DNA from: an uncultured Clostridia bacterium
Lineage (GTDB): Bacteria; Bacillota; Clostridia; Christensenellales; UBA1242
DNA: 64,000 bases
NCBI GenBank assembly: GCA_944377365.1
Contig: CALWEQ010000007.1
Span: forward strand, 1-64,000
Direction of reading: 5' to 3'
Positions within the stretch are counted from its first letter, which is position 1. Each line of letters starts with the position of its first letter. The position numbers were made by a program, and so were the translations under genes. Shown here piece by piece: positions 1 to 64,000 of this stretch. Below the pieces are notes generated by a model. That model searched no databases and was not told where the DNA came from. It was given only the letters and a program-made list of their open reading frames with translations.

Positions 1-2
1 TT

Positions 3-389
3 GAATTTATAACCATAGACAAATTTACTAAGGGAAGTAAAGAACCCCGAAAAATCCATATTTACTATAAACTCATAGACAATATAAACGGCATAGATTT
101 TAAACGCAATAAACAAAAAATTGACCGACTATAGTTCGTATTTACTACAATAACAGTTTACAACTCTGTTGATAATGAATATATACGAAATACAACTGAC
201 AAATTAAATGAAAAGATAAAGGAATTAGAAATGTATCTTGATGATCAAAAAAGGCATGAAGATCTTGAAAATCGCAAAAATGATTTGATATCAAGAATGA
301 CAGATGATGAATATGACGATCTGCTTAAGCAATTACTTGAAGAACGAAAAGAAAGAAAACGCAAACAAGAAAAAGATTTTGAAATGTAG
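3..389 (+). pseudogene. Decayed serine-recombinase-like tail with in-frame TAG
   Basis: One frame stays open from the window edge to a TAG at 132-134, then continues open to a TAG at 387-389. The first part (about 43 residues, containing KIHIYYKLID) resembles the beta-strand tail that ends many large serine recombinases of clostridial elements; this is a weak pattern match. The second part is charged and looks like a coiled coil (KLNEKIKELEMYL, EERKERKRKQEK), also common in those recombinases, but here it follows the tail instead of preceding it. No start codon with a ribosome binding site is visible for the second part. The likeliest reading is a degraded or rearranged recombinase gene entering from the left; a mobilisation protein remnant is an alternative. 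Confidence 0.3.
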
Positions 390-447
390 TTATTATTTAT
401 ACAAAATCCCAAATAATATGATATACTCTCATTAGAGGGAATATATT

Positions 448-1284
448 ATGAAAGTAGTAACTATTTGTGGAAGTATGAAATTTGCAAAAGAAATGCAAAG
501 AATTGCAGGCGTATTGGCGATAGATAAAGGCTGGTGTGTTTTACAATGTGTTTATGATTTAGATTTTGCAAATTTAACAAGCGAAGATTTGAATTCGCTA
601 AAAAATGAACATTTAAAAAGGATAGAACTTTCAGATGCAATTTATGTTGTAAACATTGATGGATATGTTGGCAATTCTACTAAATTTGAAATTAAATACG
701 CAACTAAACTAGGTAAAGAAGTTATCTACCACGAATTTAATTTAGTGGACGAGCTTAATAAATTTAATCCATTTAATGAAGACGAAAACGATAATGTTAA
801 AAAAGTTTTAGACTTTTTGGCAAATAATACAAATTGTTACGATAGGTCTAATTTAAAAGGTCATGTAACCGCTGGCGGACTTGTTGTTGATGGTAAAGGC
901 AATGTATTATTAAATCACCATAAAAAGACAGGAATGTGGTTCCAATTTGGTGGACATAGTGATGGCGATACTAATTGCATTAATGTCGCTCGCAGAGAAA
1001 TAAGCGAAGAAGCAGGGATTTTTGATTGTAAACTTATTTCAAACAACATATTTGATGTCGATGTTCAACAAATTGCTTATAGCATAAAGAAAAACGAACC
1101 TGAACATTTCCATTATGATATAAATTTTTTGTTTTTAGTTAAAGATAAGTCTTTTGAAATTTCAAATGAATCTACTGAAATTAAATGGGTATCTATTGAA
1201 GAAGCAAAAAACCTAATAAACAAAGAAGATAAAGCAATGCAAAGAATGCTCAAAAAATATGAATTGTATTGTAACCAAAATTAA
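448..1284 (+). CDS. Deoxyribosyltransferase-like domain fused to Nudix hydrolase
   Basis: This 278-residue protein has two domains. Residues 1-97 look like the small Rossmann-like domain of the nucleoside 2-deoxyribosyltransferase/DUF4406 group: an initial strand with TICGSMKF, then a segment with YVVNIDGYVGNST followed by EIKYATKLGKEVIY. Residues 138-265 are a Nudix domain; the box lies at about 168-191, with REISEEAG at 183-190, and the usual first glutamate is replaced by threonine. Nudix enzymes cleave nucleoside diphosphates linked to another group, so a role in nucleotide salvage or clean-up is plausible, but the substrate is unknown. A ribosome binding site (AGAGGGA, 434-440) precedes ATG 448. 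The next gene starts 15 nt downstream, so the two are probably co-transcribed. Confidence 0.75.
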   Translation: MKVVTICGSMKFAKEMQRIAGVLAIDKGWCVLQCVYDLDFANLTSEDLNSLKNEHLKRIELSDAIYVVNIDGYVGNSTKFEIKYATKLGKEVIYHEFNLVDELNKFNPFNEDENDNVKKVLDFLANNTNCYDRSNLKGHVTAGGLVVDGKGNVLLNHHKKTGMWFQFGGHSDGDTNCINVARREISEEAGIFDCKLISNNIFDVDVQQIAYSIKKNEPEHFHYDINFLFLVKDKSFEISNESTEIKWVSIEEAKNLINKEDKAMQRMLKKYELYCNQN

Positions 1285-1299
1285 TGAAAAGGTCAAAAC

Positions 1300-1782
1300 A
1301 TGAAAATTTTAGAATTAGAACAAAAATATTATGAACAAATTAAAGATTTACTTGTTGATTTGCAAAAGTATATTATTGAAATTGACAAATACAATCTTAA
1401 CATTATTTCGCAAGATTATCGAGAAAAATATTTTGAATTTATGATTGATGACTGCAAAGGCAATCAAGGGAAGACATTTGTTGCAATAGATAGAAATAAA
1501 GTTGTAGGTTTTGTTTCAGGCTTTGTTCAAGAATATGACGAAAGAGATAGGCTGGACTATTCTTGTCCTAAAAAAGGAATAGTTGCAGAATTGATTGTTG
1601 ATAAAAACTGCCGAGCAAATGGCATTGGAACAGAATTATTAAAGTATATTGAAAACTATTTTAAATCTATTGATTGCGAATTCGTTCAAATTGATGCGTT
1701 TGCCTATAATGAACACGCAAAAAAGTTTTATTATAAAAATGGTTACGAAGATAGAATGGTAACAGTATTTAAAAAATTGTAA
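1300..1782 (+). CDS. GNAT-family N-acetyltransferase
   Basis: The 160-residue protein has the GNAT fold layout: an acceptor-side N-terminal half, a strand AELIVDKNCR, and the acetyl-CoA loop RANGIGTELL at about 105-114 (the R/Q-x-x-G-x-G/A motif). It ends with the typical EHAKKFYYKNGYE segment. It transfers an acetyl group from acetyl-CoA to an amine; the acceptor cannot be told from sequence. It sits 15 nt behind the deoxyribosyltransferase-Nudix gene and is followed by a strong terminator at 1842-1879, so the two form a small transcription unit next to probable mobile-element debris. The family is highly mobile and often of accessory function. Confidence 0.8.
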   Translation: MKILELEQKYYEQIKDLLVDLQKYIIEIDKYNLNIISQDYREKYFEFMIDDCKGNQGKTFVAIDRNKVVGFVSGFVQEYDERDRLDYSCPKKGIVAELIVDKNCRANGIGTELLKYIENYFKSIDCEFVQIDAFAYNEHAKKFYYKNGYEDRMVTVFKKL

Positions 1783-1841
1783 AATTTACTACACTAGTTT
1801 ACACCTATTACACTAGTTTTAGGGAGATTTAGAGCGAATTA

Positions 1842-1879
1842 GACCGAGAGTTTAAAAATTTAACTCTCGGTCTTTTTTT
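1842..1879 (+). terminator. Rho-independent terminator after the GNAT gene
   Basis: A perfect 11-bp stem (GACCGAGAGTT, 1842-1852, with its complement at 1862-1872), a 9-nt AT-rich loop and seven Ts at 1873-1879. It ends the 448-1782 transcription unit. Confidence 0.9.
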
Positions 1880-1963
1880 ATGCAAATTTACTACACTTTT
1901 TGGAGCAGTTTACTACACCTATTGTGTTTTTAGCAAAAAAATGAGCAAATATTTTTGCAAAAG

Positions 1964-2009
1964 AAAAACCCTTGAAAGTGCCAATTTTACTAGGGTTTCA
2001 AGGGTTTTT
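1964..2009 (-). terminator. Terminator of the tRNA-Thr gene
   Basis: A perfect 14-bp inverted repeat (1964-1977 against 1996-2009) lies 5 bp beyond the tRNA-Thr 3' end. On the minus strand the stem closes with AAACCC...GGGTTT and runs into Ts, as expected for termination of the tRNA transcript. The stem also ends in Ts on the plus strand, so it could act in both directions. Confidence 0.8.
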
Positions 2010-2014
2010 AATAA

Positions 2015-2089
2015 TGGAGCTGGTGACGGGAATCGGACCCGTGACCCCCACCTTACCAAGGTGGTGCTCTACCGCTGAGCCACACCAGC
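2015..2089 (-). tRNA. tRNA-Thr (anticodon GGU), CCA encoded
   Basis: Read on the minus strand, the sequence folds into a complete cloverleaf. The acceptor GCTGGTG pairs with CACCAGC, the D arm is GCTC...GAGC, and the anticodon stem CCACC/GGTGG encloses the loop TTGGTAA (anticodon GGT, Thr codon ACC). The T arm contains GGTCCGATTCC and the 3' CCA is encoded (TGG at 2015-2017 on the plus strand). It is the intact first unit of the decaying 100-bp array to its right. Confidence 0.95.
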
Positions 2090-2460
2090 ATAGTGCTGTT
2101 TTTGAACGATTTTTGCGGTGAAATTTTGTGGTTAAAAAGTGCTGTTTTTGTTTTACCAAGGCGGTGCACTACCGACTGTGCTACATTAGCATATGCAATT
2201 TTTATTAAATTTTCAAGTGCTTTTTGATGTGAAAATTTGTGCTATTTTAAAATTACCAAGGCGGTGCTCTACCCCTGAGCCACATCAGCACGAACCAAAT
2301 GTTCGACGACTTTTTTTGGGTTTTTTAGTTGTCTTAACTTGCCATTTTTATCTTACTAAGACGGTGCACTACTTACTTAATCAAATCAGAATGTGTGATT
2401 TTTATTAGATTTTTAAGTGTTTTTACGTGCGGATTTAGGTAACTTTGAAATTACAATGTT
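2090..2460 (-). repeat. Decaying 100-bp tandem array derived from the tRNA-Thr 5' half
   Basis: The motif TTACCAAG plus GGTGCTCTACC...GAGCCACA.CAGCA (anticodon, D arm and 5' acceptor side, seen on the plus strand) occurs in the real tRNA at 2053 and again at 2153, 2253 and 2353 with growing numbers of changes. A faint fifth unit is at about 2451. The period is exactly 100 bp. The tRNA 3' half (T arm) is not recognisable in the copies, so none can be a functional tRNA. Inter-unit segments also resemble each other (AAGTGCTGTTTTTG against AAGTGCTTTTTGATG). This is best explained by tandem duplication of a tRNA-containing unit followed by decay. Confidence 0.8.
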
Positions 2461-3599
2461 GTTTGTTGTCTGAAGATTTAAAGTTGTAAGCTTATAAATA
2501 AATAGTGCTCTTTAGTTAGTAAGCTTTTTAAGTTTACTAAATTAATTCTTTTTTGTCAATCATATTTATAATATTTTAATTTAATAATTTTGTATAACAG
2601 CTTGAAAAGAGTAACGATATTCTGTTGGTTTAGGGGAAAATAAAGTATTAAAAAAAATGCGATTGTATTGTTTTTTTTGTAAATAGACAAAAAGATAGTA
2701 AAAACAAAATGGTGTACGAGTGGTTAAAAATATTTAGAGAGTCAAAAATTTTTTTATTTTTAGGCAGATAAAGACTCATTTAAATAAAATTCTTTGTTAA
2801 AAAAATGTAATTGAATTTTTGATGAAGGTCTGAAATAAGTGTAGGAGAAAAGCTGTATAATAATCTGGCGTAAACGTTAATATGAGCCCAATATCATGTT
2901 TTGTAAAGGCACAATTATACTACGATCTTTGCTATCAATTACAACTTGACCATGGGCTAAAACGTCAGCTTTCTTAATATCTTTTGCAGATTTATAATTC
3001 TATTCAAAATCTTTACCATCATCACAGCAAGCCCATGTGCATTAACAACTGTGCCTTTAATATTATACTTCTGCAAACAAGTAATTGTAAAAAGATGTTT
3101 ACCATAAATACTACTTGAGCGTGTTCTTCAAAACCATCTTCATTAATGTACTTTGTGAAGTTATAATTCCATTTGAGATTTTTACTATCAATTAAAATTT
3201 TCCCATAAGTTTTTACATTTATAGTTATAAAAACACAATAAGTTAATTACAAAAAGCCATTAAGCAAATCTAAAATTTAATATATTTTTTTGACTAGTTG
3301 TCGAAATGTTCTTTATAAAAGGCAAAAAAAATGGAAAAAAACAAAGAAAATTATCGGATTTTAAAAAAATATTGCAATTAGGAAGATTTTATAAAATATT
3401 AATTAAAGCTTGTAAAAAAAGTAGACAAAGACATTAAAAAACAGTTTAAAATTTTTTAGAGATATGATTATGAGATGATAAGAAAAAAAAGTGATATATG
3501 TTTAAAGAAATAAATTGAGCATATAAATTGCAACAATATATGTTTTGAATAATTAATAGTAAAAATAGTCAAAATAGACAAAAATTGTATTAAAAGCGC
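2461..3599. other. 1.1-kb AT-rich region without an intact gene
   Basis: No open frame with a plausible start and ribosome binding site is visible on either strand. The one recognisable structure is the broken minus-strand reading frame at 2878-3226, listed separately. The rest is AT-rich sequence, with many A and T runs, lying between the tRNA-Thr array and the promoter at 3600. Confidence 0.6.
2878..3226 (-). pseudogene. Remnant of an unknown gene with an internally repeated motif
   Basis: On the minus strand the frame beginning near 3226 reads INVKTYGKILIDSKNLKWNY and continues through EDGFEEHAQVVF. The homologous-looking continuation then needs one-base shifts to go on (GKHLFTITCLQKYNIKG, then DGKDFE, a stop, and VLAHGQVVIDSKDRS), ending at a TAA at 2878-2880. 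The motif GKILIDSKN recurs as GQVVIDSKD, so the ancestor may have carried repeats of a short beta-rich unit. There are at least two frameshifts and one stop. I do not recognise the family. Confidence 0.35.
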
Positions 3600-3657
3600 T
3601 TGAAAATTGTTTGGTGTTGTGTTATACTTTTAAAGTAAATGCTTCGCAGGGCGAAGC
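3600..3657 (+). promoter_or_regulatory. Promoter and 5'-UTR hairpin of the secG-rnr operon
   Basis: A sigma-A type promoter is seen: TTGAAA at 3600-3605, a 17-bp spacer, TATACT at 3623-3628. The predicted start near 3635 is followed by a perfect 7-bp hairpin (GCTTCGC AGG GCGAAGC, 3641-3657) that lies 15 nt before the first start codon and could protect the 5' end or influence translation. Confidence 0.7.
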
Positions 3658-3671
3658 TTTAAGGGAGAAGT

Positions 3672-3896
3672 ATGTCACTACTTGGGGATATTTTTACAAA
3701 CCTGACAAATTGGATCAGAAATTGGGACAGAGTAGTCTTTATTATTGTAATGATCGTTTTTACAATTATGATGCTACTATTGTTAATAAATTTGATTAAG
3801 GGTTTTATTGGGTCAAAACCAAAGTTTAAATTTTTATCTTTTTTTCTTTTAGCAATTATAGTGGGTTTGACAATTTACATATGTTTAGCAAGATAA
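3672..3896 (+). CDS. Small two-TM membrane protein upstream of secG
   Basis: The protein has 74 residues, starts at ATG 3672 behind GGGAGAAG, and contains two hydrophobic stretches (about residues 20-45, FIIVMIVFTIMMLLLLIN, and 54-71). It is the first gene after the promoter at 3600 and is followed 13 nt later by secG. No family recognised; the position suggests a membrane-associated role, perhaps accessory to protein export, but that is only inferred from context. Confidence 0.65.
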   Translation: MSLLGDIFTNLTNWIRNWDRVVFIIVMIVFTIMMLLLLINLIKGFIGSKPKFKFLSFFLLAIIVGLTIYICLAR

Positions 3897-3909
3897 AAAG
3901 GAGTATCGT

Positions 3910-4218
3910 ATGAACATTTCTAAAATATTAGCAGATCAAATTCAAGCAGATTGGATTACAACATTTCTTCCTATACTTAGATATGTGTTGTTTTTTATTG
4001 TTATTGCATGTTCGATTATTGTTATTATCACAGTTTTATTGCAATCGAACTCTTCAAATGAAGGAAATCCAATCACAGGCATACAAGAGAGTTACTACGC
4101 AAAGAACAAAGGTAGCACGCGTGATGGAAAGTTAAAGCTTACAACTATAATTTGTGCTTGCATAATTATTGTGAGCGTTATTGTTTATTTCATCACAGAG
4201 ATAGTTAATAAATCATGA
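3910..4218 (+). CDS. secG: Preprotein translocase subunit SecG
   Basis: This 102-residue protein has two transmembrane helices (about 22-47 and 77-98) joined by a polar loop beginning LLQSNSSNEGNPITG. That matches the conserved SecG arrangement (hydrophobic helix, LLQ, glycine/serine-rich loop, second helix). SecG helps SecYE/SecA protein translocation in the cytoplasmic membrane. The ribosome binding site AAAAGGAG precedes ATG 3910. Its TGA overlaps the rnr ATG by 4 nt. The order secG-rnr-smpB-ssrA is a classical Firmicutes arrangement, which strongly supports the call. The N-terminus before helix 1 is slightly longer than in many SecG proteins. Confidence 0.9.
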   Translation: MNISKILADQIQADWITTFLPILRYVLFFIVIACSIIVIITVLLQSNSSNEGNPITGIQESYYAKNKGSTRDGKLKLTTIICACIIIVSVIVYFITEIVNKS

Positions 4219-6299
4219 TTAAAGAAAAAATAAAAGAATTAATGATGAAAGATAGTTTGGTTTATTCAAAACCAGACAATCTTTTTTTGTTTTTAGCAGA
4301 AGCGTTAAGCGTTTCAATAGACAAGATTAAAAATGAAACAAAAAAAATGTTGGCCAGCGGAGAAATCTTTGAAATACGAAAAGGGAAATATCTAGTTTTG
4401 CCATCAAGGGGATATGTAAGTGGAAAGTTTTCAGGTTCATCAAAAGGTTTTGGTTTTTGCGATGTGGGAACCGAAAACGACATATTTATTCCTGGCAACA
4501 GAACTTTCGGAGCAATTGATGGAGATGGCGTTATTGTAAAGCTGTTTTCGATTAATGACGGCAAAGAAGGGGAAGTTGTTTCAATCTTTTCTCCTGTTAA
4601 GAAATTGGTAGGCAGAGTTGTAAAGATCAATCGCAATTTGTTTTTAGAGCCTGACAATGAAAAGATTCCATTTCGCATTCCTCTAATAAAATCAAAAATT
4701 TATAGCAAGCAAAATGAAAAAGTTGTTATAAACGTAATTCGTAAAAAGAATGGCAAAATAAGTGGTGAGGTCATTGAAACACTTGGTGATGCTGATGATG
4801 TTAAGACATTGGAACTTGCAATAATCAGGCAACACAATCTTTACGAAAATTTTTCTGAAAAAGTCGAAAAACTTGCAAATGATTTAAATAGACCTGTTTC
4901 TAAACAACAAAAAGCGGGGAGATTGGATCTAACTAAAATTGTAACATTTACAATAGATGGTGAAGATGCCAAAGATTTTGATGATGCAGTATCCATTGCA
5001 GAGCTTCCAGGCGGAGGTTTTGAGTTGGGAGTCCACATTGCTGATGTCGGCGAATATGTTAGGCAAGGTTCACCTATTGACGAAGAGGCTTTCGATAGAG
5101 GTACAAGCACCTATTTTCCAATCACAGTGTTGCCTATGTTGCCAAAATCGTTGTCGAATGGTATATGTTCGTTAAATGAAGGGGTTGAGAGACTGACTTT
5201 GTCTTGCATCATAAAGCTAGATTGTGAAGCGAATGTTTTAGATTATAAGATAAAAGAGTCGGTAATTAAAAGCAATGCGAGGTTGACTTACAATGAAGTA
5301 TATCCAATTTTAATTGGACAAGACAGCACTGAAAAAGCCAATAAATTTAAAAAAGAACTGCTTTTAATGGGCAAATTAGCAAAAATATTGCAAAACAACC
5401 GTGAAAAACGTGGGGCGCTCGATTTGGATATTCCAGAAGCGGAGTTTGTTTTTAATGCCGAGGGATATGTTGTTGATGTAAAAAAGAGAGAACGAAATGA
5501 TGCGCATAGGCTTATTGAAGAGTTTATGATTCTTGCGAATGAGGTTGTTGCAAAACATTTTAACATTAAAAACATTCCATTCGTATACCGCGTTCACGAA
5601 AAACCAACGGTAGAAAAAGTTAAAAGCGTTTTAGATTTTTTAAAAGGGCTTGGGTTTGCTGTCCCGAAAATTCCACAAAAAATTACTCCTAATTTTATAA
5701 AGAAACTTATTGAACTAGCAAATAAAAAAGATTACAGCGAAATTGTTAATAAAATTATATTAAGGAGTATGCAAAAAGCAATATACAAAAATCAAAATTT
5801 AGGACACTTTGGTTTGGCTTTAGAGTATTATTGTCATTTTACTTCTCCTATAAGAAGATATCCTGATCTTACAATTCATAGAATAATCAAGGAATATTTA
5901 AAAAATGATGGGCATATTTCATCCGAAAGAAAAGAGGAGTTGGAAGGATTAACTTACGAGAGTGCCTTGCAAAGTTCAGAAGCTGAACGCAATAGCGATA
6001 AAGCCGAACGCGAGGTTGACGATTTATGGAGAACTTATCTCATGAAAGACAGAATTGGGGAAGTGTTCGAAGGAATAATAACAAATGTCACAAATTTTGG
6101 TATATTTGTTGGTTTGGACAATAGTGCTGAGGGACTTGTGAGAATTGAAGATTTACCAGGCGGAGGATATTTGTACTTCGAAAAATCTCTCGAATTAAAA
6201 AATCAATCCAAAAGATTTAGGATTGGGGATAAGGTAAAAGTAAAACTCATAAACGCTAATGTTTTTACAAGAAAAATTGATTTTGAACTTGTAAAATAA
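4215..6299 (+). CDS. rnr: Ribonuclease R
   Basis: This 694-residue 3'-to-5' exoribonuclease degrades structured RNA and works with tmRNA in clearing mRNAs from stalled ribosomes. Visible domains are an N-terminal winged-helix region (1-60), a cold-shock-type OB domain starting near GYVSGKFSGSSKGFGF (about 68-83), and the RNB catalytic domain with the metal-binding aspartates in DGEDAKDFDDAV (about 248-259). A further RNB block (CHFTSPIRRYPDLTIHR) and a C-terminal S1 domain (about 615-690, EGIITNVTNFGIFVGL) follow. Length is a little below the B. subtilis protein. ATG 4215 overlaps the secG stop (ATGA), which implies translational coupling. Confidence 0.97.
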   Translation: MIKEKIKELMMKDSLVYSKPDNLFLFLAEALSVSIDKIKNETKKMLASGEIFEIRKGKYLVLPSRGYVSGKFSGSSKGFGFCDVGTENDIFIPGNRTFGAIDGDGVIVKLFSINDGKEGEVVSIFSPVKKLVGRVVKINRNLFLEPDNEKIPFRIPLIKSKIYSKQNEKVVINVIRKKNGKISGEVIETLGDADDVKTLELAIIRQHNLYENFSEKVEKLANDLNRPVSKQQKAGRLDLTKIVTFTIDGEDAKDFDDAVSIAELPGGGFELGVHIADVGEYVRQGSPIDEEAFDRGTSTYFPITVLPMLPKSLSNGICSLNEGVERLTLSCIIKLDCEANVLDYKIKESVIKSNARLTYNEVYPILIGQDSTEKANKFKKELLLMGKLAKILQNNREKRGALDLDIPEAEFVFNAEGYVVDVKKRERNDAHRLIEEFMILANEVVAKHFNIKNIPFVYRVHEKPTVEKVKSVLDFLKGLGFAVPKIPQKITPNFIKKLIELANKKDYSEIVNKIILRSMQKAIYKNQNLGHFGLALEYYCHFTSPIRRYPDLTIHRIIKEYLKNDGHISSERKEELEGLTYESALQSSEAERNSDKAEREVDDLWRTYLMKDRIGEVFEGIITNVTNFGIFVGLDNSAEGLVRIEDLPGGGYLYFEKSLELKNQSKRFRIGDKVKVKLINANVFTRKIDFELVK

Positions 6300-6397
6300 G
6301 TTGTAATTTAAAAAAAGTGTAAAATTTGCAAAAAAAACGCTAAATTTTAAAAAAAAATTAAAAAAGGGTCTTGAAATATATTTTAAAAGGTGTTATA

Positions 6398-6859
6398 ATG
6401 AATAACGAAATGAGGGTGATAACCACAAATAAAAAAGCATTTTACAATTTCTTCATTTCAGATTTGGTCGAAGCTGGCATAGTGCTTAAAGGTAGCGAGG
6501 TCAAGTCAATACGACAAAATGGAATGAGTTTAAATGAAAGTTTCGTTATTGTAAAAGACGACGAAATGTTTCTGAAAAACGCATACATTAAAACGTATGA
6601 ACACGACAAGATTTCAAAACTGGATGAGCGAAGAACAAGAAAATTGTTGCTTCATAAAGCTGAGATCGAAAAACTTTCCCGAAAGGTTCAAGAAAAGGGA
6701 TTTTCACTTATGGCTACCAAAGCTTATTTCGACAAAGGGAGGGTCAAAATAAGTGTGGGTCTTGCAAGAGGCAAAAAACTTTACGACAAACGTGAATGTA
6801 AAAAACAAGACACGATTAAACAAGAAATTCGCAGGGTCGTAAAGGAAGGGGGGCGATAA
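6398..6859 (+). CDS. smpB: SsrA-binding protein SmpB
   Basis: SmpB binds tmRNA and brings it to stalled ribosomes. The 153-residue protein has the family landmarks ITTNKKAFYNFFI, GIVLKGSEVKSIRQ, AYIKTYEHD and GLARGKKLYDKRE, ending in a basic tail (RRVVKEGGR). I chose ATG 6398, behind AAAAGG at 6385-6390; an in-frame TTG at 6371 would add nine residues absent from the family. Its last codons overlap the mature 5' end of the tmRNA gene, so the last codons also encode part of the tmRNA acceptor stem. Confidence 0.95.
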   Translation: MNNEMRVITTNKKAFYNFFISDLVEAGIVLKGSEVKSIRQNGMSLNESFVIVKDDEMFLKNAYIKTYEHDKISKLDERRTRKLLLHKAEIEKLSRKVQEKGFSLMATKAYFDKGRVKISVGLARGKKLYDKRECKKQDTIKQEIRRVVKEGGR

Positions 6860-7198
6860 GGCTTCGACGGGGCAAGGGAGAAAGTGCACAGCGTGTGGTT
6901 TTGATGCCAACCTAAAAAGTGTCAAAAAAATAAACGCAAACAAAACTTATAAGACTAGTTTAGCTGCTGCTTAACAGTCCGTTGATTGTTCGTTCCACTT
7001 TGCGAGCAAATCGGCGTCAGTTAAAAGTGGGCGTTAAATTGGTTGGCTTTTGACCAATTTAATAAGAAAAACAAAAGCTAGCGAAATTCAAATTTGTTTG
7101 TTTTAAGGATTTTGCGAGACAATTAAAACAAACTGCACACGGAGAACAGCTTTTAAAACTTGTTTCGGACGTGGGTTCAATTCCCACCGTCTCCACCA
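6849..7198 (+). ncRNA. ssrA: Transfer-messenger RNA (tmRNA)
   Basis: The 5' end GGGGGCG (6849-6855) pairs with CGTCTCC (7188-7194), followed by ACCA (7195-7198). A T arm (GTGGGTTCAATTCCCAC) precedes the 3' acceptor strand. The resume codon is GCA at 6936-6938 and the tag reads ANKTYKTSLAAA, ending at TAA 6972-6974. The small hydrophobic LAAA end fits the degradation-tag rule. Pseudoknot-like paired segments follow (for example GGTTGGCTTTTGACCAATTT). Size about 350 nt. The gene lies directly downstream of, and 11 nt overlapping, smpB. Confidence 0.97.
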
Positions 7199-7261
7199 AA
7201 ATTGGTTTTTACAGGTGTTTCCTGAAAAACATATAAAAATAATAAAAAAGAGGTGAATTTT

Positions 7262-8422
7262 ATGGAACAAATTATACTTCAAGTCGTAATTATTCTTGGA
7301 ATAATCATAGCCGGAGGGTTTTTAATATTCTTCCTTGGCGATCTTCTTATGTCGATTGTTGATCCAAAAAGAGAAAACGAAAGAGTTAAGGCAAAAAAGA
7401 AAAATGATGTGAAAAAGTTTGCTCAAAAAGTTGAAGAGCTTCCAGAAGAAGTAAAAGAGGAAGTGTTAAAAAACGAAGATGTAGCAGAAGTTATGGCTGA
7501 AGCTAAAGCTATTGAGGAGCCTCAAGCAACTCAACAAAGCGATGAAATTTCAGTTGAAGAGTACAAACCAGCATCACAAGTTGTTGAAGAAGATGCACAA
7601 GAAGAGCCAGAAGATGATGAGCAAGCTCGAATTGCTGAAGCACGCGCCGCTTTGGAAAGACGTAAAGAAGAAATACTTAGACGTATTCAAGCTCAAATGG
7701 AAGATGATGACGAGGAAGAGGAAGAAGACGAAGAAGAGCAAGCTCCAGAAGCAGATGAAGAGATAGAAGAAGACGTCGTAGAAGATGCTGAAGAAAACAA
7801 TGAAGATGAAACAGAAGAGGAAACTGTTGAAGTAGCTGAAATAGAAGAATCAGAACAAGAGAAACAGTTAAGAAAGGAACTCGAAGAAGCCAAGCAGGCA
7901 CTTGAAGCTGAAAAAGCACGTTATTCAGAACTTGCTAAACAGATTGAACAAGCAAAAGAAAGCGAAGCAGAACAAATCGTTTCAAAGCCAGCTCTTCCAA
8001 AAGAAGAATATGAAAAACAACTTGAAGAGCTTCAAGAAAGACTTTCTGCAAACGAAAAAGAACTTCGCGCTTGCAAGCGAGAATACTTGCCTTTAGCAAA
8101 AATCAAAAAGACTCTTGAAAGAGACGAGAAGAAACTTCGTAGGAAAGAAGCAGCTGTTGCAAAACAACAAATGATGGTTTATGGAGTTAACAACTATTCG
8201 GACATCGATGAAGAGAAAGCTAAAAAGCTTGCTGAAGAACTTGATCTTTATGATGGACTTAAACTTTCTGTTCAAAATTGTAAAGATGTTATGGAAAACA
8301 ACAAAGATCGTTTCCCAGTGCTAGAAAAAATGTATTTCATCTTGAAAGCACAAAACGAACAGCTTAAAAATGACATTTTGGAAGCAAAACAAGCAATCGA
8401 AGCTTACGACGAAGAAGAATAA
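7262..8422 (+). CDS. Membrane-anchored acidic coiled-coil protein, unknown function
   Basis: The protein has 386 residues. Residues 4-30 form one N-terminal transmembrane helix (QVVIILGIIIAGGFLIFF). The middle (about 60-205) is extremely acidic, with runs such as DDDEEEEEDEEEQ, and the rest (about 200-385) is predicted coiled coil rich in E, K, Q and A. A Sec signal anchor with a cytoplasmic or surface rod is the simplest topology. ATG 7262 follows AGAGGTG; a GTG at 7253 would overlap that ribosome binding site. It resembles the general design of EzrA- or septum-type anchored coiled coils, but there is no real sequence match and I assign no function. A strong terminator follows. Confidence 0.75.
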   Translation: MEQIILQVVIILGIIIAGGFLIFFLGDLLMSIVDPKRENERVKAKKKNDVKKFAQKVEELPEEVKEEVLKNEDVAEVMAEAKAIEEPQATQQSDEISVEEYKPASQVVEEDAQEEPEDDEQARIAEARAALERRKEEILRRIQAQMEDDDEEEEEDEEEQAPEADEEIEEDVVEDAEENNEDETEEETVEVAEIEESEQEKQLRKELEEAKQALEAEKARYSELAKQIEQAKESEAEQIVSKPALPKEEYEKQLEELQERLSANEKELRACKREYLPLAKIKKTLERDEKKLRRKEAAVAKQQMMVYGVNNYSDIDEEKAKKLAEELDLYDGLKLSVQNCKDVMENNKDRFPVLEKMYFILKAQNEQLKNDILEAKQAIEAYDEEE

Positions 8423-8441
8423 TTTGTTTTAAAATAAAAAG

Positions 8442-8467
8442 CCGAACTAAACCAGTTCGGTTTTTTT
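8442..8467 (+). terminator. Terminator after the acidic coiled-coil gene
   Basis: A perfect 7-bp stem CCGAACT/AGTTCGG (8442-8448 and 8454-8460) with a 5-nt loop is followed by seven Ts. Confidence 0.9.
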
Positions 8468-8468
8468 A

Positions 8469-8497
8469 TTGTTTGCAGGCTTTGATTGTGATATAAT
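8469..8497 (+). promoter_or_regulatory. Promoter of the ABC exporter gene
   Basis: TTGTTT at 8469-8474, a 17-bp spacer, and TATAAT at 8492-8497, starting just past the preceding terminator. Confidence 0.6.
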
Positions 8498-8538
8498 CTT
8501 AATAGCAAAACACGATGAAAGGAGGATTTGAAAAACAT

Positions 8539-10218
8539 ATGAAAAAAATGGGGATAATTTCAGCTATTAAGATTTTGTGGAAAATAGGAAACGTAAAAGA
8601 CAGGCTTTGTTTTGTCGGTTTGCTTTTCGGCGGAATTATCCGAGCAATTTCAACCTTGATTATACCTCTTGTCACCGCGTGTGTTGTTTCAAAGCTTTCG
8701 GGAGAGCCGGCGGGAATATTGTGGTTTTATTTTCCAGATGATTTGAGCTTGTTTACGGTCATTCTCATCTGTTTTGTCATTTTGTTTGGGTTTAAATGGT
8801 TTGAGTCATTGGTTCGCGCGGGTGTTAGAATGTTTGGAACGAACATGAAAACCAAAATGAATGTCAATTCTGTCGAGCAGTTATTGCAATTTCGCAAAAA
8901 TTTTAACCTTGACATGTCTAGCGGTGAGGCCAGCTATATTATCAAAACCGCCAGCGACAATGTGGATGTGTTTATCGAAAGAGGGTTGATCGAAATTTAT
9001 TCACCAATTATTGCAAGCATCTTTGCGTTCGTCTATATTGGCACTTTAAATCCAATCACCTTGGCGGTTTTGCTTGGAACAATTTTGCTGTTTGCTTGTG
9101 CGATGTTAATGAGAATTTATTTTGATGGAAAAGTTTACAAAAAACTTGAAGGCATAAATGGAAAGATCAACAACCATGTTTTAAATGACATCAAAAACCT
9201 CTCTTTCATAGGTTTTGAAAAATCGCGAGGGATTGAAATATCCTTTTCAAAAAACTTAAACAGAGAATTTTTTAAAACTGACAAAAAGAGAATTTTGACA
9301 TATATCACATATTGGTCCTTCATATATTTGGTGGAATTTGCCTCATCTGCGCTTGTTGTGTTTTTTATAATAAACAGAAATGCAGAAAACACGGCGATTT
9401 TGTCGCTGCTTATAGTCGTGATTCCATATTTGATTCAGACTTTTTCATATCTCGACAGTCTTGGCGCAATAATTGGATATTGCCAGAGATATGGCATCGC
9501 GATATCACGAATAGAATTGATCAAAACCCTTCCAAACGATTTAATCGTAAACGAAACGCCTGCAATTTCAGATAGTCTAATCTCAGTGAGCAAATTGCCA
9601 GATGACGTTAAAATAGAAACGCTGGAAATAAAAAATTTAAAAGTTGGGATAGGCGTTTTTGAACGAGAATACAATTTTTTGTTAAAGAAGGGATGCCTAA
9701 ATTGCCTGATTGGAGAAAGTGGAACAGGAAAGACGATGCTCTTCAAAGCTGTTCTAGGATTGGTAGAGCATGACGATGGTTATCTTATAGTCAATCAAAC
9801 CTACAAACTCAATAGCTTGTTTTTTGAAAATGAAAAAGTTTCAATAGCCTTTCAAGAGCCAAATCTTTTCGACAGAAGCCTAATCGAAAATATCGCTTAT
9901 CCGGAAACAGAAACCAATGAGAAATTGTTGAAAAACATAAAATATTTTTCTCTTAAAAAACTGTTTAAACAAGAAAAAGAAAGAAAGGAAAGCATAAACA
10001 GCCTGTCCGGCGGAGAGAAGAAAAGGTTAAATTATGTTCGTTGCATCTCAAAAGATGCGCAAATATATTTTATTGATGAGCCGACTAACGACCTTGATGA
10101 CGAAAATGTGAAAAAAGTTGTAAGCATGCTTGACAAACTCAAAGATGAGGCCATCGTTGTTGTCGTTTCACATGACAGCAGGGTGATTTCTCGCGCAGAC
10201 AACCTGCTAACACTTTAA
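8539..10218 (+). CDS. ABC exporter, fused permease and ATPase
   Basis: The protein has 559 residues. An N-terminal transmembrane domain with about six helices (about 20-320) is followed by an ABC ATPase. Walker A GESGTGKT is near 391, the Q-loop FQEPNLFD near 440, the signature LSGGEKKRLN near 487, Walker B IYFIDEP near 512, and the switch histidine is in VVSHDSR. The half-transporter layout means it works as a dimer and exports a substrate, which the sequence does not reveal. I chose ATG 8539, 13 nt after AAAGGAGG (8518-8525); an upstream ATG at 8515 overlaps that ribosome binding site. It is a single gene with its own promoter. Confidence 0.85.
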   Translation: MKKMGIISAIKILWKIGNVKDRLCFVGLLFGGIIRAISTLIIPLVTACVVSKLSGEPAGILWFYFPDDLSLFTVILICFVILFGFKWFESLVRAGVRMFGTNMKTKMNVNSVEQLLQFRKNFNLDMSSGEASYIIKTASDNVDVFIERGLIEIYSPIIASIFAFVYIGTLNPITLAVLLGTILLFACAMLMRIYFDGKVYKKLEGINGKINNHVLNDIKNLSFIGFEKSRGIEISFSKNLNREFFKTDKKRILTYITYWSFIYLVEFASSALVVFFIINRNAENTAILSLLIVVIPYLIQTFSYLDSLGAIIGYCQRYGIAISRIELIKTLPNDLIVNETPAISDSLISVSKLPDDVKIETLEIKNLKVGIGVFEREYNFLLKKGCLNCLIGESGTGKTMLFKAVLGLVEHDDGYLIVNQTYKLNSLFFENEKVSIAFQEPNLFDRSLIENIAYPETETNEKLLKNIKYFSLKKLFKQEKERKESINSLSGGEKKRLNYVRCISKDAQIYFIDEPTNDLDDENVKKVVSMLDKLKDEAIVVVVSHDSRVISRADNLLTL

Positions 10219-10314
10219 AAGCAAGTTGCAGCAAAATTTCGTCAACTTTAATTGAAAGACTTTCATGCTTGCCAATTATACGATCTGTCAGCTTTTTGCT
10301 AAATTTGAGCCAAC

Positions 10315-10344
10315 AAAAAACCTGAGCTTTTGCTCAGGTTTTTT
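10315..10344 (-). terminator. Terminator of rplJ-rplL
   Basis: The stem CCTGAGC/GCTCAGG (10321-10327, 10332-10338) is flanked by As on the left and Ts on the right, so it can stop transcripts from both the ribosomal genes (minus) and the ABC gene (plus). Confidence 0.85.
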
Positions 10345-10374
10345 AACACAAAACAAATTAAATCAAATTTTCGA

Positions 10375-10755
10375 TTACTTAAGTTCAACAGTTGCACCAG
10401 CTTCTTTAAGCTTTGTTTCGATTTCTTTTGCTTCAGCAGTTGGTACGTTTTCTTTAATTGTGCTTGGAGCTCCATCAACAAGAGCTTTTGCTTCTCCAAG
10501 TCCAAGTCCTGTAATTTCTCTAACAACTTTAATTACAGCAATTTTGTTTGCTCCAACTTCTTTCAACACTACGTTGAATTCTGATTTTTCTTCAGCAGCA
10601 GGAGCAGCAGCTGCGCCAGCAGCAGGAGCTGCAGCAACAGCAACAGGAGCTGCTGCACTAACTCCGAACTCTTCTTCAAGAGCTTTTACAAGTTCACTTA
10701 CTTCAACGATTGTAAGTTTTTTGATTTCTTCAACAAGATTTTTAATATCTGCCAT
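10375..10755 (-). CDS. rplL: 50S ribosomal protein L7/L12
   Basis: This 126-residue stalk protein has the N-terminal dimerisation helix ([17 protein letters not shown]), an alanine/proline-rich hinge (about 33-54) and the C-terminal factor-binding domain ([41 protein letters not shown]). It binds L10 as dimers and recruits translation GTPases. It lies 19 nt behind rplJ under the same promoter and leader and ends before the terminator at 10315-10344. Confidence 0.98.
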
Positions 10756-10774
10756 GATTTTTTCCTCCTAAAAT

Positions 10775-11290
10775 TTATTTTTCAGCGATAGCTTTTAGTG
10801 CAATCGCAAGTCCCTGTGTAGGGGCGTTAAGAACTCTAACAAGCGCGCTTGCAGGGCCAAGTAAAGTTCCAAGCAATTTGGCGATAAGTTGATCTTTTGA
10901 TGGTAACTTTGCCAATGCTTCTATGTCCTTGCTTTCAACGAAGTTTCCGTTAATTAATCCAAATTTGACGTTAAGCTTTTTGGTTTTTTCAACGTAGTCG
11001 CAAACGATTTTTGCAGGTGCGACTTCGTCGTCATATCCAAAAGCGACAGCGCTTGTGCCTTCAAGATATTTTTCGGCACCTTTGATTCCGAGTTCGTTAA
11101 GTGCAAGGAGCATCAATCTGTTTTTGTAGACTTTGTATTCTGCGCCGTTTGCTTTAAATTCTTTACGCATTTTTGTGTCTTCTTCAACAGTGAGGCTGTT
11201 GTAACCAACAAAAGCCACAGATTTAGCTTTTGAAAGTTTTTCTTTTATTTCGTTGACAACAGCTTTCTTTGCTTCTAAATTAGCACTCAT
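10775..11290 (-). CDS. rplJ: 50S ribosomal protein L10
   Basis: This 171-residue protein begins with the classic L10 segment (KKAVVNEIKEKLSKAKSVAF, then GYNSLTV) and carries KVYKNRLMLLAL and the C-terminal helix that binds L7/L12 dimers. It anchors the ribosomal stalk to 23S rRNA. AGGAGG-type sequence precedes the start on the minus strand. The gene follows an L10 leader with an intrinsic terminator, so excess L10(L12) is expected to repress it. Confidence 0.97.
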   Translation of the reverse strand: MSANLEAKKAVVNEIKEKLSKAKSVAFVGYNSLTVEEDTKMRKEFKANGAEYKVYKNRLMLLALNELGIKGAEKYLEGTSAVAFGYDDEVAPAKIVCDYVEKTKKLNVKFGLINGNFVESKDIEALAKLPSKDQLIAKLLGTLLGPASALVRVLNAPTQGLAIALKAIAEK

Positions 11291-11451
11291 ATTTCCTCCT
11301 TTTTTTTGTTTTGTGTTTATCTAAAAAAAATCTCTTGCGCCAAAGAAAAAGGGCAAGAGATGAAAATTCAACCATACCTTTTTCCTCGGCAAGCAGCCAA
11401 TCTGGCATTTACGCATAGCACTTGCTGTCTTTGGAAAGATTTATTTTAGAC
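11291..11451 (-). promoter_or_regulatory. L10 leader RNA with intrinsic terminator
   Basis: Between the promoter and rplJ lies a 160-nt leader ending in a terminator: on the minus strand ATCTCTTGCCC pairs with GGCGCAAGAGAT (plus-strand 11353-11360 with 11331-11338) and runs into eight Ts (11323-11330). Upstream, the leader has the segment GCAAGTGCTATGCGTAAATG..GCTGCTTGCC, typical of Firmicutes L10 leaders, in which L10 binding favours termination. Position before rplJ-rplL supports this. Confidence 0.8.
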
Positions 11452-11457
11452 TCCTAT

Positions 11458-11486
11458 ATTATAAGCTTTATGCTAATCATTGTCAA
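11458..11486 (-). promoter_or_regulatory. rplJ-rplL promoter
   Basis: On the minus strand there are perfect TTGACA (plus 11481-11486) and TATAAT (plus 11458-11463) boxes with a 17-bp spacer; the predicted start is near 11451. Confidence 0.85.
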
Positions 11487-11504
11487 CTATTTTTCATAAT
11501 TTAT

Positions 11505-11533
11505 TTGACTTTTTTTTTAGTAAATGCTAGAAT
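11505..11533 (+). promoter_or_regulatory. leuS promoter
   Basis: TTGACT at 11505-11510, a 17-bp T-rich spacer, and TAGAAT at 11528-11533, divergent from the rplJ promoter. AAAGGAG follows just before the ATG. Confidence 0.65.
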
Positions 11534-11557
11534 TTCAATGATTTTAAAGGAGCAATT

Positions 11558-13975
11558 ATGGATTTTAAGGGTATAGAGAAAAAATGGCAAGACAAATGGG
11601 CAACTGACGAGCATTTTAAGGCAGTTGATTTTCATCCTACAAAACCTAAATTCTATGTGTTATACGAGTTTTTTAATATAAGCGGAAATCTACATATGGG
11701 GCACTTAAAAGGCACAGTTCCTGCCGATGCACTTGCTAGATACAAAAGATTTAAGGGATTTAACGTGTTGTTTCCTATAGGTGGAGATGCATTTGGTTTG
11801 CCAGCTGAAAATGCTGCTATTAAAACTGGAATAAATCCACGCGATTTTGTTGAAAAAGGTATGAGAACAGTGCTAGATCAGTCAAAAAAGTTGGGATTAT
11901 CTTTCGATTGGGACAGGACGATATGCACAAGTGATCCAGAATATTACAAATGGACGCAATGGATATTTTTGCAACTTTTTAATCACGGCAAAGCTTACAA
12001 AGAAAAAGCCAAAGTCAATTATTGCCCAAAATGCAACACTGTTTTGTCAAATGAAGACAGCCAAGGTGGGAAATGTGATAGATGCGGTTCTGCTGTCATT
12101 CAAGAGGAACGTCAAAGTTGGTTTTTAAAAATGCGCGAATACAGCGACAAACTGCTAGGAAACGTCGATAGAATTCAAATGGCTGAAAATTTGAAAGAAG
12201 CACAACGCAATTGGATTGGGAAAAGCGAAGGAACTGAAATTGTATTTGATATTTTTAACGGGAAGGGAAAGGTTATTGGCAAATTGCCTATTTACACAAC
12301 TTGTGTAGAGACCGTCTATGGCATCACCTTTGTGGCAATAGCGCCTGAAAAGGATCTTTTAGATGAAATAAAAAGCGATATAACAAACTGGAACGAAGTT
12401 GAAGAGTATCGCAGAAAAACAGCTCTTAGAAGCGAATTCGACAGATTGAGCGACCAAAAAGAGAAAACAGGTTGCAAAGTAGAAGGAATTTATGTTGTAA
12501 ACCCCGTAAACAATCGAAAAGTTGATGTTTATCTTGCTGATTTTGTGCTTGCAAACTATGCTACAGGTGCCGTTATGGCTGTTCCATCGCATGACCAAAG
12601 AGATTATGAATTTGCGAAGAAGTTTAAAATTCCATTTATACAGGTTATTGAAGGGGATACAACAAAAAATGCCGTAGAAAAGGGCGAGTATTTGCCTAAG
12701 AATAGCAGACTTATAAATTCAGCAGAATTTACTGGCATGACGGTTAAAGATGCTAAATTAAAGATTGCAGAAAAGTTAATTCAAATGGGAGTTGCTAGTA
12801 AAAAAATCAATTATAAGATGACAGATTGGGCTTTTAACAGGCAAAGATATTGGGGAGAACCTTTCCCAATCGTAATTTGCCCTCACTGTGGTGAGGTCGC
12901 TTTGGATGAAAAAGAGCTACCTTTGGTGCTTCCAAACGTCAAAGATTATTTGCCTGATCAAAAAGGTAATTCACCGTTGTCTAAAGCAACTGATTGGGTG
13001 AATTGCAAATGTCCAAAATGTGGAAGAGATGCGAAGCGCGAGACTGACACCATGCCAAATTGGGCAGGATCGAGCTGGTACTGGCTGAGATATATTGATC
13101 CTCATAATGACAAAGCACTTGCTGATTTTGAAAAACTTAAATATTGGGGTGGAGTTGATGTTTATACAGGAGGAACAGAGCATATAACCAGACATGTGCT
13201 TTATGCTTTCTTTTGGCAAAATTTCTTGTATGAAATAGGCGCTGTGCCTTCACGAGATCCTTTTATTAGAAAAATGGGCAGTGGACTTGTTTTAGACAGT
13301 GAAGGGAAAAAGATGAGCAAAAGCTCTGCAAATGGTGTTTCTCCTATGGAAGTAGTGGATAAATATGGCGCTGATGTAACTAGAATGCATTTACATTTCT
13401 TGGGAGGATATGAAGACAACACACCTTGGACTTATGATGGGATTAAAGGCATAACGTCTTTTCTTGACAAGGTTTGGGCATTACAAGACATGGTAAAAGG
13501 TGATGGAATATCAAATGAACATCGTTATGAACTTGCAAGTTTAAACAAAAAAATCAGTGATGATTATGAAAACTTAAAATTAAACACAGCAATTTCAGCA
13601 TTGATGATATTTGTTAAAAAAGTCAAAGAGGATAATTTTATAACCAAAGAGGAATTAAGACAATTTTTGATTATGCTCAATCCATTGGCTCCACATATAA
13701 CAAGTGAAATATTTGAAAGAACGTTTAAATCTCAAATATTGGATTGTGCATGGCCTGAGTATGATGAAAAAGATTTGGTTAAGTCTGAAGTAGAAATAGT
13801 TGTTCAAATCAACAGCAAGATTATTGCAAGAATAAACATACCTACAAACGCAAGCAAAGATGAAATTTTGCAAATAGCTAAATCGGATACTAAAGTAGAA
13901 ACAGCTCTTCAAGGCAAAGCGATAATTAAAGAAATAGTCGTTCCTGGCAGAATTGTAAATATAATTGCAAAATGA
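11558..13975 (+). CDS. leuS: Leucyl-tRNA synthetase
   Basis: The enzyme has 805 residues and charges tRNA-Leu. The class I signatures are HMGH (about residue 46) and KMSKS (about 585). A zinc-binding pair (CPKCNTVLS.. CDRCG) sits near 155-175, and a second CPHCG/CPKCG pair lies near 445-490. The CP1 editing domain (with TTCVETVYGITFVAIAPE) lies around 220-400. The C-terminal anticodon-binding domain ends with the small IVVQINSKI domain. Length is normal for the bacterial form. Its own promoter and ribosome binding site are present. Confidence 0.98.
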   Translation: MDFKGIEKKWQDKWATDEHFKAVDFHPTKPKFYVLYEFFNISGNLHMGHLKGTVPADALARYKRFKGFNVLFPIGGDAFGLPAENAAIKTGINPRDFVEKGMRTVLDQSKKLGLSFDWDRTICTSDPEYYKWTQWIFLQLFNHGKAYKEKAKVNYCPKCNTVLSNEDSQGGKCDRCGSAVIQEERQSWFLKMREYSDKLLGNVDRIQMAENLKEAQRNWIGKSEGTEIVFDIFNGKGKVIGKLPIYTTCVETVYGITFVAIAPEKDLLDEIKSDITNWNEVEEYRRKTALRSEFDRLSDQKEKTGCKVEGIYVVNPVNNRKVDVYLADFVLANYATGAVMAVPSHDQRDYEFAKKFKIPFIQVIEGDTTKNAVEKGEYLPKNSRLINSAEFTGMTVKDAKLKIAEKLIQMGVASKKINYKMTDWAFNRQRYWGEPFPIVICPHCGEVALDEKELPLVLPNVKDYLPDQKGNSPLSKATDWVNCKCPKCGRDAKRETDTMPNWAGSSWYWLRYIDPHNDKALADFEKLKYWGGVDVYTGGTEHITRHVLYAFFWQNFLYEIGAVPSRDPFIRKMGSGLVLDSEGKKMSKSSANGVSPMEVVDKYGADVTRMHLHFLGGYEDNTPWTYDGIKGITSFLDKVWALQDMVKGDGISNEHRYELASLNKKISDDYENLKLNTAISALMIFVKKVKEDNFITKEELRQFLIMLNPLAPHITSEIFERTFKSQILDCAWPEYDEKDLVKSEVEIVVQINSKIIARINIPTNASKDEILQIAKSDTKVETALQGKAIIKEIVVPGRIVNIIAK

Positions 13976-14098
13976 TTAATTTTTAAAAACTTTCCTATTG
14001 AATTATATTACAAAACATTAAAACATATACTTAAAAGTAATTGACAAAATTCGAATATTTTCGCAAATCGTGAACTTGTCAGTATTTATTAATATCAG

Positions 14099-14127
14099 TT
14101 GACAAATTTCTTAATATGTGATAACCT
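14099..14127 (+). promoter_or_regulatory. Promoter of the exported-paralogue cluster
   Basis: TTGACA (14099-14104), a 17-bp spacer, and TAACCT (14122-14127). The first gene starts at 14156. Confidence 0.55.
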
Positions 14128-14155
14128 GTAATAGGAGCTAGTAAATCAAGAAAGA

Positions 14156-15124
14156 ATGACATTAAAAAGATGGAAATATAATTTGTTAATGATCATACTC
14201 ATTGCTCTTATAGGATGCTATATGGGCATGAGTTTTTTTGTTGACAATGACACTGCTATTGGGCTTCAACAAGGTGGGTCTGAGCAGATTGACGCTAGTG
14301 ATGATACTGAAGGGGAAATTGTCATAGGTGATGATGACAAAGATGAAGATGACGACGAAGAGTTTATCATGCCAGCGGGTGCATTAGATGCAGTTTTGGT
14401 AGGGCTTAATTTATTGAACAATGGAAGCGGTTATGAAAGTTCAATAACGCAAACTATGTCAAACACATCTATGGGTATGACAGTTGTTCAAAATATAGTC
14501 GGAACAATAAAAAAAGGTGTGAATTCAAATGGGGAAAGCGTTTCCGTGGAAAACTTCTTTTTCTATTCGAATGCCACAGGTATTGCTGCCAACCAAGTTG
14601 CAAATTATTACCGAGGTATTTATGTAAACTATGACACAGGATCTGCACAAGTTGCTATAACTCCAAATTACAATTATTCTAGTCAAACATATGATCTTTC
14701 TGGAGCTACAAGAAATGATCAGACGACGATTGATTCAGTGCTGTCTGAATTTGGAATAATTCAGGGTGAAGGTTTTCCCCTTAACATCACAAAAAGCAAT
14801 GCGGTTATTACAAATGATGACAACAAAAGTAAAACAACTCGTGAAATTACAATTTCTTTACAAGCAAGTTCACTTTCCCAAGGATATAAAAATTACTGGC
14901 TTTCAAACGGACAGCTTGAAAATTTAAGTTATGGCAGCAACACGATTTCTGTTACTTTTAAAATTCAAAAAAAGACAGGGGCTATAACTCAAATCATTCG
15001 AAATGAAAATTTTTCGGCAAAATTAAATTATTCAGGGCTAAATGTTAACGTTGAATCTAATGTGAGAACAATTCAAAATTTTACTAAAGTAGACAGCATC
15101 GTAAATTTGGCAAACGCATTATAA
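14156..15124 (+). CDS. Exported acidic protein, paralogue 1 of 3
   Basis: The protein has 322 residues. An N-terminal hydrophobic helix (about 9-27, with ALIGCYMG) acts as a signal or anchor; the cysteine could be a lipobox, but the paralogues lack it. A strongly acidic linker (DDDKDEDDDEEFI) is followed by the family motif MPAGALDAVLVGLNLLNNGSGY and a roughly 230-residue beta-rich domain ending with FKIQKKTGAITQIIR. It shares layout with the next two genes but is the most diverged. The only AGGAG lies 18-19 nt before ATG 14156, unusually far. No known family recognised. Confidence 0.65.
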   Translation: MTLKRWKYNLLMIILIALIGCYMGMSFFVDNDTAIGLQQGGSEQIDASDDTEGEIVIGDDDKDEDDDEEFIMPAGALDAVLVGLNLLNNGSGYESSITQTMSNTSMGMTVVQNIVGTIKKGVNSNGESVSVENFFFYSNATGIAANQVANYYRGIYVNYDTGSAQVAITPNYNYSSQTYDLSGATRNDQTTIDSVLSEFGIIQGEGFPLNITKSNAVITNDDNKSKTTREITISLQASSLSQGYKNYWLSNGQLENLSYGSNTISVTFKIQKKTGAITQIIRNENFSAKLNYSGLNVNVESNVRTIQNFTKVDSIVNLANAL

Positions 15125-15153
15125 TAAATTAAAAAGGATGGACAAGCAGAAAG

Positions 15154-16260
15154 TTGAATAAATCGAAGGGCATAAAATTTACAATATTAACGATTTTCGT
15201 AGTAATGCTGATAGCGACATATTTAGGCGTCGGTATGATTTTTATGCCTTCTGCGCAGGCGAACAACACAGTTGTGGAAGACACGCTTGACGGGTTGCCA
15301 ACAGGGGACGAAGAGGACAGTGGAACGACTGACAATTATGATGATGACGAGGAGATTATTCTGCCTGTTGATCCACTTGCTTTAGTAAATTATGCATTAA
15401 ATGATTTGCGAAACAGTGCTGGCTATAAGGCGGACATCAAAATAGATTTTAACGCAACAGGAAGCTGGGGTAGTTTGGCTGAACTAAAATTACAACAATT
15501 AATTAAAGGCAATTTGGAGCACAGTAATGGTAAAAGTTTGGAGGAGCTTTACTTTTACTATTATAAAGACAGTGTTAGTCCATTTATGTTAAACATGGGA
15601 TATATTTTAGATGAGTATCGAGCTATATATTTAGACTATGATCCAGCACCAGACACTGTTTTTCCTGAAACAGATGAAACAACAGATTCTGAACAAGAAA
15701 ACACTATTTCCTATCTAGTTGGAACAAAAAATTGTGATGCGTCAACAGAGACCTATGATTTGTCTGGAGATGATACTAGATTTGAAGTAAAATCGTGTTC
15801 TGATATGCTTAATCAATACAAAATTATTTATTCTTTGCCATTACAAATGGTTTTTACTTCGTCTAACAGTTATTGTTCAGGATATCCAAGTGAAACAAAA
15901 CTTTACAAATCAATTCAAATAAAAGTTTATAATTCTGCTATCCCTTACGAATGTCGGGCTTATTATAATGGGCTAGTTGGGGATATACCTGTTATTGATC
16001 AAGGCTTTTTTAAGGGATTGACTTACACATTTGTTATAAATAAAAACACAGGTGAATTAGCTCGCATGATTGTTCAACATGACATTCAGGGTGGGGTCAA
16101 TGTTTTGGGCTCCGAAGCCAAAGTAAAAGCGCTTGTCCAATATCAAATTGATTATCAAATAATGGACAAGGTTTTTGAAGTCAGCAGACCTTTTGAAAGC
16201 TCTACGAAATATCAAGATTATATTTTACCAGAAGAAACATCAATTGACGAAAATCAATAA
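15154..16260 (+). CDS. Exported acidic protein, paralogue 2 of 3
   Basis: The protein has 368 residues. The signal peptide (about 1-29) ends in a type I site (PSAQA then NN), and an acidic linker (GDEEDSG..DDDEEIILPVDP) and an extracellular domain follow. Shared with the next gene are YSLPL, SYCSGYPSETKLYK and LTYTFVINKNTGEL followed by RMIVQHDIQG. The two conserved cysteines elsewhere suggest a structured domain. The best start is TTG 15154; AAAGGATGG lies about 15-18 nt upstream. Likely a surface or periplasm-like protein of unknown role, expressed with its neighbours. Confidence 0.7.
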   Translation: MNKSKGIKFTILTIFVVMLIATYLGVGMIFMPSAQANNTVVEDTLDGLPTGDEEDSGTTDNYDDDEEIILPVDPLALVNYALNDLRNSAGYKADIKIDFNATGSWGSLAELKLQQLIKGNLEHSNGKSLEELYFYYYKDSVSPFMLNMGYILDEYRAIYLDYDPAPDTVFPETDETTDSEQENTISYLVGTKNCDASTETYDLSGDDTRFEVKSCSDMLNQYKIIYSLPLQMVFTSSNSYCSGYPSETKLYKSIQIKVYNSAIPYECRAYYNGLVGDIPVIDQGFFKGLTYTFVINKNTGELARMIVQHDIQGGVNVLGSEAKVKALVQYQIDYQIMDKVFEVSRPFESSTKYQDYILPEETSIDENQ

Positions 16261-16319
16261 ATAAACATATGATTAAAAGAATAAAATACTTAAAAGGATA
16301 ACAAATTAAATAGCATAAG

Positions 16320-17381
16320 ATGATTTCCAAAAGTTTAAAATTTACTATAGTAACTATTTTTGTTTTGGTGCTGATAGCTGCATATCTTGGTGTTGGCATG
16401 TTTATTGTTCCATCAACACAAGCAAATAATGAAGGAGCAGTTATAGAAGACCCACTTGAAGGGTTGCCAACTGAGGATGAAAGTGATCAATCTTTCAATG
16501 ATACGGAAGAGGACAATGAAATTATTTTGCCTGTCGACCCACATGCTCTCGTAAATTATTCACTAAGAAATTTATACGACAGTGCTGGTTATAAAGGAAA
16601 AATTAAAATAAATGCTCTCATAACGGGGGGATGGGGTGGCAACGTAGGCTTAACTTTGCCTCAACAAGCGATTGGAAATATCGAAAACAGTGGAGGAGAG
16701 TCTTTAGAAGAATTGTTCTTTTATTATGATGAAAATGCAGTTAGTCCTCTGTTGGTTAAACTTGGCGCAGTAATGAATTATTATCGAGCAGTGAGCATCG
16801 TTAACACTGGCTCTACAACAAATTCATTTTTTGTCAAGACAAATTCCAGCAATGCACAAGAGCAGAAATACGATCTTAATAACAGTTCTACTTTCGAAGC
16901 ATTGACTCAGGAACAAGCATTACAAAAAGTTCCAATACTTTATTCTTTGCCACTTAATATTAAACTCACAAGTGCAAATAGTTATTGTTCAGGTTATCCT
17001 AGTGAAACAAAACTCTATAAAACTGTGCAAATAAAGCTTTATAATTCTGCAATTACCTATGATATTTTAGCTTATTATCATAGTTTTACTTCATATATTC
17101 CGGTTCTAGATCCAGAGATGTTTAAAAGCTTAACCTATACGTTCGTGATAAATAAGAAGACGGGCGAATTGGAAAGGATGATGATCCAACATGACATACA
17201 AGGGGCAATTAATATAATAGGGCTTAAAGCAAACTTTAGTGCGTTAGTAAATTATCAAATAGATTACGAAATATATGACGAACCTTTTGAAGTTAGCAAA
17301 CCTTATTTAAAATCACAAAAATATCAAGAGTATGTTAACGGTCTTAAAAAAAATGTTGCTTACATCAAAAAAGAAAGTTAA
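16320..17381 (+). CDS. Exported acidic protein, paralogue 3 of 3
   Basis: The protein has 353 residues, about half identical by eye to the preceding gene over most of its length. It has a signal peptide ending PSTQA-NN, an acidic linker (DESDQSFNDTEEDNEIIL), then YSLPL, SYCSGYPSETKLYK and FVINKKTGELERMMIQHDI. It starts at ATG 16320; AAAGGATA lies about 20 nt upstream. The tandem pair arose by duplication. Function unknown; the conserved Y-C-S-G-Y-P motif would be the handle for a family search. Confidence 0.7.
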   Translation: MISKSLKFTIVTIFVLVLIAAYLGVGMFIVPSTQANNEGAVIEDPLEGLPTEDESDQSFNDTEEDNEIILPVDPHALVNYSLRNLYDSAGYKGKIKINALITGGWGGNVGLTLPQQAIGNIENSGGESLEELFFYYDENAVSPLLVKLGAVMNYYRAVSIVNTGSTTNSFFVKTNSSNAQEQKYDLNNSSTFEALTQEQALQKVPILYSLPLNIKLTSANSYCSGYPSETKLYKTVQIKLYNSAITYDILAYYHSFTSYIPVLDPEMFKSLTYTFVINKKTGELERMMIQHDIQGAINIIGLKANFSALVNYQIDYEIYDEPFEVSKPYLKSQKYQEYVNGLKKNVAYIKKES

Positions 17382-17382
17382 T

Positions 17383-17413
17383 AAAAAAATGCGCTTAATG
17401 CGCATTTTTTTTC
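17383..17413. terminator. Bidirectional terminator
   Basis: The stem AAAAAATGCGC/GCGCATTTTTT around a 5-nt loop (17395-17399) separates convergent genes; it has an A tract on the left and a T tract on the right, so it can serve both strands. Confidence 0.85.
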
Positions 17414-17419
17414 TTATGA

Positions 17420-17956
17420 TTAATTTTCTTCTTCGTTTTTAACTTCTTGTTCTTGAACGCTTTCTTCAACAACTGCTTTGCTGTCATCGTCCTCAATTTC
17501 TTGACGGTTATCTTCACTAGTCTTTTCGTTTAAAGCTTCATCGCTTGCCTCATCAGTTTGTCCAACAAAGGTTTCTTCTTCTTGATTTACAATTTCCTCA
17601 ATTTGATTTTCTTCTTCATCTTCAGCGTTGTCATAATTTGCATTTTTTCTTTTAATTAAGTAGTAAATCAAGTATGCAATTCCGTATGCCAATCCCATAA
17701 GTCCAGCTCCGCAAACGATCGAAATCAAGAAAATGTAAAGTTCGTTTGAATTTAAAACACCTAAACCAGCAAACATACAAGCAAACCACATAATGAATGT
17801 TATCATAGGTGTTACTATTGTAAATAGCACCTTTACAAATGGTGATTTAAATTTGCTTGTGTGCATGAGTGTGTAAAACACAATTGCCAATGTTAAGATT
17901 GAAAAAACTATTGCTAAAGCTAATGTTGTTTTTTGAAAAGTACTTAAAAATTCCAT
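17420..17956 (-). CDS. Four-TM membrane protein with acidic C-terminal tail
   Basis: The protein has 178 residues. Four hydrophobic segments (about 10-33, 42-66, 72-93 and 83-103 partly merged) are followed by a 75-residue tail dominated by E, D, Q and N (DNAEDEEENQIEEIV, EDNRQEIEDDDSKAV). GGAGGG precedes the ATG on the minus strand. The acidic tail recalls the 7262-8422 protein. No family recognised. Confidence 0.6.
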   Translation of the reverse strand: MEFLSTFQKTTLALAIVFSILTLAIVFYTLMHTSKFKSPFVKVLFTIVTPMITFIMWFACMFAGLGVLNSNELYIFLISIVCGAGLMGLAYGIAYLIYYLIKRKNANYDNAEDEEENQIEEIVNQEEETFVGQTDEASDEALNEKTSEDNRQEIEDDDSKAVVEESVQEQEVKNEEEN

Positions 17957-18029
17957 AATCTACCCTCCGATTTTTTACATTGTAACACAAAAAATTAATT
18001 TTGTCAATATTAAAATTAATTAATTTTGT

Positions 18030-18057
18030 TTGTTAAAAGAATAATTTGTTGTATAAT
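18030..18057 (+). promoter_or_regulatory. Promoter predicted to give a leaderless mRNA
   Basis: TTGTTA (18030-18035), a 16-bp spacer, and TATAAT (18052-18057). The -10 box ends 6 nt before GTG 18064, so transcription should start at the start codon. Confidence 0.65.
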
Positions 18058-18063
18058 AACATT

Positions 18064-18963
18064 GTGAGTAAAAAAAATAAGATTCTAATTATTGCGTCTG
18101 TGTTGTTGGTGGCGATAGTAGCTACTACAATTCTTGTTTTGTGCTTAGTAGTCTTTAAACCAGAGGATGGTAAAAAAGTAACAGTTTTAAGCTTGGGCGA
18201 AAAAATTTATGTTCAGGCTGAAGAAACGAACGAGGATTGCTCTTATAGATTTAAATTTAAAAATGGTAACGTAGAAAAGTTTTATGATTCTAGCACAAGG
18301 ACTCTTGACATAACCGAACAAATTTGGCAGGGATATATCGCAGTTGGACAGCCGTATGATATTTCAGTTTGCTATGTGGACAGTGGTGGTGTTTTAACAG
18401 GTGATTATGGAGAGTCAATATCACACACTTTTTCATTGCAACTTGGAGCTCCTGGTGTGATTTTAAACGAAAATCAACTCTCGTGGGAAGCTGTGAGGGG
18501 AGCTGAATTTTACACTATTCGCTATAGTTATGGCGATCAAATCATGTCAATTACGACGGATCTTTTAACTTTTGATTTAACCTCGTTGCATGGCGGAACA
18601 CGAACCGTGAGCGTTTTTAGTTGTTCGTCAAATGTCAATTATCGAGAAAGTGCCCCTTCAAACGCCTTTACGCTTTTAGTAGAGCACGAACTGCCAGAAT
18701 TTATTTCTAGTAATTTAAATACTCAAACTTATGTGTTGACAATAATAGGCAAGGAATATTTCGAAAATGCGATTTTGTTAGATAAAGATGGAAATGAATT
18801 TTTGTTAAAAGACTTAGATTGCAAAAAAACAGGATCAAATTATGTTTCTAATATTAATATTAGAGCATATTACAAACCAAATGTAAGCTATTTTGTCAAA
18901 CCACTTGCAGACATTTACAACAGTTTCAGTGGGGAAGCAATTTTGGTTAGGACGCAAGCATAA
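18064..18963 (+). CDS. Membrane-anchored protein with fibronectin type III-like domain
   Basis: This 299-residue protein starts with a short basic segment and one transmembrane helix (about 8-32). The outer part includes a segment that reads like an FN3 or similar beta-sandwich: APGVILNENQLSWEAV, then GAEFYTIRYSYGDQ, then LTSLHGGTRTVSVFS and RESAPSNAFTL (about 140-215). Such domains mediate surface contacts. The start is GTG 18064: no Shine-Dalgarno exists, and the -10 box ends 6 nt upstream. An in-frame TTG at 18046 lies inside the promoter and is rejected. The gene ends just before the hairpin at the gerAA start. Confidence 0.65.
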   Translation: MSKKNKILIIASVLLVAIVATTILVLCLVVFKPEDGKKVTVLSLGEKIYVQAEETNEDCSYRFKFKNGNVEKFYDSSTRTLDITEQIWQGYIAVGQPYDISVCYVDSGGVLTGDYGESISHTFSLQLGAPGVILNENQLSWEAVRGAEFYTIRYSYGDQIMSITTDLLTFDLTSLHGGTRTVSVFSCSSNVNYRESAPSNAFTLLVEHELPEFISSNLNTQTYVLTIIGKEYFENAILLDKDGNEFLLKDLDCKKTGSNYVSNINIRAYYKPNVSYFVKPLADIYNSFSGEAILVRTQA

Positions 18964-18978
18964 AATAAAAAATTTTTT

Positions 18979-19014
18979 ATCATACTACTTTTGTGGAAGG
19001 TAGTATGATTTTTA
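18979..19014 (+). promoter_or_regulatory. Hairpin spanning the gerAA start codon (terminator or attenuator)
   Basis: A perfect 10-bp inverted repeat, ATCATACTAC (18979-18988) and GTAGTATGAT (19000-19009), is followed by TTTTTAAT. The loop holds GGAAGG, the only candidate gerAA ribosome binding site, and the right arm contains the ATG at 19005. It looks like the terminator of the upstream gene but would also hide the gerAA start. Confidence 0.6.
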
Positions 19015-20432
19015 ATATAGAAAAACAATTAAACAGTTTAAAAAAAGAACTTAACAATTCTATAGATGTTTCAACTAGAATGATTAAAACAGCTACTTCA
19101 CAAAAGGTTGGCTTAATTTTTTTGCGTAGTATGATTGACAACCAATTGTTTTTAGAAGCACTTTGCAAGCCAATAACAGATTCGACAGAAAAATTAAACA
19201 TTGATAATCTTGCATCTAAATTTGTCAAAGTAGGAGATGTCCAAAAAATCGACGTAGATGATGCGTGTGAAAATGTTATTAAAGGCTCAGTTGTAATAAT
19301 AATTGAAGGTGAAAACAAGATGCTGTCGGCAGATCTTCAAAAATTCCCAGCACGCTTGCCTGCTGAACCTCCAACATCTGCCGTAATTCAAGGGCCAAGA
19401 GAAGGTTTTGTTGAAGACATCAAAACAAACATAACTCTTTTGCGACGAAGATTTTATACAAAAGCATTGGTTCTAAAAGAATTAAAAGTGGGCAGATATT
19501 CACAAACAAAAATAATAATTTCCTACATAAAAGGTATAGCTGACAAAAAATTAGTGCAAGAAATTATCGAAAGATTAAAAAAAGTTGATATTGATGGAAT
19601 TATCGACTCTCAGTACATAATGCAGTTTTTAGAAAAAAAGCCTCATTCATTATTTAAACAAGTTGGTAGTATTGAAAAGCCTGATATTGTAGCTTCGAAA
19701 ATGCTGGAGGGTAGAGTTGCAATCATAGTCGATGGTTCGCCGATAGTTTTGACACTTCCTTTTGTCTTTTTAGAAGACATTCAATCTAGTGATGATTATT
19801 ATAATGCCTACATTTATGGTGGATTTATTAGAATTGTCAGAATAATTGCTATTATCATAGGATTGCTTTTGCCGGCTACATATCTTTCATTAAGAATCTT
19901 TCATTCAAATGTTACTCCAATTAAATTTTTAGTGACGATAACAAACACTACTAAAGGTTTACCGTTTACACCTTTTTTTGAAATGATTTTTATCAGCCTG
20001 TTGTTTCAAATTTTGTATGAAGTCAGTCTCCGTTTGCCTAGTTACTTAGGATTAGCAACCTCGATAGTAGGAGCATTAATATTGGGCGATACAGGAGTTA
20101 AGGCTGGTTTGATCTCACCACCAGGAGTAATCATAGTCGCATTAGCGAAAATTGCATTATACACAGTCCCAGAGCAAGCATATCAACTCACAATATTGCA
20201 ATATTTATTTTTGTTTGTTGGTGGATCACTTGGTATGCTCGGCATAGTGGGATTAGTCATTTATTTAATCACTTATATGGCGTCCATAGATTCATATGGG
20301 GCTCCATATCTCGCTCCATTTGCCCCAAGAATTGAGCAGGATTTGAAAGACGCAGTACTTATGACAAATATAAAAGGAATGAAAACACGACCGCAATCTT
20401 TTAAAAATAAAAACCGTACGAGGCAAAAATGA
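19005..20432 (+). CDS. gerAA: Spore germinant receptor A subunit (GerA family)
   Basis: The protein has 475 residues. GerAA-type proteins sit in the spore inner membrane and, with B and C subunits, sense nutrients that trigger germination. The N-terminal soluble half carries family landmarks (GSVVIIIEG, then FPARLPAEPPTSAVIQGPRE, GFVEDIKTNITLLRRR). The C-terminal half has about five transmembrane helices (near 280-440) with LPATYLSLRIFHSN and GLATSIVGALILGDTGVKAG. I place the start at ATG 19005; GTG 18993 is an alternative and would free the ribosome binding site question. The stop overlaps gerAB by 4 nt. Confidence 0.92.
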   Translation: MIFNIEKQLNSLKKELNNSIDVSTRMIKTATSQKVGLIFLRSMIDNQLFLEALCKPITDSTEKLNIDNLASKFVKVGDVQKIDVDDACENVIKGSVVIIIEGENKMLSADLQKFPARLPAEPPTSAVIQGPREGFVEDIKTNITLLRRRFYTKALVLKELKVGRYSQTKIIISYIKGIADKKLVQEIIERLKKVDIDGIIDSQYIMQFLEKKPHSLFKQVGSIEKPDIVASKMLEGRVAIIVDGSPIVLTLPFVFLEDIQSSDDYYNAYIYGGFIRIVRIIAIIIGLLLPATYLSLRIFHSNVTPIKFLVTITNTTKGLPFTPFFEMIFISLLFQILYEVSLRLPSYLGLATSIVGALILGDTGVKAGLISPPGVIIVALAKIALYTVPEQAYQLTILQYLFLFVGGSLGMLGIVGLVIYLITYMASIDSYGAPYLAPFAPRIEQDLKDAVLMTNIKGMKTRPQSFKNKNRTRQK

Positions 20433-21508
20433 AAAAAATATCTTCTAGGCAGACAGCTGTCATAGCTTGCGTTTTATTGTTCGCCAACAAAATACTGGTT
20501 TTACCGTCTTTGCTTTATGAATATGCAAAAGCAGATGGCTTATTTGTCATGTTGCTTCTTTTGTTTGCGGAATTATTGTTGCTTATGATTTTTTTTAGAC
20601 TAAAACACAAATTCCCAGATTCAAGTTTCTATGAAATAATTAAAAAAAACACAGGCGCGTTTTTAGCAAAATTAATATTTTTTTTGATAATTCTTTATTT
20701 ATTTTACAAGATTTTACTTGTTTATAACGTTTCATATATGTATTTTCGTGCACAAGTTTACCTTGACGCAGGTTTTTACACTTTCGTTTTGGTGTTTTTG
20801 TTGGTTTGCAATTCTTGTGTAATGAGAGGCTTAAGATCACTTTCAAGATGTATGGAATTTTTCTTTACTTTCATAATCGTTTGTTTTATATTTTGTCTTC
20901 TTCTTTCAATAGCTAATTTTAATAAGTTTCCTATATTTTTTGACACAAACATATTAAAATTTATGGAAAGTGGTTTTAGACATATTTTTTGTTTTGGGGA
21001 TATATTGTTATTGTTTTTACTAATGGACAAAATTGAGTTAGACAAGAAGGGTGAAAAGCAAATAACAGTTTATGTTTTGACAACTATTTTACTAATTTTA
21101 ATTTTATATCTGATGTTTTACAGTATATTTAACTACACATCCTTCGTTCATAAAAACGCGATTTCTGACATAATAACTTTCTCATATAGATTTACAGATT
21201 TAGGCAGATTGGATATGGTTGCGATAATCACTGTAATGTTTTTGTCGCTTTTCCAAATCAGCATTGCTCTTTATGTATTTTGCGATTGTTTTGTTAAATT
21301 GTTTCCTCCTTTAAACAAGGTTTACGGATTGGTCGCCTTTGATTCAATGTTTTTGTTGCTTATATTTATTTCAAGCATTGATTACATAAGAATAACTTAC
21401 TTTGGCACTTTGGTTATGCCTTATTTTGCTTTAATTTTGCAATATGTTTTGCCAGTAATTTGCTTATTTTTTACGATAGGAGGAGGAAATGAAAAAAATA
21501 AAAGATAG
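20429..21508 (+). CDS. gerAB: Spore germinant receptor B subunit (GerB family)
   Basis: The 359-residue integral membrane protein has about ten transmembrane helices, beginning with ISSRQTAVIACVLLFANK. This is the amino acid permease-like fold of GerAB/GerKB, which binds the germinant. It overlaps gerAA (ATGA) and is itself overlapped by gerAC by 20 nt, so the three subunits are translationally coupled. Confidence 0.9.
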   Translation: MKKISSRQTAVIACVLLFANKILVLPSLLYEYAKADGLFVMLLLLFAELLLLMIFFRLKHKFPDSSFYEIIKKNTGAFLAKLIFFLIILYLFYKILLVYNVSYMYFRAQVYLDAGFYTFVLVFLLVCNSCVMRGLRSLSRCMEFFFTFIIVCFIFCLLLSIANFNKFPIFFDTNILKFMESGFRHIFCFGDILLLFLLMDKIELDKKGEKQITVYVLTTILLILILYLMFYSIFNYTSFVHKNAISDIITFSYRFTDLGRLDMVAIITVMFLSLFQISIALYVFCDCFVKLFPPLNKVYGLVAFDSMFLLLIFISSIDYIRITYFGTLVMPYFALILQYVLPVICLFFTIGGGNEKNKR

Positions 21509-22835
21509 TATAAAAAGGACTCCTATGCTTTTAGCTTTAGTTTTAATTTTGTTTTGTTTTTTCCCTAGTGCGATAATAACGCCTTCTGAAAGTTCGGTCA
21601 ATGCAATAGTAACTGCAGTTGGTTTAGATAAAAATGATCAAGGGTATGAGGTAACACTCATGACGTTTTTATCTCATCCAAATCAAAGTTATTCCGAGCA
21701 GTATGAAGTTTTTTCAAGCTCTGCGCCATCAATAAGTGAAGCATTTGAAAACGCAAGTTTACAAATAGGCAAAAACATTTCTCTTTTTCATGCACATACA
21801 GCAATAGTCAGCGAAAAGTTGTTAGAAGATGACATAGTTTCATCTCTTGATTATCTTGGCAGAATAGCGTCTTTGCCACAAAGTTGCGTTCTTGTTTCTA
21901 CGAATGTTACAAGCAAACAGTTTTTGGAATTTATACAAGAGCTTGACAAAGAATCCGACATTAATTTGGAAGATCTTTTGTTTTACACATCAAATTATGT
22001 CCTTTGGAAATATACTACTATTAATTCATTTTATGAAGGATACTATTCTCCTGTCAAAACATCTATTTTAGGGCATTTGACTATAACCGAAGGAGATATT
22101 AACGGAATACCTATCAAAAATGTAGAAAATGTTGTTGGATTTGGCGAACAAGGAAAAAGTGGAGACAAAAATTCAACAAATGAAAATTCAAGCGACAAAG
22201 CATCTAATAATGACACAGACAAACCTCAAGGCTCTACATCTCAAGCAAGCAAAGAAACAGAACAACAGCCAACTGAAAATTCAAAACAAATCCAAATCAT
22301 AAACGACGGCAGTAGCCTATTAATTAAAAATGGAAAAACACAAGCACATTTAAGCAAAGATATTCTTAGTGGCATTAATTGGCTCAATAGCGCAACAACA
22401 GGCGAACTCATCACATTAGAAGATGTAATAGACGAAAAGTTTGAAAATGCTAAATTGATTTATAAGGTTGAAAATCAACAAATTTTGGAAAGATTTGAAT
22501 TTGAAAATGGCATTCCAGTTTACACGGCAAATTTAAAACTATTTGTGTCTCTTTTAGAAGCCAATGGTTCAAAAAAAGATATGTTGCAAAGCAAAAAAAC
22601 TGCATATATAAGTGAAAAAATTAGAAAACTAGTTGAACAGAAAGTTAAAAATGAAATAAGCACCTCAATTGATTTCATCGCTACTCAAAATTGTGACGCA
22701 GTTGATATGTATGAAAAATTCTATACATCAAATCGCGAGCAAACAAAAAAATTTTTACAGACTCAAGACATCCAGCCTGATGAATTTTTGAAAAATGTCG
22801 TATTTAAAGTCATAGTTTCTTTGTTTCCTGTCTAA
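21489..22835 (+). CDS. gerAC: Spore germinant receptor C subunit (GerC family)
   Basis: The protein has 448 residues. An N-terminal hydrophobic helix (about 12-28) is followed by the GerC start (VNAIVTAVGLDKND, then EVTLMTFLSHPNQ) and FHAHTAIVSEKLLEDDI. A serine/asparagine/glutamine-rich low-complexity insert separates the two halves (about 225-265). Most GerC proteins are lipoproteins; here the cysteine in the hydrophobic stretch (ILFCFFPS) lacks a good lipobox, so the protein may be held by its uncleaved helix. ATG 21489 follows AGGAGG inside the gerAB end. Confidence 0.88.
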   Translation: MKKIKDSIKRTPMLLALVLILFCFFPSAIITPSESSVNAIVTAVGLDKNDQGYEVTLMTFLSHPNQSYSEQYEVFSSSAPSISEAFENASLQIGKNISLFHAHTAIVSEKLLEDDIVSSLDYLGRIASLPQSCVLVSTNVTSKQFLEFIQELDKESDINLEDLLFYTSNYVLWKYTTINSFYEGYYSPVKTSILGHLTITEGDINGIPIKNVENVVGFGEQGKSGDKNSTNENSSDKASNNDTDKPQGSTSQASKETEQQPTENSKQIQIINDGSSLLIKNGKTQAHLSKDILSGINWLNSATTGELITLEDVIDEKFENAKLIYKVENQQILERFEFENGIPVYTANLKLFVSLLEANGSKKDMLQSKKTAYISEKIRKLVEQKVKNEISTSIDFIATQNCDAVDMYEKFYTSNREQTKKFLQTQDIQPDEFLKNVVFKVIVSLFPV

Positions 22836-22858
22836 TAATAGTTTAGTATTAAAATCAG

Positions 22859-22918
22859 TTGGAAAAAAAAAGATATTATGTTAAACTAACTAACGATAGC
22901 AACATTTAAATGCTATCA
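22859..22918 (+). promoter_or_regulatory. ftsH promoter and leader hairpin
   Basis: TTGGAA (22859-22864), a 17-bp spacer and TAAACT (22882-22887). The leader then holds a 7-bp hairpin, GATAGCA (22894-22900) with TGCTATC (22912-22918), before GGAGG at 22927-22931. Confidence 0.55.
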
Positions 22919-22936
22919 ACATTTATGGAGGTTAAC

Positions 22937-25192
22937 TTGGAAGAGAAAAAAGGGGGATTCAAAATATCATATTTGGTTCTCACATTAGTTGTTGTGCTTT
23001 TGTTGTGCTTTTTGTTTATTGACACATCAAACCCTGGCAAAAGAGTTGAATTAAGTGATGTCGATGCATTCATCGCTGGAACATATAATGATGAACAAAC
23101 TGGTGAAAGAAATTTGCAGATGGCAGAACTTTATTATTATGATGGAACTGGTTATATTTTAGTTGTTGACAGCAAAAATGTCGATGCATTTCCGACCAAT
23201 TCTGATTATTATTTTGAATATTCATCCTCAAATGATATAAACAGAATAATTGAAAAAATTGACATCATGAATGATGAAAATGCTCAAAACGGAATAGAAG
23301 TAGTCATATCTTATGACACAAATCGTCCAAGCGAAAATTGGTTTTTAAGCTTCTTGCCAACGCTTTTGATTATAGTCTTTGGCTTTATTATGGTTTGGGT
23401 GCTTTACAGAATGATGGCAAATTCAAACAAAGGTGCGTTAGGGTTTGGCAAAACTAGAGCAAAGGCATATGCTACAACAAAAGTTAGATTTTCAGACATT
23501 GCAGGTGCTGATGAGGAAAAAGCTGAGCTCGAAGAAATAGTAGAATTTTTGAAGAATCCAAAAAAATTCACCGATTTGGGTGCGAGAATACCAAAAGGCA
23601 TTTTGCTAGTTGGAAATCCAGGGACTGGCAAAACTTTGCTTGCAAGAGCTGTGGCTGGTGAAAGTAATGTGCCTTTCATTTCAATCTCAGGATCTGACTT
23701 TGTTGAAATGTTTGTCGGAGTAGGGGCATCGCGTGTTCGTGATTTGTTTGATCAAGCTAAGAAAAACAAACCGTGCATTGTTTTTATTGATGAAATTGAC
23801 GCTGTTGGAAGGCAAAGAGGAGCAGGGCTTGGCGGAGGAAATGATGAACGTGAGCAGACTTTAAACCAACTGCTTGTTGAAATGGATGGATTTGAGCCAA
23901 ATGAGGGGATTATTGTCCTTGCTGCGACAAACAGAAGCGATGTTCTTGACCCAGCCCTCATGAGGCCAGGCAGATTTGACAGACAAATTTATGTTAATAT
24001 TCCTGATGTAAAAGGAAGAGAGGGGATTTTGCGAATTCATGCCCGCAACAAGCCACTCGACGAGTCAGTTGATTTTAAAACGCTTGCAAGACTAACTACA
24101 GGATTTACAGGTGCAGACATTGAAAATATGCTCAATGAAGCAGCTATACTTGCTGCCAGAGCAAACAGACCAACTATTCATATGAAAGACATAACTGAGG
24201 GAATAAATAAAGTAATTATGGGCCCACAGAAAAAGAGTAGACTTGTCACAGAAAAAGATAGAAAAATAACAGCTTATCATGAATCAGGTCACGCTATTTT
24301 AGGCAAACTTTTAGAAAATTGCGACAACGTTCAAGAAGTGTCAATCATACCTAGAGGAATGGCAGGTGGCTACACAATGCAAAGACCAGATGATGATGAC
24401 AGCTTTGTGTTCTATTCAAAACTTGTTGATGACATTGCCATGTCTATGGGTGGCAGGATTGCAGAGGAGCTCGTATTTAATGATATAACTACAGGAGCAT
24501 CGAGTGACATACAACATGCTTCAAAATTAGCGCACAAAATGGTGTTTGATTGGGGTATGAGTAAATCATTGGGTTTCATATCGCTGTCTTCTCAACAAGA
24601 GATCTTCGTTGGAAGAGATTATCAAATGAAAAATGATTTTTCAGAAAAGCTTGCTTCTCAGGCCGATGAAGAAGTTAAAACTATTTTGGCTGAAAATTAT
24701 GCTCGTGCTAAAAAGATTCTTTCAGAAAATCGCAACAAACTTGATGAAATGGCAAAATTGTTGTTAGAGCGTGAAACCATTTATACTGCTGAAGTTGACA
24801 TGATTATGGAAGGAAAAAACGCAGACGAGATAATCAAAGTTATGGAAAAGCAAGAAAAAGAGCAAAAAGAAAAAGAAAAAAAGCTTCGTCAAAAACAACT
24901 TGCTCAAAAGATGTTAGATGATTATCGTGTCAAGATCGAGGAAGGCAAGAAACTTATGGACAATGGCATAATCACAATGGATGAATATGCAGAAATTGTT
25001 AAAGAATACGAAAGCCATATTGAAAAGATAGAGGCAAACACTAAAAAAGAAGAGTTACCTGCAGAAACAAAAGAAACCAAGAAAAAAGTAGCTAAGAAAA
25101 CTGAAAGTTTAGAGGAGAAAAAGCCAAAAAGGGTTAAAGCTACTACAACCAAAAAATCAACAAAAGAAAAAGAAGAAGGAGAGGATAAATAA
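22937..25192 (+). CDS. ftsH: ATP-dependent zinc metalloprotease FtsH
   Basis: The protein has 751 residues. A membrane-bound AAA protease, it degrades misfolded and regulatory proteins as a hexamer. An N-terminal helix (about 8-27) and a second helix (about 143-163) flank a small external domain. The AAA module has Walker A GNPGTGKT (near 225; the usual first proline is asparagine), Walker [15 protein letters not shown] and [14 protein letters not shown]. The zinc motif is HESGH (near 448). The C-terminus is an unusually long, lysine/glutamate-rich tail of about 130 residues. The start is TTG 22937, 5 nt after GGAGG (22927-22931); the ATG at 22910 has no ribosome binding site. The stop overlaps the next ATG by 1 nt. 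Confidence 0.96.
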
Positions 25193-25836
25193 TGCCAAAA
25201 AAAAGCTTGATTGTTGATGAAACTGTGGCATTAAGGCAAAAGAAAACAACTAAAATAGTTGCGCTTTGCCTTTTAAGTTTGGTTTTTGTAATAGTTGTAT
25301 TAGTGGTAATCGCAGCATGCATTAACACAAACTTAAAACCAAATTTTATTCAAGACCCTGACAGAATTATAGTTTACAATCAAAATTCAACATATGGGCA
25401 ATTTTCTAAAAATGCAAGTGTAGAAGATTCGCGATATGATGAATTTATGAATATGTTTAATGAAAGTTTTTCAAATAATTATTTAGTTGCTCTTTTTAGT
25501 GGTAGCTTAGGTGGTTACGAGATTGACAAAGAAAGTGAAAGAACAAAACTTTCTGCAATTCAGGAAGAACTACAAAAAGGTTTTTATGTGCAGTTTGTTT
25601 ACACTGAACCTCAAACCCTAAAATATTCAAACGGCGACATATACAACAGCATTTACGCAAGTGCAACACCAATTGAATATACATCTTTATATTTTACATT
25701 GGCAGAAGTTGATGATTTTGCTACTCTTGACATATATGTTAGTTATAAGGCAAACAATGATTCGTATGTAGTAAAAGTTTCTCAAAAAGCAAACTTGTTC
25801 AACATTTATGAAAACAGGCTACAATTTAGAAGTTAA
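25192..25836 (+). CDS. Membrane-anchored protein of unknown function, coupled to ftsH
   Basis: The protein has 214 residues. A basic start is followed by one transmembrane helix (about 22-45, VALCLLSLVFVIVVLVVIAA) and a roughly 165-residue external beta-rich domain (DPDRIIVYNQNSTYGQF, YVQFVYTEPQTLKYSNG). The ATG overlaps the ftsH TAA (TAATG), so it is translated from the same mRNA. It could be a local regulator or simply co-expressed. No family recognised. A terminator follows at 25874. Confidence 0.65.
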   Translation: MPKKSLIVDETVALRQKKTTKIVALCLLSLVFVIVVLVVIAACINTNLKPNFIQDPDRIIVYNQNSTYGQFSKNASVEDSRYDEFMNMFNESFSNNYLVALFSGSLGGYEIDKESERTKLSAIQEELQKGFYVQFVYTEPQTLKYSNGDIYNSIYASATPIEYTSLYFTLAEVDDFATLDIYVSYKANNDSYVVKVSQKANLFNIYENRLQFRS

Positions 25837-25873
25837 ACCAATTTCTATTAAAATTTGATTTTAATTTAGGAAT

Positions 25874-25905
25874 AAAAAAGGATTAAAGATTGTAATCCTT
25901 TTTTT
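25874..25905 (+). terminator. Terminator after the ftsH operon
   Basis: AAAAAAGGATTA pairs with TAATCCTTTTTT (25874-25885 and 25893-25904) and a T tract continues. Nothing else is seen between here and the minus-strand terminator at 26121. Confidence 0.85.
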
Positions 25906-26120
25906 ATTTTTTAATATTATTTTAATAATAAAATTGAGAAGTAGAGTTAAATTTAGTTTAAAAATGCCAAAAGTAAGAGGGCTTAAGTTTTGTTAAAAAC
26001 AAATTTAAAAAGAAAAGCTAATTGATTAAGCCATAATTTATTATTCAAATTTCTATAATCATAATATAATTTTAAACAGTCAATTACATTCATTTAAATC
26101 TTAAAAAACAAGATTAATTA

Positions 26121-26157
26121 AAAAAAGCATGTAAATCAGTGCTGATCATGCCTTTTT
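26121..26157 (-). terminator. Terminator of the VanW gene
   Basis: On the minus strand GCATG...CATGC (plus 26147-26151 and 26127-26131), with an inner ATCAG..CTGAT stem, runs into Ts (plus-strand As 26121-26126). Confidence 0.75.
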
Positions 26158-26176
26158 AATATAATATCGTTAATTA

Positions 26177-27712
26177 TTATGGATTATAAGCCGATGGACG
26201 CTCTTTTTCAATTTTTGCTCTTACTGTTTCTGTTGTAGTAGTTGTTACTTTTTGTGGAGGAATGAATTCAACATCATTTTCTGGTAGAGTCATTCCTTCG
26301 CCAAGTTCTGCTGTTCCTTCGACGATTATTCCGTCCTGCGGAAGATATAAATCGTGCCTTATTTCTTTTTCTTCAACAAGTTCGTCGTTCATATAATATT
26401 GAACATAGCCACGCGATTCATAGCCCTCTCTTGGATAACGAACGCGATAATATTCGCCTTTATATATAACTTTGTCTGAATATTCGCCATTTGTGTCGGC
26501 GATTATCTTATCACCAGAGTGAGGCAAAACCTTAACAAATTCTGCACGCGTTTTAATGGATTTTCCTTCTTCGAGCTTTGGTCCATAAATTTCTACATAC
26601 ACGTTTGTGTCGTCATAATATGTTTTAAAATAAATCGGGGCTTCAAGTGAGTTTTTAAACACTAAATCAGAATAACCTTCTGAAACCATTGCATCAAATG
26701 AAAGCGGAACGTAGCTTGCGGGGATAGAGTGATGATTTGCTTCTATGACTTCAACATCGGCAAGCACTAACGCGTTGTAAAGTGTTGTTGATGCTTGGCA
26801 TACTCCACCTCCTATTCCTTTAACATAAGCTCCGTTTAAAATAACATTTGCACCTTTATAACCATTTTCTTCCGTTCTGGCACCTGTTATGTTGTTGAAA
26901 CTAACTTCTTCTCCAGGCATAAAAACTTGTCCATTAAAAGAATTTAAGGCTCTTGCTACGTTGTTTTTTCTTTCAGGGGAGGAAGAGGCATAACTGGTTG
27001 AGAAACTTGAACGCATGGCAATTGAAGAAAGAACAGCATTTTCGTCAATTTTGTAAGGTAATTCAATGATTGGTATTTCTATTTCAAGATTTTTTTCGTT
27101 TGACAATCCTTCATCAATTAAGCTTAACAATTTTCCACGATCAACCACAATCGATTTTTTTCCTTCACTTAAAGAAAACATCGGATCAGCGTTTGGATCA
27201 AAAATTATTTGAGGAGGCTCTCCTTGCACTTCAATTTCACTAGCAATTTGTTCAATTTTTTCTTCTAGCCCACCGAGTACCGTCTTATATGAAACATTTA
27301 CATTCAATCCCTGTTTTTTTACTCTATTTTGATCTTTATATCTTTGTAGGAAGTTTCCCACGTGCCCAACTTTTATTGCTTCACTTAAAACAGGGCCAAC
27401 CTCATCTTTTATTTCGAAGTCATTTCCTGCAAAGCTCCATGATTTATCATTATAAGTTAAAGTTAGTTTTATGTCAGATCTAGAAGACAACAATGAGTAA
27501 GAGATTACGTTTTCTGCTTGTGATTGTGTCATGCCAGAAACGTCTATTCCGTTTACGGTTGTGCCTGGTAGGAAGGTGTCGTTAGTTGATCCGTTGTCAA
27601 CAAAATAAAATTGACAAAAAAGAAGCAAGCCTACTGCTAAAATTGCAGTGCCAATTCCCCAATAAATGCCTGACCATTTTTTCTTTTTTACATTCGATTT
27701 TTCTTCGTTCAT
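26177..27712 (-). CDS. VanW family protein with C-terminal G5 domain
   Basis: The protein has 511 residues. An N-terminal membrane anchor (about 14-36) and a PG_binding_4-like region (PGTTVNGIDVSGMTQSQAE) are followed by the VanW core (about 250-385), with FNGQVFMPGEEVSFNNITGA, GGGVCQASTTLYNALVLADV and the HHSIPASYVP motif. A G5 domain (about 400-480, RVRYPREGYESRGYV region) ends it. G5 domains bind cell-wall or extracellular polymers, so it is likely a cell-wall-associated protein of Gram-positive type; the biochemical role of VanW is not established. No Shine-Dalgarno is seen; a CATAAT box ends 6 nt before the ATG. Confidence 0.85.
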   Translation of the reverse strand: MNEEKSNVKKKKWSGIYWGIGTAILAVGLLLFCQFYFVDNGSTNDTFLPGTTVNGIDVSGMTQSQAENVISYSLLSSRSDIKLTLTYNDKSWSFAGNDFEIKDEVGPVLSEAIKVGHVGNFLQRYKDQNRVKKQGLNVNVSYKTVLGGLEEKIEQIASEIEVQGEPPQIIFDPNADPMFSLSEGKKSIVVDRGKLLSLIDEGLSNEKNLEIEIPIIELPYKIDENAVLSSIAMRSSFSTSYASSSPERKNNVARALNSFNGQVFMPGEEVSFNNITGARTEENGYKGANVILNGAYVKGIGGGVCQASTTLYNALVLADVEVIEANHHSIPASYVPLSFDAMVSEGYSDLVFKNSLEAPIYFKTYYDDTNVYVEIYGPKLEEGKSIKTRAEFVKVLPHSGDKIIADTNGEYSDKVIYKGEYYRVRYPREGYESRGYVQYYMNDELVEEKEIRHDLYLPQDGIIVEGTAELGEGMTLPENDVEFIPPQKVTTTTTETVRAKIEKERPSAYNP

Positions 27713-27784
27713 AAGTTTATTATGCTACATGAGAAAAAAATTATCATACAATAATTATTTTTTAAAAAAAATCTGACGCACTTG

Positions 27785-28996
27785 TCAGATTTTGTGATAA
27801 TGTTTTTTACCGATATATTTCAGCAATTCTTCGCTTGTGTTTGGACATTTTCCTTCGAAAACTTCGCTAAGTGCATCTAAAAGCACTTTATCATACATTT
27901 TGGAAGGCAATGAAGGAAATGCTTTTTTTAGATCCTTCTTTGAAATTTTTAAGTCGCTTACACTTATTACAAGCTTATGAGAGATTATATATTTGTAAAA
28001 GAAGTTATACTTTTGTGCGAGGTATGAAGACTTTTTAAGCAAAAGTTTGTATATTTCTGGAAAATTTTCAAAATATTTAAAAAAGTATGCTTTGTTTTGT
28101 AAATGGTTTAATGCATCATAATAGCCCGACAAAACATTTATCATATGATTGAGTTGTTTTTTTGTCAATCCTGCATCATCAAGCAGTTGGGTCAAGAAGT
28201 ATGACACGCTTGCTGGTTTAACAGTGTCGACAAGATCTATCGACAGACCAAGTGCACGGTCGTCGCATCTTGCGACCATTTTAAATTTAATCTTGTTTAC
28301 AGGCAATCCTAGTTTGTTCCAAACATTAAGTTTATTGTAAAGTTTAAGTGCTTTTAACGCAGTCTTTGTCGAAGGTTGTTTTAGTAATTTTTTTATTTCT
28401 TCGACGACTTTATTTTTAGACAAATCCTTAATTAGATCGGTGTTTGACAAAGCAACGCAATATGTTGTTTTTTCTATTTTTAAACCATATTCGCTGGCAA
28501 GACGAAGCATACGTAATATTCGCAATCCATCGCTTTTTAAAATTTCTGGACTTGTTGCTCGAAGTGTCTTTTTTTGTAAATCATTAATTCCATTTAACGG
28601 GTCAATTAGCTTTTGAGTTTTTAAATTGTAGTATATGCTGTTTGCTGTAAAATCTCTGCGTTTGACGTCATCTTCTATTGAATTAACAAATTCTACTTCA
28701 TCAGGGCAATGGCCTTTTTTGTAAGTCTCTTTTCGAAATGTAGCGTAGTCATAACTTTTGTTTCCGCAAACAATTTTGCATGTGCCAAAATTTTTATTTT
28801 TGTATTTTAACAAGAAATTGCTATTAGCTAATCTTTTTTCGAGTTCGTCGAGAGTTAGAGGACTGCACAAATCTTCTTCTTCACATTTTAGTCCTCAAAT
28901 TCTGTTGCGCACAAAGCCACCGACGATATAAAAATCTGTGCCAACGAGTTTCGCTAGCTCCTTAACATTTTGACTTGGTTTAATGTTAATATTCAT
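27785..28996 (-). pseudogene. cca: CCA tRNA nucleotidyltransferase gene with in-frame TGA
   Basis: Read from ATG 28994-28996 (minus strand), the class II CCA-adding enzyme begins normally (FYIVGGFVRNRI). It then meets TGA at codon 34 (28895-28897) and continues in the same frame with GLKCEEEDLCSPLTLDELE to the stop at 27785, about 403 residues if read through. The head contains GGxVR, and later motifs are intact (KRRDFTANSIYY, LDPLNG-like IDPLNGINDLQ, ILRMLRLASEYGL). The catalytic DxD before LCSPLTL reads EED, so the first aspartate is also changed. A premature stop, a sequencing error or stop read-through are possible. If translation restarts downstream, the product lacks the GG.VR motif. 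The enzyme adds or repairs CCA on tRNAs. Confidence 0.7.
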
Positions 28997-29002
28997 AAAT
29001 CT

Positions 29003-29031
29003 ATCGTAACTTATTATAATAATTTTGTCAA
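29003..29031 (-). promoter_or_regulatory. cca promoter (leaderless type)
   Basis: On the minus strand TTGACA (plus 29026-29031), a 17-bp spacer and TACGAT (plus 29003-29008). The -10 ends 6 nt before ATG 28996. Confidence 0.6.
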
Positions 29032-29048
29032 GAAAATTAGCATTTTAT

Positions 29049-29077
29049 TTGACAATTTATTAATAAATATGTATTCT
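29049..29077 (+). promoter_or_regulatory. P-type ATPase promoter (leaderless type)
   Basis: TTGACA (29049-29054), a 17-bp spacer and TATTCT (29072-29077). The -10 ends 6 nt before GTG 29084, back to back with the cca promoter 17 bp away. Confidence 0.65.
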
Positions 29078-29083
29078 AAAAAT

Positions 29084-31465
29084 GTGAAAAAGAAAAATAC
29101 TGAATTTGAATTATTACGTTATCAAACGCAAAAAGAAAATGGGCTTAATGATCAACAGATTGCTGAAAGATTACAACATAAATTGACAAACACATCCAAG
29201 GTAAAATCTACGCGCTCATATTTTTCTATTTTTGTCAAAAACACTTGCACATATTTTAATTTAATTTGGCTTTTTATTGCTGTTGCTTTGATTTTGGTTG
29301 GTGCATATGCCGATTTGTTGTTTTTGGTTGTTATATTTTGTAATACAGCCGTGGCTATTATTCAAGAAATTCGCGCAAAAATAACTGTCGAAAAGTTGTC
29401 GCTTGTGGCAATGCCAAAAACTAAAGCTGTCAGAAATGGAGAGGAAATAGAAATAAAAGCTGAAGAGATTTTGCTAGATGATGTCATCATTCTTGCAAAC
29501 GGTGACCAAGTGCCGTCAGATTGTGTTGTGTTAGACGGGAATGTAGAAGTAAATGAAAGCTTGCTTACAGGTGAATCAAATCCAATAAAAAAAGCTGAAA
29601 AAGATGTGCTTTTGGCTGGCAGTTTTCTAGTTTCTGGCAAATGTTATGCTAGAGTTGAAAAGGTTGGGAAAGACAATTATATTCAAACAATCGCTGCTCG
29701 TGCTAAAAAATTTAAAGCACCTGTTTCAAATTTGTTTAAAGACATAAATTCACTGATTAAATATATTGGGATTTTGCTTATTCCTCTTGGAATACTTACG
29801 ATTTTAAAAGAACTTTTCTTCTTAAATAATGACATTGTCGAAACTGTTACAAACACTGCTGGTGCACTTACTGGCATGATACCAGCTGGTATGTTTTTGC
29901 TCATTACAATCAGTTTGTCAGTGGGGGTTGTCAAGCTAGCCCGTAAAAAAACCTTGGTTAAAGATTTATATTCCATCGAAATGCTTGCGAGAAGCAATGT
30001 TTTATGTCTTGACAAAACTGGGACAATCACAGATGGCACAATGAACGTTGTCGAAGTGGTGAAAATTTCAGCTAATCAAGAATTGATAGAGAAGGTCATT
30101 TCAAACGTTTTAAGAGCACAGGCTTCAAACAACGCCACGGGTGTTGCATTGGTAAAAAAGTTTGGCATAGCAAATGATATGGATGTTGAAGAAGTGGTGG
30201 AGTTTTCGTCATCTAGAAAGTTTTCTGCAACCACATTTAAAAATGGAAAAACTTATTATCTTGGTGCTCCATCGTTTGTAAAAGCAAAATTGAACCAAAA
30301 GCAAAAGTTGACTTTACAAGAAAAATTGGAAAAAGGTTTTAGAGTTATTGCGCTGACAGAAGTAAATCAGCCATATGACGAAAAGGTCGGAGCAATCTCT
30401 GGAAAAACACTTGGCCTTTTTGTTTTGGAAGATCACATTCGTGATGATGCAATAGAAACAATAAAATGGTTTAAAGAAAATGATGTAGAAATCAAAGTCA
30501 TTTCAGGAGATGACCCCTTGACTGTTTCGAAAATTGCGAGTCGTGTTGGTGTGGAAGGAAGCGATAAGTACGTCTCTTTAGAAGGCATGTCACTTGATGA
30601 AGTTGAAAAAATAGCAGACGAATTTTCAGTTTTTGGAAGAGTATCTCCAGAGCAAAAGTATGTCATAGTCAAAACATTAAAAAACAAAGGAAAAGTTGTG
30701 GCTATGACAGGAGATGGTGTAAACGACACTTTAGCACTAAAAGAAGCAGATTGTTCTATCGCAATGGCGGACGGAAGTGAAGTTGCAAGAAATATTTCTC
30801 ACTTAGTTTTGATGAATTCAAATTTCACATCATTACCAAGTGTGGTTAAAGAGGGCAGGCAAGTTGTAAACAATGTTCAAAACGCTTCCTCGTTGTTTTT
30901 AATGAAAACAATATTTGCAATAGTTATGTGCCTTGCAACGATCTTGTTTGTCGTTCCTTTCCCATATCAAACGAAACAACTGTTTTTGCTTGAACTTTTT
31001 GTGATAGGAATACCATCTTTTGCATTGACCTTTCAACCGAACACTGCACTTATTCAGGGGAATTTCATACCACAAGTATTAAAAAAATCCTTGCCAAGAG
31101 CGTCAATCATTTTGTTTGCTGTTTCATCAGTCATAGTTGTAGGATCGGCACGATTTGATTTGCTTTCTGCTTCTGAATATGACACGCTTATTACGTTGAC
31201 TCTTACGTTTTCTGGGTTTTTAAATTTGATTTGGTTGTGCATTCCTTTAACAAAATTAAAGGCTGTGACAGTGGCGCTTTCTTTTGTTTGTTTGCTTGTT
31301 GCTTGTGTAGTGATGCCTGAATTTTTCAAAATGACCAATTTTTCATCAACAGTTTTAATTACCTTTGCTATCATAATGGGCGTGTGTTTGATCGCGATTG
31401 CGATAGGCGCTCTAATAGAATGGAGAATGCGAAAAAAGAATTTGAACAAAGTTTACAAACAATAA
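29084..31465 (+). CDS. Cation-transporting P-type ATPase, CtpE-like
   Basis: The protein has 793 residues from GTG 29084. ATP-driven transport through a phosphorylated aspartate is shown by DKTGTITDG, with the TGES-type motif LLTGESNPI, and TGDGVNDTLALKEADCSIAM. About eight to ten transmembrane helices are spread in the usual pattern. The helix-4 motif, normally PEGL, reads IPAGM. Sequence style (VKDLYSIEMLARSNVLCLDKTG) resembles CtpE-type Ca/Mg-group pumps; the ion is not certain. No Shine-Dalgarno exists; ATG 29069 would put the start inside the promoter, so GTG 29084 is preferred. Confidence 0.85.
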   Translation: MKKKNTEFELLRYQTQKENGLNDQQIAERLQHKLTNTSKVKSTRSYFSIFVKNTCTYFNLIWLFIAVALILVGAYADLLFLVVIFCNTAVAIIQEIRAKITVEKLSLVAMPKTKAVRNGEEIEIKAEEILLDDVIILANGDQVPSDCVVLDGNVEVNESLLTGESNPIKKAEKDVLLAGSFLVSGKCYARVEKVGKDNYIQTIAARAKKFKAPVSNLFKDINSLIKYIGILLIPLGILTILKELFFLNNDIVETVTNTAGALTGMIPAGMFLLITISLSVGVVKLARKKTLVKDLYSIEMLARSNVLCLDKTGTITDGTMNVVEVVKISANQELIEKVISNVLRAQASNNATGVALVKKFGIANDMDVEEVVEFSSSRKFSATTFKNGKTYYLGAPSFVKAKLNQKQKLTLQEKLEKGFRVIALTEVNQPYDEKVGAISGKTLGLFVLEDHIRDDAIETIKWFKENDVEIKVISGDDPLTVSKIASRVGVEGSDKYVSLEGMSLDEVEKIADEFSVFGRVSPEQKYVIVKTLKNKGKVVAMTGDGVNDTLALKEADCSIAMADGSEVARNISHLVLMNSNFTSLPSVVKEGRQVVNNVQNASSLFLMKTIFAIVMCLATILFVVPFPYQTKQLFLLELFVIGIPSFALTFQPNTALIQGNFIPQVLKKSLPRASIILFAVSSVIVVGSARFDLLSASEYDTLITLTLTFSGFLNLIWLCIPLTKLKAVTVALSFVCLLVACVVMPEFFKMTNFSSTVLITFAIIMGVCLIAIAIGALIEWRMRKKNLNKVYKQ

Positions 31466-31827
31466 AAACTCGACTTTCAGTTTTTGATTGTTTTAAAAAA
31501 AATAGTAAATTCTAATTAAATCATGAATGCAGACTGCTTGTCATTTAAAATTTATGACAAAGGCTTTTTATTGAAGTGAATTAAATTTAATCTACTTTTA
31601 TTTTCATTATGAAACAAAAAAATTAAGTTAGTTTTTTTGTCAACAAAAGAAATTAAATTTAATCAAAAATGAAAAAGTTTGTTATTTGTTTTAAGATAAG
31701 TAATTATGAAAGTTGTTATAAATTCACACTTTAACAAAATAAATAAGATTTTTTTATTAGCTTATGTAAAAAACAAAAAATATTTAAGTTTTAAATTTTC
31801 AATGTTGAGTTAAAACAACCAATTTAG
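31466..31827. other. AT-rich intergenic region
   Basis: No gene, tRNA or strong hairpin is visible. The region is rich in A/T runs and ends at the peroxiredoxin promoter. Confidence 0.6.
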
Positions 31828-31856
31828 TTGACAAGATTTTTCTTAATAAGTATACT
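31828..31856 (+). promoter_or_regulatory. Peroxiredoxin gene promoter
   Basis: TTGACA (31828-31833), a 17-bp spacer and TATACT (31851-31856): close to consensus. No clear PerR box was seen. Confidence 0.8.
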
Positions 31857-31889
31857 CTAAATGTTAAATTTTATTAAAGGAGTAAAGTT

Positions 31890-32579
31890 ATGAACGAAAA
31901 CGAATATAACAAAATGCCTTTAATTGGCGATCCAGCACCAGCTTTTAAAGCGGTAACAACACAAGGCGAAATAAATTTTCCAAAAGACTTTTCTGGGAAA
32001 TGGGTGATCTTATTTTCACACCCAGCAGATTTTACACCAGTTTGCACAACCGAATTTATGACATTTGGTTCTATGATAAACGAATTTAAAGCACTTAACA
32101 CCGAACTAGTAGGCTTATCAGTAGATTCACTTTATTCTCATATAGCATGGTTAAGAAAAATACAAGAACTTGAATGGAATGGTAAGAAAAACATTAATGT
32201 GACTTTCCCATTAATAGAAGATATTAAAATGGAAGTTGCAAAAGCTTATGGTATGATACAACCAGGTCAGTCAACCACGCAAGCAGTAAGAGCAGTGTTT
32301 ATTATTGATCCTAATGGAATAATAAGGACAATTCTTTATTACCCTCTTTCAACTGGAAGAAACTTTGATGAGATTAAAAGAATAATTTTGGCTTTGCAAA
32401 AAGCTGACAAAGATGGCGTGGCTACACCAGCAGATTGGCGACCAGGAGATGATGTGATCGTTCCAACAGCAGGAAGTTGTGGCGTGGCAAAAGAAAGAAT
32501 GGACAACCAAACAGCTGACCAATATTGTTTGGATTGGTTTATGTGCTTTAAACGTGAAAAAGGCAAAACAAAAAAATAA
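31890..32579 (+). CDS. Peroxiredoxin (AhpC/Prx6 group)
   Basis: The protein has 229 residues. It reduces hydrogen peroxide and organic peroxides in the cytoplasm. The catalytic site is in HPADFTPVCTTEF (peroxidatic cysteine near residue 52). Further family blocks are ALNTELVGLSVDS, FPLIEDIKMEVAKAYGM and RAVFIIDPNGIIRTI. The C-terminal segment has two more cysteine sites (AGSCGVAKERM and DQYCLDWFMC), as in archaeal-type and clostridial Prx6 proteins that use C-terminal resolving cysteines. A strong promoter and AAAGGAG suggest high expression; an anaerobe would use it against oxygen stress. Confidence 0.93.
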   Translation: MNENEYNKMPLIGDPAPAFKAVTTQGEINFPKDFSGKWVILFSHPADFTPVCTTEFMTFGSMINEFKALNTELVGLSVDSLYSHIAWLRKIQELEWNGKKNINVTFPLIEDIKMEVAKAYGMIQPGQSTTQAVRAVFIIDPNGIIRTILYYPLSTGRNFDEIKRIILALQKADKDGVATPADWRPGDDVIVPTAGSCGVAKERMDNQTADQYCLDWFMCFKREKGKTKK

Positions 32580-32715
32580 GATTCATTTTGATAAAAGATT
32601 AAAGAAAGATTAAACGTCAAAAATGAAATATAAAAATTTTTAGTTTTAAAAAGTTTTTTAATTACGTATTTAAAAAAATCATGCGAAAAGGTTTTAACAA
32701 ATTTTTTTAAAACTC

Positions 32716-32744
32716 TTGCAATTTTGACCTAAATTTGTTAAAAT
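32716..32744 (+). promoter_or_regulatory. tRNA-Glu promoter
   Basis: TTGCAA (32716-32721), a 17-bp spacer and TAAAAT (32739-32744). The tRNA starts 16 nt downstream. Confidence 0.6.
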
Positions 32745-32760
32745 GCTTTCGCATCAGTTT

Positions 32761-32835
32761 GGCCCATTGGTCAAGTGGTTAAGACGCCACCCTCTCACGG
32801 TGGAATCAGGAGTTCGATTCTCCTATGGGCTACCA
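32761..32835 (+). tRNA. tRNA-Glu (anticodon CUC), CCA encoded
   Basis: A complete cloverleaf. The acceptor GGCCCAT pairs with ATGGGCT (one G-U). The anticodon stem CCACC/GGTGG encloses CTCTCAC (anticodon CTC, Glu codon GAG). The T arm is AGGAGTTCGATTCTCCT, and ACCA is encoded at 32832-32835. Confidence 0.95.
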
Positions 32836-32836
32836 G

Positions 32837-32862
32837 AAAGCAACATAAGGTTGCTTTTTTTT
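32837..32862 (+). terminator. Terminator of tRNA-Glu
   Basis: AAAGCAAC pairs with GTTGCTTT around ATAAG, followed by eight Ts. Confidence 0.85.
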
Positions 32863-32879
32863 AAAAAGGTTGTGATGAT

Positions 32880-33350
32880 ATGTTTGTGCAGGCATACAAT
32901 TCGCCTATCGGCAAAATAAAACTTGTTAGTGATGGGAAGGCTTTGACGGGGCTTTCGTTTGAAGATGAATTTTTCGAGACTAAATCATGTTTTGTGCTGG
33001 ATAAAACAAAAGTCTGGTTAGATGAGTATTTTTCTCTAAATCAGCCAAAAGAAAAAATTAAAATAAAACTCACAGGCACCGATTTCCAAAAGTTCGTTTG
33101 GAAATTGGTTATGGACCTAAAATATTCGCAAAGTAAAAGTTATAAGCAATTAGCTGATGAATACTTTGCAAAAACAGGCAAACATGTCAGCCCTAGAGCA
33201 GTAGGCAGAGCAGTAGGGGCGAACAAGATTTTAATAATCATACCTTGCCATCGAGTGCTTAGTTCAAGCAAACGTTTGACAGGTTATTCGGCTGGCATAG
33301 ACAAAAAAATTGGCCTTCTAAATTTAGAAGGCATAAAATACAAGTTTTAA
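32880..33350 (+). CDS. ogt: Methylated-DNA-protein-cysteine methyltransferase
   Basis: The 156-residue suicide repair protein transfers the methyl group from O6-methylguanine to its own cysteine. The active site reads IIPCHRVLSS (cysteine near 122). An asparagine-glycine/arginine helix block (SPRAVGRAVGANKI) precedes it and YSAGIDKKIGLLNLE follows it. The N-terminal domain is short, as in Ogt-type proteins. The start ATG 32880 follows AAAGGTTGTGATG. Confidence 0.93.
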   Translation: MFVQAYNSPIGKIKLVSDGKALTGLSFEDEFFETKSCFVLDKTKVWLDEYFSLNQPKEKIKIKLTGTDFQKFVWKLVMDLKYSQSKSYKQLADEYFAKTGKHVSPRAVGRAVGANKILIIIPCHRVLSSSKRLTGYSAGIDKKIGLLNLEGIKYKF

Positions 33351-33713
33351 TCAATTTTTTTCTGCAAAGCCCAGTGAAATAAGTATAGCCCTGTTAATTT
33401 CTCTCATTTTATTTTCTTCGAGGCAAGTTATTTTTTCTCTAAGTCGTCGTTTGTCTAAAGTACGTATTTGTTCGAGCAGAGCCACAGAATCCTTAGGCAA
33501 ATGGTATTTTTCGCTGGGAAGATCAATATGTGTAGGCAGTTTTGCTTTTCCAAGTTTGCTGGTAATTGCTGAAACAATAACCGTTGGAGAATAGCGATTG
33601 CCTATGTTGTTTTGAATGATTAACACAGGACGAACACCCCCTTGTTCGCTACCAACAACGGGACTTAAATCAGCCATATAAATTTCACCGCGTTTTACGT
33701 TTTGTTCCTCCAT
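33351..33713 (-). CDS. mazF: MazF/PemK-family endoribonuclease toxin
   Basis: The protein has 120 residues. It has the full MazF signature [20 protein letters not shown], followed by [27 protein letters not shown] and [18 protein letters not shown]. MazF-type toxins cut mRNA at short sequences; the B. subtilis relative is EndoA. I chose ATG 33713 behind GGAGA; a start at 33722 would add three residues. It overlaps the upstream 81-residue gene by 29 nt, the arrangement usual for toxin-antitoxin pairs, though the upstream protein does not look like a MazE. Confidence 0.93.
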
Positions 33714-33930
33714 ATTCTCCATTCCAAAAATCGTGTAAATCAGCCCTTTCTAATTCTTCTAGTTCTTTGCGGACCTCGCTTGGCAAAATAAAATCTCTAC
33801 CTGTTAGCAGTTTATGACAATTTTGCCCAGAAGTTTCCTCGCACGCAAAATTCGAACAAACGTGGCAAGTTTTGTCAAGCTTTTGAGATGAAAGGACATT
33901 ATTTTTCTTATTTTTGTGTTTTTCAGACAT
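33685..33930 (-). CDS. Small cysteine-containing protein upstream of mazF
   Basis: The protein has 81 residues. A basic, lysine/asparagine-rich start is followed by [15 protein letters not shown] and NCHKLL, giving four closely spaced cysteines that could bind a metal (about 20-42). An acidic helix follows ([19 protein letters not shown]). AGGTG lies 6 nt before ATG 33930. It occupies the antitoxin position before mazF and overlaps it, but lacks the AbrB or ribbon-helix-helix look of known MazE types. It may be a new antitoxin or an unrelated coupled gene. Confidence 0.6.
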
Positions 33931-34040
33931 AATTATCACCTGCTTTTTTAATTTTTAATCGTTATTAGAGTGAGAATTTTGACGTTTTATATTCAATTTC
34001 ATTTTGCGAATTTTATTGAATTTTGTAAAATTTGTTAAGA

Positions 34041-36068
34041 ATGAAATTTAATGTTGCCAATCAACCATTTAAATTAAATTTTAGGCCTATGGTTGTAGTG
34101 TTTTTAAGCTTTTTGTTTGGAATAGTTTCTGCGCGTTATCTTTATGGCGGAGAATTGTTTTATGTAATATTAGTAGTTCTTTCTTTAGGTGCAGTTTTAA
34201 TTTACGGATTTTTAAGAAAAAAATATTTGTTCTTAATTCTTGCAGTAGTTTTTTTCTTCGCAGGAAACGCTGGTTTTTTTATTAGTTACAATTCTTATTC
34301 AGCAGTGGACTATCAAAATGTGTTTGTAGTTGGCAGGGTAAACGATAAGATTGAAAGAGAAGAAAATTACTATAGTTTGATTTTAGAAGACGTTTCTGCA
34401 AATGAAGAGCAAATAGGGAATGTAAGTTTGTATGTTTGGTCGCCAAAGGAAGAGATAAAAACAGGAGACGTCCTCTTTTTTACAGCAGATTTAGATTCGA
34501 TTAAAATTTTTACTCTAAATTCTTTTAACACATGGGCTTTTAGAAGAAACATAACGCACAACTGTTTTGTAGAAGGTTCAAAAATACAGCTTGTAAGTGG
34601 AGAGGCAAAATTTGATGAGTCGGCAAGATTACGGATCAAAGATTTGATATATTCAAACATGAGTGAAAAAAGTGCAAGTGTTGCATATGCCCTTGTCACA
34701 GGAGATCAAGCCCTAGTGCAAACTGACGTCAATCAATCTTACAGGGATTCCGGCCTTATTCACATACTTTCGGTGTCGGGTTTGCACATTACCTTTTTAG
34801 CAACTCTTGTTGCATGGATATTAAAACTTTTAAAGGTAAATCGTTATGTAAATTTTGGAATAACATTTTGTATTTTTTTGATGTATTCTTATATTTGTGA
34901 TTTTTTACCATCTGTTGTTAGGTCGGTTATTATGGGGCTAATTTTTATAGCATCTGGGCTGTTTGGAAGGGCATATGATGGTCTTTCATCACTTTCAATT
35001 GCTGGAATATTAAATTTGTTTATTTCTCCTCTTTATGCGTTTGATGTTGGTTTTCTGATGAGTTATGCTTGTGTTGGTGCAATTTACATTTTACAACCTA
35101 TTTTTTCAAAGTGTTTAAGAAAGATTTTTCCAAACAAAGTTGCCGATTTGTTTGCGCTTTCTTTTGCGACACAAATTGGCATACTGCCATTTTTGGCATC
35201 GTTTTTTAGTACGCTAAATTTATTGAGTTTTTTTAGCAATTTAATTGTTGTGCCAATTTTTGCAATACTTTTCCCCGCCCTTATAATTCTTGTGTTGCTA
35301 GCTTTATTGATAGCACCGGCTGGTGTTTTGCTTGTAGGAGTTGATTGGGGATTACAAATTGTGCTGGTGATTGCAAGCTTTTTTGCCTCAACCGATCTTC
35401 AACTATCGCTCAATGCACTTGATCCTATTGCAATAACGTTGTTATATATGGTTTGCATTGTTGCTAGTTACTTTTTTATGGCATCAATAAGAAATAAATA
35501 TGCCGTGACGGTGTTACTTTCAACGTTGTTTGCTTTGTTTACATTGTTGTCTCCGCTATTTTATACTCGGGGCAGTCAAGTCAGTGTTATAGAAACATAT
35601 GGTTCTTACAATATGGTTGTAGAATCAAAATCTGGTCAAACATTATGCTTGGGAGAGCCAGTTTTTAAATTAAATGATTATTTTAAAGTAAGTGGTTTAA
35701 ATCATTTTGACTACGTGCTTGGAAGCGTTGTGCAAGTTGAAAACGCAGAAATTTTGCCATCTGGTGAAGGTCAAGCAGGCGATTTTAATTATAAATCTGA
35801 TGGGGGCATTTTTGTTGTGGAGTTTGATGGCATTAAAATTCTCTTTACAAATGACGAATCAATAAGTTATAATGATAAAGAAAAATTGCGTGAAATTTTA
35901 GCAAAAGAAAGATTTGATTTTGTGTTCATCAAAGAGTATGATTTTCCTATCTCAAAAACTTACGTTGCAACTAGCGATAAAAAAGGTTTGTATGCAGACA
36001 TATCACTTCAAAATTTAGGCAATTTTACTTACAATTTCGAAAAGAATTTTGCTTGGGGGATTGATTGA
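34041..36068 (+). CDS. comEC: ComEC/Rec2-family DNA uptake channel protein
   Basis: The protein has 675 residues. ComEC imports single-stranded DNA through the membrane. The N-terminal helices are followed by a DUF4131-type domain, and the core competence domain is seen in LIHILSVSGLHITFL (about 240-254) and DFLPSVVRSVIMGL, with about ten helices. The C-terminal part (about 515-675) has the position of the usual metallo-beta-lactamase domain but lacks the HxDxDH metal motif. A separate MBL gene lies at 37843. ATG 34041 has no Shine-Dalgarno; a TAAAAT box ends 9 nt upstream. The holA start overlaps the stop. Confidence 0.88.
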   Translation: MKFNVANQPFKLNFRPMVVVFLSFLFGIVSARYLYGGELFYVILVVLSLGAVLIYGFLRKKYLFLILAVVFFFAGNAGFFISYNSYSAVDYQNVFVVGRVNDKIEREENYYSLILEDVSANEEQIGNVSLYVWSPKEEIKTGDVLFFTADLDSIKIFTLNSFNTWAFRRNITHNCFVEGSKIQLVSGEAKFDESARLRIKDLIYSNMSEKSASVAYALVTGDQALVQTDVNQSYRDSGLIHILSVSGLHITFLATLVAWILKLLKVNRYVNFGITFCIFLMYSYICDFLPSVVRSVIMGLIFIASGLFGRAYDGLSSLSIAGILNLFISPLYAFDVGFLMSYACVGAIYILQPIFSKCLRKIFPNKVADLFALSFATQIGILPFLASFFSTLNLLSFFSNLIVVPIFAILFPALIILVLLALLIAPAGVLLVGVDWGLQIVLVIASFFASTDLQLSLNALDPIAITLLYMVCIVASYFFMASIRNKYAVTVLLSTLFALFTLLSPLFYTRGSQVSVIETYGSYNMVVESKSGQTLCLGEPVFKLNDYFKVSGLNHFDYVLGSVVQVENAEILPSGEGQAGDFNYKSDGGIFVVEFDGIKILFTNDESISYNDKEKLREILAKERFDFVFIKEYDFPISKTYVATSDKKGLYADISLQNLGNFTYNFEKNFAWGID

Positions 36069-37006
36069 AAACTTTAAAGAAACGTTTAAATGAAGGTATT
36101 GCAAGCGTCTACATTGTTCAGGGCGATGACTTTTATTTGTTTGACAAAGCCTTAAATATGATTAAAAACGCATGTAAAATCACTTTGGAAGATTTTAATA
36201 TTTCCAGTTTCGACAGTGAAAACTTTTCTTTAGAAAAAATTTTTGAAGCAACTGAAATGTTGCCAATGGTTGATGCCAAAAAACTTGTCGTCATTAAGGG
36301 TGGCAATCTTAAAGAAAGCGAAAAAAAAAGAATGGAGCAAATGCTATTAAAAATTCCAAAGACTACCTGCGTTGTTGTATTGGATTACAACAAAACCTTC
36401 GACTTTTTAAAGAAAAGCTTTACGTTTGTTGATGCAAACAGAATGGATAGAGAAACTGTAAAAAAATTAGTAAAAGCATATTTAGCAAGGCAAAACAAAG
36501 AGATAAGCGCTGACGCACTTGACACACTAATTGATTCAACAAACTGTTATTTGACGAGAATAATGATGGAACTTTCAAAGCTTTGTTGTTATGATTTAGA
36601 AAACACTTTAATAACAAAAACTATGGTTGATGATGTGGTTGTTAAGGATATTGAATATTCAGTGTTTGAACTAACTGAAGCATTATCAAAAAAAGATGGG
36701 GACAAGGCTTTAAAGCTTTTAAATTACATGGGAAATGACAACGGTGTTTTTTCTTTGATAGCCAACCATTTTAGAAGGCTGTTTTACTCTTCTATTTCTG
36801 ATTTAAGCAACAGTGATCTTGCCAAATTGCTTGGGGTTAAAGAATATGCAATTTTAAAAGCAAGGCAACTTGCAAAAGGTTTTTCTAAAGCGCAATTGAA
36901 AAAGATAAATATGCTCTTTGAAGAATATGATTATATGGTAAAATCTGGGAAAATGTTGCTATCAAATGCTTTGCATCTTTTGGTGTTTAATATAATATAT
37001 GTGTGA
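36065..37006 (+). CDS. holA: DNA polymerase III delta subunit
   Basis: The 313-residue clamp-loader subunit opens the beta clamp. Landmarks are VYIVQGDDFYLFDKAL, the segment EATEMLPMVDAKKLVVI, and the C-terminal FSLIANHFRRLFY and LARQ-like LAKGFSKAQLKKI. TTG 36065 follows GGGGGA and overlaps the comEC stop by 4 nt. comEC followed by holA is a common Firmicutes order, which supports both calls. Confidence 0.92.
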   Translation: MKTLKKRLNEGIASVYIVQGDDFYLFDKALNMIKNACKITLEDFNISSFDSENFSLEKIFEATEMLPMVDAKKLVVIKGGNLKESEKKRMEQMLLKIPKTTCVVVLDYNKTFDFLKKSFTFVDANRMDRETVKKLVKAYLARQNKEISADALDTLIDSTNCYLTRIMMELSKLCCYDLENTLITKTMVDDVVVKDIEYSVFELTEALSKKDGDKALKLLNYMGNDNGVFSLIANHFRRLFYSSISDLSNSDLAKLLGVKEYAILKARQLAKGFSKAQLKKINMLFEEYDYMVKSGKMLLSNALHLLVFNIIYV

Positions 37007-37015
37007 GGTGTGGAG

Positions 37016-37846
37016 ATGTTTGGACGTAAGCCTAAAATAGGAATTGTTTTTGGTGGCGGAGGCGCTAGAGGATTTTCACATATTGGTGTTGTGAAAGCAC
37101 TACAAGAATTTGGCTTGAATTTTGATTATATTGCTGGAACCAGCGCAGGCTCTATTATAGGGGCACTTGTCGCGGCAGGTAAAAGCTGGGAAGAAATTTA
37201 TGCCGAAGCAAAAAAATTAAAAACAAAAGATATCAGAACAAGCAAGTTGCCACTAGTGCCATCAAAAACAGATGGCATTCAACTTTTAATGAAATCAATA
37301 TTGGGCGATATAAACATAGAAGATTTAAAAACTCCTTTTTCTGCTGTAGCGGTAAACATTAAATCCACAAAAGAGGTTTGTTTGTCGCATGGCAATTTAG
37401 CAAAAGCAGTGGCGGGTTCATGTTGTGTTCCTGGTGTGTTTGTGCCTGTTGAATTTGATGACATGCTACTTTGTGACGGAGGATTGCAGAACACCATTCC
37501 AGCGGACATTCCTAGATACTTTGGTTGTGATTATGTAGTAGCTGTAGACTGCCACAAAGAGCGAACTTATGGCACAGATTCACAAAAGCTTTTTGACGTG
37601 CTTAGTTGTGCAATAAGAATTTTGATGAAAAGTAATGCTGTAAAAGGTTATGTAAATGCAGATGTGGTCATTGCCCCGGAAACTAAGAGGTTTAAAGCGA
37701 CAAGAGCCGAAGGCATAGATGAAATGCTAGAAGAAGGCTACCGTGCAACAATAGACGTAATCCCACAAATTATGAAATTGTTTAAAAAAGGGAAGCCTTT
37801 TAGACTAAAAAAATATTCTGATCCAAGTGAGATTGATTTTGTATGA
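37016..37846 (+). CDS. Patatin-like phospholipase
   Basis: The 276-residue protein has the patatin hydrolase signatures: oxyanion loop GGGGARGFSHIG, nucleophile serine in GTSAGS (near residues 44-49), and catalytic aspartate in DGG (LCDGGLQNTIPADIP). It is of the RssA/YlbK type and probably hydrolyses a membrane lipid ester. The start at ATG 37016 follows GAGGTG; a GTG at 37010 is an alternative. Its TGA overlaps the next ATG (ATGA). Confidence 0.9.
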   Translation: MFGRKPKIGIVFGGGGARGFSHIGVVKALQEFGLNFDYIAGTSAGSIIGALVAAGKSWEEIYAEAKKLKTKDIRTSKLPLVPSKTDGIQLLMKSILGDINIEDLKTPFSAVAVNIKSTKEVCLSHGNLAKAVAGSCCVPGVFVPVEFDDMLLCDGGLQNTIPADIPRYFGCDYVVAVDCHKERTYGTDSQKLFDVLSCAIRILMKSNAVKGYVNADVVIAPETKRFKATRAEGIDEMLEEGYRATIDVIPQIMKLFKKGKPFRLKKYSDPSEIDFV

Positions 37847-38904
37847 GGAAATTAAACTTTAAATATTTTTCCAAAAAATCCCTTGTTGTAAGGCTTACAC
37901 TTAGCGCTTTGCTAATAGCATTTTTAATCTTGATTTTTCTGTTTGAAAGCCAAATTTCTAGGTTTGTTTACAAATGGGACGAAAATCAAATTAATTCGAC
38001 TAGTCAAGTAAGTTTTATTGATGTTGGGCAAGGTGATGCAACTTTGCTTGAATTTTGTGATGGGAAAAAGATGCTTGTCGATTGTGGTGCTAAAAGCTCT
38101 GCCGATGAACTTGTTGCTTATTTAAAGAATAGGCAAATAAAAACGATTGACTATTTTCTTGTTACTCATGCAGACGCCGATCATGTTGGCGGAGGTGTTG
38201 CAATATTTGAAAATTTTGATGTTTTAGAATTTTATCGACCTATGACATATTCATCGTCTGAAGAAAAAATTGAAGATTATCCAGTTCATGACACGATTGT
38301 TTATGACGATTTAATCAAAGCATCAATTGATGAGCAGTGCAAGATGTTTTTTACATCAAATGCGATTTCGTGGGGGAGTGAAAACGGAGATTATTTTGTG
38401 CAAGTGCTTTATCCAGACAAAGCTTATGACGAAAATAATGACAGTTCCGCTGTAATAAAGGCAACAATCGAAGATGTTACATATTTGCTTATGGGTGACG
38501 CAGACATAGGCATAGAAAACAAATTGATTGAAGAGTATGGCGCGGAGCTTCACTGTGATGTTTTAAAAGTAGGACATCATGGTTCAGACACATCTACTAG
38601 CGAAGAGTTTGTTAGAGTTGCAAGTCCAAATTATTCAATAATAAGCGTTGGAGAAAACAGCTATGGGCACCCAACACAAGAAGTTCTTGATATTTTAAAT
38701 AACTTTGGTAGCACAGTTTTGACGACATTAGAAAAAGGAGACATTCTTTCTTTAATCGGCAATGGTCGCATGCAGATCATAGGAGTTGATGGAAAACACA
38801 TCGATCTTGCTATGATAACAGTGATAGTTTGTTTAATTGTCCTAGCTTTGTTTGGTATACCAGACTTACCAAAAAGGCAAGATAAAACAAATAAGAAAAA
38901 TTAG
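37843..38904 (+). CDS. ComEC-type metallo-beta-lactamase, membrane anchored
   Basis: The protein has 353 residues. An N-terminal helix (about 17-36) is followed by the ComEC/Rec2-type MBL domain: FIDVGQGDATLLEF, the metal motif HADADHVGG (near 109-117), LLMGDAD, and KVGHHGSDTSTS. A second hydrophobic helix lies near the C-terminus (about 325-345). This is the hydrolase half usually fused to ComEC, here encoded three genes further down the same operon. It may degrade the incoming DNA strand or a nucleotide; proof is lacking. Confidence 0.88.
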   Translation: MRKLNFKYFSKKSLVVRLTLSALLIAFLILIFLFESQISRFVYKWDENQINSTSQVSFIDVGQGDATLLEFCDGKKMLVDCGAKSSADELVAYLKNRQIKTIDYFLVTHADADHVGGGVAIFENFDVLEFYRPMTYSSSEEKIEDYPVHDTIVYDDLIKASIDEQCKMFFTSNAISWGSENGDYFVQVLYPDKAYDENNDSSAVIKATIEDVTYLLMGDADIGIENKLIEEYGAELHCDVLKVGHHGSDTSTSEEFVRVASPNYSIISVGENSYGHPTQEVLDILNNFGSTVLTTLEKGDILSLIGNGRMQIIGVDGKHIDLAMITVIVCLIVLALFGIPDLPKRQDKTNKKN

Positions 38905-38914
38905 TTTAAATTAA

Positions 38915-38943
38915 TTTGGTAATAATTTAAAGTATGGTAAAAT
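38915..38943 (+). promoter_or_regulatory. Promoter of the leaderless kinase-like gene
   Basis: TTTGGT (38915-38920), a 17-bp spacer, and TAAAAT (38938-38943), ending 6 nt before ATG 38950. The -35 box is poor. Confidence 0.45.
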
Positions 38944-38949
38944 GAATGT

Positions 38950-39432
38950 ATGAAAAAATTGGGATCGAGTATATTGGTGCTTTGCCTTAATGAGAGTGTA
39001 GGTTCGGGTCTTTCGAAAGAATTGGCAGATTTTTTAGGGCTTCATTTTGCAAACGCAAAGCATATAGTTGAGTATGATCTTTTTGACTCTGAAGACATGA
39101 TTAAAAAATGTGGAATGGCCTATTTTAAAAAACGTGAGAAGTCATCTTTAAAATCTCTTTCAAACTTTGAAGATTCAGTAATATTTTTAAATTACGATTT
39201 GTTTGTAAACAATCAAACATCATTCAAAAAAATTAGCCCAAAAATATATGTAAAAATTGCAAAGCGAAAGCTTGACAAAAAAAATGATGTGATAAATTTA
39301 ATGGCCTATGAAGAAAGAGACAAGCTTTTACAAGAAAAAGCTGATGTAACCGTTGAGGTTTCAGGCGAAAGCAAGGGAGCTTTAAACAAAATTATTAAGG
39401 AGTTGAAACGAAATTATGAAAAAAATAGTTAA
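38950..39432 (+). CDS. Shikimate-kinase-like protein with degenerate P-loop
   Basis: The protein has 160 residues. The pattern ADFLGLHFANAKHIVEYD then DSEDMIKKCGMAYFKKREK and SLKSLSNFEDSVIFL follows the shikimate kinase order (substrate aspartate region, then the acidic helix and lid). The P-loop reads VGSGLSKEL, so the Walker lysine and following serine/threonine are lost or displaced. It may be a non-catalytic or altered kinase. It overlaps the transketolase gene by 17 nt and is expected to be translated with it, which ties it loosely to the pentose/shikimate interface. Confidence 0.6.
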   Translation: MKKLGSSILVLCLNESVGSGLSKELADFLGLHFANAKHIVEYDLFDSEDMIKKCGMAYFKKREKSSLKSLSNFEDSVIFLNYDLFVNNQTSFKKISPKIYVKIAKRKLDKKNDVINLMAYEERDKLLQEKADVTVEVSGESKGALNKIIKELKRNYEKNS

Positions 39433-41380
39433 AAAATCTATAGATTATTTGAAAGCGCTTACCGCAGAAATGGTCTCTAATGCAAAGTCGGGTCACACAG
39501 GGACTGCACTCGGAGCTTCGTCTATTTTGTTTGCACTTTTTAAAGACCATTACAATTTTGATGTTTCTGACACTGATTTTTTAAATCGTGACCGCTTTGT
39601 TTTGTCAGCGGGTCACGCAAGTGCACTTTATTATAGCTTGCTTTCAATGTTTGGATTTGACGTTTCACTTAAAGACTTGCAATCGTTTAGAAAATTTGGT
39701 TCGCCAACCACAGGTCATCCAGAATTTGGGGTTATTGGTGCAGTTGAAACAAGCACGGGACCTTTGGGGCAAGGCGTTGCAAATGCTGTTGGCATGGCGA
39801 TCGCGGAAAGCTTTTTGGAAGAAAGATTTAATGCGATAGGCTTTCCGATCATAAACAATTACACTTATTGTTTTGCTGGTGATGGCGATTTAATGGAGGG
39901 AGTAGCATTAGAGGCATGCTCTGTTGCAGGAAGTTACAATCTAAACAAGTTCATCTTGCTTTATGACAGTAATGATGTGACAATTGATGGAAGGAAAGAA
40001 CTTTCTTGTCGTGAAAATGTTTCCAAAAAGTTTAAAGCGATGGGGTTTAAAGTCATAACTGTTAAAAAAGGCAATAACTACGGTTCTTGTACGCGTGCAA
40101 TTGCCAGAGCAAAAAAATCTAAAAAGCCTACAATTATAATTTTTAAAACTACAATTGGCATAGGAACAGAACAACAAGGCACGAGCGCAATGCATTCTCA
40201 TCCGCTTTCGGCTGATGAGCTAAAAACATTTAAATCAAAGTTAGGTATAAAAGAAAGCTTTTTTGTCCCAAGCGATGTGCGTGATTTTTGTTTACAATCC
40301 ACAATCGCTGGAAAGCTTGCGCATGAAAAATGGAATCAAGATTTAGCCGTTTATGGAACTACTCATCCTGAATTATATAAAAAATTGTTAACCTTTTTTG
40401 ATAGCAAAAAAATTGATTTTGAAAAACTTGCCAGCAATGAAAAATTTAATGAATTGAGTATGCGCGATATAAGCAGTTTAATGCTAAACGAATTATCAGA
40501 AAAATTTCCACAAATATTAGGAGGCTCGGCTGACGTAGCATCATCGACGAAAGCATTTTTAAAAGACGGTGGAGATTTTGTCGCGGGAAACAAAAGAGGG
40601 AAAAATCTTCACTTTGGAATTCGAGAGCATGCGATGGCTGGAATCAACAATGGAATAGCTTTGTATGAAGACTTTTTACCTTTTGATTCAACATTTTTGT
40701 CATTTTCAAACTACATGATACCAGCTCTTAGGATGCGTGCCATGATGAAACTTCCTGTGCTTGACATTTTGACACATGATTCTGTTTTAGTTGGAGAAGA
40801 TGGGCCGACTCATCAACCAATAGAACAACTCGGTCAGCTTAGAAGCATCATAGGCCTCAACATTTTTAGGCCATGTGATGCAAACGAAGTTGCGGCTGCA
40901 TACAAATATTATCTAACTGAACGTCAGCCAGTGACTTTAGTTCTAGCAAAACAAAAGATTGAAGCCAGTGGTTTAAGTTCTGTAAAAAACGCGCTTATGG
41001 GAGGTTATGTTTTAAAGCCGGCAAGCAAACCCAAAGTTGTGTTTTACAGTAGTGGTAGTGAAATTCCTCTTTCGCTTGCCGTTGCTAACGAACTTGAAAA
41101 AATGCACATATCATCAAGTGTTGTCAGTATGCCTTGTATGTCGATTTTTGATGCACAATCCGAATCTTATAAGGCAAAGGTTCTTCAAAAAGAAGCAGAT
41201 TTGAAGGTTGTGATAGAAGCATCAAATGATCCAAGTTGGTATAAGTATTTATCAGAAAAAGACTTAAAGATAGAGGTGGAAAAATATATGTCTAGTGCTG
41301 ATGGCGCAACAATCTATCAAAAGGCAGGTTTTTCTGTAAAACAAATTTTACGAAAAATTCTTAAAAAACTCAAAATTTGA
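39416..41380 (+). CDS. tkt: Transketolase
   Basis: This 654-residue TPP enzyme of the non-oxidative pentose phosphate pathway moves two-carbon units between sugar phosphates. Landmarks are NAKSGHTGTALGAS, DRFVLSAGHASALYYSLL, the TPP motif GDGDLMEGVALEACSVAG with ...DSNDVTIDG, the central HFGIREHAMAGINNG and LTHDSVLVGEDGPTHQPIE. The second half has the transketolase C-terminal domain (near 530-650). Full length for the family in one chain. It starts within the upstream gene. Confidence 0.97.
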   Translation: MKKIVKKSIDYLKALTAEMVSNAKSGHTGTALGASSILFALFKDHYNFDVSDTDFLNRDRFVLSAGHASALYYSLLSMFGFDVSLKDLQSFRKFGSPTTGHPEFGVIGAVETSTGPLGQGVANAVGMAIAESFLEERFNAIGFPIINNYTYCFAGDGDLMEGVALEACSVAGSYNLNKFILLYDSNDVTIDGRKELSCRENVSKKFKAMGFKVITVKKGNNYGSCTRAIARAKKSKKPTIIIFKTTIGIGTEQQGTSAMHSHPLSADELKTFKSKLGIKESFFVPSDVRDFCLQSTIAGKLAHEKWNQDLAVYGTTHPELYKKLLTFFDSKKIDFEKLASNEKFNELSMRDISSLMLNELSEKFPQILGGSADVASSTKAFLKDGGDFVAGNKRGKNLHFGIREHAMAGINNGIALYEDFLPFDSTFLSFSNYMIPALRMRAMMKLPVLDILTHDSVLVGEDGPTHQPIEQLGQLRSIIGLNIFRPCDANEVAAAYKYYLTERQPVTLVLAKQKIEASGLSSVKNALMGGYVLKPASKPKVVFYSSGSEIPLSLAVANELEKMHISSSVVSMPCMSIFDAQSESYKAKVLQKEADLKVVIEASNDPSWYKYLSEKDLKIEVEKYMSSADGATIYQKAGFSVKQILRKILKKLKI

Positions 41381-41473
41381 AAAATGACAAAATAATTTAA
41401 AAATATTCAAAAATCTTATGTAGGCATAATTCATATAAATATTAGAATATATTTTGAAGTAAGGAGTGAAATT

Positions 41474-42361
41474 ATGTTTACAAAGAAAAGTCTTGTTTTA
41501 TCGAGCGTTGAAAATGGTTCTGAAAAAGCTGTGTTAACTTTAGAAAATGATGGTGAAATGATTAGCGGGCGATTGCGACTTTACAACTTTTTAAAAGAGC
41601 CAGACGGCATTCTCAGTTTGGGGTTTTTGGACGAAAACAAAGTAAAAAAATGTGGGCTCGCACGAGCTGGAAATATGCTTTACACATTTAAAACCGATTC
41701 TAAACTTGCCGATGTGTTTTCATGCGCAGTTGTAAATTTTTTAGGTGCAAACGTAAAACCGTTGTTGTTTGGAGCAAGTGATGGCAGTACCAATATAGAA
41801 GACATGCTTTTACGTTTAGAGGAAGATTTGCTAGACGAAAAACCAAATGTAAAAAAAATTGAGCAAGCACTTGACAGAACGGGCATAGATTATGACGATG
41901 AAATAAAAGCCGAAATAAACGAGGCTCTTGACAAAGAATTTGAATGCAATGACAAATGTAAAAATTGTAAATACAAAAATTCTTTTTTTTCAATTCAGCA
42001 AGAAGAAAAAGCAGATGAAAAACCATCTTTTATTGGCGACATAAAAGGGCAGATTGATGACCTTTTTGAAAACAATCCAAAAGAAAGCTTTTTGGAGGAA
42101 ATGATTCCAAATTCTAAATGGGTTAGAGTCGAATTTGATGGCGAAGGTGATTACTATATTCTCGGTTTAGTTTATGAAAATTCTAAAATAAAATATGTTT
42201 GTTATGGAGTCCCTGGTGTCTATCAAAAAACACCACCAAAACAGCTGTCGGGCTATCCAGTTTGGTTTCCTCTCGACAGTGAAAAACGTGAAAGTTTTGG
42301 TTACTGGTTGACTTATCAAGACGCAGAAAGTGGAGAAAGCATAAAAGCAATATTAGATTAA
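41474..42361 (+). CDS. Unknown protein with central cysteine cluster
   Basis: The protein has 295 residues. The first 130 are a beta-rich domain (KKSLVLSSVENGSEKAVLTL). A helical linker contains the cluster CNDKCKNCKYKNS (about 158-170), three cysteines in a CxxxCxxC pattern that could bind zinc. The C-terminal domain (about 215-295) includes NSKWVRVEFDGEGDYYILGL and YPVWFPLD. No signal or membrane segment. AAGGAGTG precedes ATG 41474, and a hydrolase gene follows 11 nt downstream. I do not recognise the family. Confidence 0.65.
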   Translation: MFTKKSLVLSSVENGSEKAVLTLENDGEMISGRLRLYNFLKEPDGILSLGFLDENKVKKCGLARAGNMLYTFKTDSKLADVFSCAVVNFLGANVKPLLFGASDGSTNIEDMLLRLEEDLLDEKPNVKKIEQALDRTGIDYDDEIKAEINEALDKEFECNDKCKNCKYKNSFFSIQQEEKADEKPSFIGDIKGQIDDLFENNPKESFLEEMIPNSKWVRVEFDGEGDYYILGLVYENSKIKYVCYGVPGVYQKTPPKQLSGYPVWFPLDSEKRESFGYWLTYQDAESGESIKAILD

Positions 42362-42372
42362 AAGGAGAACAA

Positions 42373-43308
42373 ATGAAAATATTTGCAATTATTGGTCTTG
42401 TAATAATTGGCTTGATGCTCCTAGCCATGATAATGTATTTGGTTGTCGGAAGAATTTGTTTTAAAATAGCTTTCGCGAGAAAAAGTACAGCGAGCCGAAT
42501 AGTCAACAAGGAGATGAACAAAGTCATTGAGCAATATAAGATTGATTTTTGTTGGTGGGAAAAGTTTTCTTTCGAGACTTTATCAATAAAATCAAGAGAT
42601 GGTTTGAAACTTATCGGACATTTTTTGCCTAACAATTCAAACAAACTTGCTATAATTGTGCATGGATATGGTGCAGATTACAAAGAAATGCAACAATATG
42701 CGAAGTATTTTGTAGAAAAGAATTATAATATTTTAGCAGTTGAAAATCGTGCCCATGGCCAAAGCGAAGGGAAGATGATTGGAATGGGCTGGCTTGACCG
42801 ACTTGATGTTGTTGATTGGATAAACTTTATGATTGAAAAAAATCCCAATTATCAAGTAGTCCTCTTTGGTTTGTCAATGGGTGCGAGCACGGTTTGTATG
42901 ACAAGTGGAGAAGCATTGCCATCAAACGTAAAGGCTATAATTTCCGACTGTGCTTTTGACAATGTCTTCGATGCGTTTAAATACGTTTTAAAGAAAAGAG
43001 CGCACCTTCCATCTTGGCCGTTAATGAATGTTTTTAATTTGTATATGAAAAATGCTTACAATTACGACATGAAAGAGGCAGATGCAAAAAAAATGCTAAA
43101 AAAATGCAAGGTTCCAATTTTATTTATTCATGGAGACGCCGACGATTTCGTTCCAACTTACATGGTGCACAAACTCTATGAAAGCACAGACGAAAGATTA
43201 AGAGAGCTTTTCATAGTTGAGGGTGCAGGGCATGCGCTCAGTTATCCAATCGCTGGAATTAAATATGAAAAAAAATTGAACGACTTTTTGACAAAAAACT
43301 TAAAATAA
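42373..43308 (+). CDS. Alpha/beta hydrolase, membrane anchored
   Basis: The protein has 311 residues. One N-terminal helix (about 3-26) is followed by an alpha/beta hydrolase domain: oxyanion strand AIIVHGYGADYKE, nucleophile in FGLSMGAS (near residue 175), acidic residue in LFIHGDADDFVP, and histidine in GAGHALSY. It is of the YqkD/serine aminopeptidase-type. The ester or peptide substrate is unknown. AAAGGAG precedes ATG 42373; a terminator follows at 43357. Confidence 0.88.
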   Translation: MKIFAIIGLVIIGLMLLAMIMYLVVGRICFKIAFARKSTASRIVNKEMNKVIEQYKIDFCWWEKFSFETLSIKSRDGLKLIGHFLPNNSNKLAIIVHGYGADYKEMQQYAKYFVEKNYNILAVENRAHGQSEGKMIGMGWLDRLDVVDWINFMIEKNPNYQVVLFGLSMGASTVCMTSGEALPSNVKAIISDCAFDNVFDAFKYVLKKRAHLPSWPLMNVFNLYMKNAYNYDMKEADAKKMLKKCKVPILFIHGDADDFVPTYMVHKLYESTDERLRELFIVEGAGHALSYPIAGIKYEKKLNDFLTKNLK

Positions 43309-43356
43309 TTAAATATAAGATTTGCAACTATTTTTAGTTGCCAACGTTTTAAAGCA

Positions 43357-43395
43357 AAAAAGATAATGTAATCCTAGAGAAAACATTATCTTTTT
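43357..43395 (+). terminator. Terminator after the hydrolase gene
   Basis: AAAAAGATAATGT (43357-43369) pairs with ACATTATCTTTTT (43383-43395), a perfect 13-bp stem that continues into Ts. Nothing else is seen up to nifJ. Confidence 0.85.
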
Positions 43396-43529
43396 GTTTT
43401 TTTATGAATTTAAATGCTTTAGTTTCAAAAATTTTTTAAAATTTCATTAGCCTTGATTATAAAATAAAAAACATAAATTAGATTAGATTTTTAAGTTTTA
43501 AATTAATTAAAAAATTTAAATGATTAAAT

Positions 43530-46500
43530 TTAATCTTTTGGTGAGGTTCTTTCTAAACGTTTTAGTGCTATATAATTGTCTTTTGCTCTATCTTTTGCCT
43601 TTTTAAACAGCCGTTTTGCTTTTGTTGGATTTTTTTCATTTAAAAGAGCAAATCTCCTTTCACCTAAAAGGAATGGCAAAAACTTGTTGTTGATTTCGCC
43701 TTTATCAAGTGAAAATCCGTTGTTAGGGTGATAGCGATAAAGCATCCAATAACCAGCATCTACTGCTTTTTTCATTTCGGTAAGTGATTTTGCCATATCA
43801 AAACCTTGATTGACACACGTTGAATAGGCGATAATGAGGCTTGGGCCGTTAAATGCTTCAGCTTCACGAAAAGCTTTAATGCACTGATTCATGTCTGCGC
43901 CAATTGCAACTTGTGCGACATACACGTTTTTGTAGGTCATAGCCATTAACCCTAGATTTTTTTTGTTTGTCTCTTTTCCAGAATTTGCTAGTTCAACACA
44001 CGCGCCTGCAGGTGTGGCTTTTGACGCTTGACCGCCGGTGTTTGCATAATTTTCATTGTCCAAAACGAGTATGTTTACATTTGCGCCTGACGAAAGGACA
44101 TGGTCTAGCCCACCAAAGCCAATGTCATATGCCCAACCATCTCCACCTATGATCCAAACGGATTCTTTGGAGTTTCTTAAAGTTTTTGCTAGTTTTATTC
44201 CATATCCAAATTCTGCATTGTCTTCAAACAAACTGTTCGCCCATGCTGGACCCTTGCCATTTTCATTTTTAGAAAATGGGCAAGAAGGAAAACTTCCACT
44301 GTAAATGCTTGAACAACCTGTTGCGTTTGCAATTACCATTTTTTCACCAAAAAGCATAGTCGCAAGCTTGATGTATGGCGTTTGACCACAACCAGCGCAT
44401 GCACCTGGAAATTCAAAATAATTTTTTTCAAATTGCAATCCTTTTACAAGGTATTTAGAAAAAGGGGTAGATTTGATTGTTTTCAAATTTTTGACTATTT
44501 CATAATTGTTTTTTTCGTTGTCTAACACTTGTGATGCACTTTTCATTATAATAGCTTTACCTAAAGCAGGGCATATTTCTTGGCATAGCCCACAACCTGT
44601 GCAATCTTCTGGTGAAATTTGAATTCTGTAATAACCTTCGACTCCATAAGCCTTTACAAATGGCACACCTTCGGGCTTGTTTTTTACTAAGACTGCTTTT
44701 AAAGCACCATGAGGGCAGGCGAGGACGCATTGGCCACATTGTATGCATTTTGCACCATTCCATTGAGAAATGTTTTCAGCTATTGCTCTTTTTTCGTATT
44801 TTGAAGTGTCAGTTTCTATTTTTCCTTCACAAGAAAAATTTGAAACAGGCAATTCGTTAAAATCTTTTGAAAACCTAGTAGGTATTATTTCAGGTGAAGT
44901 TTTAATAGATTTTAAATCAACTTTTTCTATCAAATTTTTTGCTTCATTGACTGCAAGAATATTGTTTTCAACAACTGTTTTACCTTTTTCACCAAACATT
45001 TTTTGCAATTCAGATATTAAAAGGTTTTCATAATTTTTTAGCAGTTTTGTGCTTGAAAACAGTGCACTAGTCATTATCATGTTTATTTTTTCTTTTAGTC
45101 CATGCCTGTTTGCAATTTCGTGACCATTTATAACAAAAACATTAGCATTTTTTTCTAGTAAAATTCTCTTGTATTCATTAGGCAAAACTTTTGTCAATTC
45201 ATTTGGTTTAAACACTGTGTTAAAAATGACGGTTGCGTTGTCTTTAAGCCCGTCAAGGCAATGATAACGGTGAACAAAAGAGAAATTGTTTATCATAACA
45301 ATGTTTGGTTGATGACAAAGATAGGTGCTTAAAATAGGCTCTTTTGATATGCGCAAATGAGAAACAGTCAGGCTACCAGATTTTTTTGAGTCATATTCGA
45401 AATAACCTTGAACATAAGTTTTTTCATCCTTCCCAAGAAGTTTTGTAATAGTTTTGCTTGCCGAAACTGATCCATCAGACCCAAGACCAAAGATTTTAAT
45501 TTCCTTGTGAGGAAGAGAAGGCAATAAATTTTTTTCAGGCAAATTTGTTTTTTGCACATCATCAACTATGCCAACACAAAAATTATCTTTCATCTCATTA
45601 AAATTGTTCCAAACGGCATTGGCCTGTTTAGGAGAAAATTCCTTGCCACCCAAACCGTAAACGCCACCGCATATTTGAACATTTAAATTCGACACTGCAT
45701 TTTTTACGTCTAAAAACAAAGGTTCTCTGCTTCCACTTTCTATTGTTCTATCAAGAACAATAATTTTTTTGGTGGTCTGTGGTAAAGCTTTTAAAAAGGC
45801 TTGATTATCAAAAGGTCGATATAATCTAACTTTTACTACTCCGCAGTCGTTAGGAAGGCTTTCAAGCATAGTTTCACTTGCAGAACCCATCAAAACTACT
45901 ACGTTTTTTGCTTTTTTGCTTCCAAAATAATCAAATTTTTGATATTTTCTTTTTGTTATTTTTGCAAACTCGTCAAAAACCTTATCACAAGTTTTGGACA
46001 ATTCGTCATATTTATGCTCCCTAGCCATTCTATTTTGAAAAAAAACATCTGGATTTTGTGCAGTCCCAAACATAAAAGGATGATTTGAAGAGAGCTTTGC
46101 ATCAGGCAAGGACTTTATTGGAAAGAGTTTTGCTATGTCCTCATTAGAAAGCAAATCAATTTTTTGATATTCATGACTAGTTCGAAAGCCATCAAAGAAA
46201 TGTAGGATAGGTAGAGATGCATAATGAGCGAGCATATGCGCACACATTGCAAAATCTTGAGCTTCTTGAACATTTGACGAACAAAGCATGCTAAATCCAC
46301 ACATTCGAGTGCTCATGACATCAGAATGGTCGCCAAAAATTGAAAGCGCGTGCGAAGCGACTGCTCTGGCTGCAACATGAATGACAGCGGGCAAGCATTC
46401 TCCAGCCATTTTATACATGTTTGGAATCATCAGCAAAAGGCCTTGACTTGATGTAAAACTCGTTGCCAAAGCACCGCCTATGAGAGCTCCATGCAAAGCT

Positions 46501-46700
46501 CCAGCCACGCCAGCTTCAGATTGCATTTCAACTGTTTGTGGTTGTGAGCCGAATATATTTTTTTCACCTTTTGCCACTGCTCGTGAGCAATATTCAGCCA
46601 TCGGTGATGACGGTGTTATTGGATAAATTGGAATTAATTCACTTACAGCATAAGCAATTCTTGCCGCAGCAGTGTTTCCATCCAAAACAATTTTTGCCAT
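43530..46700 (-). CDS. nifJ: Pyruvate:ferredoxin (flavodoxin) oxidoreductase
   Basis: The protein has 1056 residues. It converts pyruvate and CoA to acetyl-CoA, CO2 and reduced ferredoxin, the central step of clostridial fermentation. The single-chain order is pyruvate-binding domain (IPIYPITPSSPMAEY near 25), domain II, gamma domain, two 4Fe-4S clusters (CIQCGQCVLACP near 655 and CTGCGLCQEICP near 700) and the TPP domain (GACAGCGQTPY, then GGDGWAYDIGFGGLDHVL and DNENYANTGGQ). It is roughly 100 residues shorter than typical; the usual extra C-terminal cysteine region seems reduced. Its promoter (TTGTTT, 17 bp, TATAAT at plus 46723-46751) diverges from truA. Confidence 0.97.
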   Translation of the reverse strand: MAKIVLDGNTAAARIAYAVSELIPIYPITPSSPMAEYCSRAVAKGEKNIFGSQPQTVEMQSEAGVAGALHGALIGGALATSFTSSQGLLLMIPNMYKMAGECLPAVIHVAARAVASHALSIFGDHSDVMSTRMCGFSMLCSSNVQEAQDFAMCAHMLAHYASLPILHFFDGFRTSHEYQKIDLLSNEDIAKLFPIKSLPDAKLSSNHPFMFGTAQNPDVFFQNRMAREHKYDELSKTCDKVFDEFAKITKRKYQKFDYFGSKKAKNVVVLMGSASETMLESLPNDCGVVKVRLYRPFDNQAFLKALPQTTKKIIVLDRTIESGSREPLFLDVKNAVSNLNVQICGGVYGLGGKEFSPKQANAVWNNFNEMKDNFCVGIVDDVQKTNLPEKNLLPSLPHKEIKIFGLGSDGSVSASKTITKLLGKDEKTYVQGYFEYDSKKSGSLTVSHLRISKEPILSTYLCHQPNIVMINNFSFVHRYHCLDGLKDNATVIFNTVFKPNELTKVLPNEYKRILLEKNANVFVINGHEIANRHGLKEKINMIMTSALFSSTKLLKNYENLLISELQKMFGEKGKTVVENNILAVNEAKNLIEKVDLKSIKTSPEIIPTRFSKDFNELPVSNFSCEGKIETDTSKYEKRAIAENISQWNGAKCIQCGQCVLACPHGALKAVLVKNKPEGVPFVKAYGVEGYYRIQISPEDCTGCGLCQEICPALGKAIIMKSASQVLDNEKNNYEIVKNLKTIKSTPFSKYLVKGLQFEKNYFEFPGACAGCGQTPYIKLATMLFGEKMVIANATGCSSIYSGSFPSCPFSKNENGKGPAWANSLFEDNAEFGYGIKLAKTLRNSKESVWIIGGDGWAYDIGFGGLDHVLSSGANVNILVLDNENYANTGGQASKATPAGACVELANSGKETNKKNLGLMAMTYKNVYVAQVAIGADMNQCIKAFREAEAFNGPSLIIAYSTCVNQGFDMAKSLTEMKKAVDAGYWMLYRYHPNNGFSLDKGEINNKFLPFLLGERRFALLNEKNPTKAKRLFKKAKDRAKDNYIALKRLERTSPKD

Positions 46701-46722
46701 AAAAAACTCCTTTATCTAGTCA

Positions 46723-46751
46723 ATTATATAATAAAAATAAAATAAAAACAA
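46723..46751 (-). promoter_or_regulatory. nifJ promoter
   Basis: On the minus strand TTGTTT (plus 46746-46751), a 17-bp spacer and TATAAT (plus 46723-46728). AAAGGAG lies before the ATG at 46700. Confidence 0.65.
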
Positions 46752-46760
46752 AAGATTTAT

Positions 46761-46790
46761 TTGCTTTTAAAAATGAAAATGTTGTATAAT
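46761..46790 (+). promoter_or_regulatory. truA promoter (leaderless type)
   Basis: TTGCTT (46761-46766), an 18-bp spacer and TATAAT (46785-46790). The -10 ends 6 nt before ATG 46797. Confidence 0.65.
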
Positions 46791-46796
46791 TTTCGT

Positions 46797-47531
46797 ATGC
46801 AAAGAATAAAACTTAAAATTCAATACGATGGCAGTGATTTTGTGGGTTGGCAAAAGCAAAGAACGGGCAGGTCGGTTCAACAAGAAGTTGAACGCGCAAT
46901 ACAAACGCTCACATCTGAAAAGGCAAATCTTGTAGGCAGTAGCAGAACAGATGCAAAGGTTCATGCGGTTGGACAAATTGCACATTTTGACACAAATTCT
47001 TCAATTCCACCCCAAAATTTTAAATTTGCACTAAATGATCTTTTGGCTGATGATGTAAGAATTGTTTCATCGCAAAAAGTATCACCAAAATTTCATGCAA
47101 GATTTGACGTTAAAAAGAAAACATATGTTTATTTTTTGTGTAACAGCAAAATTGAAAACCCCATTTTAAGAAAGTTGATGTGCTTTGCAAAATATGAATT
47201 AGATTTAGGCATAATGCAACAATGTGCTCTACTTTTTTTGGGGAAACACAACTTTAAAGGTTTTTGCAACTCAAAAGCACAAGTGAAAACATTTGAGCGC
47301 ACCATAGAAGCTTGCTCTATTAAAAAAAACGGCAATGTTTTTAAATTTAGTTTTACAGGCAATGGATTTTTGCAACACATGGTTAGAATTTTGGTTGGCA
47401 CTTTAGTTGATGTTGGCAGAGGCAAACTTTCATTGCAAGATGTAAAAGAAGCTTTGCAAAATGGAGATAGAAAAAAAGCAGGAAAAACGATGGAGCCACA
47501 AGGGCTTTATCTTAAAAGGATTTACTATTAA
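46797..47531 (+). CDS. truA: tRNA pseudouridine synthase TruA
   Basis: The 244-residue enzyme forms pseudouridine at positions 38-40 of tRNA. The catalytic aspartate is in SSRTDAKVHAVGQ (near 54), preceded by IQYDGSDFVGWQKQ. Later motifs are ARFDVKKKTYVYF and GFLQHMVRILVGTLVDVGRG. I start at ATG 46797: upstream in-frame codons lie inside the promoter, and no Shine-Dalgarno is present, so the mRNA is predicted leaderless. The TAA overlaps the alaS ATG by 1 nt. Confidence 0.95.
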   Translation: MQRIKLKIQYDGSDFVGWQKQRTGRSVQQEVERAIQTLTSEKANLVGSSRTDAKVHAVGQIAHFDTNSSIPPQNFKFALNDLLADDVRIVSSQKVSPKFHARFDVKKKTYVYFLCNSKIENPILRKLMCFAKYELDLGIMQQCALLFLGKHNFKGFCNSKAQVKTFERTIEACSIKKNGNVFKFSFTGNGFLQHMVRILVGTLVDVGRGKLSLQDVKEALQNGDRKKAGKTMEPQGLYLKRIYY

Positions 47532-49321
47532 TGTTAAAAGACAAAGAGTTAAAAGAAAAATGGTTTGACTATTTTCAAAAAAATGGATTCAAAAGAATTA
47601 ATGGATATTCAATCATTCCACAATCTGACACAGGTGTGCTTTTTACGACAGCAGGCATGCATCCTCTTGTACCTTATTTGCTAGGAGAAAAGCATCCAGC
47701 GGGCAACAAAATTGTCAACATTCAAAACTGTTTAAGGACAACAGATATAGATGAAGTTGGGGACAACAGTCATTTGACATGCTTTGAAATGTTGGGTTGT
47801 TGGACTTTGGGAGAATGCGACAAAGAGCATATGATAAAACTAAGCTATGATTTTTTTACAAAAGAATTGGGATTAAATAAAGACTCTGTTGCAGTCAGCG
47901 TGTTTGCCGGCGATGAAAATGCACCTAAAGATGATGTTTCTGCAAAGGCATGGAAGGAAAATGGAATTGACAAGGTGTTTTTTTTGCCAAAAGAAAACAA
48001 TTGGTGGAGCATAAGTGGAGGAGAAGGCCCATGTGGTCCTGACACGGAAATGTTTTTAGTAAAAACTCAAGCACCATGTTCAAAAGATTGTTCACCAGCT
48101 TGTGACTGTGGCAAATATGTTGAGTTTTGGAATGATGTGTTTATGGAATATCAAGTTAAAAAGTTGGGAGAGAAACCAGTTAAACTTGACAAACCAAACA
48201 TTGACACAGGCATGGGTTTAGAAAGGACATTGATGGTGATCAATGGTTATGAAAGTGTTTATGAAATAGATGGATTAAAGCGTGCTCTTAATCTAGTTAA
48301 ATCTAAGAGCAAAATTCAAGATGAAAGAGCTAGCAGGATTATTGTCGATCATATTCGTGCTACGACTTTTGTTTTGGGCGACGAAATTGGCGTAACACCT
48401 AGCAACATTGGAGCAGGTTATATTTTAAGAAGATTAATACGAAGAAGTTTGAATTTTGCTAGAAAATTACAACTAGATGAAAACGTTTTACTGCAACTAG
48501 TTGATATGTTTGTTGACGAGCACAAGGACTATTATCCTTATTTAGAAAATAAAAGAGATTTTGTAAAAGAGGAACTAACAAAGGAAATACAAAAATTTTC
48601 TAAGGCTTTGGAAGGTGGTTATCGTGAATTTGAAAAAGTTATCGCAGGCATAGAAAGGCACAAAGAATTTGCACAAAAGAATGGCGAGAACGTGGAGAAC
48701 ATTATTAGTGGTAAATCTGCTTTTAGGCTTTATGACACATTTGGATTTCCATTAGAACTGACAAAAGAAATTGCAAACGAACGAGGCTATGGTGTTGATG
48801 AAGAGGGTTTTAACGAGATGTTTAAAAAACACCAAGAATTGTCTAGAACTACTAGTGTTGGTGCATTTAAAGGCGGATTAGCCGACAATAGTGAAAAGAC
48901 GGTGAAATATCACACTGCTTGCCATCTTTTACTTGCAGGGCTTAGAAAACTTGATGCCAATGTCGAGCAAAAGGGATCAAATTTGACACCTGAGAGGTTG
49001 CGTTTTGACTTTAATTTTCCTAGAAAACTTGAAAAGAGCGAGTTGGAATTTTTAGAAAAATTTGTCAATAATGCTATTAGCCAAAATTTGCCAGTAAGTT
49101 GCGAGGAAAAAGATTTAGCACAGGCATTAGCTGAGGGGGCAGTTGGGTCTTTTAAAAACAAGTATGGTGAAAAAGTTAAGGTTTACACTATTGGAAGTTT
49201 AAGCAAGGAAATTTGCGGTGGTCCACACGTGGAAAGTACTGGTTGTCTTGGAAGGTTTAAAATAGTTAAGGAAGAGAGTTCTTCTGCTGGTATAAGACGA
49301 ATAAAAGCGATATTGGAATAA
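47531..49321 (+). CDS. alaS: Alanyl-tRNA synthetase, short form without C-Ala domain
   Basis: The protein has 596 residues against about 870 usual. It charges tRNA-Ala. The catalytic class II core is present (TTAGMHPLVPYLLGEKHPAG, GCWTLGE, GGEGPCGPDTEMF), as is GMGLERTLMV. The tRNA-recognition helices and the editing domain follow, with the zinc/editing residues HTACH (near 461) and CGGPH (near 562). It stops right after the editing domain, so the C-Ala dimerisation/tRNA-elbow module is absent. No frame continues beyond the TAA, so it is a genuine short form and not a frameshift. Confidence 0.95.
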   Translation: MLKDKELKEKWFDYFQKNGFKRINGYSIIPQSDTGVLFTTAGMHPLVPYLLGEKHPAGNKIVNIQNCLRTTDIDEVGDNSHLTCFEMLGCWTLGECDKEHMIKLSYDFFTKELGLNKDSVAVSVFAGDENAPKDDVSAKAWKENGIDKVFFLPKENNWWSISGGEGPCGPDTEMFLVKTQAPCSKDCSPACDCGKYVEFWNDVFMEYQVKKLGEKPVKLDKPNIDTGMGLERTLMVINGYESVYEIDGLKRALNLVKSKSKIQDERASRIIVDHIRATTFVLGDEIGVTPSNIGAGYILRRLIRRSLNFARKLQLDENVLLQLVDMFVDEHKDYYPYLENKRDFVKEELTKEIQKFSKALEGGYREFEKVIAGIERHKEFAQKNGENVENIISGKSAFRLYDTFGFPLELTKEIANERGYGVDEEGFNEMFKKHQELSRTTSVGAFKGGLADNSEKTVKYHTACHLLLAGLRKLDANVEQKGSNLTPERLRFDFNFPRKLEKSELEFLEKFVNNAISQNLPVSCEEKDLAQALAEGAVGSFKNKYGEKVKVYTIGSLSKEICGGPHVESTGCLGRFKIVKEESSSAGIRRIKAILE

Positions 49322-49385
49322 ATTTTCTTGATTTTTTAATTATATTTTGTTAAAATAAATTGAGTGATCTTTTTTGGAGGAATTG

Positions 49386-50807
49386 ATGCCAGAAGATAAG
49401 GTAAAAAAAGGTTTTTTCTTTTATTTTAGTTTATTTTTAATTGCGATAGTTGCAACATTACTCGTAATTTTTGTTGTAATGCTTTTTATGCCAGGAAAAT
49501 CTATTTTAGGGTTGCAGTATTTTACAAACAATTCGGTTATTAAAGTCGAAACAACGACTGATCCCGGTGCAACCAAAATTGACTTTTCTAGCTCAAATTT
49601 TAATTCTATCGAGATTAATGCGGGTTATTCTGAAGTTGTAATCCAAGACAACAATGAATTTGAAGAGGAAGGAATTTATTTGGTCAACACTTCTTGTGGT
49701 TTTGTTAAGTCAGCAGATGCAAAAAATTTTGAATACAGCGTTAAGCTAGAAGACAATGTTTTAAAAATAAATGTTGTCGAGCAACCAGCCTTTTTATACT
49801 TTTCTAAAAACTCGAAAGTTGTTATTCATTTGGCAAACAGTTTGCAAAACCCATTTGAATACAAGTCAATAACGATCAAGACAACAGATGGAAATGTCAA
49901 CATAGGAGGCAAGACTGTAACAGGGTATTCTCGAGATTTAAAAATATTAAATTTGGATGTGGAAACAAAATCGGGTAGGATTTTATTTTCATCGCATTGT
50001 CCATCTGCTTTTAACGACCTTTCTCTTAAAAGCGAATCTGGTGAAATTGCAAGTTCACGTGAAAGAATACAAACACAGTCATGCAGATTGGAAACAAAGT
50101 CCGGAAACATGTCATTTGCTTTTATTTCATCAGTGGACGCTTTGGTGCTAAACAGCGAATCAGGGCGATTAAACTTCAGTGAAATTTCCGCAAACACTAG
50201 TTCAAATTTTAAAAATGCTTATGTAACTATTGGGCAAATGTATGGCTCATGGGATTTTTCTTCTTCGACTGAAATGGATTCAAGTGTTGTGAAAGCAGAC
50301 ATTATAAGGGGCGCTCTTATAGTTCCAAAAGGTGAAAACTCACGTTTTGAAATTGGAAAGGTTGTAGGTTCTGTAAGTATCACAACAACTACAGGTGATG
50401 TAAGCATATTTTCAAATTCTTCGACAGGAAAGAATATGACGAGCGGAATTAGTTCAAATTCAACTATTAAAACGTCAAGCGGGAAAATAGAAGTTGTTGT
50501 AGCTGATGGTGCTAACGGCAATATCAGTTTAGAAACACAAGACGGTGAAATCAACGCTTTTGCTACGAGCAATTTTGCTAACATTTCACTAAAAAATGAA
50601 AAAGGGACAACAAATGTAAATCTTCCAAAGAGCACAAGCGTTAAAATTGAATTTAGCCTATTTAACAATCAACAGGGTGAGTTTTCTTTTGATAAAGTCA
50701 ACTTCAATAGAGATGATGTAAATCTTGAAAATATAACTATTGTAAATGGAGGGAAAAATAATTTACAAATAGCAAGCAACAACACAGTGAATTTTGCTTG
50801 GAATTAG
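49386..50807 (+). CDS. Membrane-anchored DUF4097-like beta-repeat protein
   Basis: The protein has 473 residues. A short N-terminus, one transmembrane helix (about 9-34) and a long external region follow. Repeating beta strands of the pattern SLKSESGEIASSRE, LETKSGNMSFAF and LNSESGRLNFSE (about 190-270), then TTTGDVSIFSN and TSSGKIEVVVADG, form the beta-solenoid style DUF4097 fold. Such proteins are common on Gram-positive surfaces; function unknown. GGAGG lies 7 nt before ATG 49386; an in-frame start at 49374 overlaps the ribosome binding site. Confidence 0.8.
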   Translation: MPEDKVKKGFFFYFSLFLIAIVATLLVIFVVMLFMPGKSILGLQYFTNNSVIKVETTTDPGATKIDFSSSNFNSIEINAGYSEVVIQDNNEFEEEGIYLVNTSCGFVKSADAKNFEYSVKLEDNVLKINVVEQPAFLYFSKNSKVVIHLANSLQNPFEYKSITIKTTDGNVNIGGKTVTGYSRDLKILNLDVETKSGRILFSSHCPSAFNDLSLKSESGEIASSRERIQTQSCRLETKSGNMSFAFISSVDALVLNSESGRLNFSEISANTSSNFKNAYVTIGQMYGSWDFSSSTEMDSSVVKADIIRGALIVPKGENSRFEIGKVVGSVSITTTTGDVSIFSNSSTGKNMTSGISSNSTIKTSSGKIEVVVADGANGNISLETQDGEINAFATSNFANISLKNEKGTTNVNLPKSTSVKIEFSLFNNQQGEFSFDKVNFNRDDVNLENITIVNGGKNNLQIASNNTVNFAWN

Positions 50808-50859
50808 TTAATGTTGCAAAGATGTTAAATTTATTTTGTAGAAATTATTGGAGGAAAAT

Positions 50860-51955
50860 ATGATATTAGACAACGAAAAGATGCAACTAAAAACTTTAAA
50901 AGAAAATTTTGTGTTTTTAAAGGAGTGTCTTTGACCAAGAAAAATTAGAAAAAGAATGTTCTGAATTAAAAAAACAACAATTATCACCAGATTTTTATTC
51001 AAATTCTTCAGTTGCCAAGGACGTTGGAAAAAAACTGCGTGAAAGAGAAAACAAACTTGAAAAATTGAAATCGTTAGAAAAAAAACTCATTGACATGGAA
51101 GCAATGATTGAACTTTGTGAAGCAGACGATGATTTGGAGCTTTTTGAAGAATTAAAATCATCGTTAAAATCTTTTGAAAAAGATTGTGAAAATTTAAAAA
51201 TTTTGACATTGTTATCAGGAAAATATGATGGCAACAATGCAATAGTAACTATTCATTCGGGTGCTGGAGGAACAGAAGCACAAGATTGGGTTCAAATGCT
51301 TTTTAGAATGTACTCAATGTATGCAGAAAAAAATGGCTTTAAACTCAAAGTTTTAGATGTTTTAGATGGAGAAGAAGCAGGCATAAAAAATATAAGTTTT
51401 GTAATTGCTGGCGAAAATGCTTATGGATATTTAAAAGCGGAAAAAGGAATTCACCGTCTTGTTAGAATTTCGCCATTTGATGCAAACGCCAGACGTCATA
51501 CAAGTTTTGCGAGTGTTGAAGTTATGCCAGAGCTCGAAGAAGCCGATGATATCGAGATTAAGCCAGATGATCTTAAAATTGACACGTATAGGGCAAGTGG
51601 TGCTGGTGGACAGCATGTTAATAAAACAGAATCAGCTATAAGAATAACACATATTCCTACTGGGATTGTGGTTGCGTGTCAAACCGAAAGATCTCAAATA
51701 CAAAACAAAGAACGAGCGATGAAGATGCTTTATTCAAAACTTGCAGAAAAACAGGAGCGTGAGCAATTAGATGAGTTGTTGTCTATAAAAGGCTCAATCA
51801 AAAAAATAGAATGGGGCAGTCAAATCCGATCATACGTTTTCTGTCCTTACACATTAGTAAAAGATCACCGAACAGGATATGAAACAAGTGATGTTCAGGC
51901 TGTCATGGACGGCGAAATACAAGATTTTATACTAGCATATTTGCAAAAGATATAG
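50860..51955 (+). CDS. prfB: Peptide chain release factor 2, programmed +1 frameshift
   Basis: The 364-residue product releases peptides at UGA and UAA. Codons 1-24 lie in one frame and end at TGA (50932-50934); a +1 shift at CTT continues from GAC 50933 to the stop at 51955. The discriminating tripeptide SPF (ISPFDANARRH) and the GGQ loop (GAGGQHVNKTESAIRI, near 250) are present. The start ATG 50860 follows GGAGG 50850-50854. The neighbours are tsaD (7 nt on) and the DUF4097 gene. Low RF2 favours the shift and hence more RF2, an autoregulatory loop known from other bacteria. Confidence 0.97.
50919..50935 (+). promoter_or_regulatory. RF2 programmed frameshift site
   Basis: The sequence is AAAGGAGTGTCTTTGAC. 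A Shine-Dalgarno-like AAGGAG lies 3 nt before CTT-TGA-C, the layout of the classical prfB site (AGGGGGTATCTTTGAC). The TGA is at 50932-50934. Confidence 0.95.
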
Positions 51956-51962
51956 GAGCTTT

Positions 51963-53015
51963 ATGAAAAAATATATGGCGACAGAATTTAAAAATTTAAG
52001 GTCAAAGCAAGATTTAATTATTCTTGCTATTGAGTCGTCATGCGACGAAACTGCAGTTAGCGTTGTAAAAAATGGAAGAGAAGTGCTTTCAAATGTCATT
52101 TCATCTCAAATTGACATACATCGAAGATTTAGTGGCGTAGTGCCAGAGATAGCTTCAAGAAATCACTTGATGGCAATTTCAAATTTATATGATGAGTCGC
52201 TTAAACAAGCGAATATTGAGCCCGATCAAATAGATGCAATAGCTGTAACTTATGGTGCTGGACTCATGGGGGCACTACTTGTAGGAGTCAATTTTGCAAA
52301 AGGTTTAAGCTATTCATTGCAAAAACCTTTGATAGCAGTCAATCATGTTCATGGGCATATTGCATCAAATTACATTACTCACAAAGACTTAAAACCACCT
52401 TTTTTATGCCTTATGGTCAGCGGTGGCCATACTGCCATTTTAAGAGTCAGCGATTACACTAAATTCAAAATGTTAGGAAGCACGGTCGACGATGCCGTAG
52501 GCGAAGCTTTCGACAAAGTGGCAAGGGTTTTGTCGTTGCCTTATCCTGGCGGGCCGGAAATCGACAAGCTTGCTAAACAAGGCAAAAACAACATAAAATT
52601 CACCGTGTCAAATTCATTAAAATCGACATTAAATTTTTCTTTTAGTGGGATAAAAACTGCTGTAATAAATTGTGTTCACAACAAAGTTCAAAAAAATGAA
52701 AAGGTTGAAAAGGCCGACGTCGCTCGTAGTTTTGAGGAATGTGTTACTGATGAATTAACTAGCAAGGTAATGCGCGCAATGGAAATAACTAAAATGAAAA
52801 AAGTGGTAGTGGCAGGTGGAGTTGGCGCAAACAGTATGTTGCAGGAAAAATTAAAAGCAGGTGCAAAAAAAATAGGAGGAGAAGCATATTTTCCTGAGCT
52901 TAAATATTGCACTGACAATGCAGCTATGATAGGCTCTGTCGCTTATTATTATATTAGGAAAGGAATAGGTAAAGCAGAATTAGATTTGACTGCAAGACCT
53001 ACTATTGAATTATGA
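51963..53015 (+). CDS. tsaD: tRNA threonylcarbamoyladenosine synthase subunit TsaD
   Basis: The 350-residue protein works with TsaB and TsaE to make the t6A modification at position 37 of ANN-decoding tRNAs. Landmarks are AIESSCDETAVSVV, HRRFSGVVPEIASRNH, the metal site NHVHGHIASN (histidines near 127 and 131), VSGGHTAIL, DDAVGEAFDKVAR and the C-terminal CTDNAAMIG. The start ATG 51963 follows AGGAG; another ATG at 51978 is possible. It overlaps the next gene by 4 nt. Confidence 0.96.
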   Translation: MKKYMATEFKNLRSKQDLIILAIESSCDETAVSVVKNGREVLSNVISSQIDIHRRFSGVVPEIASRNHLMAISNLYDESLKQANIEPDQIDAIAVTYGAGLMGALLVGVNFAKGLSYSLQKPLIAVNHVHGHIASNYITHKDLKPPFLCLMVSGGHTAILRVSDYTKFKMLGSTVDDAVGEAFDKVARVLSLPYPGGPEIDKLAKQGKNNIKFTVSNSLKSTLNFSFSGIKTAVINCVHNKVQKNEKVEKADVARSFEECVTDELTSKVMRAMEITKMKKVVVAGGVGANSMLQEKLKAGAKKIGGEAYFPELKYCTDNAAMIGSVAYYYIRKGIGKAELDLTARPTIEL

Positions 53016-53764
53016 TGCAAAAGATTAAAGAATATTTCGCGAATTTTAGTTTGCTAGATTGGGTGTTGTTGGCCTTTGCGTCGCTCTCAATCACGATATC
53101 ATCAATTTTATTAAAAAGTTCAGCTTTGACTATTGTTTGCAGTTTGACAGGAGTGATTTACGTCATATTATGGGCAAAGAGATATAAAATTGCCTTGATT
53201 TTTTGTTTAGTCTATGTCTCACTCTATATTTGGCAATCCGTCAACTATCAAAATTGGGGAGAAGTTATTCAAAGCGGTTTTTCATTAATTGTAGCTATTG
53301 TTTTAATCTTTTTGTGGCTTTTTGGGAAAAACAATGACAACAAAAAGCTTTTTTCTGCAACGCAAAAATTATGCTGGCAAGAATGGGTTGTTGTAAGTTT
53401 TGTGGGAATAGGAATAACTATTGGCTATTATTTTTTATTAAAAGAACTTAATACTCCAAGTTTGTATCTCGCGACTTCAAATTTATCTCTATTGACAATA
53501 TCTTTGTATTTTATGATTAGACGGCATTATGCTATGTTTTTGTTTTTTCTTTTGTCAAACCTTTTGCAAATTTTTATTTGGTTAAGGCCTGTTTTTACAG
53601 GTTCAAATATTGGAATTGAAAGCATACCATTGATTTTTTCATTTTTTACATTTTTGATTTCCAATGTTAGAGGATTTTTTGAATGGAGGAAAACTATGAA
53701 ATTTTCCAAAACAGAAATTAACGAAGAACTAAACAATGAAAAGAAACATAAAGGAGAAATTTAA
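53012..53764 (+). CDS. PnuC-like nicotinamide riboside/related transporter
   Basis: The protein has 250 residues with about seven transmembrane helices. The pattern VCSLTGVIYVILWAKRYK near the start and NLLQIFIWLRPVF near 185 fits the PnuC/SWEET-like vitamin transporters (NadR-associated), which move nicotinamide riboside or thiamine by facilitated diffusion. It ends with a charged tail (about 225-250). The start overlaps tsaD (ATGATG); no vitamin biosynthesis gene or riboswitch is near, so the substrate is open. Confidence 0.65.
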   Translation: MMQKIKEYFANFSLLDWVLLAFASLSITISSILLKSSALTIVCSLTGVIYVILWAKRYKIALIFCLVYVSLYIWQSVNYQNWGEVIQSGFSLIVAIVLIFLWLFGKNNDNKKLFSATQKLCWQEWVVVSFVGIGITIGYYFLLKELNTPSLYLATSNLSLLTISLYFMIRRHYAMFLFFLLSNLLQIFIWLRPVFTGSNIGIESIPLIFSFFTFLISNVRGFFEWRKTMKFSKTEINEELNNEKKHKGEI

Positions 53765-53767
53765 TTT

Positions 53768-54967
53768 ATGGAATTGTTGTCACCAGCAGGAAATTATGAA
53801 AAATTTTTGACTGCGCTCGCCTATGGTGCAGATGCAGTTTATTTGTCGGGGAAAGATTTTGGATTGCGTGCTTTTGCTGGAAATTTTTCTAATGCAGAAC
53901 TTAAAAAAGCATGTGCATATGCTCATAAATTAAATAAAAAGGTCTATGTGACAATTAATATTTTAACGCGTGACACAGATTACAAAGGCATAGAAAAATA
54001 TCTTGACTTTTTATTAAAAATTAATGTTGATGGCATAATTGTTTCTGACTTAGGTTTAATCGCTTATGTTAGAAAACATTTTCCTGATATTGATGTTCAT
54101 GTAAGCACACAAGCGAATGTAACAAATCTTCAAACGGCATTGTTTTTGGCTGAACTTGGAGTAAAGAGAATAGTGCTCGCAAGAGAACTTTCTCTTAAAG
54201 AGATTTCAAAAATAGCGAAAGCACTTGCTGGCAGAGTAGAGATTGAATGTTTTGTGCACGGAGCTATGTGCATGGCTTATTCAGGCAGATGTCTGTTGTC
54301 AAATTATCTTACGGGGAGAGATGCGAATAGGGGCGAATGTGTTCAAGCATGCAGATGGAAATATTTTATTAGAGAAGAAAGCAGACAAGATGAATTGGAA
54401 GTTGAAGAAGACGACAAAGGGACTTATATTTTAAATTCCAAAGATTTATGTATGATTAAATATCTTGACAAGTTGCAAAAAGCTGGAGTTGCATCTTTAA
54501 AGATTGAAGGCAGAATGAAATCTAGTTATTATGTTGCATGTGTTACAAATGCTTACCGCAAAGCAATCGACATGTTGCCAAAAAGAGCAGGTGAAGATTT
54601 TGTAAAGGAATTAGAAAAAACAAGCCATAGGCGTTTTACAACGGGTTTTTACTTTGATGAAGAGGACAGACAGTTTCGACAATCGTCATCACCTTTTCAA
54701 ACATATGAGTTTGTTGGTGTGGTAAAAAAATATAAAAATGGAAAAGTTTTTGTTGAACAGCGAAATTTTTTCAAAGAAGGAGATGTTTTAGAGATTTTAA
54801 GCCCAAGAGATGATGTTTTTAACAAAAAAATAGTTGTGAAGAATTTAAAAAATCAAGCTGGCGAAAAAATAGAAAAAGCCAACTCAGCGCAAATGAACAT
54901 ATCTTTTGATTGCGATTTAAAGCTTCAAAGAGGCGATATTTTGCGCAAGAAGTGTGTTAAAGAATAA
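53768..54967 (+). CDS. Peptidase U32 family protein
   Basis: The 399-residue protein has the U32 start MELLSPAGNYEKFLTALAYG and GADAVYLSGKDFGLRA. The family signature ECFVHGAMCMAYSGRCLLSN (about 157-176) and the second cysteine pair NRGECVQACRWKY follow. U32 proteins (YrrN/YrrO, RlhA types) are linked to 23S rRNA or tRNA hydroxylation and cysteine-dependent activities; despite the name, protease action is not proven for all. The start ATG 53768 follows AAAGGAG, 3 nt after the PnuC-like gene. It is the last host gene before the integrated element. Confidence 0.92.
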   Translation: MELLSPAGNYEKFLTALAYGADAVYLSGKDFGLRAFAGNFSNAELKKACAYAHKLNKKVYVTINILTRDTDYKGIEKYLDFLLKINVDGIIVSDLGLIAYVRKHFPDIDVHVSTQANVTNLQTALFLAELGVKRIVLARELSLKEISKIAKALAGRVEIECFVHGAMCMAYSGRCLLSNYLTGRDANRGECVQACRWKYFIREESRQDELEVEEDDKGTYILNSKDLCMIKYLDKLQKAGVASLKIEGRMKSSYYVACVTNAYRKAIDMLPKRAGEDFVKELEKTSHRRFTTGFYFDEEDRQFRQSSSPFQTYEFVGVVKKYKNGKVFVEQRNFFKEGDVLEILSPRDDVFNKKIVVKNLKNQAGEKIEKANSAQMNISFDCDLKLQRGDILRKKCVKE

Positions 54968-55145
54968 AAAATTAAATCAAAAAAAACTTTTTAACTTTTA
55001 ACTATTTTAAATGAGTTTAATTTATCTAATTTAGAAAATAAGGTTAATTTAAGACACATAACATAAAAAGCAAAAGTGAGCTTATTTAGAAAAAGTCCAC
55101 TTTTATTAAAAGTAAAAACTATCAAGTAAAAAATGATTTGTGATT

Positions 55146-55220
55146 TGGTGTTCCCAACAGGACTCGAACCTGTGACTAGCCCTTAGGAGAACTCACTCTA
55201 CCTGAGGGGCTTGAACAAAC
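55146..55220 (-). pseudogene. Decayed tRNA-Arg(CCU)-like sequence, possible att site
   Basis: On the minus strand the 3' half reads CTCCTAAGGG..., then a good T arm (ACAGGTTCGAGTCCTGT), acceptor TGGGAAC, and ACCA. The block CTTAGGAG (55182-55189) lies 36 nt from the TGG, exactly as in the intact tRNA-Arg (61531-61538 from 61495). The 5' half does not pair into a proper acceptor or anticodon stem. Either the integrated element displaced this 3' half on insertion, or it is an independently decaying tRNA. The 180 bp before it hold nothing recognisable. Confidence 0.5.
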
Positions 55221-55392
55221 CTTGTATTATCTTACATTTTGTTTAATAGTTTTTGTGTGTTGACTGGTTGTTTTTGCGATTGCTTTCAATAACTTTTGTA
55301 TCTTGCAATAATTTTCATAAATAACTATTGATAAATTATTGATAAAATAGTATTTGTCCTTTTAAAAATTAAAATAAAAAGGAGCAAAAGTT

Positions 55393-55869
55393 ATGAATAA
55401 TCAACAAATTAAAACCACACAAGAAATGAAACTACCACACGAGCAAGCAAGGGATTTGTTTATGTCAATACAAAAACAAAGCGGAGCAGCAATAAAGCCC
55501 ATTGGAGTGTTTCAGTTCTTTTATAACTATATCGCAACTATTTCAAAAAGCAAAATGAATAGAGTAAAAGCAAGAAATATTGCAGATGTTTATTGCGTAT
55601 TACAAAATGAATTCTTTATCACAAATGGCAGCAAAAAACCACACGAATGGTTTTATATGACACAATCTCGCTGGGATAAATATGGACTTGGTCGAAAGGC
55701 AATTCAAAATAGTGTAAAGTTTTTAAGTGATAATATGTTTATTGAAACCACTTTAAGAACACACCCATATATTCCACAAAATAAACTTAGATGGTATAAA
55801 ATAGATTTAAAATGGCTTGAATTCATTGCCAACTATGCAGAAAGCAACAATACAAAAAATTGGCGGTAG
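55393..55869 (+). CDS. Winged-helix protein, replication-initiator-like
   Basis: The protein has 158 residues. Residues about 90-150 read like a winged helix used in phage or plasmid replication proteins: WFYMTQSRWDKYGLGRKAIQ, then SVKFLSDNMFIETTLRTHP and LRWYKIDLKWLEF. The ribosome binding site AAAAAGGAGC precedes ATG 55393. It is the first gene of the integrated element and lies beside a palindrome-rich noncoding zone. DNA binding is likely; initiation of replication is possible but not shown. Confidence 0.6.
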   Translation: MNNQQIKTTQEMKLPHEQARDLFMSIQKQSGAAIKPIGVFQFFYNYIATISKSKMNRVKARNIADVYCVLQNEFFITNGSKKPHEWFYMTQSRWDKYGLGRKAIQNSVKFLSDNMFIETTLRTHPYIPQNKLRWYKIDLKWLEFIANYAESNNTKNWR

Positions 55870-56230
55870 CAACAAGGAGCAAGAAACTTATTATAAGGGT
55901 ATAGTTATTATTTGCACGCTACTTGTAGACACCTAGCATACAAAAGATTATTATATGCACCTTGTAAGTAAAACAAGGTGCATAAAGAAAGAGATAAAAA
56001 AGAGAAGTAATTACTTGCAAGCCTCTTGTTGAAAACAAGGGGCTTCTATACTTCATCTATATGTTGTCTATACTAGTTAGAACTACAGATTTACTCGTTG
56101 CCACCCTTTTGCAACAACAAAATATATAATTTTAATATATTTATCTACTAGTTTATGCTACTACAGTTGAACTACAGATTTAAAAAAGCTATAGTTTTCT
56201 AAAAGTCTTTGTATTATTTTTGTCACAAAG
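55870..56230. other. Noncoding region with two strong hairpins, a palindrome and a direct repeat
   Basis: A 10-bp perfect stem TGCACCTTGT/ACAAGGTGCA (55956-55982), a 12-bp palindrome AAGTAATTACTT (56005-56016) and a 12-bp stem with one G-U pair (56019-56030 with 56034-56045) fall within 90 nt. The sequence GAACTACAGATTTA repeats at 56080-56093 and 56169-56182. No open frame is present. It could be an origin, a transfer or packaging signal, or small RNAs. Confidence 0.5.
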
Positions 56231-56259
56231 CTGCCTTTGATTGACATTTTTGTAAAATT
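56231..56259 (+). promoter_or_regulatory. Promoter of the two-gene unit
   Basis: TTGACA (56231-56236), a 17-bp spacer and TAAAAT (56254-56259), ahead of a GTGAGG ribosome binding site. Confidence 0.7.
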
Positions 56260-56294
56260 ATGTTAAAATAATAAAAAATATTAGTGAGGTAAAT

Positions 56295-57239
56295 ATGGCT
56301 GATTTTAAAATGAGCGTAAAAATTGGAGAAATTGAACTTAAGCTTGAAGGCGAATATGAAGATGTTGTAAAGGTATTTGCTGATGTTAAAGAGAGTGGAA
56401 TTGGGAAATTAAATCTCTATGGCGAAAATGTGCCACAAAACAGAAATATTATTTCTCAACCACAAATTGAAACTAATCAACCGCTTCAAATTGAAATGAC
56501 TAATAATGAAAACCAAGAAAATTCCGTATCTTTACAAGAAAACAATGACATTCCAAGTCTTGAAGAGATTAAAATCAAAGATATGCCAAAAGGTGAAGTT
56601 GAATGGATTTTGGTTTACTCTTCTTTTGCAAGTGATTTTGGAAGTAAAGAATTTGCAAAAACAGATATAGTGAGTTTATATAAAGATAATGGCAGGTATA
56701 GTGGAGGAAATAGAGCAAATTTTTCTACAAATTTAAAGAAAGCCATTTCACCATATAATTATATCAAACCCATCACAAAAGAAACTTATATATTAACTGA
56801 AACAGGAAAACAACATTTTAAAAATTTGATTTCTGGTAAAAGAGATTTAACGAAAGTAAAACAGAAGCGAACCAAAACAAAAATTAATCCTAATATCACA
56901 TCTTGTAAAATAATAGATTTAGGATTGTCAACAGAAGAAATTGGTTTATTAAAGCAGAATTATGAAGAAAATAAAGATAAACTAACAACTGGAGTAAATA
57001 AAACATTGTATTTTATTTATTGGCTAAAAAAACATAAAAATGTACAAGAAGTAGAAGCAAATACTATTTACTCATTACAAAGGATTGTGTCAGATACTAA
57101 ATTATTTGATATCCCACAAACTTTTAAAAATATGTCAAGACGAAACGGCTTTCTTACTCAATCCGCTGAACATAAAAACAAATATTCTTTAAACGCACCA
57201 GGCGAAGCACACTTATTGGGTAAAATACTTAAGGCGTAA
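56295..57239 (+). CDS. Tandem winged-helix-like protein of unknown function
   Basis: The protein has 314 residues. A short beta-rich head (KIGEIELKLEGEYEDVVKVF, about 8-28) and a glutamine/asparagine-rich linker precede a helical domain (about 100-180: ILVYSSFASDFGSKEFAKTD, YSGGNRANFSTNLKKAISPY, ILTETGKQHFKNL). That domain looks like a winged helix, and a second, similar unit is at about 205-310 (IYWLKKHKNVQEVEANTIYS, KNMSRRNGFLTQS, YSLNAPGEAHLL). The head motif resembles regulators or sensors found in front of other accessory proteins. The next gene starts 2 nt on and shares such a helical unit, so the two form one system. Function unknown; a defence or element-control role is a guess. Confidence 0.6.
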   Translation: MADFKMSVKIGEIELKLEGEYEDVVKVFADVKESGIGKLNLYGENVPQNRNIISQPQIETNQPLQIEMTNNENQENSVSLQENNDIPSLEEIKIKDMPKGEVEWILVYSSFASDFGSKEFAKTDIVSLYKDNGRYSGGNRANFSTNLKKAISPYNYIKPITKETYILTETGKQHFKNLISGKRDLTKVKQKRTKTKINPNITSCKIIDLGLSTEEIGLLKQNYEENKDKLTTGVNKTLYFIYWLKKHKNVQEVEANTIYSLQRIVSDTKLFDIPQTFKNMSRRNGFLTQSAEHKNKYSLNAPGEAHLLGKILKA

Positions 57240-57241
57240 AT

Positions 57242-57988
57242 ATGGAAGAATTAATAGCATTTTATAAAAAAATACCAAATTATAAGGAGTTAAAACCTAG
57301 TGAATTAATTCCCTATTTTGCTTATTATGTAGAAAATGAAAATGGAATTATTACTGCTAAGGATATATTGAAGTGTTTTGAAAAATTAACACTCCCTAAT
57401 TATTCTGGCGTAAGCACTTATTTAACAAGGCAATCGGATAAAAAAACTGGGAAATTTATAAAGCAAAAGACAGGATATAAACTTAATCGCATTTATAAAG
57501 AAGAAATTGCTTCTTCTCTAAATGAAGTGGTGGACGTCCCACTGACGACAAATTTTTTTGATGTAAATTTATTAAATAATACTCAATATTACTTAATCAA
57601 CACGGCTTCTCAAATGTGCAAATGTTATGATTCGGGTTTGTATGATGCAAGTCTTGTTCTAATGAGAAAATTATTGGAAACATTGATTGTTGAAACCTTT
57701 GAGAGGTTTGGAATAGAAGATACTATTAAAGACACGAACGGTAATTATAAATTTTTAAGTGAACTTATCCCTGCTTTTTTAAACAGTAAAAAATGGACAG
57801 CTAGCAGAAATATTAAAAGCAGTATGGATAAAATTAAAAAGTATGGGGATTTAAGCGCTCATAATAGAAGATTTATAGCTCATAAATCAGTGTTAGATGA
57901 TGTAAAATTTGAGTTAGGACAGGCTGTTCTAGAAATAGTATTATTAATTGATTATCCTAATTGGGTAATAGATAAGAAAACAAAGTAG
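57242..57988 (+). CDS. DUF4145/HEPN-like protein with winged-helix head
   Basis: The protein has 248 residues. Residues 1-85 resemble the helical units of the preceding protein (SELIPYFAYYVENENGIITA, LPNYSGVSTYLTRQSDKKTG). Residues about 120-240 look like the DUF4145/HEPN-type helical bundle: YDASLVLMRKLLETLIVETF and KKYGDLSAHNRRFIAHKSVL. HEPN-like proteins in accessory regions are often RNases or toxins, but no clean RxxxxxH motif is seen (it reads SAHNRRF). It follows the previous gene by 2 nt, ends inside a terminator stem, and shares its promoter. Confidence 0.6.
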   Translation: MEELIAFYKKIPNYKELKPSELIPYFAYYVENENGIITAKDILKCFEKLTLPNYSGVSTYLTRQSDKKTGKFIKQKTGYKLNRIYKEEIASSLNEVVDVPLTTNFFDVNLLNNTQYYLINTASQMCKCYDSGLYDASLVLMRKLLETLIVETFERFGIEDTIKDTNGNYKFLSELIPAFLNSKKWTASRNIKSSMDKIKKYGDLSAHNRRFIAHKSVLDDVKFELGQAVLEIVLLIDYPNWVIDKKTK

Positions 57989-58010
57989 CCAAATGAAAGC
58001 TACTTTTATT
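57982..58010 (+). terminator. Terminator of the two-gene unit
   Basis: AAAGTAGC (57982-57989) pairs with GCTACTTT (57999-58006), followed by a T-rich tail. The stop codon TAG of the preceding gene lies within the left arm. Confidence 0.75.
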
Positions 58011-58022
58011 TTTTGATTTCTT

Positions 58023-58051
58023 TTGACATAATTATAAAAAAGTGCTATCAT
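58023..58051 (+). promoter_or_regulatory. Promoter of the hairpin leader RNA
   Basis: TTGACA (58023-58028), a 17-bp spacer and TATCAT (58046-58051). The predicted start near 58056-58058 falls on the first bases of the 17-bp hairpin. Confidence 0.75.
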
Positions 58052-58054
58052 AAA

Positions 58055-58152
58055 GTTGCGACACAATTGAATAATTTATACCCAAAGAGTGAAAGATTTT
58101 TTGCTATTCATACAAATTCTTCCACACCCTTTGGGTTCAATTGTGTCGCAAC
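58055..58152 (+). ncRNA. Long perfect hairpin RNA leader, possible new regulatory RNA
   Basis: GTTGCGACACAATTGAA (58055-58071) is the exact reverse complement of 58136-58152, giving a 17-bp perfect stem. Inside, CCCAAAG (58081-58087) pairs with CTTTGGG (58129-58135), leaving a 9-nt bulge on the left and a large AT-rich loop (58092-58122). No T tract follows, so it is not a terminator. It begins at a consensus promoter and continues into the GIY-YIG gene, so it is either the structured 5' leader of that mRNA or the precursor of a small RNA. No Rfam family is recognised. Confidence 0.6.
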
Positions 58153-58154
58153 AA

Positions 58155-58200
58155 TTGGAAGGTTTGTTCTGGATAGACTGTGCCTTCCTTAATTGGAGGG
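58155..58200 (+). promoter_or_regulatory. Alternative hairpins controlling the GIY-YIG ribosome binding site
   Basis: CCTTCC (58183-58188) can pair with an upstream GGAAGG (about 58157-58162) or with the ribosome binding site GGAGGG (58195-58200), in the stem GTGCCTTCC/GGAGGGCAC (58180-58188, 58192 loop, 58195-58203). The two structures exclude each other, so the leader has the parts of a translational switch. Confidence 0.5.
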
Positions 58201-58212
58201 CACTTTTATTTT

Positions 58213-58869
58213 ATGGAAAAGAAAGGTTTTGTTTATATTTTAACCAACCCTTGTTTTAAAGAAAATTGGGTAAAGATTGGACAAACAGACAATTTAGATA
58301 GAAGAATTTGGGAACTTTCACAAGCAACAGGAATTCCCTTGCCCTTTGAAATGTATGCCGTATTAAAAACTGCTAAATATAAACAAGCAGAACATATGAT
58401 ACATAGACTTATTGGTAAACTTGCACCTGATAAACGCATAAACCCCAAAAGAGAATTTTTTAATATTGAGCCAGAAGATGCGGTTTCAATTATGAAAGAT
58501 ATTGCAAGTCTTATTGATGATGCTGAAATTATTTACAATGAAAAAATAACTACTGAAATAACAACGGAAAAACAACACGGAAAGAAAGCTCCACGGAAAA
58601 CTTTTTATAGTATGGACATAAAAAATGGAGACATTATAGAATTCACGCTTGACCCAAAATACAAAGCAACAGTATGCGGAGAAAGAACAGTAATGTTTGA
58701 GAACAAAGAATACTTTTTAACACCTCTTGGAATTTTGCTATTACAAAGAATTGGGCACAGCGAAGAACAAGCAAGACAACTTGGAAGCGGTTTTGGAGTT
58801 TTCAAATTTGATAGCCAAGACGACAACCTTTATGACCGTTGGGAAAGGCTAAACGGAAACAAATATTAA
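58213..58869 (+). CDS. GIY-YIG nuclease domain protein (T5orf172-like)
   Basis: The protein has 218 residues. It starts with the GIY-YIG head GFVYILTNPCFKENWVKIGQ followed by TDNLDRRIWELSQATGIPLP (near residues 4-44), so V-Y-I and V-K-I-G replace the classical GIY and YIG. An H..R block (AEHMIHRLIG) and conserved FNIEPEDA follow. The C-terminal part (about 115-218) carries a separate domain (FYSMDIKNGDIIEFTLDPKY). These nucleases cut DNA in mobile elements. The ATG 58213 lies 12 nt after GGAGGG. An in-frame GTG at 58180 is in the hairpin and rejected. Confidence 0.8.
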   Translation: MEKKGFVYILTNPCFKENWVKIGQTDNLDRRIWELSQATGIPLPFEMYAVLKTAKYKQAEHMIHRLIGKLAPDKRINPKREFFNIEPEDAVSIMKDIASLIDDAEIIYNEKITTEITTEKQHGKKAPRKTFYSMDIKNGDIIEFTLDPKYKATVCGERTVMFENKEYFLTPLGILLLQRIGHSEEQARQLGSGFGVFKFDSQDDNLYDRWERLNGNKY

Positions 58870-59004
58870 GCAATTTATCGTTTGCCCTCGTTGCTTTATG
58901 GTTGCTTACTTGATTTGTATCAACTCAATAAAACATACCATAAAAAGAAGAAGACACCGCCAAGCAAAGATTTGAGAAAGCAAAAAGAGTTTAGATCGCA
59001 AGGC

Positions 59005-59033
59005 TTTACATCCGTATTTTGCTTTAATATAAT
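59005..59033 (+). promoter_or_regulatory. Promoter of the small membrane protein
   Basis: TTTACA (59005-59010), a 17-bp spacer and TATAAT (59028-59033). The 130 bp before it hold nothing recognisable. Confidence 0.65.
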
Positions 59034-59060
59034 CATTTCAAATTAAAAGGAGGTAAAAAT

Positions 59061-59300
59061 ATGAAATGGGTCAATCTTTCACAAATGATTTTGCTAATTT
59101 TGTTTGTTATCACAGTGGCAAGCAGTGTGAATAGCGAAAGTATAGGAAACAAAACCCTACTTGCTTTTGACACAGCAGTTGTTCCTATTTTAGCAGTCAT
59201 TATTATTGCTTCACTTGTCCTGTCAATTGTAATGTTTGTTATGCAAGTTAAGAAAAACAAAAAGCAAAAGCAAGAAGAAAAAACGAACGAAGAAAAGTAA
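59061..59300 (+). CDS. Small two-TM membrane protein of the element
   Basis: The protein has 79 residues. Two hydrophobic helices (about 6-24, LILFVITVASSV region, and 38-62, VVPILAVIIIASLVLSIVMFV) are followed by a basic, charged tail (KKNKKQKQEEKTNEEK). AAAAGGAGG precedes ATG 59061 and a promoter lies upstream. Small membrane proteins of this type occur in many integrated elements, as holin-like, immunity or stress proteins; no function can be assigned. Confidence 0.65.
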   Translation: MKWVNLSQMILLILFVITVASSVNSESIGNKTLLAFDTAVVPILAVIIIASLVLSIVMFVMQVKKNKKQKQEEKTNEEK

Positions 59301-59412
59301 AAAAGTTTTGATTTTTTAGGTCGCTGCACTTTACTTTGTATAATGCTTATACTACAATATTGATATGAAACAAGCAATTCCACCAAAGATAGATTTTTTA
59401 ATAAAAATGCCG

Positions 59413-59442
59413 AAAGACACTCTCAAAAAGGGTGTCTTTTTT
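59413..59442 (+). terminator. Terminator before the xis promoter
   Basis: AAAGACAC (59413-59420) pairs with GTGTCTTT (59432-59439), with a short loop and a T-rich tail. Confidence 0.8.
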
Positions 59443-59480
59443 AGTTTTCAAAAAAAATTTAAAAATCTTTATCAAAATGA

Positions 59481-59508
59481 TTGCTTTTTGTTAAAAATGT
59501 GCTATAAT
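59481..59508 (+). promoter_or_regulatory. xis-int promoter
   Basis: TTGCTT (59481-59486), a 16-bp spacer and TATAAT (59503-59508). A leader of almost 190 nt follows before the xis start. Confidence 0.65.
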
Positions 59509-59575
59509 ACTTTCAACGTTAGCAAAGCCAACAGGCAGCTTCAGTTTTTAATAAATAGCATCAGCACAGTCAACA

Positions 59576-59645
59576 GACAGCTAAAGCACGTATTTAATAT
59601 TTTTATAGTATTTAAATCGAAAGCTTTTAGCTGTCTTTTTCTTTC
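59576..59645 (+). terminator. Attenuator-like terminator in the xis-int leader
   Basis: GACAGCTAAAG (59576-59586) pairs with CTTTTAGCTGTC (59624-59635), followed by TTTTTCTTTC. Just upstream, CAACAGGCAGCTTCAG (59530-59545) resembles CAACAGACAGCTAAAG (59571-59586), so an alternative fold may compete with the terminator. The arrangement suggests controlled read-through into xis and int. Confidence 0.6.
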
Positions 59646-59703
59646 GTGCGTGAGTGCAACCAAAAAGAAGCCCAAATTAAATTTAAAAGGAGGGTTTCTT
59701 TTT

Positions 59704-59970
59704 ATGCGTTCATTTATAGATTCAACCATAAGGAAACAAAACGAAACACAAAATTGCGATACTCAAAAGATAAGTGAAAATTCTGCAAGATATAGAACAG
59801 TCAATGCAACAATAAAAGAATTAAAAGAGATAGATCCAAACACTTGTATTTCTACCTATTTTATTCGTTGTCTTTGTAATTCTAAAAAAGTTCTTTCTCT
59901 AACTGCTGGGAACAAAGTTTTAGTCAACTTTGATGACCTTCTAAACTATTTACAAAAAGGAGAAAGATAA
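59704..59970 (+). CDS. Excisionase-like DNA-binding protein
   Basis: The protein has 88 residues. The C-terminal half (KELKEIDPNTCISTYFIRCL, then LTAGNKVLVNFDDLLNYLQK) matches the winged-helix pattern of excisionase-type proteins that sit before tyrosine integrases in Firmicutes elements. The start ATG 59704 follows AGGAGG at 59689-59695; longer in-frame starts upstream overlap the attenuator and are rejected. int follows 1 nt after its stop. It would direct recombination toward excision. Confidence 0.75.
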   Translation: MRSFIDSTIRKQNETQNCDTQKISENSARYRTVNATIKELKEIDPNTCISTYFIRCLCNSKKVLSLTAGNKVLVNFDDLLNYLQKGER

Positions 59971-59971
59971 T

Positions 59972-61384
59972 ATGGCAAGTATACCTAAAAAACCAAGAAT
60001 TAAAAAAGATGGAACAGAAGTTTACGACATTCAAGTTTATGTTAAGGACTCAAAGCAAAAGATATTTTACAAAACATATACTCGTGAGCAAGGCATAACC
60101 GAAAACGAGAACAGAAGAAGATTAAATGCTTTTGCAGTAAACTTTGAAAACGAAGTTCGAAACAAAATCGCAGAACAAAAACAAGCATTTCTTCGCAACA
60201 AACAAGAAATAACTTTTAAAGAATTCTCTTTAAAATGGTTAAGAAGAAGCGAACAAAAGGACTCCAAAACATCAGTTGTTAGAAATACCAAAATTGTGGA
60301 AGATTTAAATGTTTTAATAGGCAACCTTAAAATGAAAGAAATTCAGCCACTCGATATTCAAGAAATTCTAGACTATTTAAACAGCAAGAAAATCATAAAA
60401 GAAACAGCAGTTTTGAAGAAATCAATTGATGAAATAATAAAACATACAAATGTTGATAAACTTTGCAGAGAAAACGATTTTAGCACTTGCACAATTTTCT
60501 ATGCAAAGAAAGGACAAACTATTCAATGGCTAAATGCAGTTAAAATTTGTAATGCTTTAAAACTCAATGCAAACGAATACTTTACAAAGAAAGTAGAAGA
60601 ACGGCCATATTCCAAAGGCAGTAAACTTGTTTATCGTAAAGTTTTAAACGCAATTTTTAACTTTGCAATAGAAACAGATTTGATAGACAAAAACCCTTGT
60701 AAGTTTGTTTTAAAACCAAACAATCTAAGCGGTGAAATAAAAGAAAAGGACATCTTATCACTTGAAGAAACAAAACAATTACAAAACACTATAAAATCAA
60801 TAAACAATATTGAAGATTTAAAAAAGAAAACAATGGTGGCAATGTTTCTATCACTTGGGCTAAGACAAGGAGAACTTGTTGGGCTACAATGGAAAGATAT
60901 AAATTGGGATACGAAAAAGATTACAATCAACAGAAGTTCAACCTATACTGGCTCAAAATATGGCATAGTCACCAAAACACCTAAAACAAAAACATCTATC
61001 AGAACGCTCCCTATTCCACAAAGTTTAATGGAAATCATACTAGAATACAAAAATTGGTATGATAACGAACATAATAGGATTTATGAAATATGGGACAATG
61101 AAAACGAATGGATTTTTGTAAAAATAACAGGGCAACAATTATTCCCACGAACAACAACCCAATGGCTTGACTATGTTTTAAATAAAGGTGGTATTAGACA
61201 TATTGGTTGTCATTCATTAAGACATACCTTTATTACAACATTACTAAGAGAAAAAGTACCAGTTAAAGTTGTGGCAAAATTTGCTGGACATGCAAATCCA
61301 AATGTGACTTTATCAACTTATGCCCATTTCTTAGACGAAGATAATGATGAGGCTTCACAAGTTATGGACAAGTTTTTGAAATAA
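59972..61384 (+). CDS. int: Tyrosine site-specific integrase with embedded HTH domain
   Basis: The protein has 470 residues. An N-terminal AP2/arm-type DNA-binding domain (about 1-60) and a SAM-like core-binding domain (from about 80) are interrupted by a Cro-like helix-turn-helix insert (about 140-208, with KKGQTIQWLNAVKICNALKL), then the core-binding domain resumes. The catalytic domain has arginine in GLRQGELVG (near 297), lysine in PKTKTSIRTLP, HSLRH (near 414-417), GHANP and the nucleophile tyrosine in STYAHF (residue 450). It integrates and, with xis, excises the element at the adjacent tRNA-Arg. Confidence 0.93.
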   Translation: MASIPKKPRIKKDGTEVYDIQVYVKDSKQKIFYKTYTREQGITENENRRRLNAFAVNFENEVRNKIAEQKQAFLRNKQEITFKEFSLKWLRRSEQKDSKTSVVRNTKIVEDLNVLIGNLKMKEIQPLDIQEILDYLNSKKIIKETAVLKKSIDEIIKHTNVDKLCRENDFSTCTIFYAKKGQTIQWLNAVKICNALKLNANEYFTKKVEERPYSKGSKLVYRKVLNAIFNFAIETDLIDKNPCKFVLKPNNLSGEIKEKDILSLEETKQLQNTIKSINNIEDLKKKTMVAMFLSLGLRQGELVGLQWKDINWDTKKITINRSSTYTGSKYGIVTKTPKTKTSIRTLPIPQSLMEIILEYKNWYDNEHNRIYEIWDNENEWIFVKITGQQLFPRTTTQWLDYVLNKGGIRHIGCHSLRHTFITTLLREKVPVKVVAKFAGHANPNVTLSTYAHFLDEDNDEASQVMDKFLK

Positions 61385-61465
61385 CCATACAAAAACCATA
61401 CTTAAAAAGTATGTTGTCTTTTAATGTCAAGTTTAGAAAAAGGAGAAAAATATGTATTATTATAG

Positions 61466-61490
61466 AAAAAGACCACCTTAAATAGTGGTC
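61466..61490 (-). terminator. Terminator of tRNA-Arg
   Basis: On the minus strand GACCAC..GTGGTC (plus 61485-61490 and 61471-61476) runs into five Ts (plus 61466-61470), 5 bp beyond the tRNA. Confidence 0.7.
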
Positions 61491-61494
61491 AGTT

Positions 61495-61569
61495 TGGTGT
61501 TCCCGGCGGGAATCGAACCCACATCGGTCGCTTAGGAGGCGACTGTTCTATCCGTTGAACTACGAGAAC
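61495..61569 (-). tRNA. tRNA-Arg (anticodon CCU), CCA encoded
   Basis: On the minus strand GTTCTCG pairs with CGGGAAC (one U-G), the D arm is GTTC..GAAC, the anticodon stem GTCGC/GCGAC encloses CTCCTAA (anticodon CCT, Arg codon AGG), and the T arm is intact (GTGGGTTCGATTCCCGC). CCA is encoded (plus 61495-61497). Its 3' half probably came with the integrated element. Confidence 0.95.
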
Positions 61570-61765
61570 ATATAAATTTTGAGATTTCACACAAGATTTA
61601 GGACAAAACTATTGATAAAATTATTGATGCTTTCAAAATTTCAATCAAAAACCTACGAAAACCCAGTAAATAAAGGACTTAAATTCTTTATTACATACTC
61701 TAAGGAGGGGCTTGTAATATCCACTTTACTATGGGAACATAAAAAAGTATGCTTCGAATGCTTTT

Positions 61766-61794
61766 ATTATAGCATACACTTTTTTAAATTACAA
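61766..61794 (-). promoter_or_regulatory. Probable tRNA-Arg promoter
   Basis: On the minus strand TTGTAA (plus 61789-61794), a 17-bp spacer and TATAAT (plus 61766-61771). The transcript would run about 190 nt before the tRNA. The rest of 61570-61971 holds no supported gene. Confidence 0.55.
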
Positions 61795-61971
61795 ATTTTT
61801 TATCAAAATTTGTGTTGTTTAGGACTTATTTACTATATAATTGATTGTTTTAATATAGAATTAATAAAAATATAGCATTATTTATTGCTTGTTATATTTA
61901 AATTATGTAAGGTAAATAACAAATTGTAAATAAGTTAGATTAAAAAAAATGAATAAATATACAAAAAATGT

Positions 61972-62000
61972 TTGGTTTATTCAATAATTTGTGATAATAT
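61972..62000 (+). promoter_or_regulatory. Promoter of the 62054 gene
   Basis: TTGGTT (61972-61977), a 17-bp spacer and TAATAT (61995-62000). Confidence 0.5.
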
Positions 62001-62053
62001 TGCTACATACATATTTTTTTGGCCTATTGTTTGGCTTTACTTCGGAGGATAAA

Positions 62054-62638
62054 ATGGCACAACAGATAAGCAAGCTTGACGTAATTGATGAATTTAAGCA
62101 ACTTGGATTAATAGATAAAGATAAAGTTTCGGATTTTGATAAAGGATTTTTATTGGCTGTTTATTCTGCAAAGCTTGCAGGCAATTTTGATTGTGAAAAA
62201 ATTGTTAATAAAGCAAAAAATGGATTTAAAAAAAATGAGAACAGCGAGCAAGAGATTTGTTCAATTCATGAACTTTTAACCGAGATGAAGAAGAACAGTT
62301 TAGAGGGGAATGAAAAGCTTGGCGTTTGCAGGTCGTTTGAAAACAGTGAAAGTAGATTACAACAAAACTGTGAAAGATTTATTTCCAAAAGGCAGGAGTA
62401 TGAGGCGTTTTTGGCGATATTAAGTAGCGATGAAACTCTTAAAGCAACAGCTAGAAGGCTTGGGGTAGAAAATGCTGACGCAGTAAAAAAAGTGCTATTA
62501 GACAAAAAAGATAAGCTAGAAGAAAAATTTTATTCTTTAAAAGCCACCACTTTTAGTGAGGCAATAGACCACCTTGTTTGGTTAAGTGCTAGGGTAGAAC
62601 ATGCGGATGAAGAAAAAATACTTACAAATGTTTGTTAA
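62054..62638 (+). CDS. Helical protein of unknown function
   Basis: The protein has 194 residues, mostly alpha-helical and charged. The head reads QISKLDVIDEFKQLGLIDKD, the middle is lysine/glutamate-rich (NENSEQEICSIHELLTEMKK, RFISKRQEYEAFLAIL), and a helix-turn-helix-like segment LKATARRLGVENADAVKKVL lies near 133-152. GGAGG 4 nt... before ATG 62054 (CGGAGGATAAA) marks the start; the longer frame from 61991 overlaps the promoter. It precedes rplM under its own promoter. No family recognised. Confidence 0.6.
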   Translation: MAQQISKLDVIDEFKQLGLIDKDKVSDFDKGFLLAVYSAKLAGNFDCEKIVNKAKNGFKKNENSEQEICSIHELLTEMKKNSLEGNEKLGVCRSFENSESRLQQNCERFISKRQEYEAFLAILSSDETLKATARRLGVENADAVKKVLLDKKDKLEEKFYSLKATTFSEAIDHLVWLSARVEHADEEKILTNVC

Positions 62639-62643
62639 AATGC

Positions 62644-62672
62644 TTGACAATTAAGATAGATTTATATAAAAT
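62644..62672 (+). promoter_or_regulatory. rplM-rpsI promoter
   Basis: TTGACA (62644-62649), a 17-bp spacer and TAAAAT (62667-62672). A leader of about 90 nt follows. Confidence 0.75.
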
Positions 62673-62675
62673 ATA

Positions 62676-62759
62676 AAAGTCGCAAATTAAAAGCGTCTTT
62701 TTGTTTATATTAGCCCCATAAATGATTTGACCTTTTATAGCGTAATATTTCGGAGGAAA
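62676..62759 (+). promoter_or_regulatory. rplM leader with attenuator-like hairpin
   Basis: AAAAGTCGC pairs (one mismatch) with GCGTCTTTT (about 62676-62684 and 62694-62702), followed by TTG. It is at the position of the known L13 leader regulatory RNA of Firmicutes; I cannot confirm the fold by eye. Confidence 0.4.
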
Positions 62760-62766
62760 ATTTACA

Positions 62767-63210
62767 ATGAAAACATTTATGGCTAATCCAGCCGAGATTG
62801 AAAGAAAATGGTATTTGATTGACGCGTCAGGCCTTCCACTTGGTCGTGTAGCAACTGCCGTTGCGGACATCTTGACTGGCAAAAATAAAGTGATTTACAC
62901 TCCTCATGTTGACACAGGAGATTTTGTTGTTGTAATAAATTCAGACAAAATCGTGCTCACAGGGAAAAAACTTGAAAAGAAAAAAATGATTTGGCACACA
63001 GGTTTTATTGGAGGACTAAAAGAAGTTAAGTACGACAAACTCATGAAAGAGAATTCTCCAAAAGCTCTTGAAAAAGCAGTGAAAGGTATGCTTCCTAAAA
63101 CTACACTTGGAAGAAAACAATTTACGAGGATGAAAATTTATCGTGATGCAGAGCACAATCAAGAAGCACAAAAACCACAATTGGTTGAAATTAAAGGAGC
63201 GAAAAAATAA
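62767..63210 (+). CDS. rplM: 50S ribosomal protein L13
   Basis: The 147-residue protein has the L13 landmarks [51 protein letters not shown] and the C-terminal [17 protein letters not shown]. It is an early-assembling 23S rRNA-binding protein. CGGAGG precedes ATG 62767. Its TAA overlaps the rpsI ATG, the universal L13-S9 pairing. Confidence 0.97.
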
Positions 63211-63629
63211 TGGCTGAGGAAAAGAAAATTACAAAAAAGACAGTTGCAGAATTTATTGCAACTGGAAGAAGAAAATCAAGCGTTGCTCGAGTTAGAATGA
63301 AAGCGGGCAAAGGTGTGATAAAAGTAAATGGCAAAGAAATAGGCGATTACCTTCAACATGACACAATGCTCCTTGTCGCTTTGCAACCACTTGAATTGAC
63401 AGATTCGAGGACAAAGTTTGACATCAACATCAAGTGTGATGGAGGCGGAGTTTCAGGTCAAGCAGGCGCAATTTGTCATGGTATTGCTCGTGCACTCGTT
63501 AAAGCAAACGAAACTTACAAAGCCGAATTAAAGAAAGCCGGTTTCCTTTCAAGAGATTCAAGAATGAAAGAAAGAAAGAAATATGGTCTCAAAAAGGCGC
63601 GCAAGGCTCCACAATTCTCAAAACGTTAA
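63210..63629 (+). CDS. rpsI: 30S ribosomal protein S9
   Basis: The 139-residue protein has the S9 landmarks [19 protein letters not shown], then [19 protein letters not shown] and [20 protein letters not shown], ending in SKR, whose arginine reaches the P-site tRNA. A short lysine-rich head precedes the core. It is translated by stop-start overlap with rplM. Confidence 0.97.
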
Positions 63630-63635
63630 AAAAGA

Positions 63636-63657
63636 AGATGCTTTTGCATCTTTTTTT
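63636..63657 (+). terminator. Terminator after rpsI
   Basis: AGATGC (63636-63641) pairs with GCATCT (63646-63651) across TTTT and is followed by a T tract. Confidence 0.85.
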
Positions 63658-63745
63658 GTTGTTTCAAATAAGAATATTATGTTAAAATTAGAGGTATTAA
63701 ATTAATTAAAACTTAATATTAAATTAATAAGCTTGTGGAGGTTTT

Positions 63746-64000
63746 ATGTTTGATTTTGTCATTGTTGGGTCGGGGCCAGCGGGTTTAACATCTGCTATCT
63801 ATGCAAAAAGAGCAGGCAAAAAGGCTGTTGTTATAGAAAAATCTATCGAAGGTGGTCAGGTTGCGACAATAGGTAAGATAGAAAATTATCCAGGATTTGC
63901 TCAAATTGATGGATTTGAACTAGCCGACAATTTTGTCAAGCAAGCGAAAGCTTTGGGTGTGGAGTTTGTTCAAGATGAAATGGTAGACTTAAAGTTTGAA
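63746..64000 (+). CDS. trxB: Thioredoxin reductase, N-terminal part (continues beyond window)
   Basis: The 85 visible residues begin MFDFVIVGSGPAGLTSAIYA, the FAD-binding GxGxxG motif, followed by EGGQVATIGKIENYPGF and GFELADNFVKQAKALG, which are typical for TrxB. The enzyme passes electrons from NADPH to thioredoxin. GTGGAGG lies before ATG 63746. The CxxC active site would be beyond the window edge. Confidence 0.9.
   Translation, partial: MFDFVIVGSGPAGLTSAIYAKRAGKKAVVIEKSIEGGQVATIGKIENYPGFAQIDGFELADNFVKQAKALGVEFVQDEMVDLKFE

Follow-up and report, generated by a model that had tools for sequence, protein, structure and literature searches.

The locus considered here raises the question of what a promoter-driven, self-complementary RNA could be doing directly in front of a GIY-YIG nuclease gene in an uncultured Clostridia bacterium. 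The original prediction, made from the 64,000-nucleotide stretch of DNA that was analysed (the window), left four roles open to this RNA: a guide, a decoy, a sensor leader or an antisense control RNA. Its description of the DNA itself is borne out (Table 1). The consensus promoter is TTGACA-17-TATCAT, with its -35 hexamer at 58023-58028 and its -10 hexamer, preceded by a TG extension, at 58046-58051. The arms at 58055-58071 and 58136-58152 are complementary over all 17 bp, and the inner stem is formed by CCCAAAG and CTTTGGG as described. Transcription had been expected to begin near the left arm, and the predicted +1 is indeed G58058, so that the transcribed helix, P1, would be of 14 bp. With a minimum free energy of -62.6 kcal/mol, the fold has a z of -8.2 relative to 200 dinucleotide-shuffled sequences. 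A search of the 64-kb window for perfect 16-bp inverted repeats within 150 nt gave only two overlapping 16-mers, which are the hairpin itself, and ten random sequences with the window's dinucleotide make-up held no repeat of this size. The view that there is no T tract, and so no terminator, is correct for the hairpin but not for the unit as a whole, which closes with a previously overlooked intrinsic terminator (GTGCCTTCC-TTAATT-GGAGGGCAC followed by TTTTATTTT). The Shine-Dalgarno sequence of the nuclease gene, GGAGG at 58195-58199, lies inside this terminator, and the ATG at 58213 comes directly after it. The upstream gene has a terminator-like stem of its own, which suggests that the RNA starts a new transcription unit and, together with the terminator at its 3' end, that 58023-58212 is a complete promoter-RNA-terminator unit. 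Small upstream open reading frames across the hairpin were rejected on inspection, as indels between members break their frames and they lack a preceding ribosome-binding site.

Table 1. Positions in the window of the RNA unit, its predicted helices and the surrounding features.
Feature	Position	Strand	Remarks
Terminator-like stem closing the upstream gene	57982-58006		Listed by the scan on the - strand; TATTTTTT follows the stem on the + strand
Sigma-A type promoter	58023-58051	+	TTGACA-17-TATCAT with TG extension
Stretch common to loci with unrelated upstream DNA	58042-59069	+	-10, RNA, nuclease gene, 3' flank
P1, 5' strand	58058-58071	+	G58058 is the predicted +1
Conserved xAAUA element	58069-58073	+	After the P1 5' strand
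P2, 5' strand	58081-58087	+	CCCAAAG
P3, 5' strand (A)	58089-58103	+	
P3, 3' strand (B)	58113-58127	+	Partner of A (P3) or of A' (pseudoknot)
P2, 3' strand	58129-58135	+	CTTTGGG
P1, 3' strand	58136-58149	+	
Alternative hairpin P1alt	58140-58155	+	AUUGU 58140-58144 with ACAAU 58151-58155; excludes P1
Antiterminator, 5' strand	58152-58163	+	Partners 58182-58188 and 58191-58195
A' strand	58157-58166	+	GGAAGGTTTG; mimic of P3 strand A, pairs with B
Intrinsic terminator (T)	58180-58212	+	Stem 58180-58203, U tract 58204-58212; from scan, helix paired in the family
GIY-YIG (T5orf172) protein gene	58213-58869	+	PADLOC defence candidate PDC-S57
Tyrosine integrase of the carrying element	59972-61384	+	
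tRNA-Arg beside the integrase	61495-61569	-	

Copies of the RNA were sought by several routes. A protein search with the nuclease returned near-identical loci (L005-L009 and L011) and a DNA search of the order added L002 and L004, the latter from another family of bacteria, where the same hairpin precedes a gene for a zinc-ribbon protein. Pattern searches of viral contigs gave more members on phage-like contigs, with differing inner stems and differing downstream genes; the pattern used for these covered some of the -10 box together with the 5' strand of P1, whereas the genome members were found without it. Matches of a right-arm pattern in viral contigs were mostly chance ones inside genes. 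A covariance model (R1) trained on four phage-contig members, with the window left out, matches the window at 59.9 bits (E 9e-12, the E-values of the model being rough) and has matches in 73 of 391 genomes of the class and in 43 of 222 genera; a single genome may have as many as seven. With a refined model the window's own genome was the sole match in a phylum-wide sample of 249, and the RNA was present in 9 of 101 genomes of the window's genus. The RNA is thus characteristic of the class and unevenly spread within it, the distribution expected of mobile DNA. An exact-arm pattern run over class and phylum found the genus only, because P1 covaries, and weak minus-strand matches of the model are due to the palindrome. 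Neither in the window nor in 11 member loci did any Rfam 15 family reach its gathering threshold over the RNA; the best small-RNA match in the window, ncr1575, scored 23.5 bits against a threshold of 60, and the same scans gave no T-box match. By blastn, the window RNA and three other members found nothing among plasmids; among phage records, one member matched two human-gut entries that carry no annotation, the rest being chance matches. One phage contig with an RNA copy (L022) probably also carries a diversity-generating retroelement: at 5133-7593 it has a reverse transcriptase next to a match to RT-18 RNA, together with a lectin-like gene that may be the target.

A lack of conservation of the paired arms in homologous loci was to count against the hairpin; the covariance-model search finds them both conserved and covarying. 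Of the pair cells in helices P1, P2, P3 and T, 94.1% are paired across 106 aligned copies, whereas shuffles reach 66.0%. Double changes number 1168 (325 +/- 17 in shuffles), and the covariation score is 0.730, compared with 0.204 after shuffling and no more than 0.132 after sliding; this alignment was fitted to the model and so favours its helices, but the slid controls nevertheless collapse. P1, whose arms are nearly invariant among close relatives, covaries and has 97.4% of its cells paired, P2 is the most variable helix with more than 95% paired, and the terminator helix reaches 99.2% across the family. G.U outnumbers A.C by 395 to 74 pair cells, which indicates that the sense strand is the RNA. 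As expected of a riboswitch, there are also conserved unpaired positions in the putative sensor domain: the xAAUA element after P1 (A in 100, T in 90 and A in 94 of the 106 copies), UUGGUAAAA in P3, noted by inspection, and CARCAA, from column counts. The promoter, which lies outside the covariance model, stands at a fixed distance from the RNA in 85 copies, with the T of the -35 box in 83, the TG in 71-72 and a TATAAT-like hexamer at -12 in 75 of them. Of the 85, 81 begin with G, and from these fixed distances it appears that the RNA begins exactly with P1.

Three further helices compete with those of the model and, as all of them lie outside it, the model cannot favour them. In the antiterminator, the bases immediately following P1 pair with the terminator's loop and 5' arm; in the pseudoknot, strand B of P3 pairs with the linker strand A'; and in P1alt, the P1 3' strand pairs with RCAAN. 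In 84 members, pairing with own rather than swapped partners gave -12.2 versus -7.0 kcal/mol for the antiterminator, -16.0 versus -10.5 for the pseudoknot and -3.0 versus -2.2 for P1alt, the two negative controls giving -6.3 versus -6.2 and -13.6 versus -13.0. Since relatedness inflates these larger tests, nine members at most 66% identical were also taken, with z values of -6.0, -5.0 and -3.2, respectively, and about 0 for the negatives; among 5000 permutations none was as good for the antiterminator or the pseudoknot, and 23 were for P1alt. Direct counting for P1alt gave 91.0% paired (83.7 in shuffles) and 35 double changes (8.8). The mean antiterminator fold is -13.7 kcal/mol compared with -6.1 with a shuffled linker, and it is better than the terminator or within 3 kcal/mol of it in 41 of 84 members. 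In the window the predicted values are -13.4 kcal/mol for the antiterminator and -19.8 for the pseudoknot, with the terminator favoured by about 8 kcal/mol. Judged by this comparison, the antiterminator, the pseudoknot and the alternative hairpin covary and are mutually exclusive. An attenuator calls for an antiterminator that excludes the terminator, found here on comparative and energetic grounds, and for an intrinsic terminator between leader and gene, which is present.

It calls also for a gene directly downstream on the same strand. Such an open reading frame, with a ribosome-binding site, begins soon after the terminator in 59 of 85 non-redundant copies, the proportion being 17% at random positions on the same strand and 2 of 32 in divergent orientation. 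Most of the genes start 19-45 nt past the beginning of the U tract, which leaves too little room for another promoter, and no conserved second promoter was found between terminator and gene. About a quarter to a third of the copies have no detected close gene, some of them merely failing the strict ribosome-binding site criterion. The 55 downstream products matched 35 families and, among the matches listed (25 families), there are nine BspA-type LRR proteins, three Cu-amine-oxidase N-terminal domains, three zinc ribbons, two PASTA domains and one each of SLH, M23 and Big_2; many are small uncharacterised proteins. ToxN/AbiQ-type endoribonucleases are absent from these 25 families, and the product in the window is the sole GIY-YIG/T5orf172 protein among the matches listed. 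Overall the RNA precedes genes for surface LRR proteins, lipoproteins, phage genes and small proteins, functions too mixed to indicate a ligand. A Cys-rich small protein (MIIDITGIELIPGNGGKDCPGNGE...) recurs directly behind the RNA in L106, L115, L117, L120, L133 and L153, as do two small families, MADYKRLYFHLF... in L090, L114 and L116, and MNIKVELLKNYI... in L108, L139 and L167.

Of the roles first proposed, the sensor leader is the best reading, the RNA being promoter-driven, strongly structured, placed before a gene and conserved in its paired arms. The feature probably belongs, as one of many copies, to a new family of transcription attenuators that act in cis and have a fixed promoter of their own and exchangeable cargo. 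Comparison of the copies shows the helices with their covariation and mutual exclusion, the promoter at its fixed distance and the placement ahead of genes. Transcription would start at the first base of P1, and P1-P2-P3 would form first and fold as the sensor. In the ON state the linker after P1 would pair with the terminator's loop and 5' arm, so that the polymerase could read on into the gene. In the window this would free the Shine-Dalgarno sequence too; as that sequence lies inside the terminator stem, the choice of state may gate translation as well. In the OFF state the terminator would form and an RNA of about 155 nt would be released. The proposed switch is strand B: while it is held in P3 the linker would stay free (ON), and once released it would capture the linker at A', P1alt would remove the RCAAN bases, and both events would free the terminator (OFF). 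We infer this direction of switching, as well as a setter, which may be a ligand, a protein or another RNA. Several observations count against an attenuator. P1, of at least 12 bp, is very stable and its opening is hard to explain. The terminator is energetically preferred in the window, some copies have no close gene, the cargo is mixed, and tandem copies each have a promoter and a terminator, an arrangement that independent small RNAs would also show. Such loci, with two copies some 50 to 500 nt apart and their own terminators, are L117, L120, L124, L137, L140, L161 and L166.

It is rather unlikely that the product is the terminated RNA of roughly 155 nt itself, acting in trans as a small RNA, with the gene reached by leaky read-through or the unit tending to insert before genes. 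A promoter of its own fixed to the base of the hairpin, a strong terminator in all copies, complete tandem units in L117, L137, L140, L161 and L166 and the copies without a close gene would all suit such an RNA. However, the excess of close same-strand genes over random positions does not, and a covarying antiterminator that excludes the terminator would have no role in an RNA that was purely terminated.

The working principle is that of a transcription attenuator and is close to that of terminator-type riboswitches, with which the RNA shares a 5' structured domain, an exclusive choice between antiterminator and terminator and a gene directly downstream. Clostridial genomes may each contain several c-di-GMP riboswitches, placed ahead of surface genes, and the present RNA resembles that type in its own multiple copies per genome before surface-protein genes. 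It differs from these riboswitches in that its promoter and start are fixed at the first base of P1, in having two mimic strands, A' and RCAAN, that copy strands within the sensor domain, and in having no Rfam match. T-box leaders likewise choose between antiterminator and terminator in a long 5' leader of Firmicutes, but they precede aminoacyl-tRNA genes, whereas this RNA has no T-box match and varied cargo. In attenuators of the pT181/pIP501 type an antisense RNA directed at the leader shifts folding toward the terminator, and a strand with two alternative partners decides termination; the strand-exchange layout found here is of that kind. Control by antisense RNA had been among the original suggestions and is nonetheless improbable, as the opposite strand has no conserved promoter across the 85 copies (at the best -10 position 11 of the 85 have at least five matches, against 66 on the sense strand), and the cargo is not a replication gene.

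A partnership of the RNA with the nuclease, as guide, decoy or type III-like antitoxin, is very improbable. The order of promoter, structured RNA, terminator and gene is that of ToxIN, the GIY-YIG gene stands directly behind the terminator and is conserved with it as a unit, and its product, probably an anti-phage nuclease, matches PADLOC PDC-S57 over its full length (E 4.8e-51). The shared DNA ends at 59069 in L006-L009 and begins there at 58042, beside the -10 box (at 58035 in L005 and 58023 in L011); as the upstream DNA is unrelated in L006-L009, the unit is common to different contexts. Unlike ToxIN, however, the RNA is no array of short repeats, and the downstream proteins are mostly unrelated to one another. 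Co-occurrence of the hairpin with GIY-YIG genes was to be looked for; the RNA is not specific to the nuclease, as the genes behind almost all copies are unrelated. Within the window's genus the RNA of L175 and that of L181 stand in front of different genes, the one in L181 being unrelated to the nuclease, and in L010 a nuclease gene with 64% identity has no recognisable RNA copy before it. With one GIY-YIG protein among 55 products, the guide thus finds no support, nor does the decoy, and a direct link to GIY-YIG was rejected. In L175 (677-1503, - strand) the RNA is followed by a 153-aa uncharacterised protein and a 121-aa protein, the latter 46% similar to residues 129-214 of the window nuclease; the two would share a C-terminal domain on exchanged partners. 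The upstream region of L010 (1509-1769) is different, and a TTGACT promoter-like sequence there runs into GCGTAGAATGTTTAAT, possibly a decayed RNA copy. That the palindrome acts as DNA, as an operator pair or the end of a mobile element, is scarcely credible: the near-invariant P1 arms of close relatives and a shared stretch starting near the -10 box would agree with it, but P1 covaries in the wider family, the excess of G.U over A.C is explained only by an RNA of this strand, the unit has no transposase, and wobble pairs with covariation rule out a MITE or transposon end.

The RNA unit of the window lies in a small integrated element (55144-61519), whose second attachment site is probably the partial copy of the tRNA 3' end at 55144-55170 (27 nt, 85%). 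Of the proteins of this element that were scanned, none was recognised as a phage structural protein. The protein upstream of the RNA (57242-57988) has weak matches to PADLOC PD-Lambda-5_A (E 8e-4) and DUF4145 (E 0.05). Promoter, RNA and cargo gene could move together on mobile elements and phages.

Mining of human microbiomes has yielded 3161 structured-RNA candidates, unnamed ones included (Fremin and Bhatt 2021, PMC8040213). The present family comes from the same habitat and is set apart from the named candidates only, so that it could be among the 3161. No match to it appears among the published motifs in the portions of PMC8040213, PMC11109978 and PMC8632094 that were covered, and no description of the family was found in the literature searched, with an unnamed listing in the supplement of PMC8040213 possible.

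Around one in five of the sampled genomes of the class carries the RNA, often several times, yet Rfam offers no model of it. With a covariance model available, its start site fixed and its alternative helices predicted, it lends itself to direct tests in vitro on short RNAs. Having promoter, sensor, antiterminator and terminator in less than 200 bp, it could also serve as a compact genetic switch. We tentatively suggest that it may represent a new orphan riboswitch-like class of Clostridia and their phages, with numerous copies to a genome: a strand-swapping, direct sensor of one small molecule or stress signal with a built-in promoter, which would switch on the surface, phage and anti-phage cargo that it travels with. 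As phage genes, a defence candidate and surface proteins stand under one module, its trigger would reveal a signal that they share in gut Clostridia.
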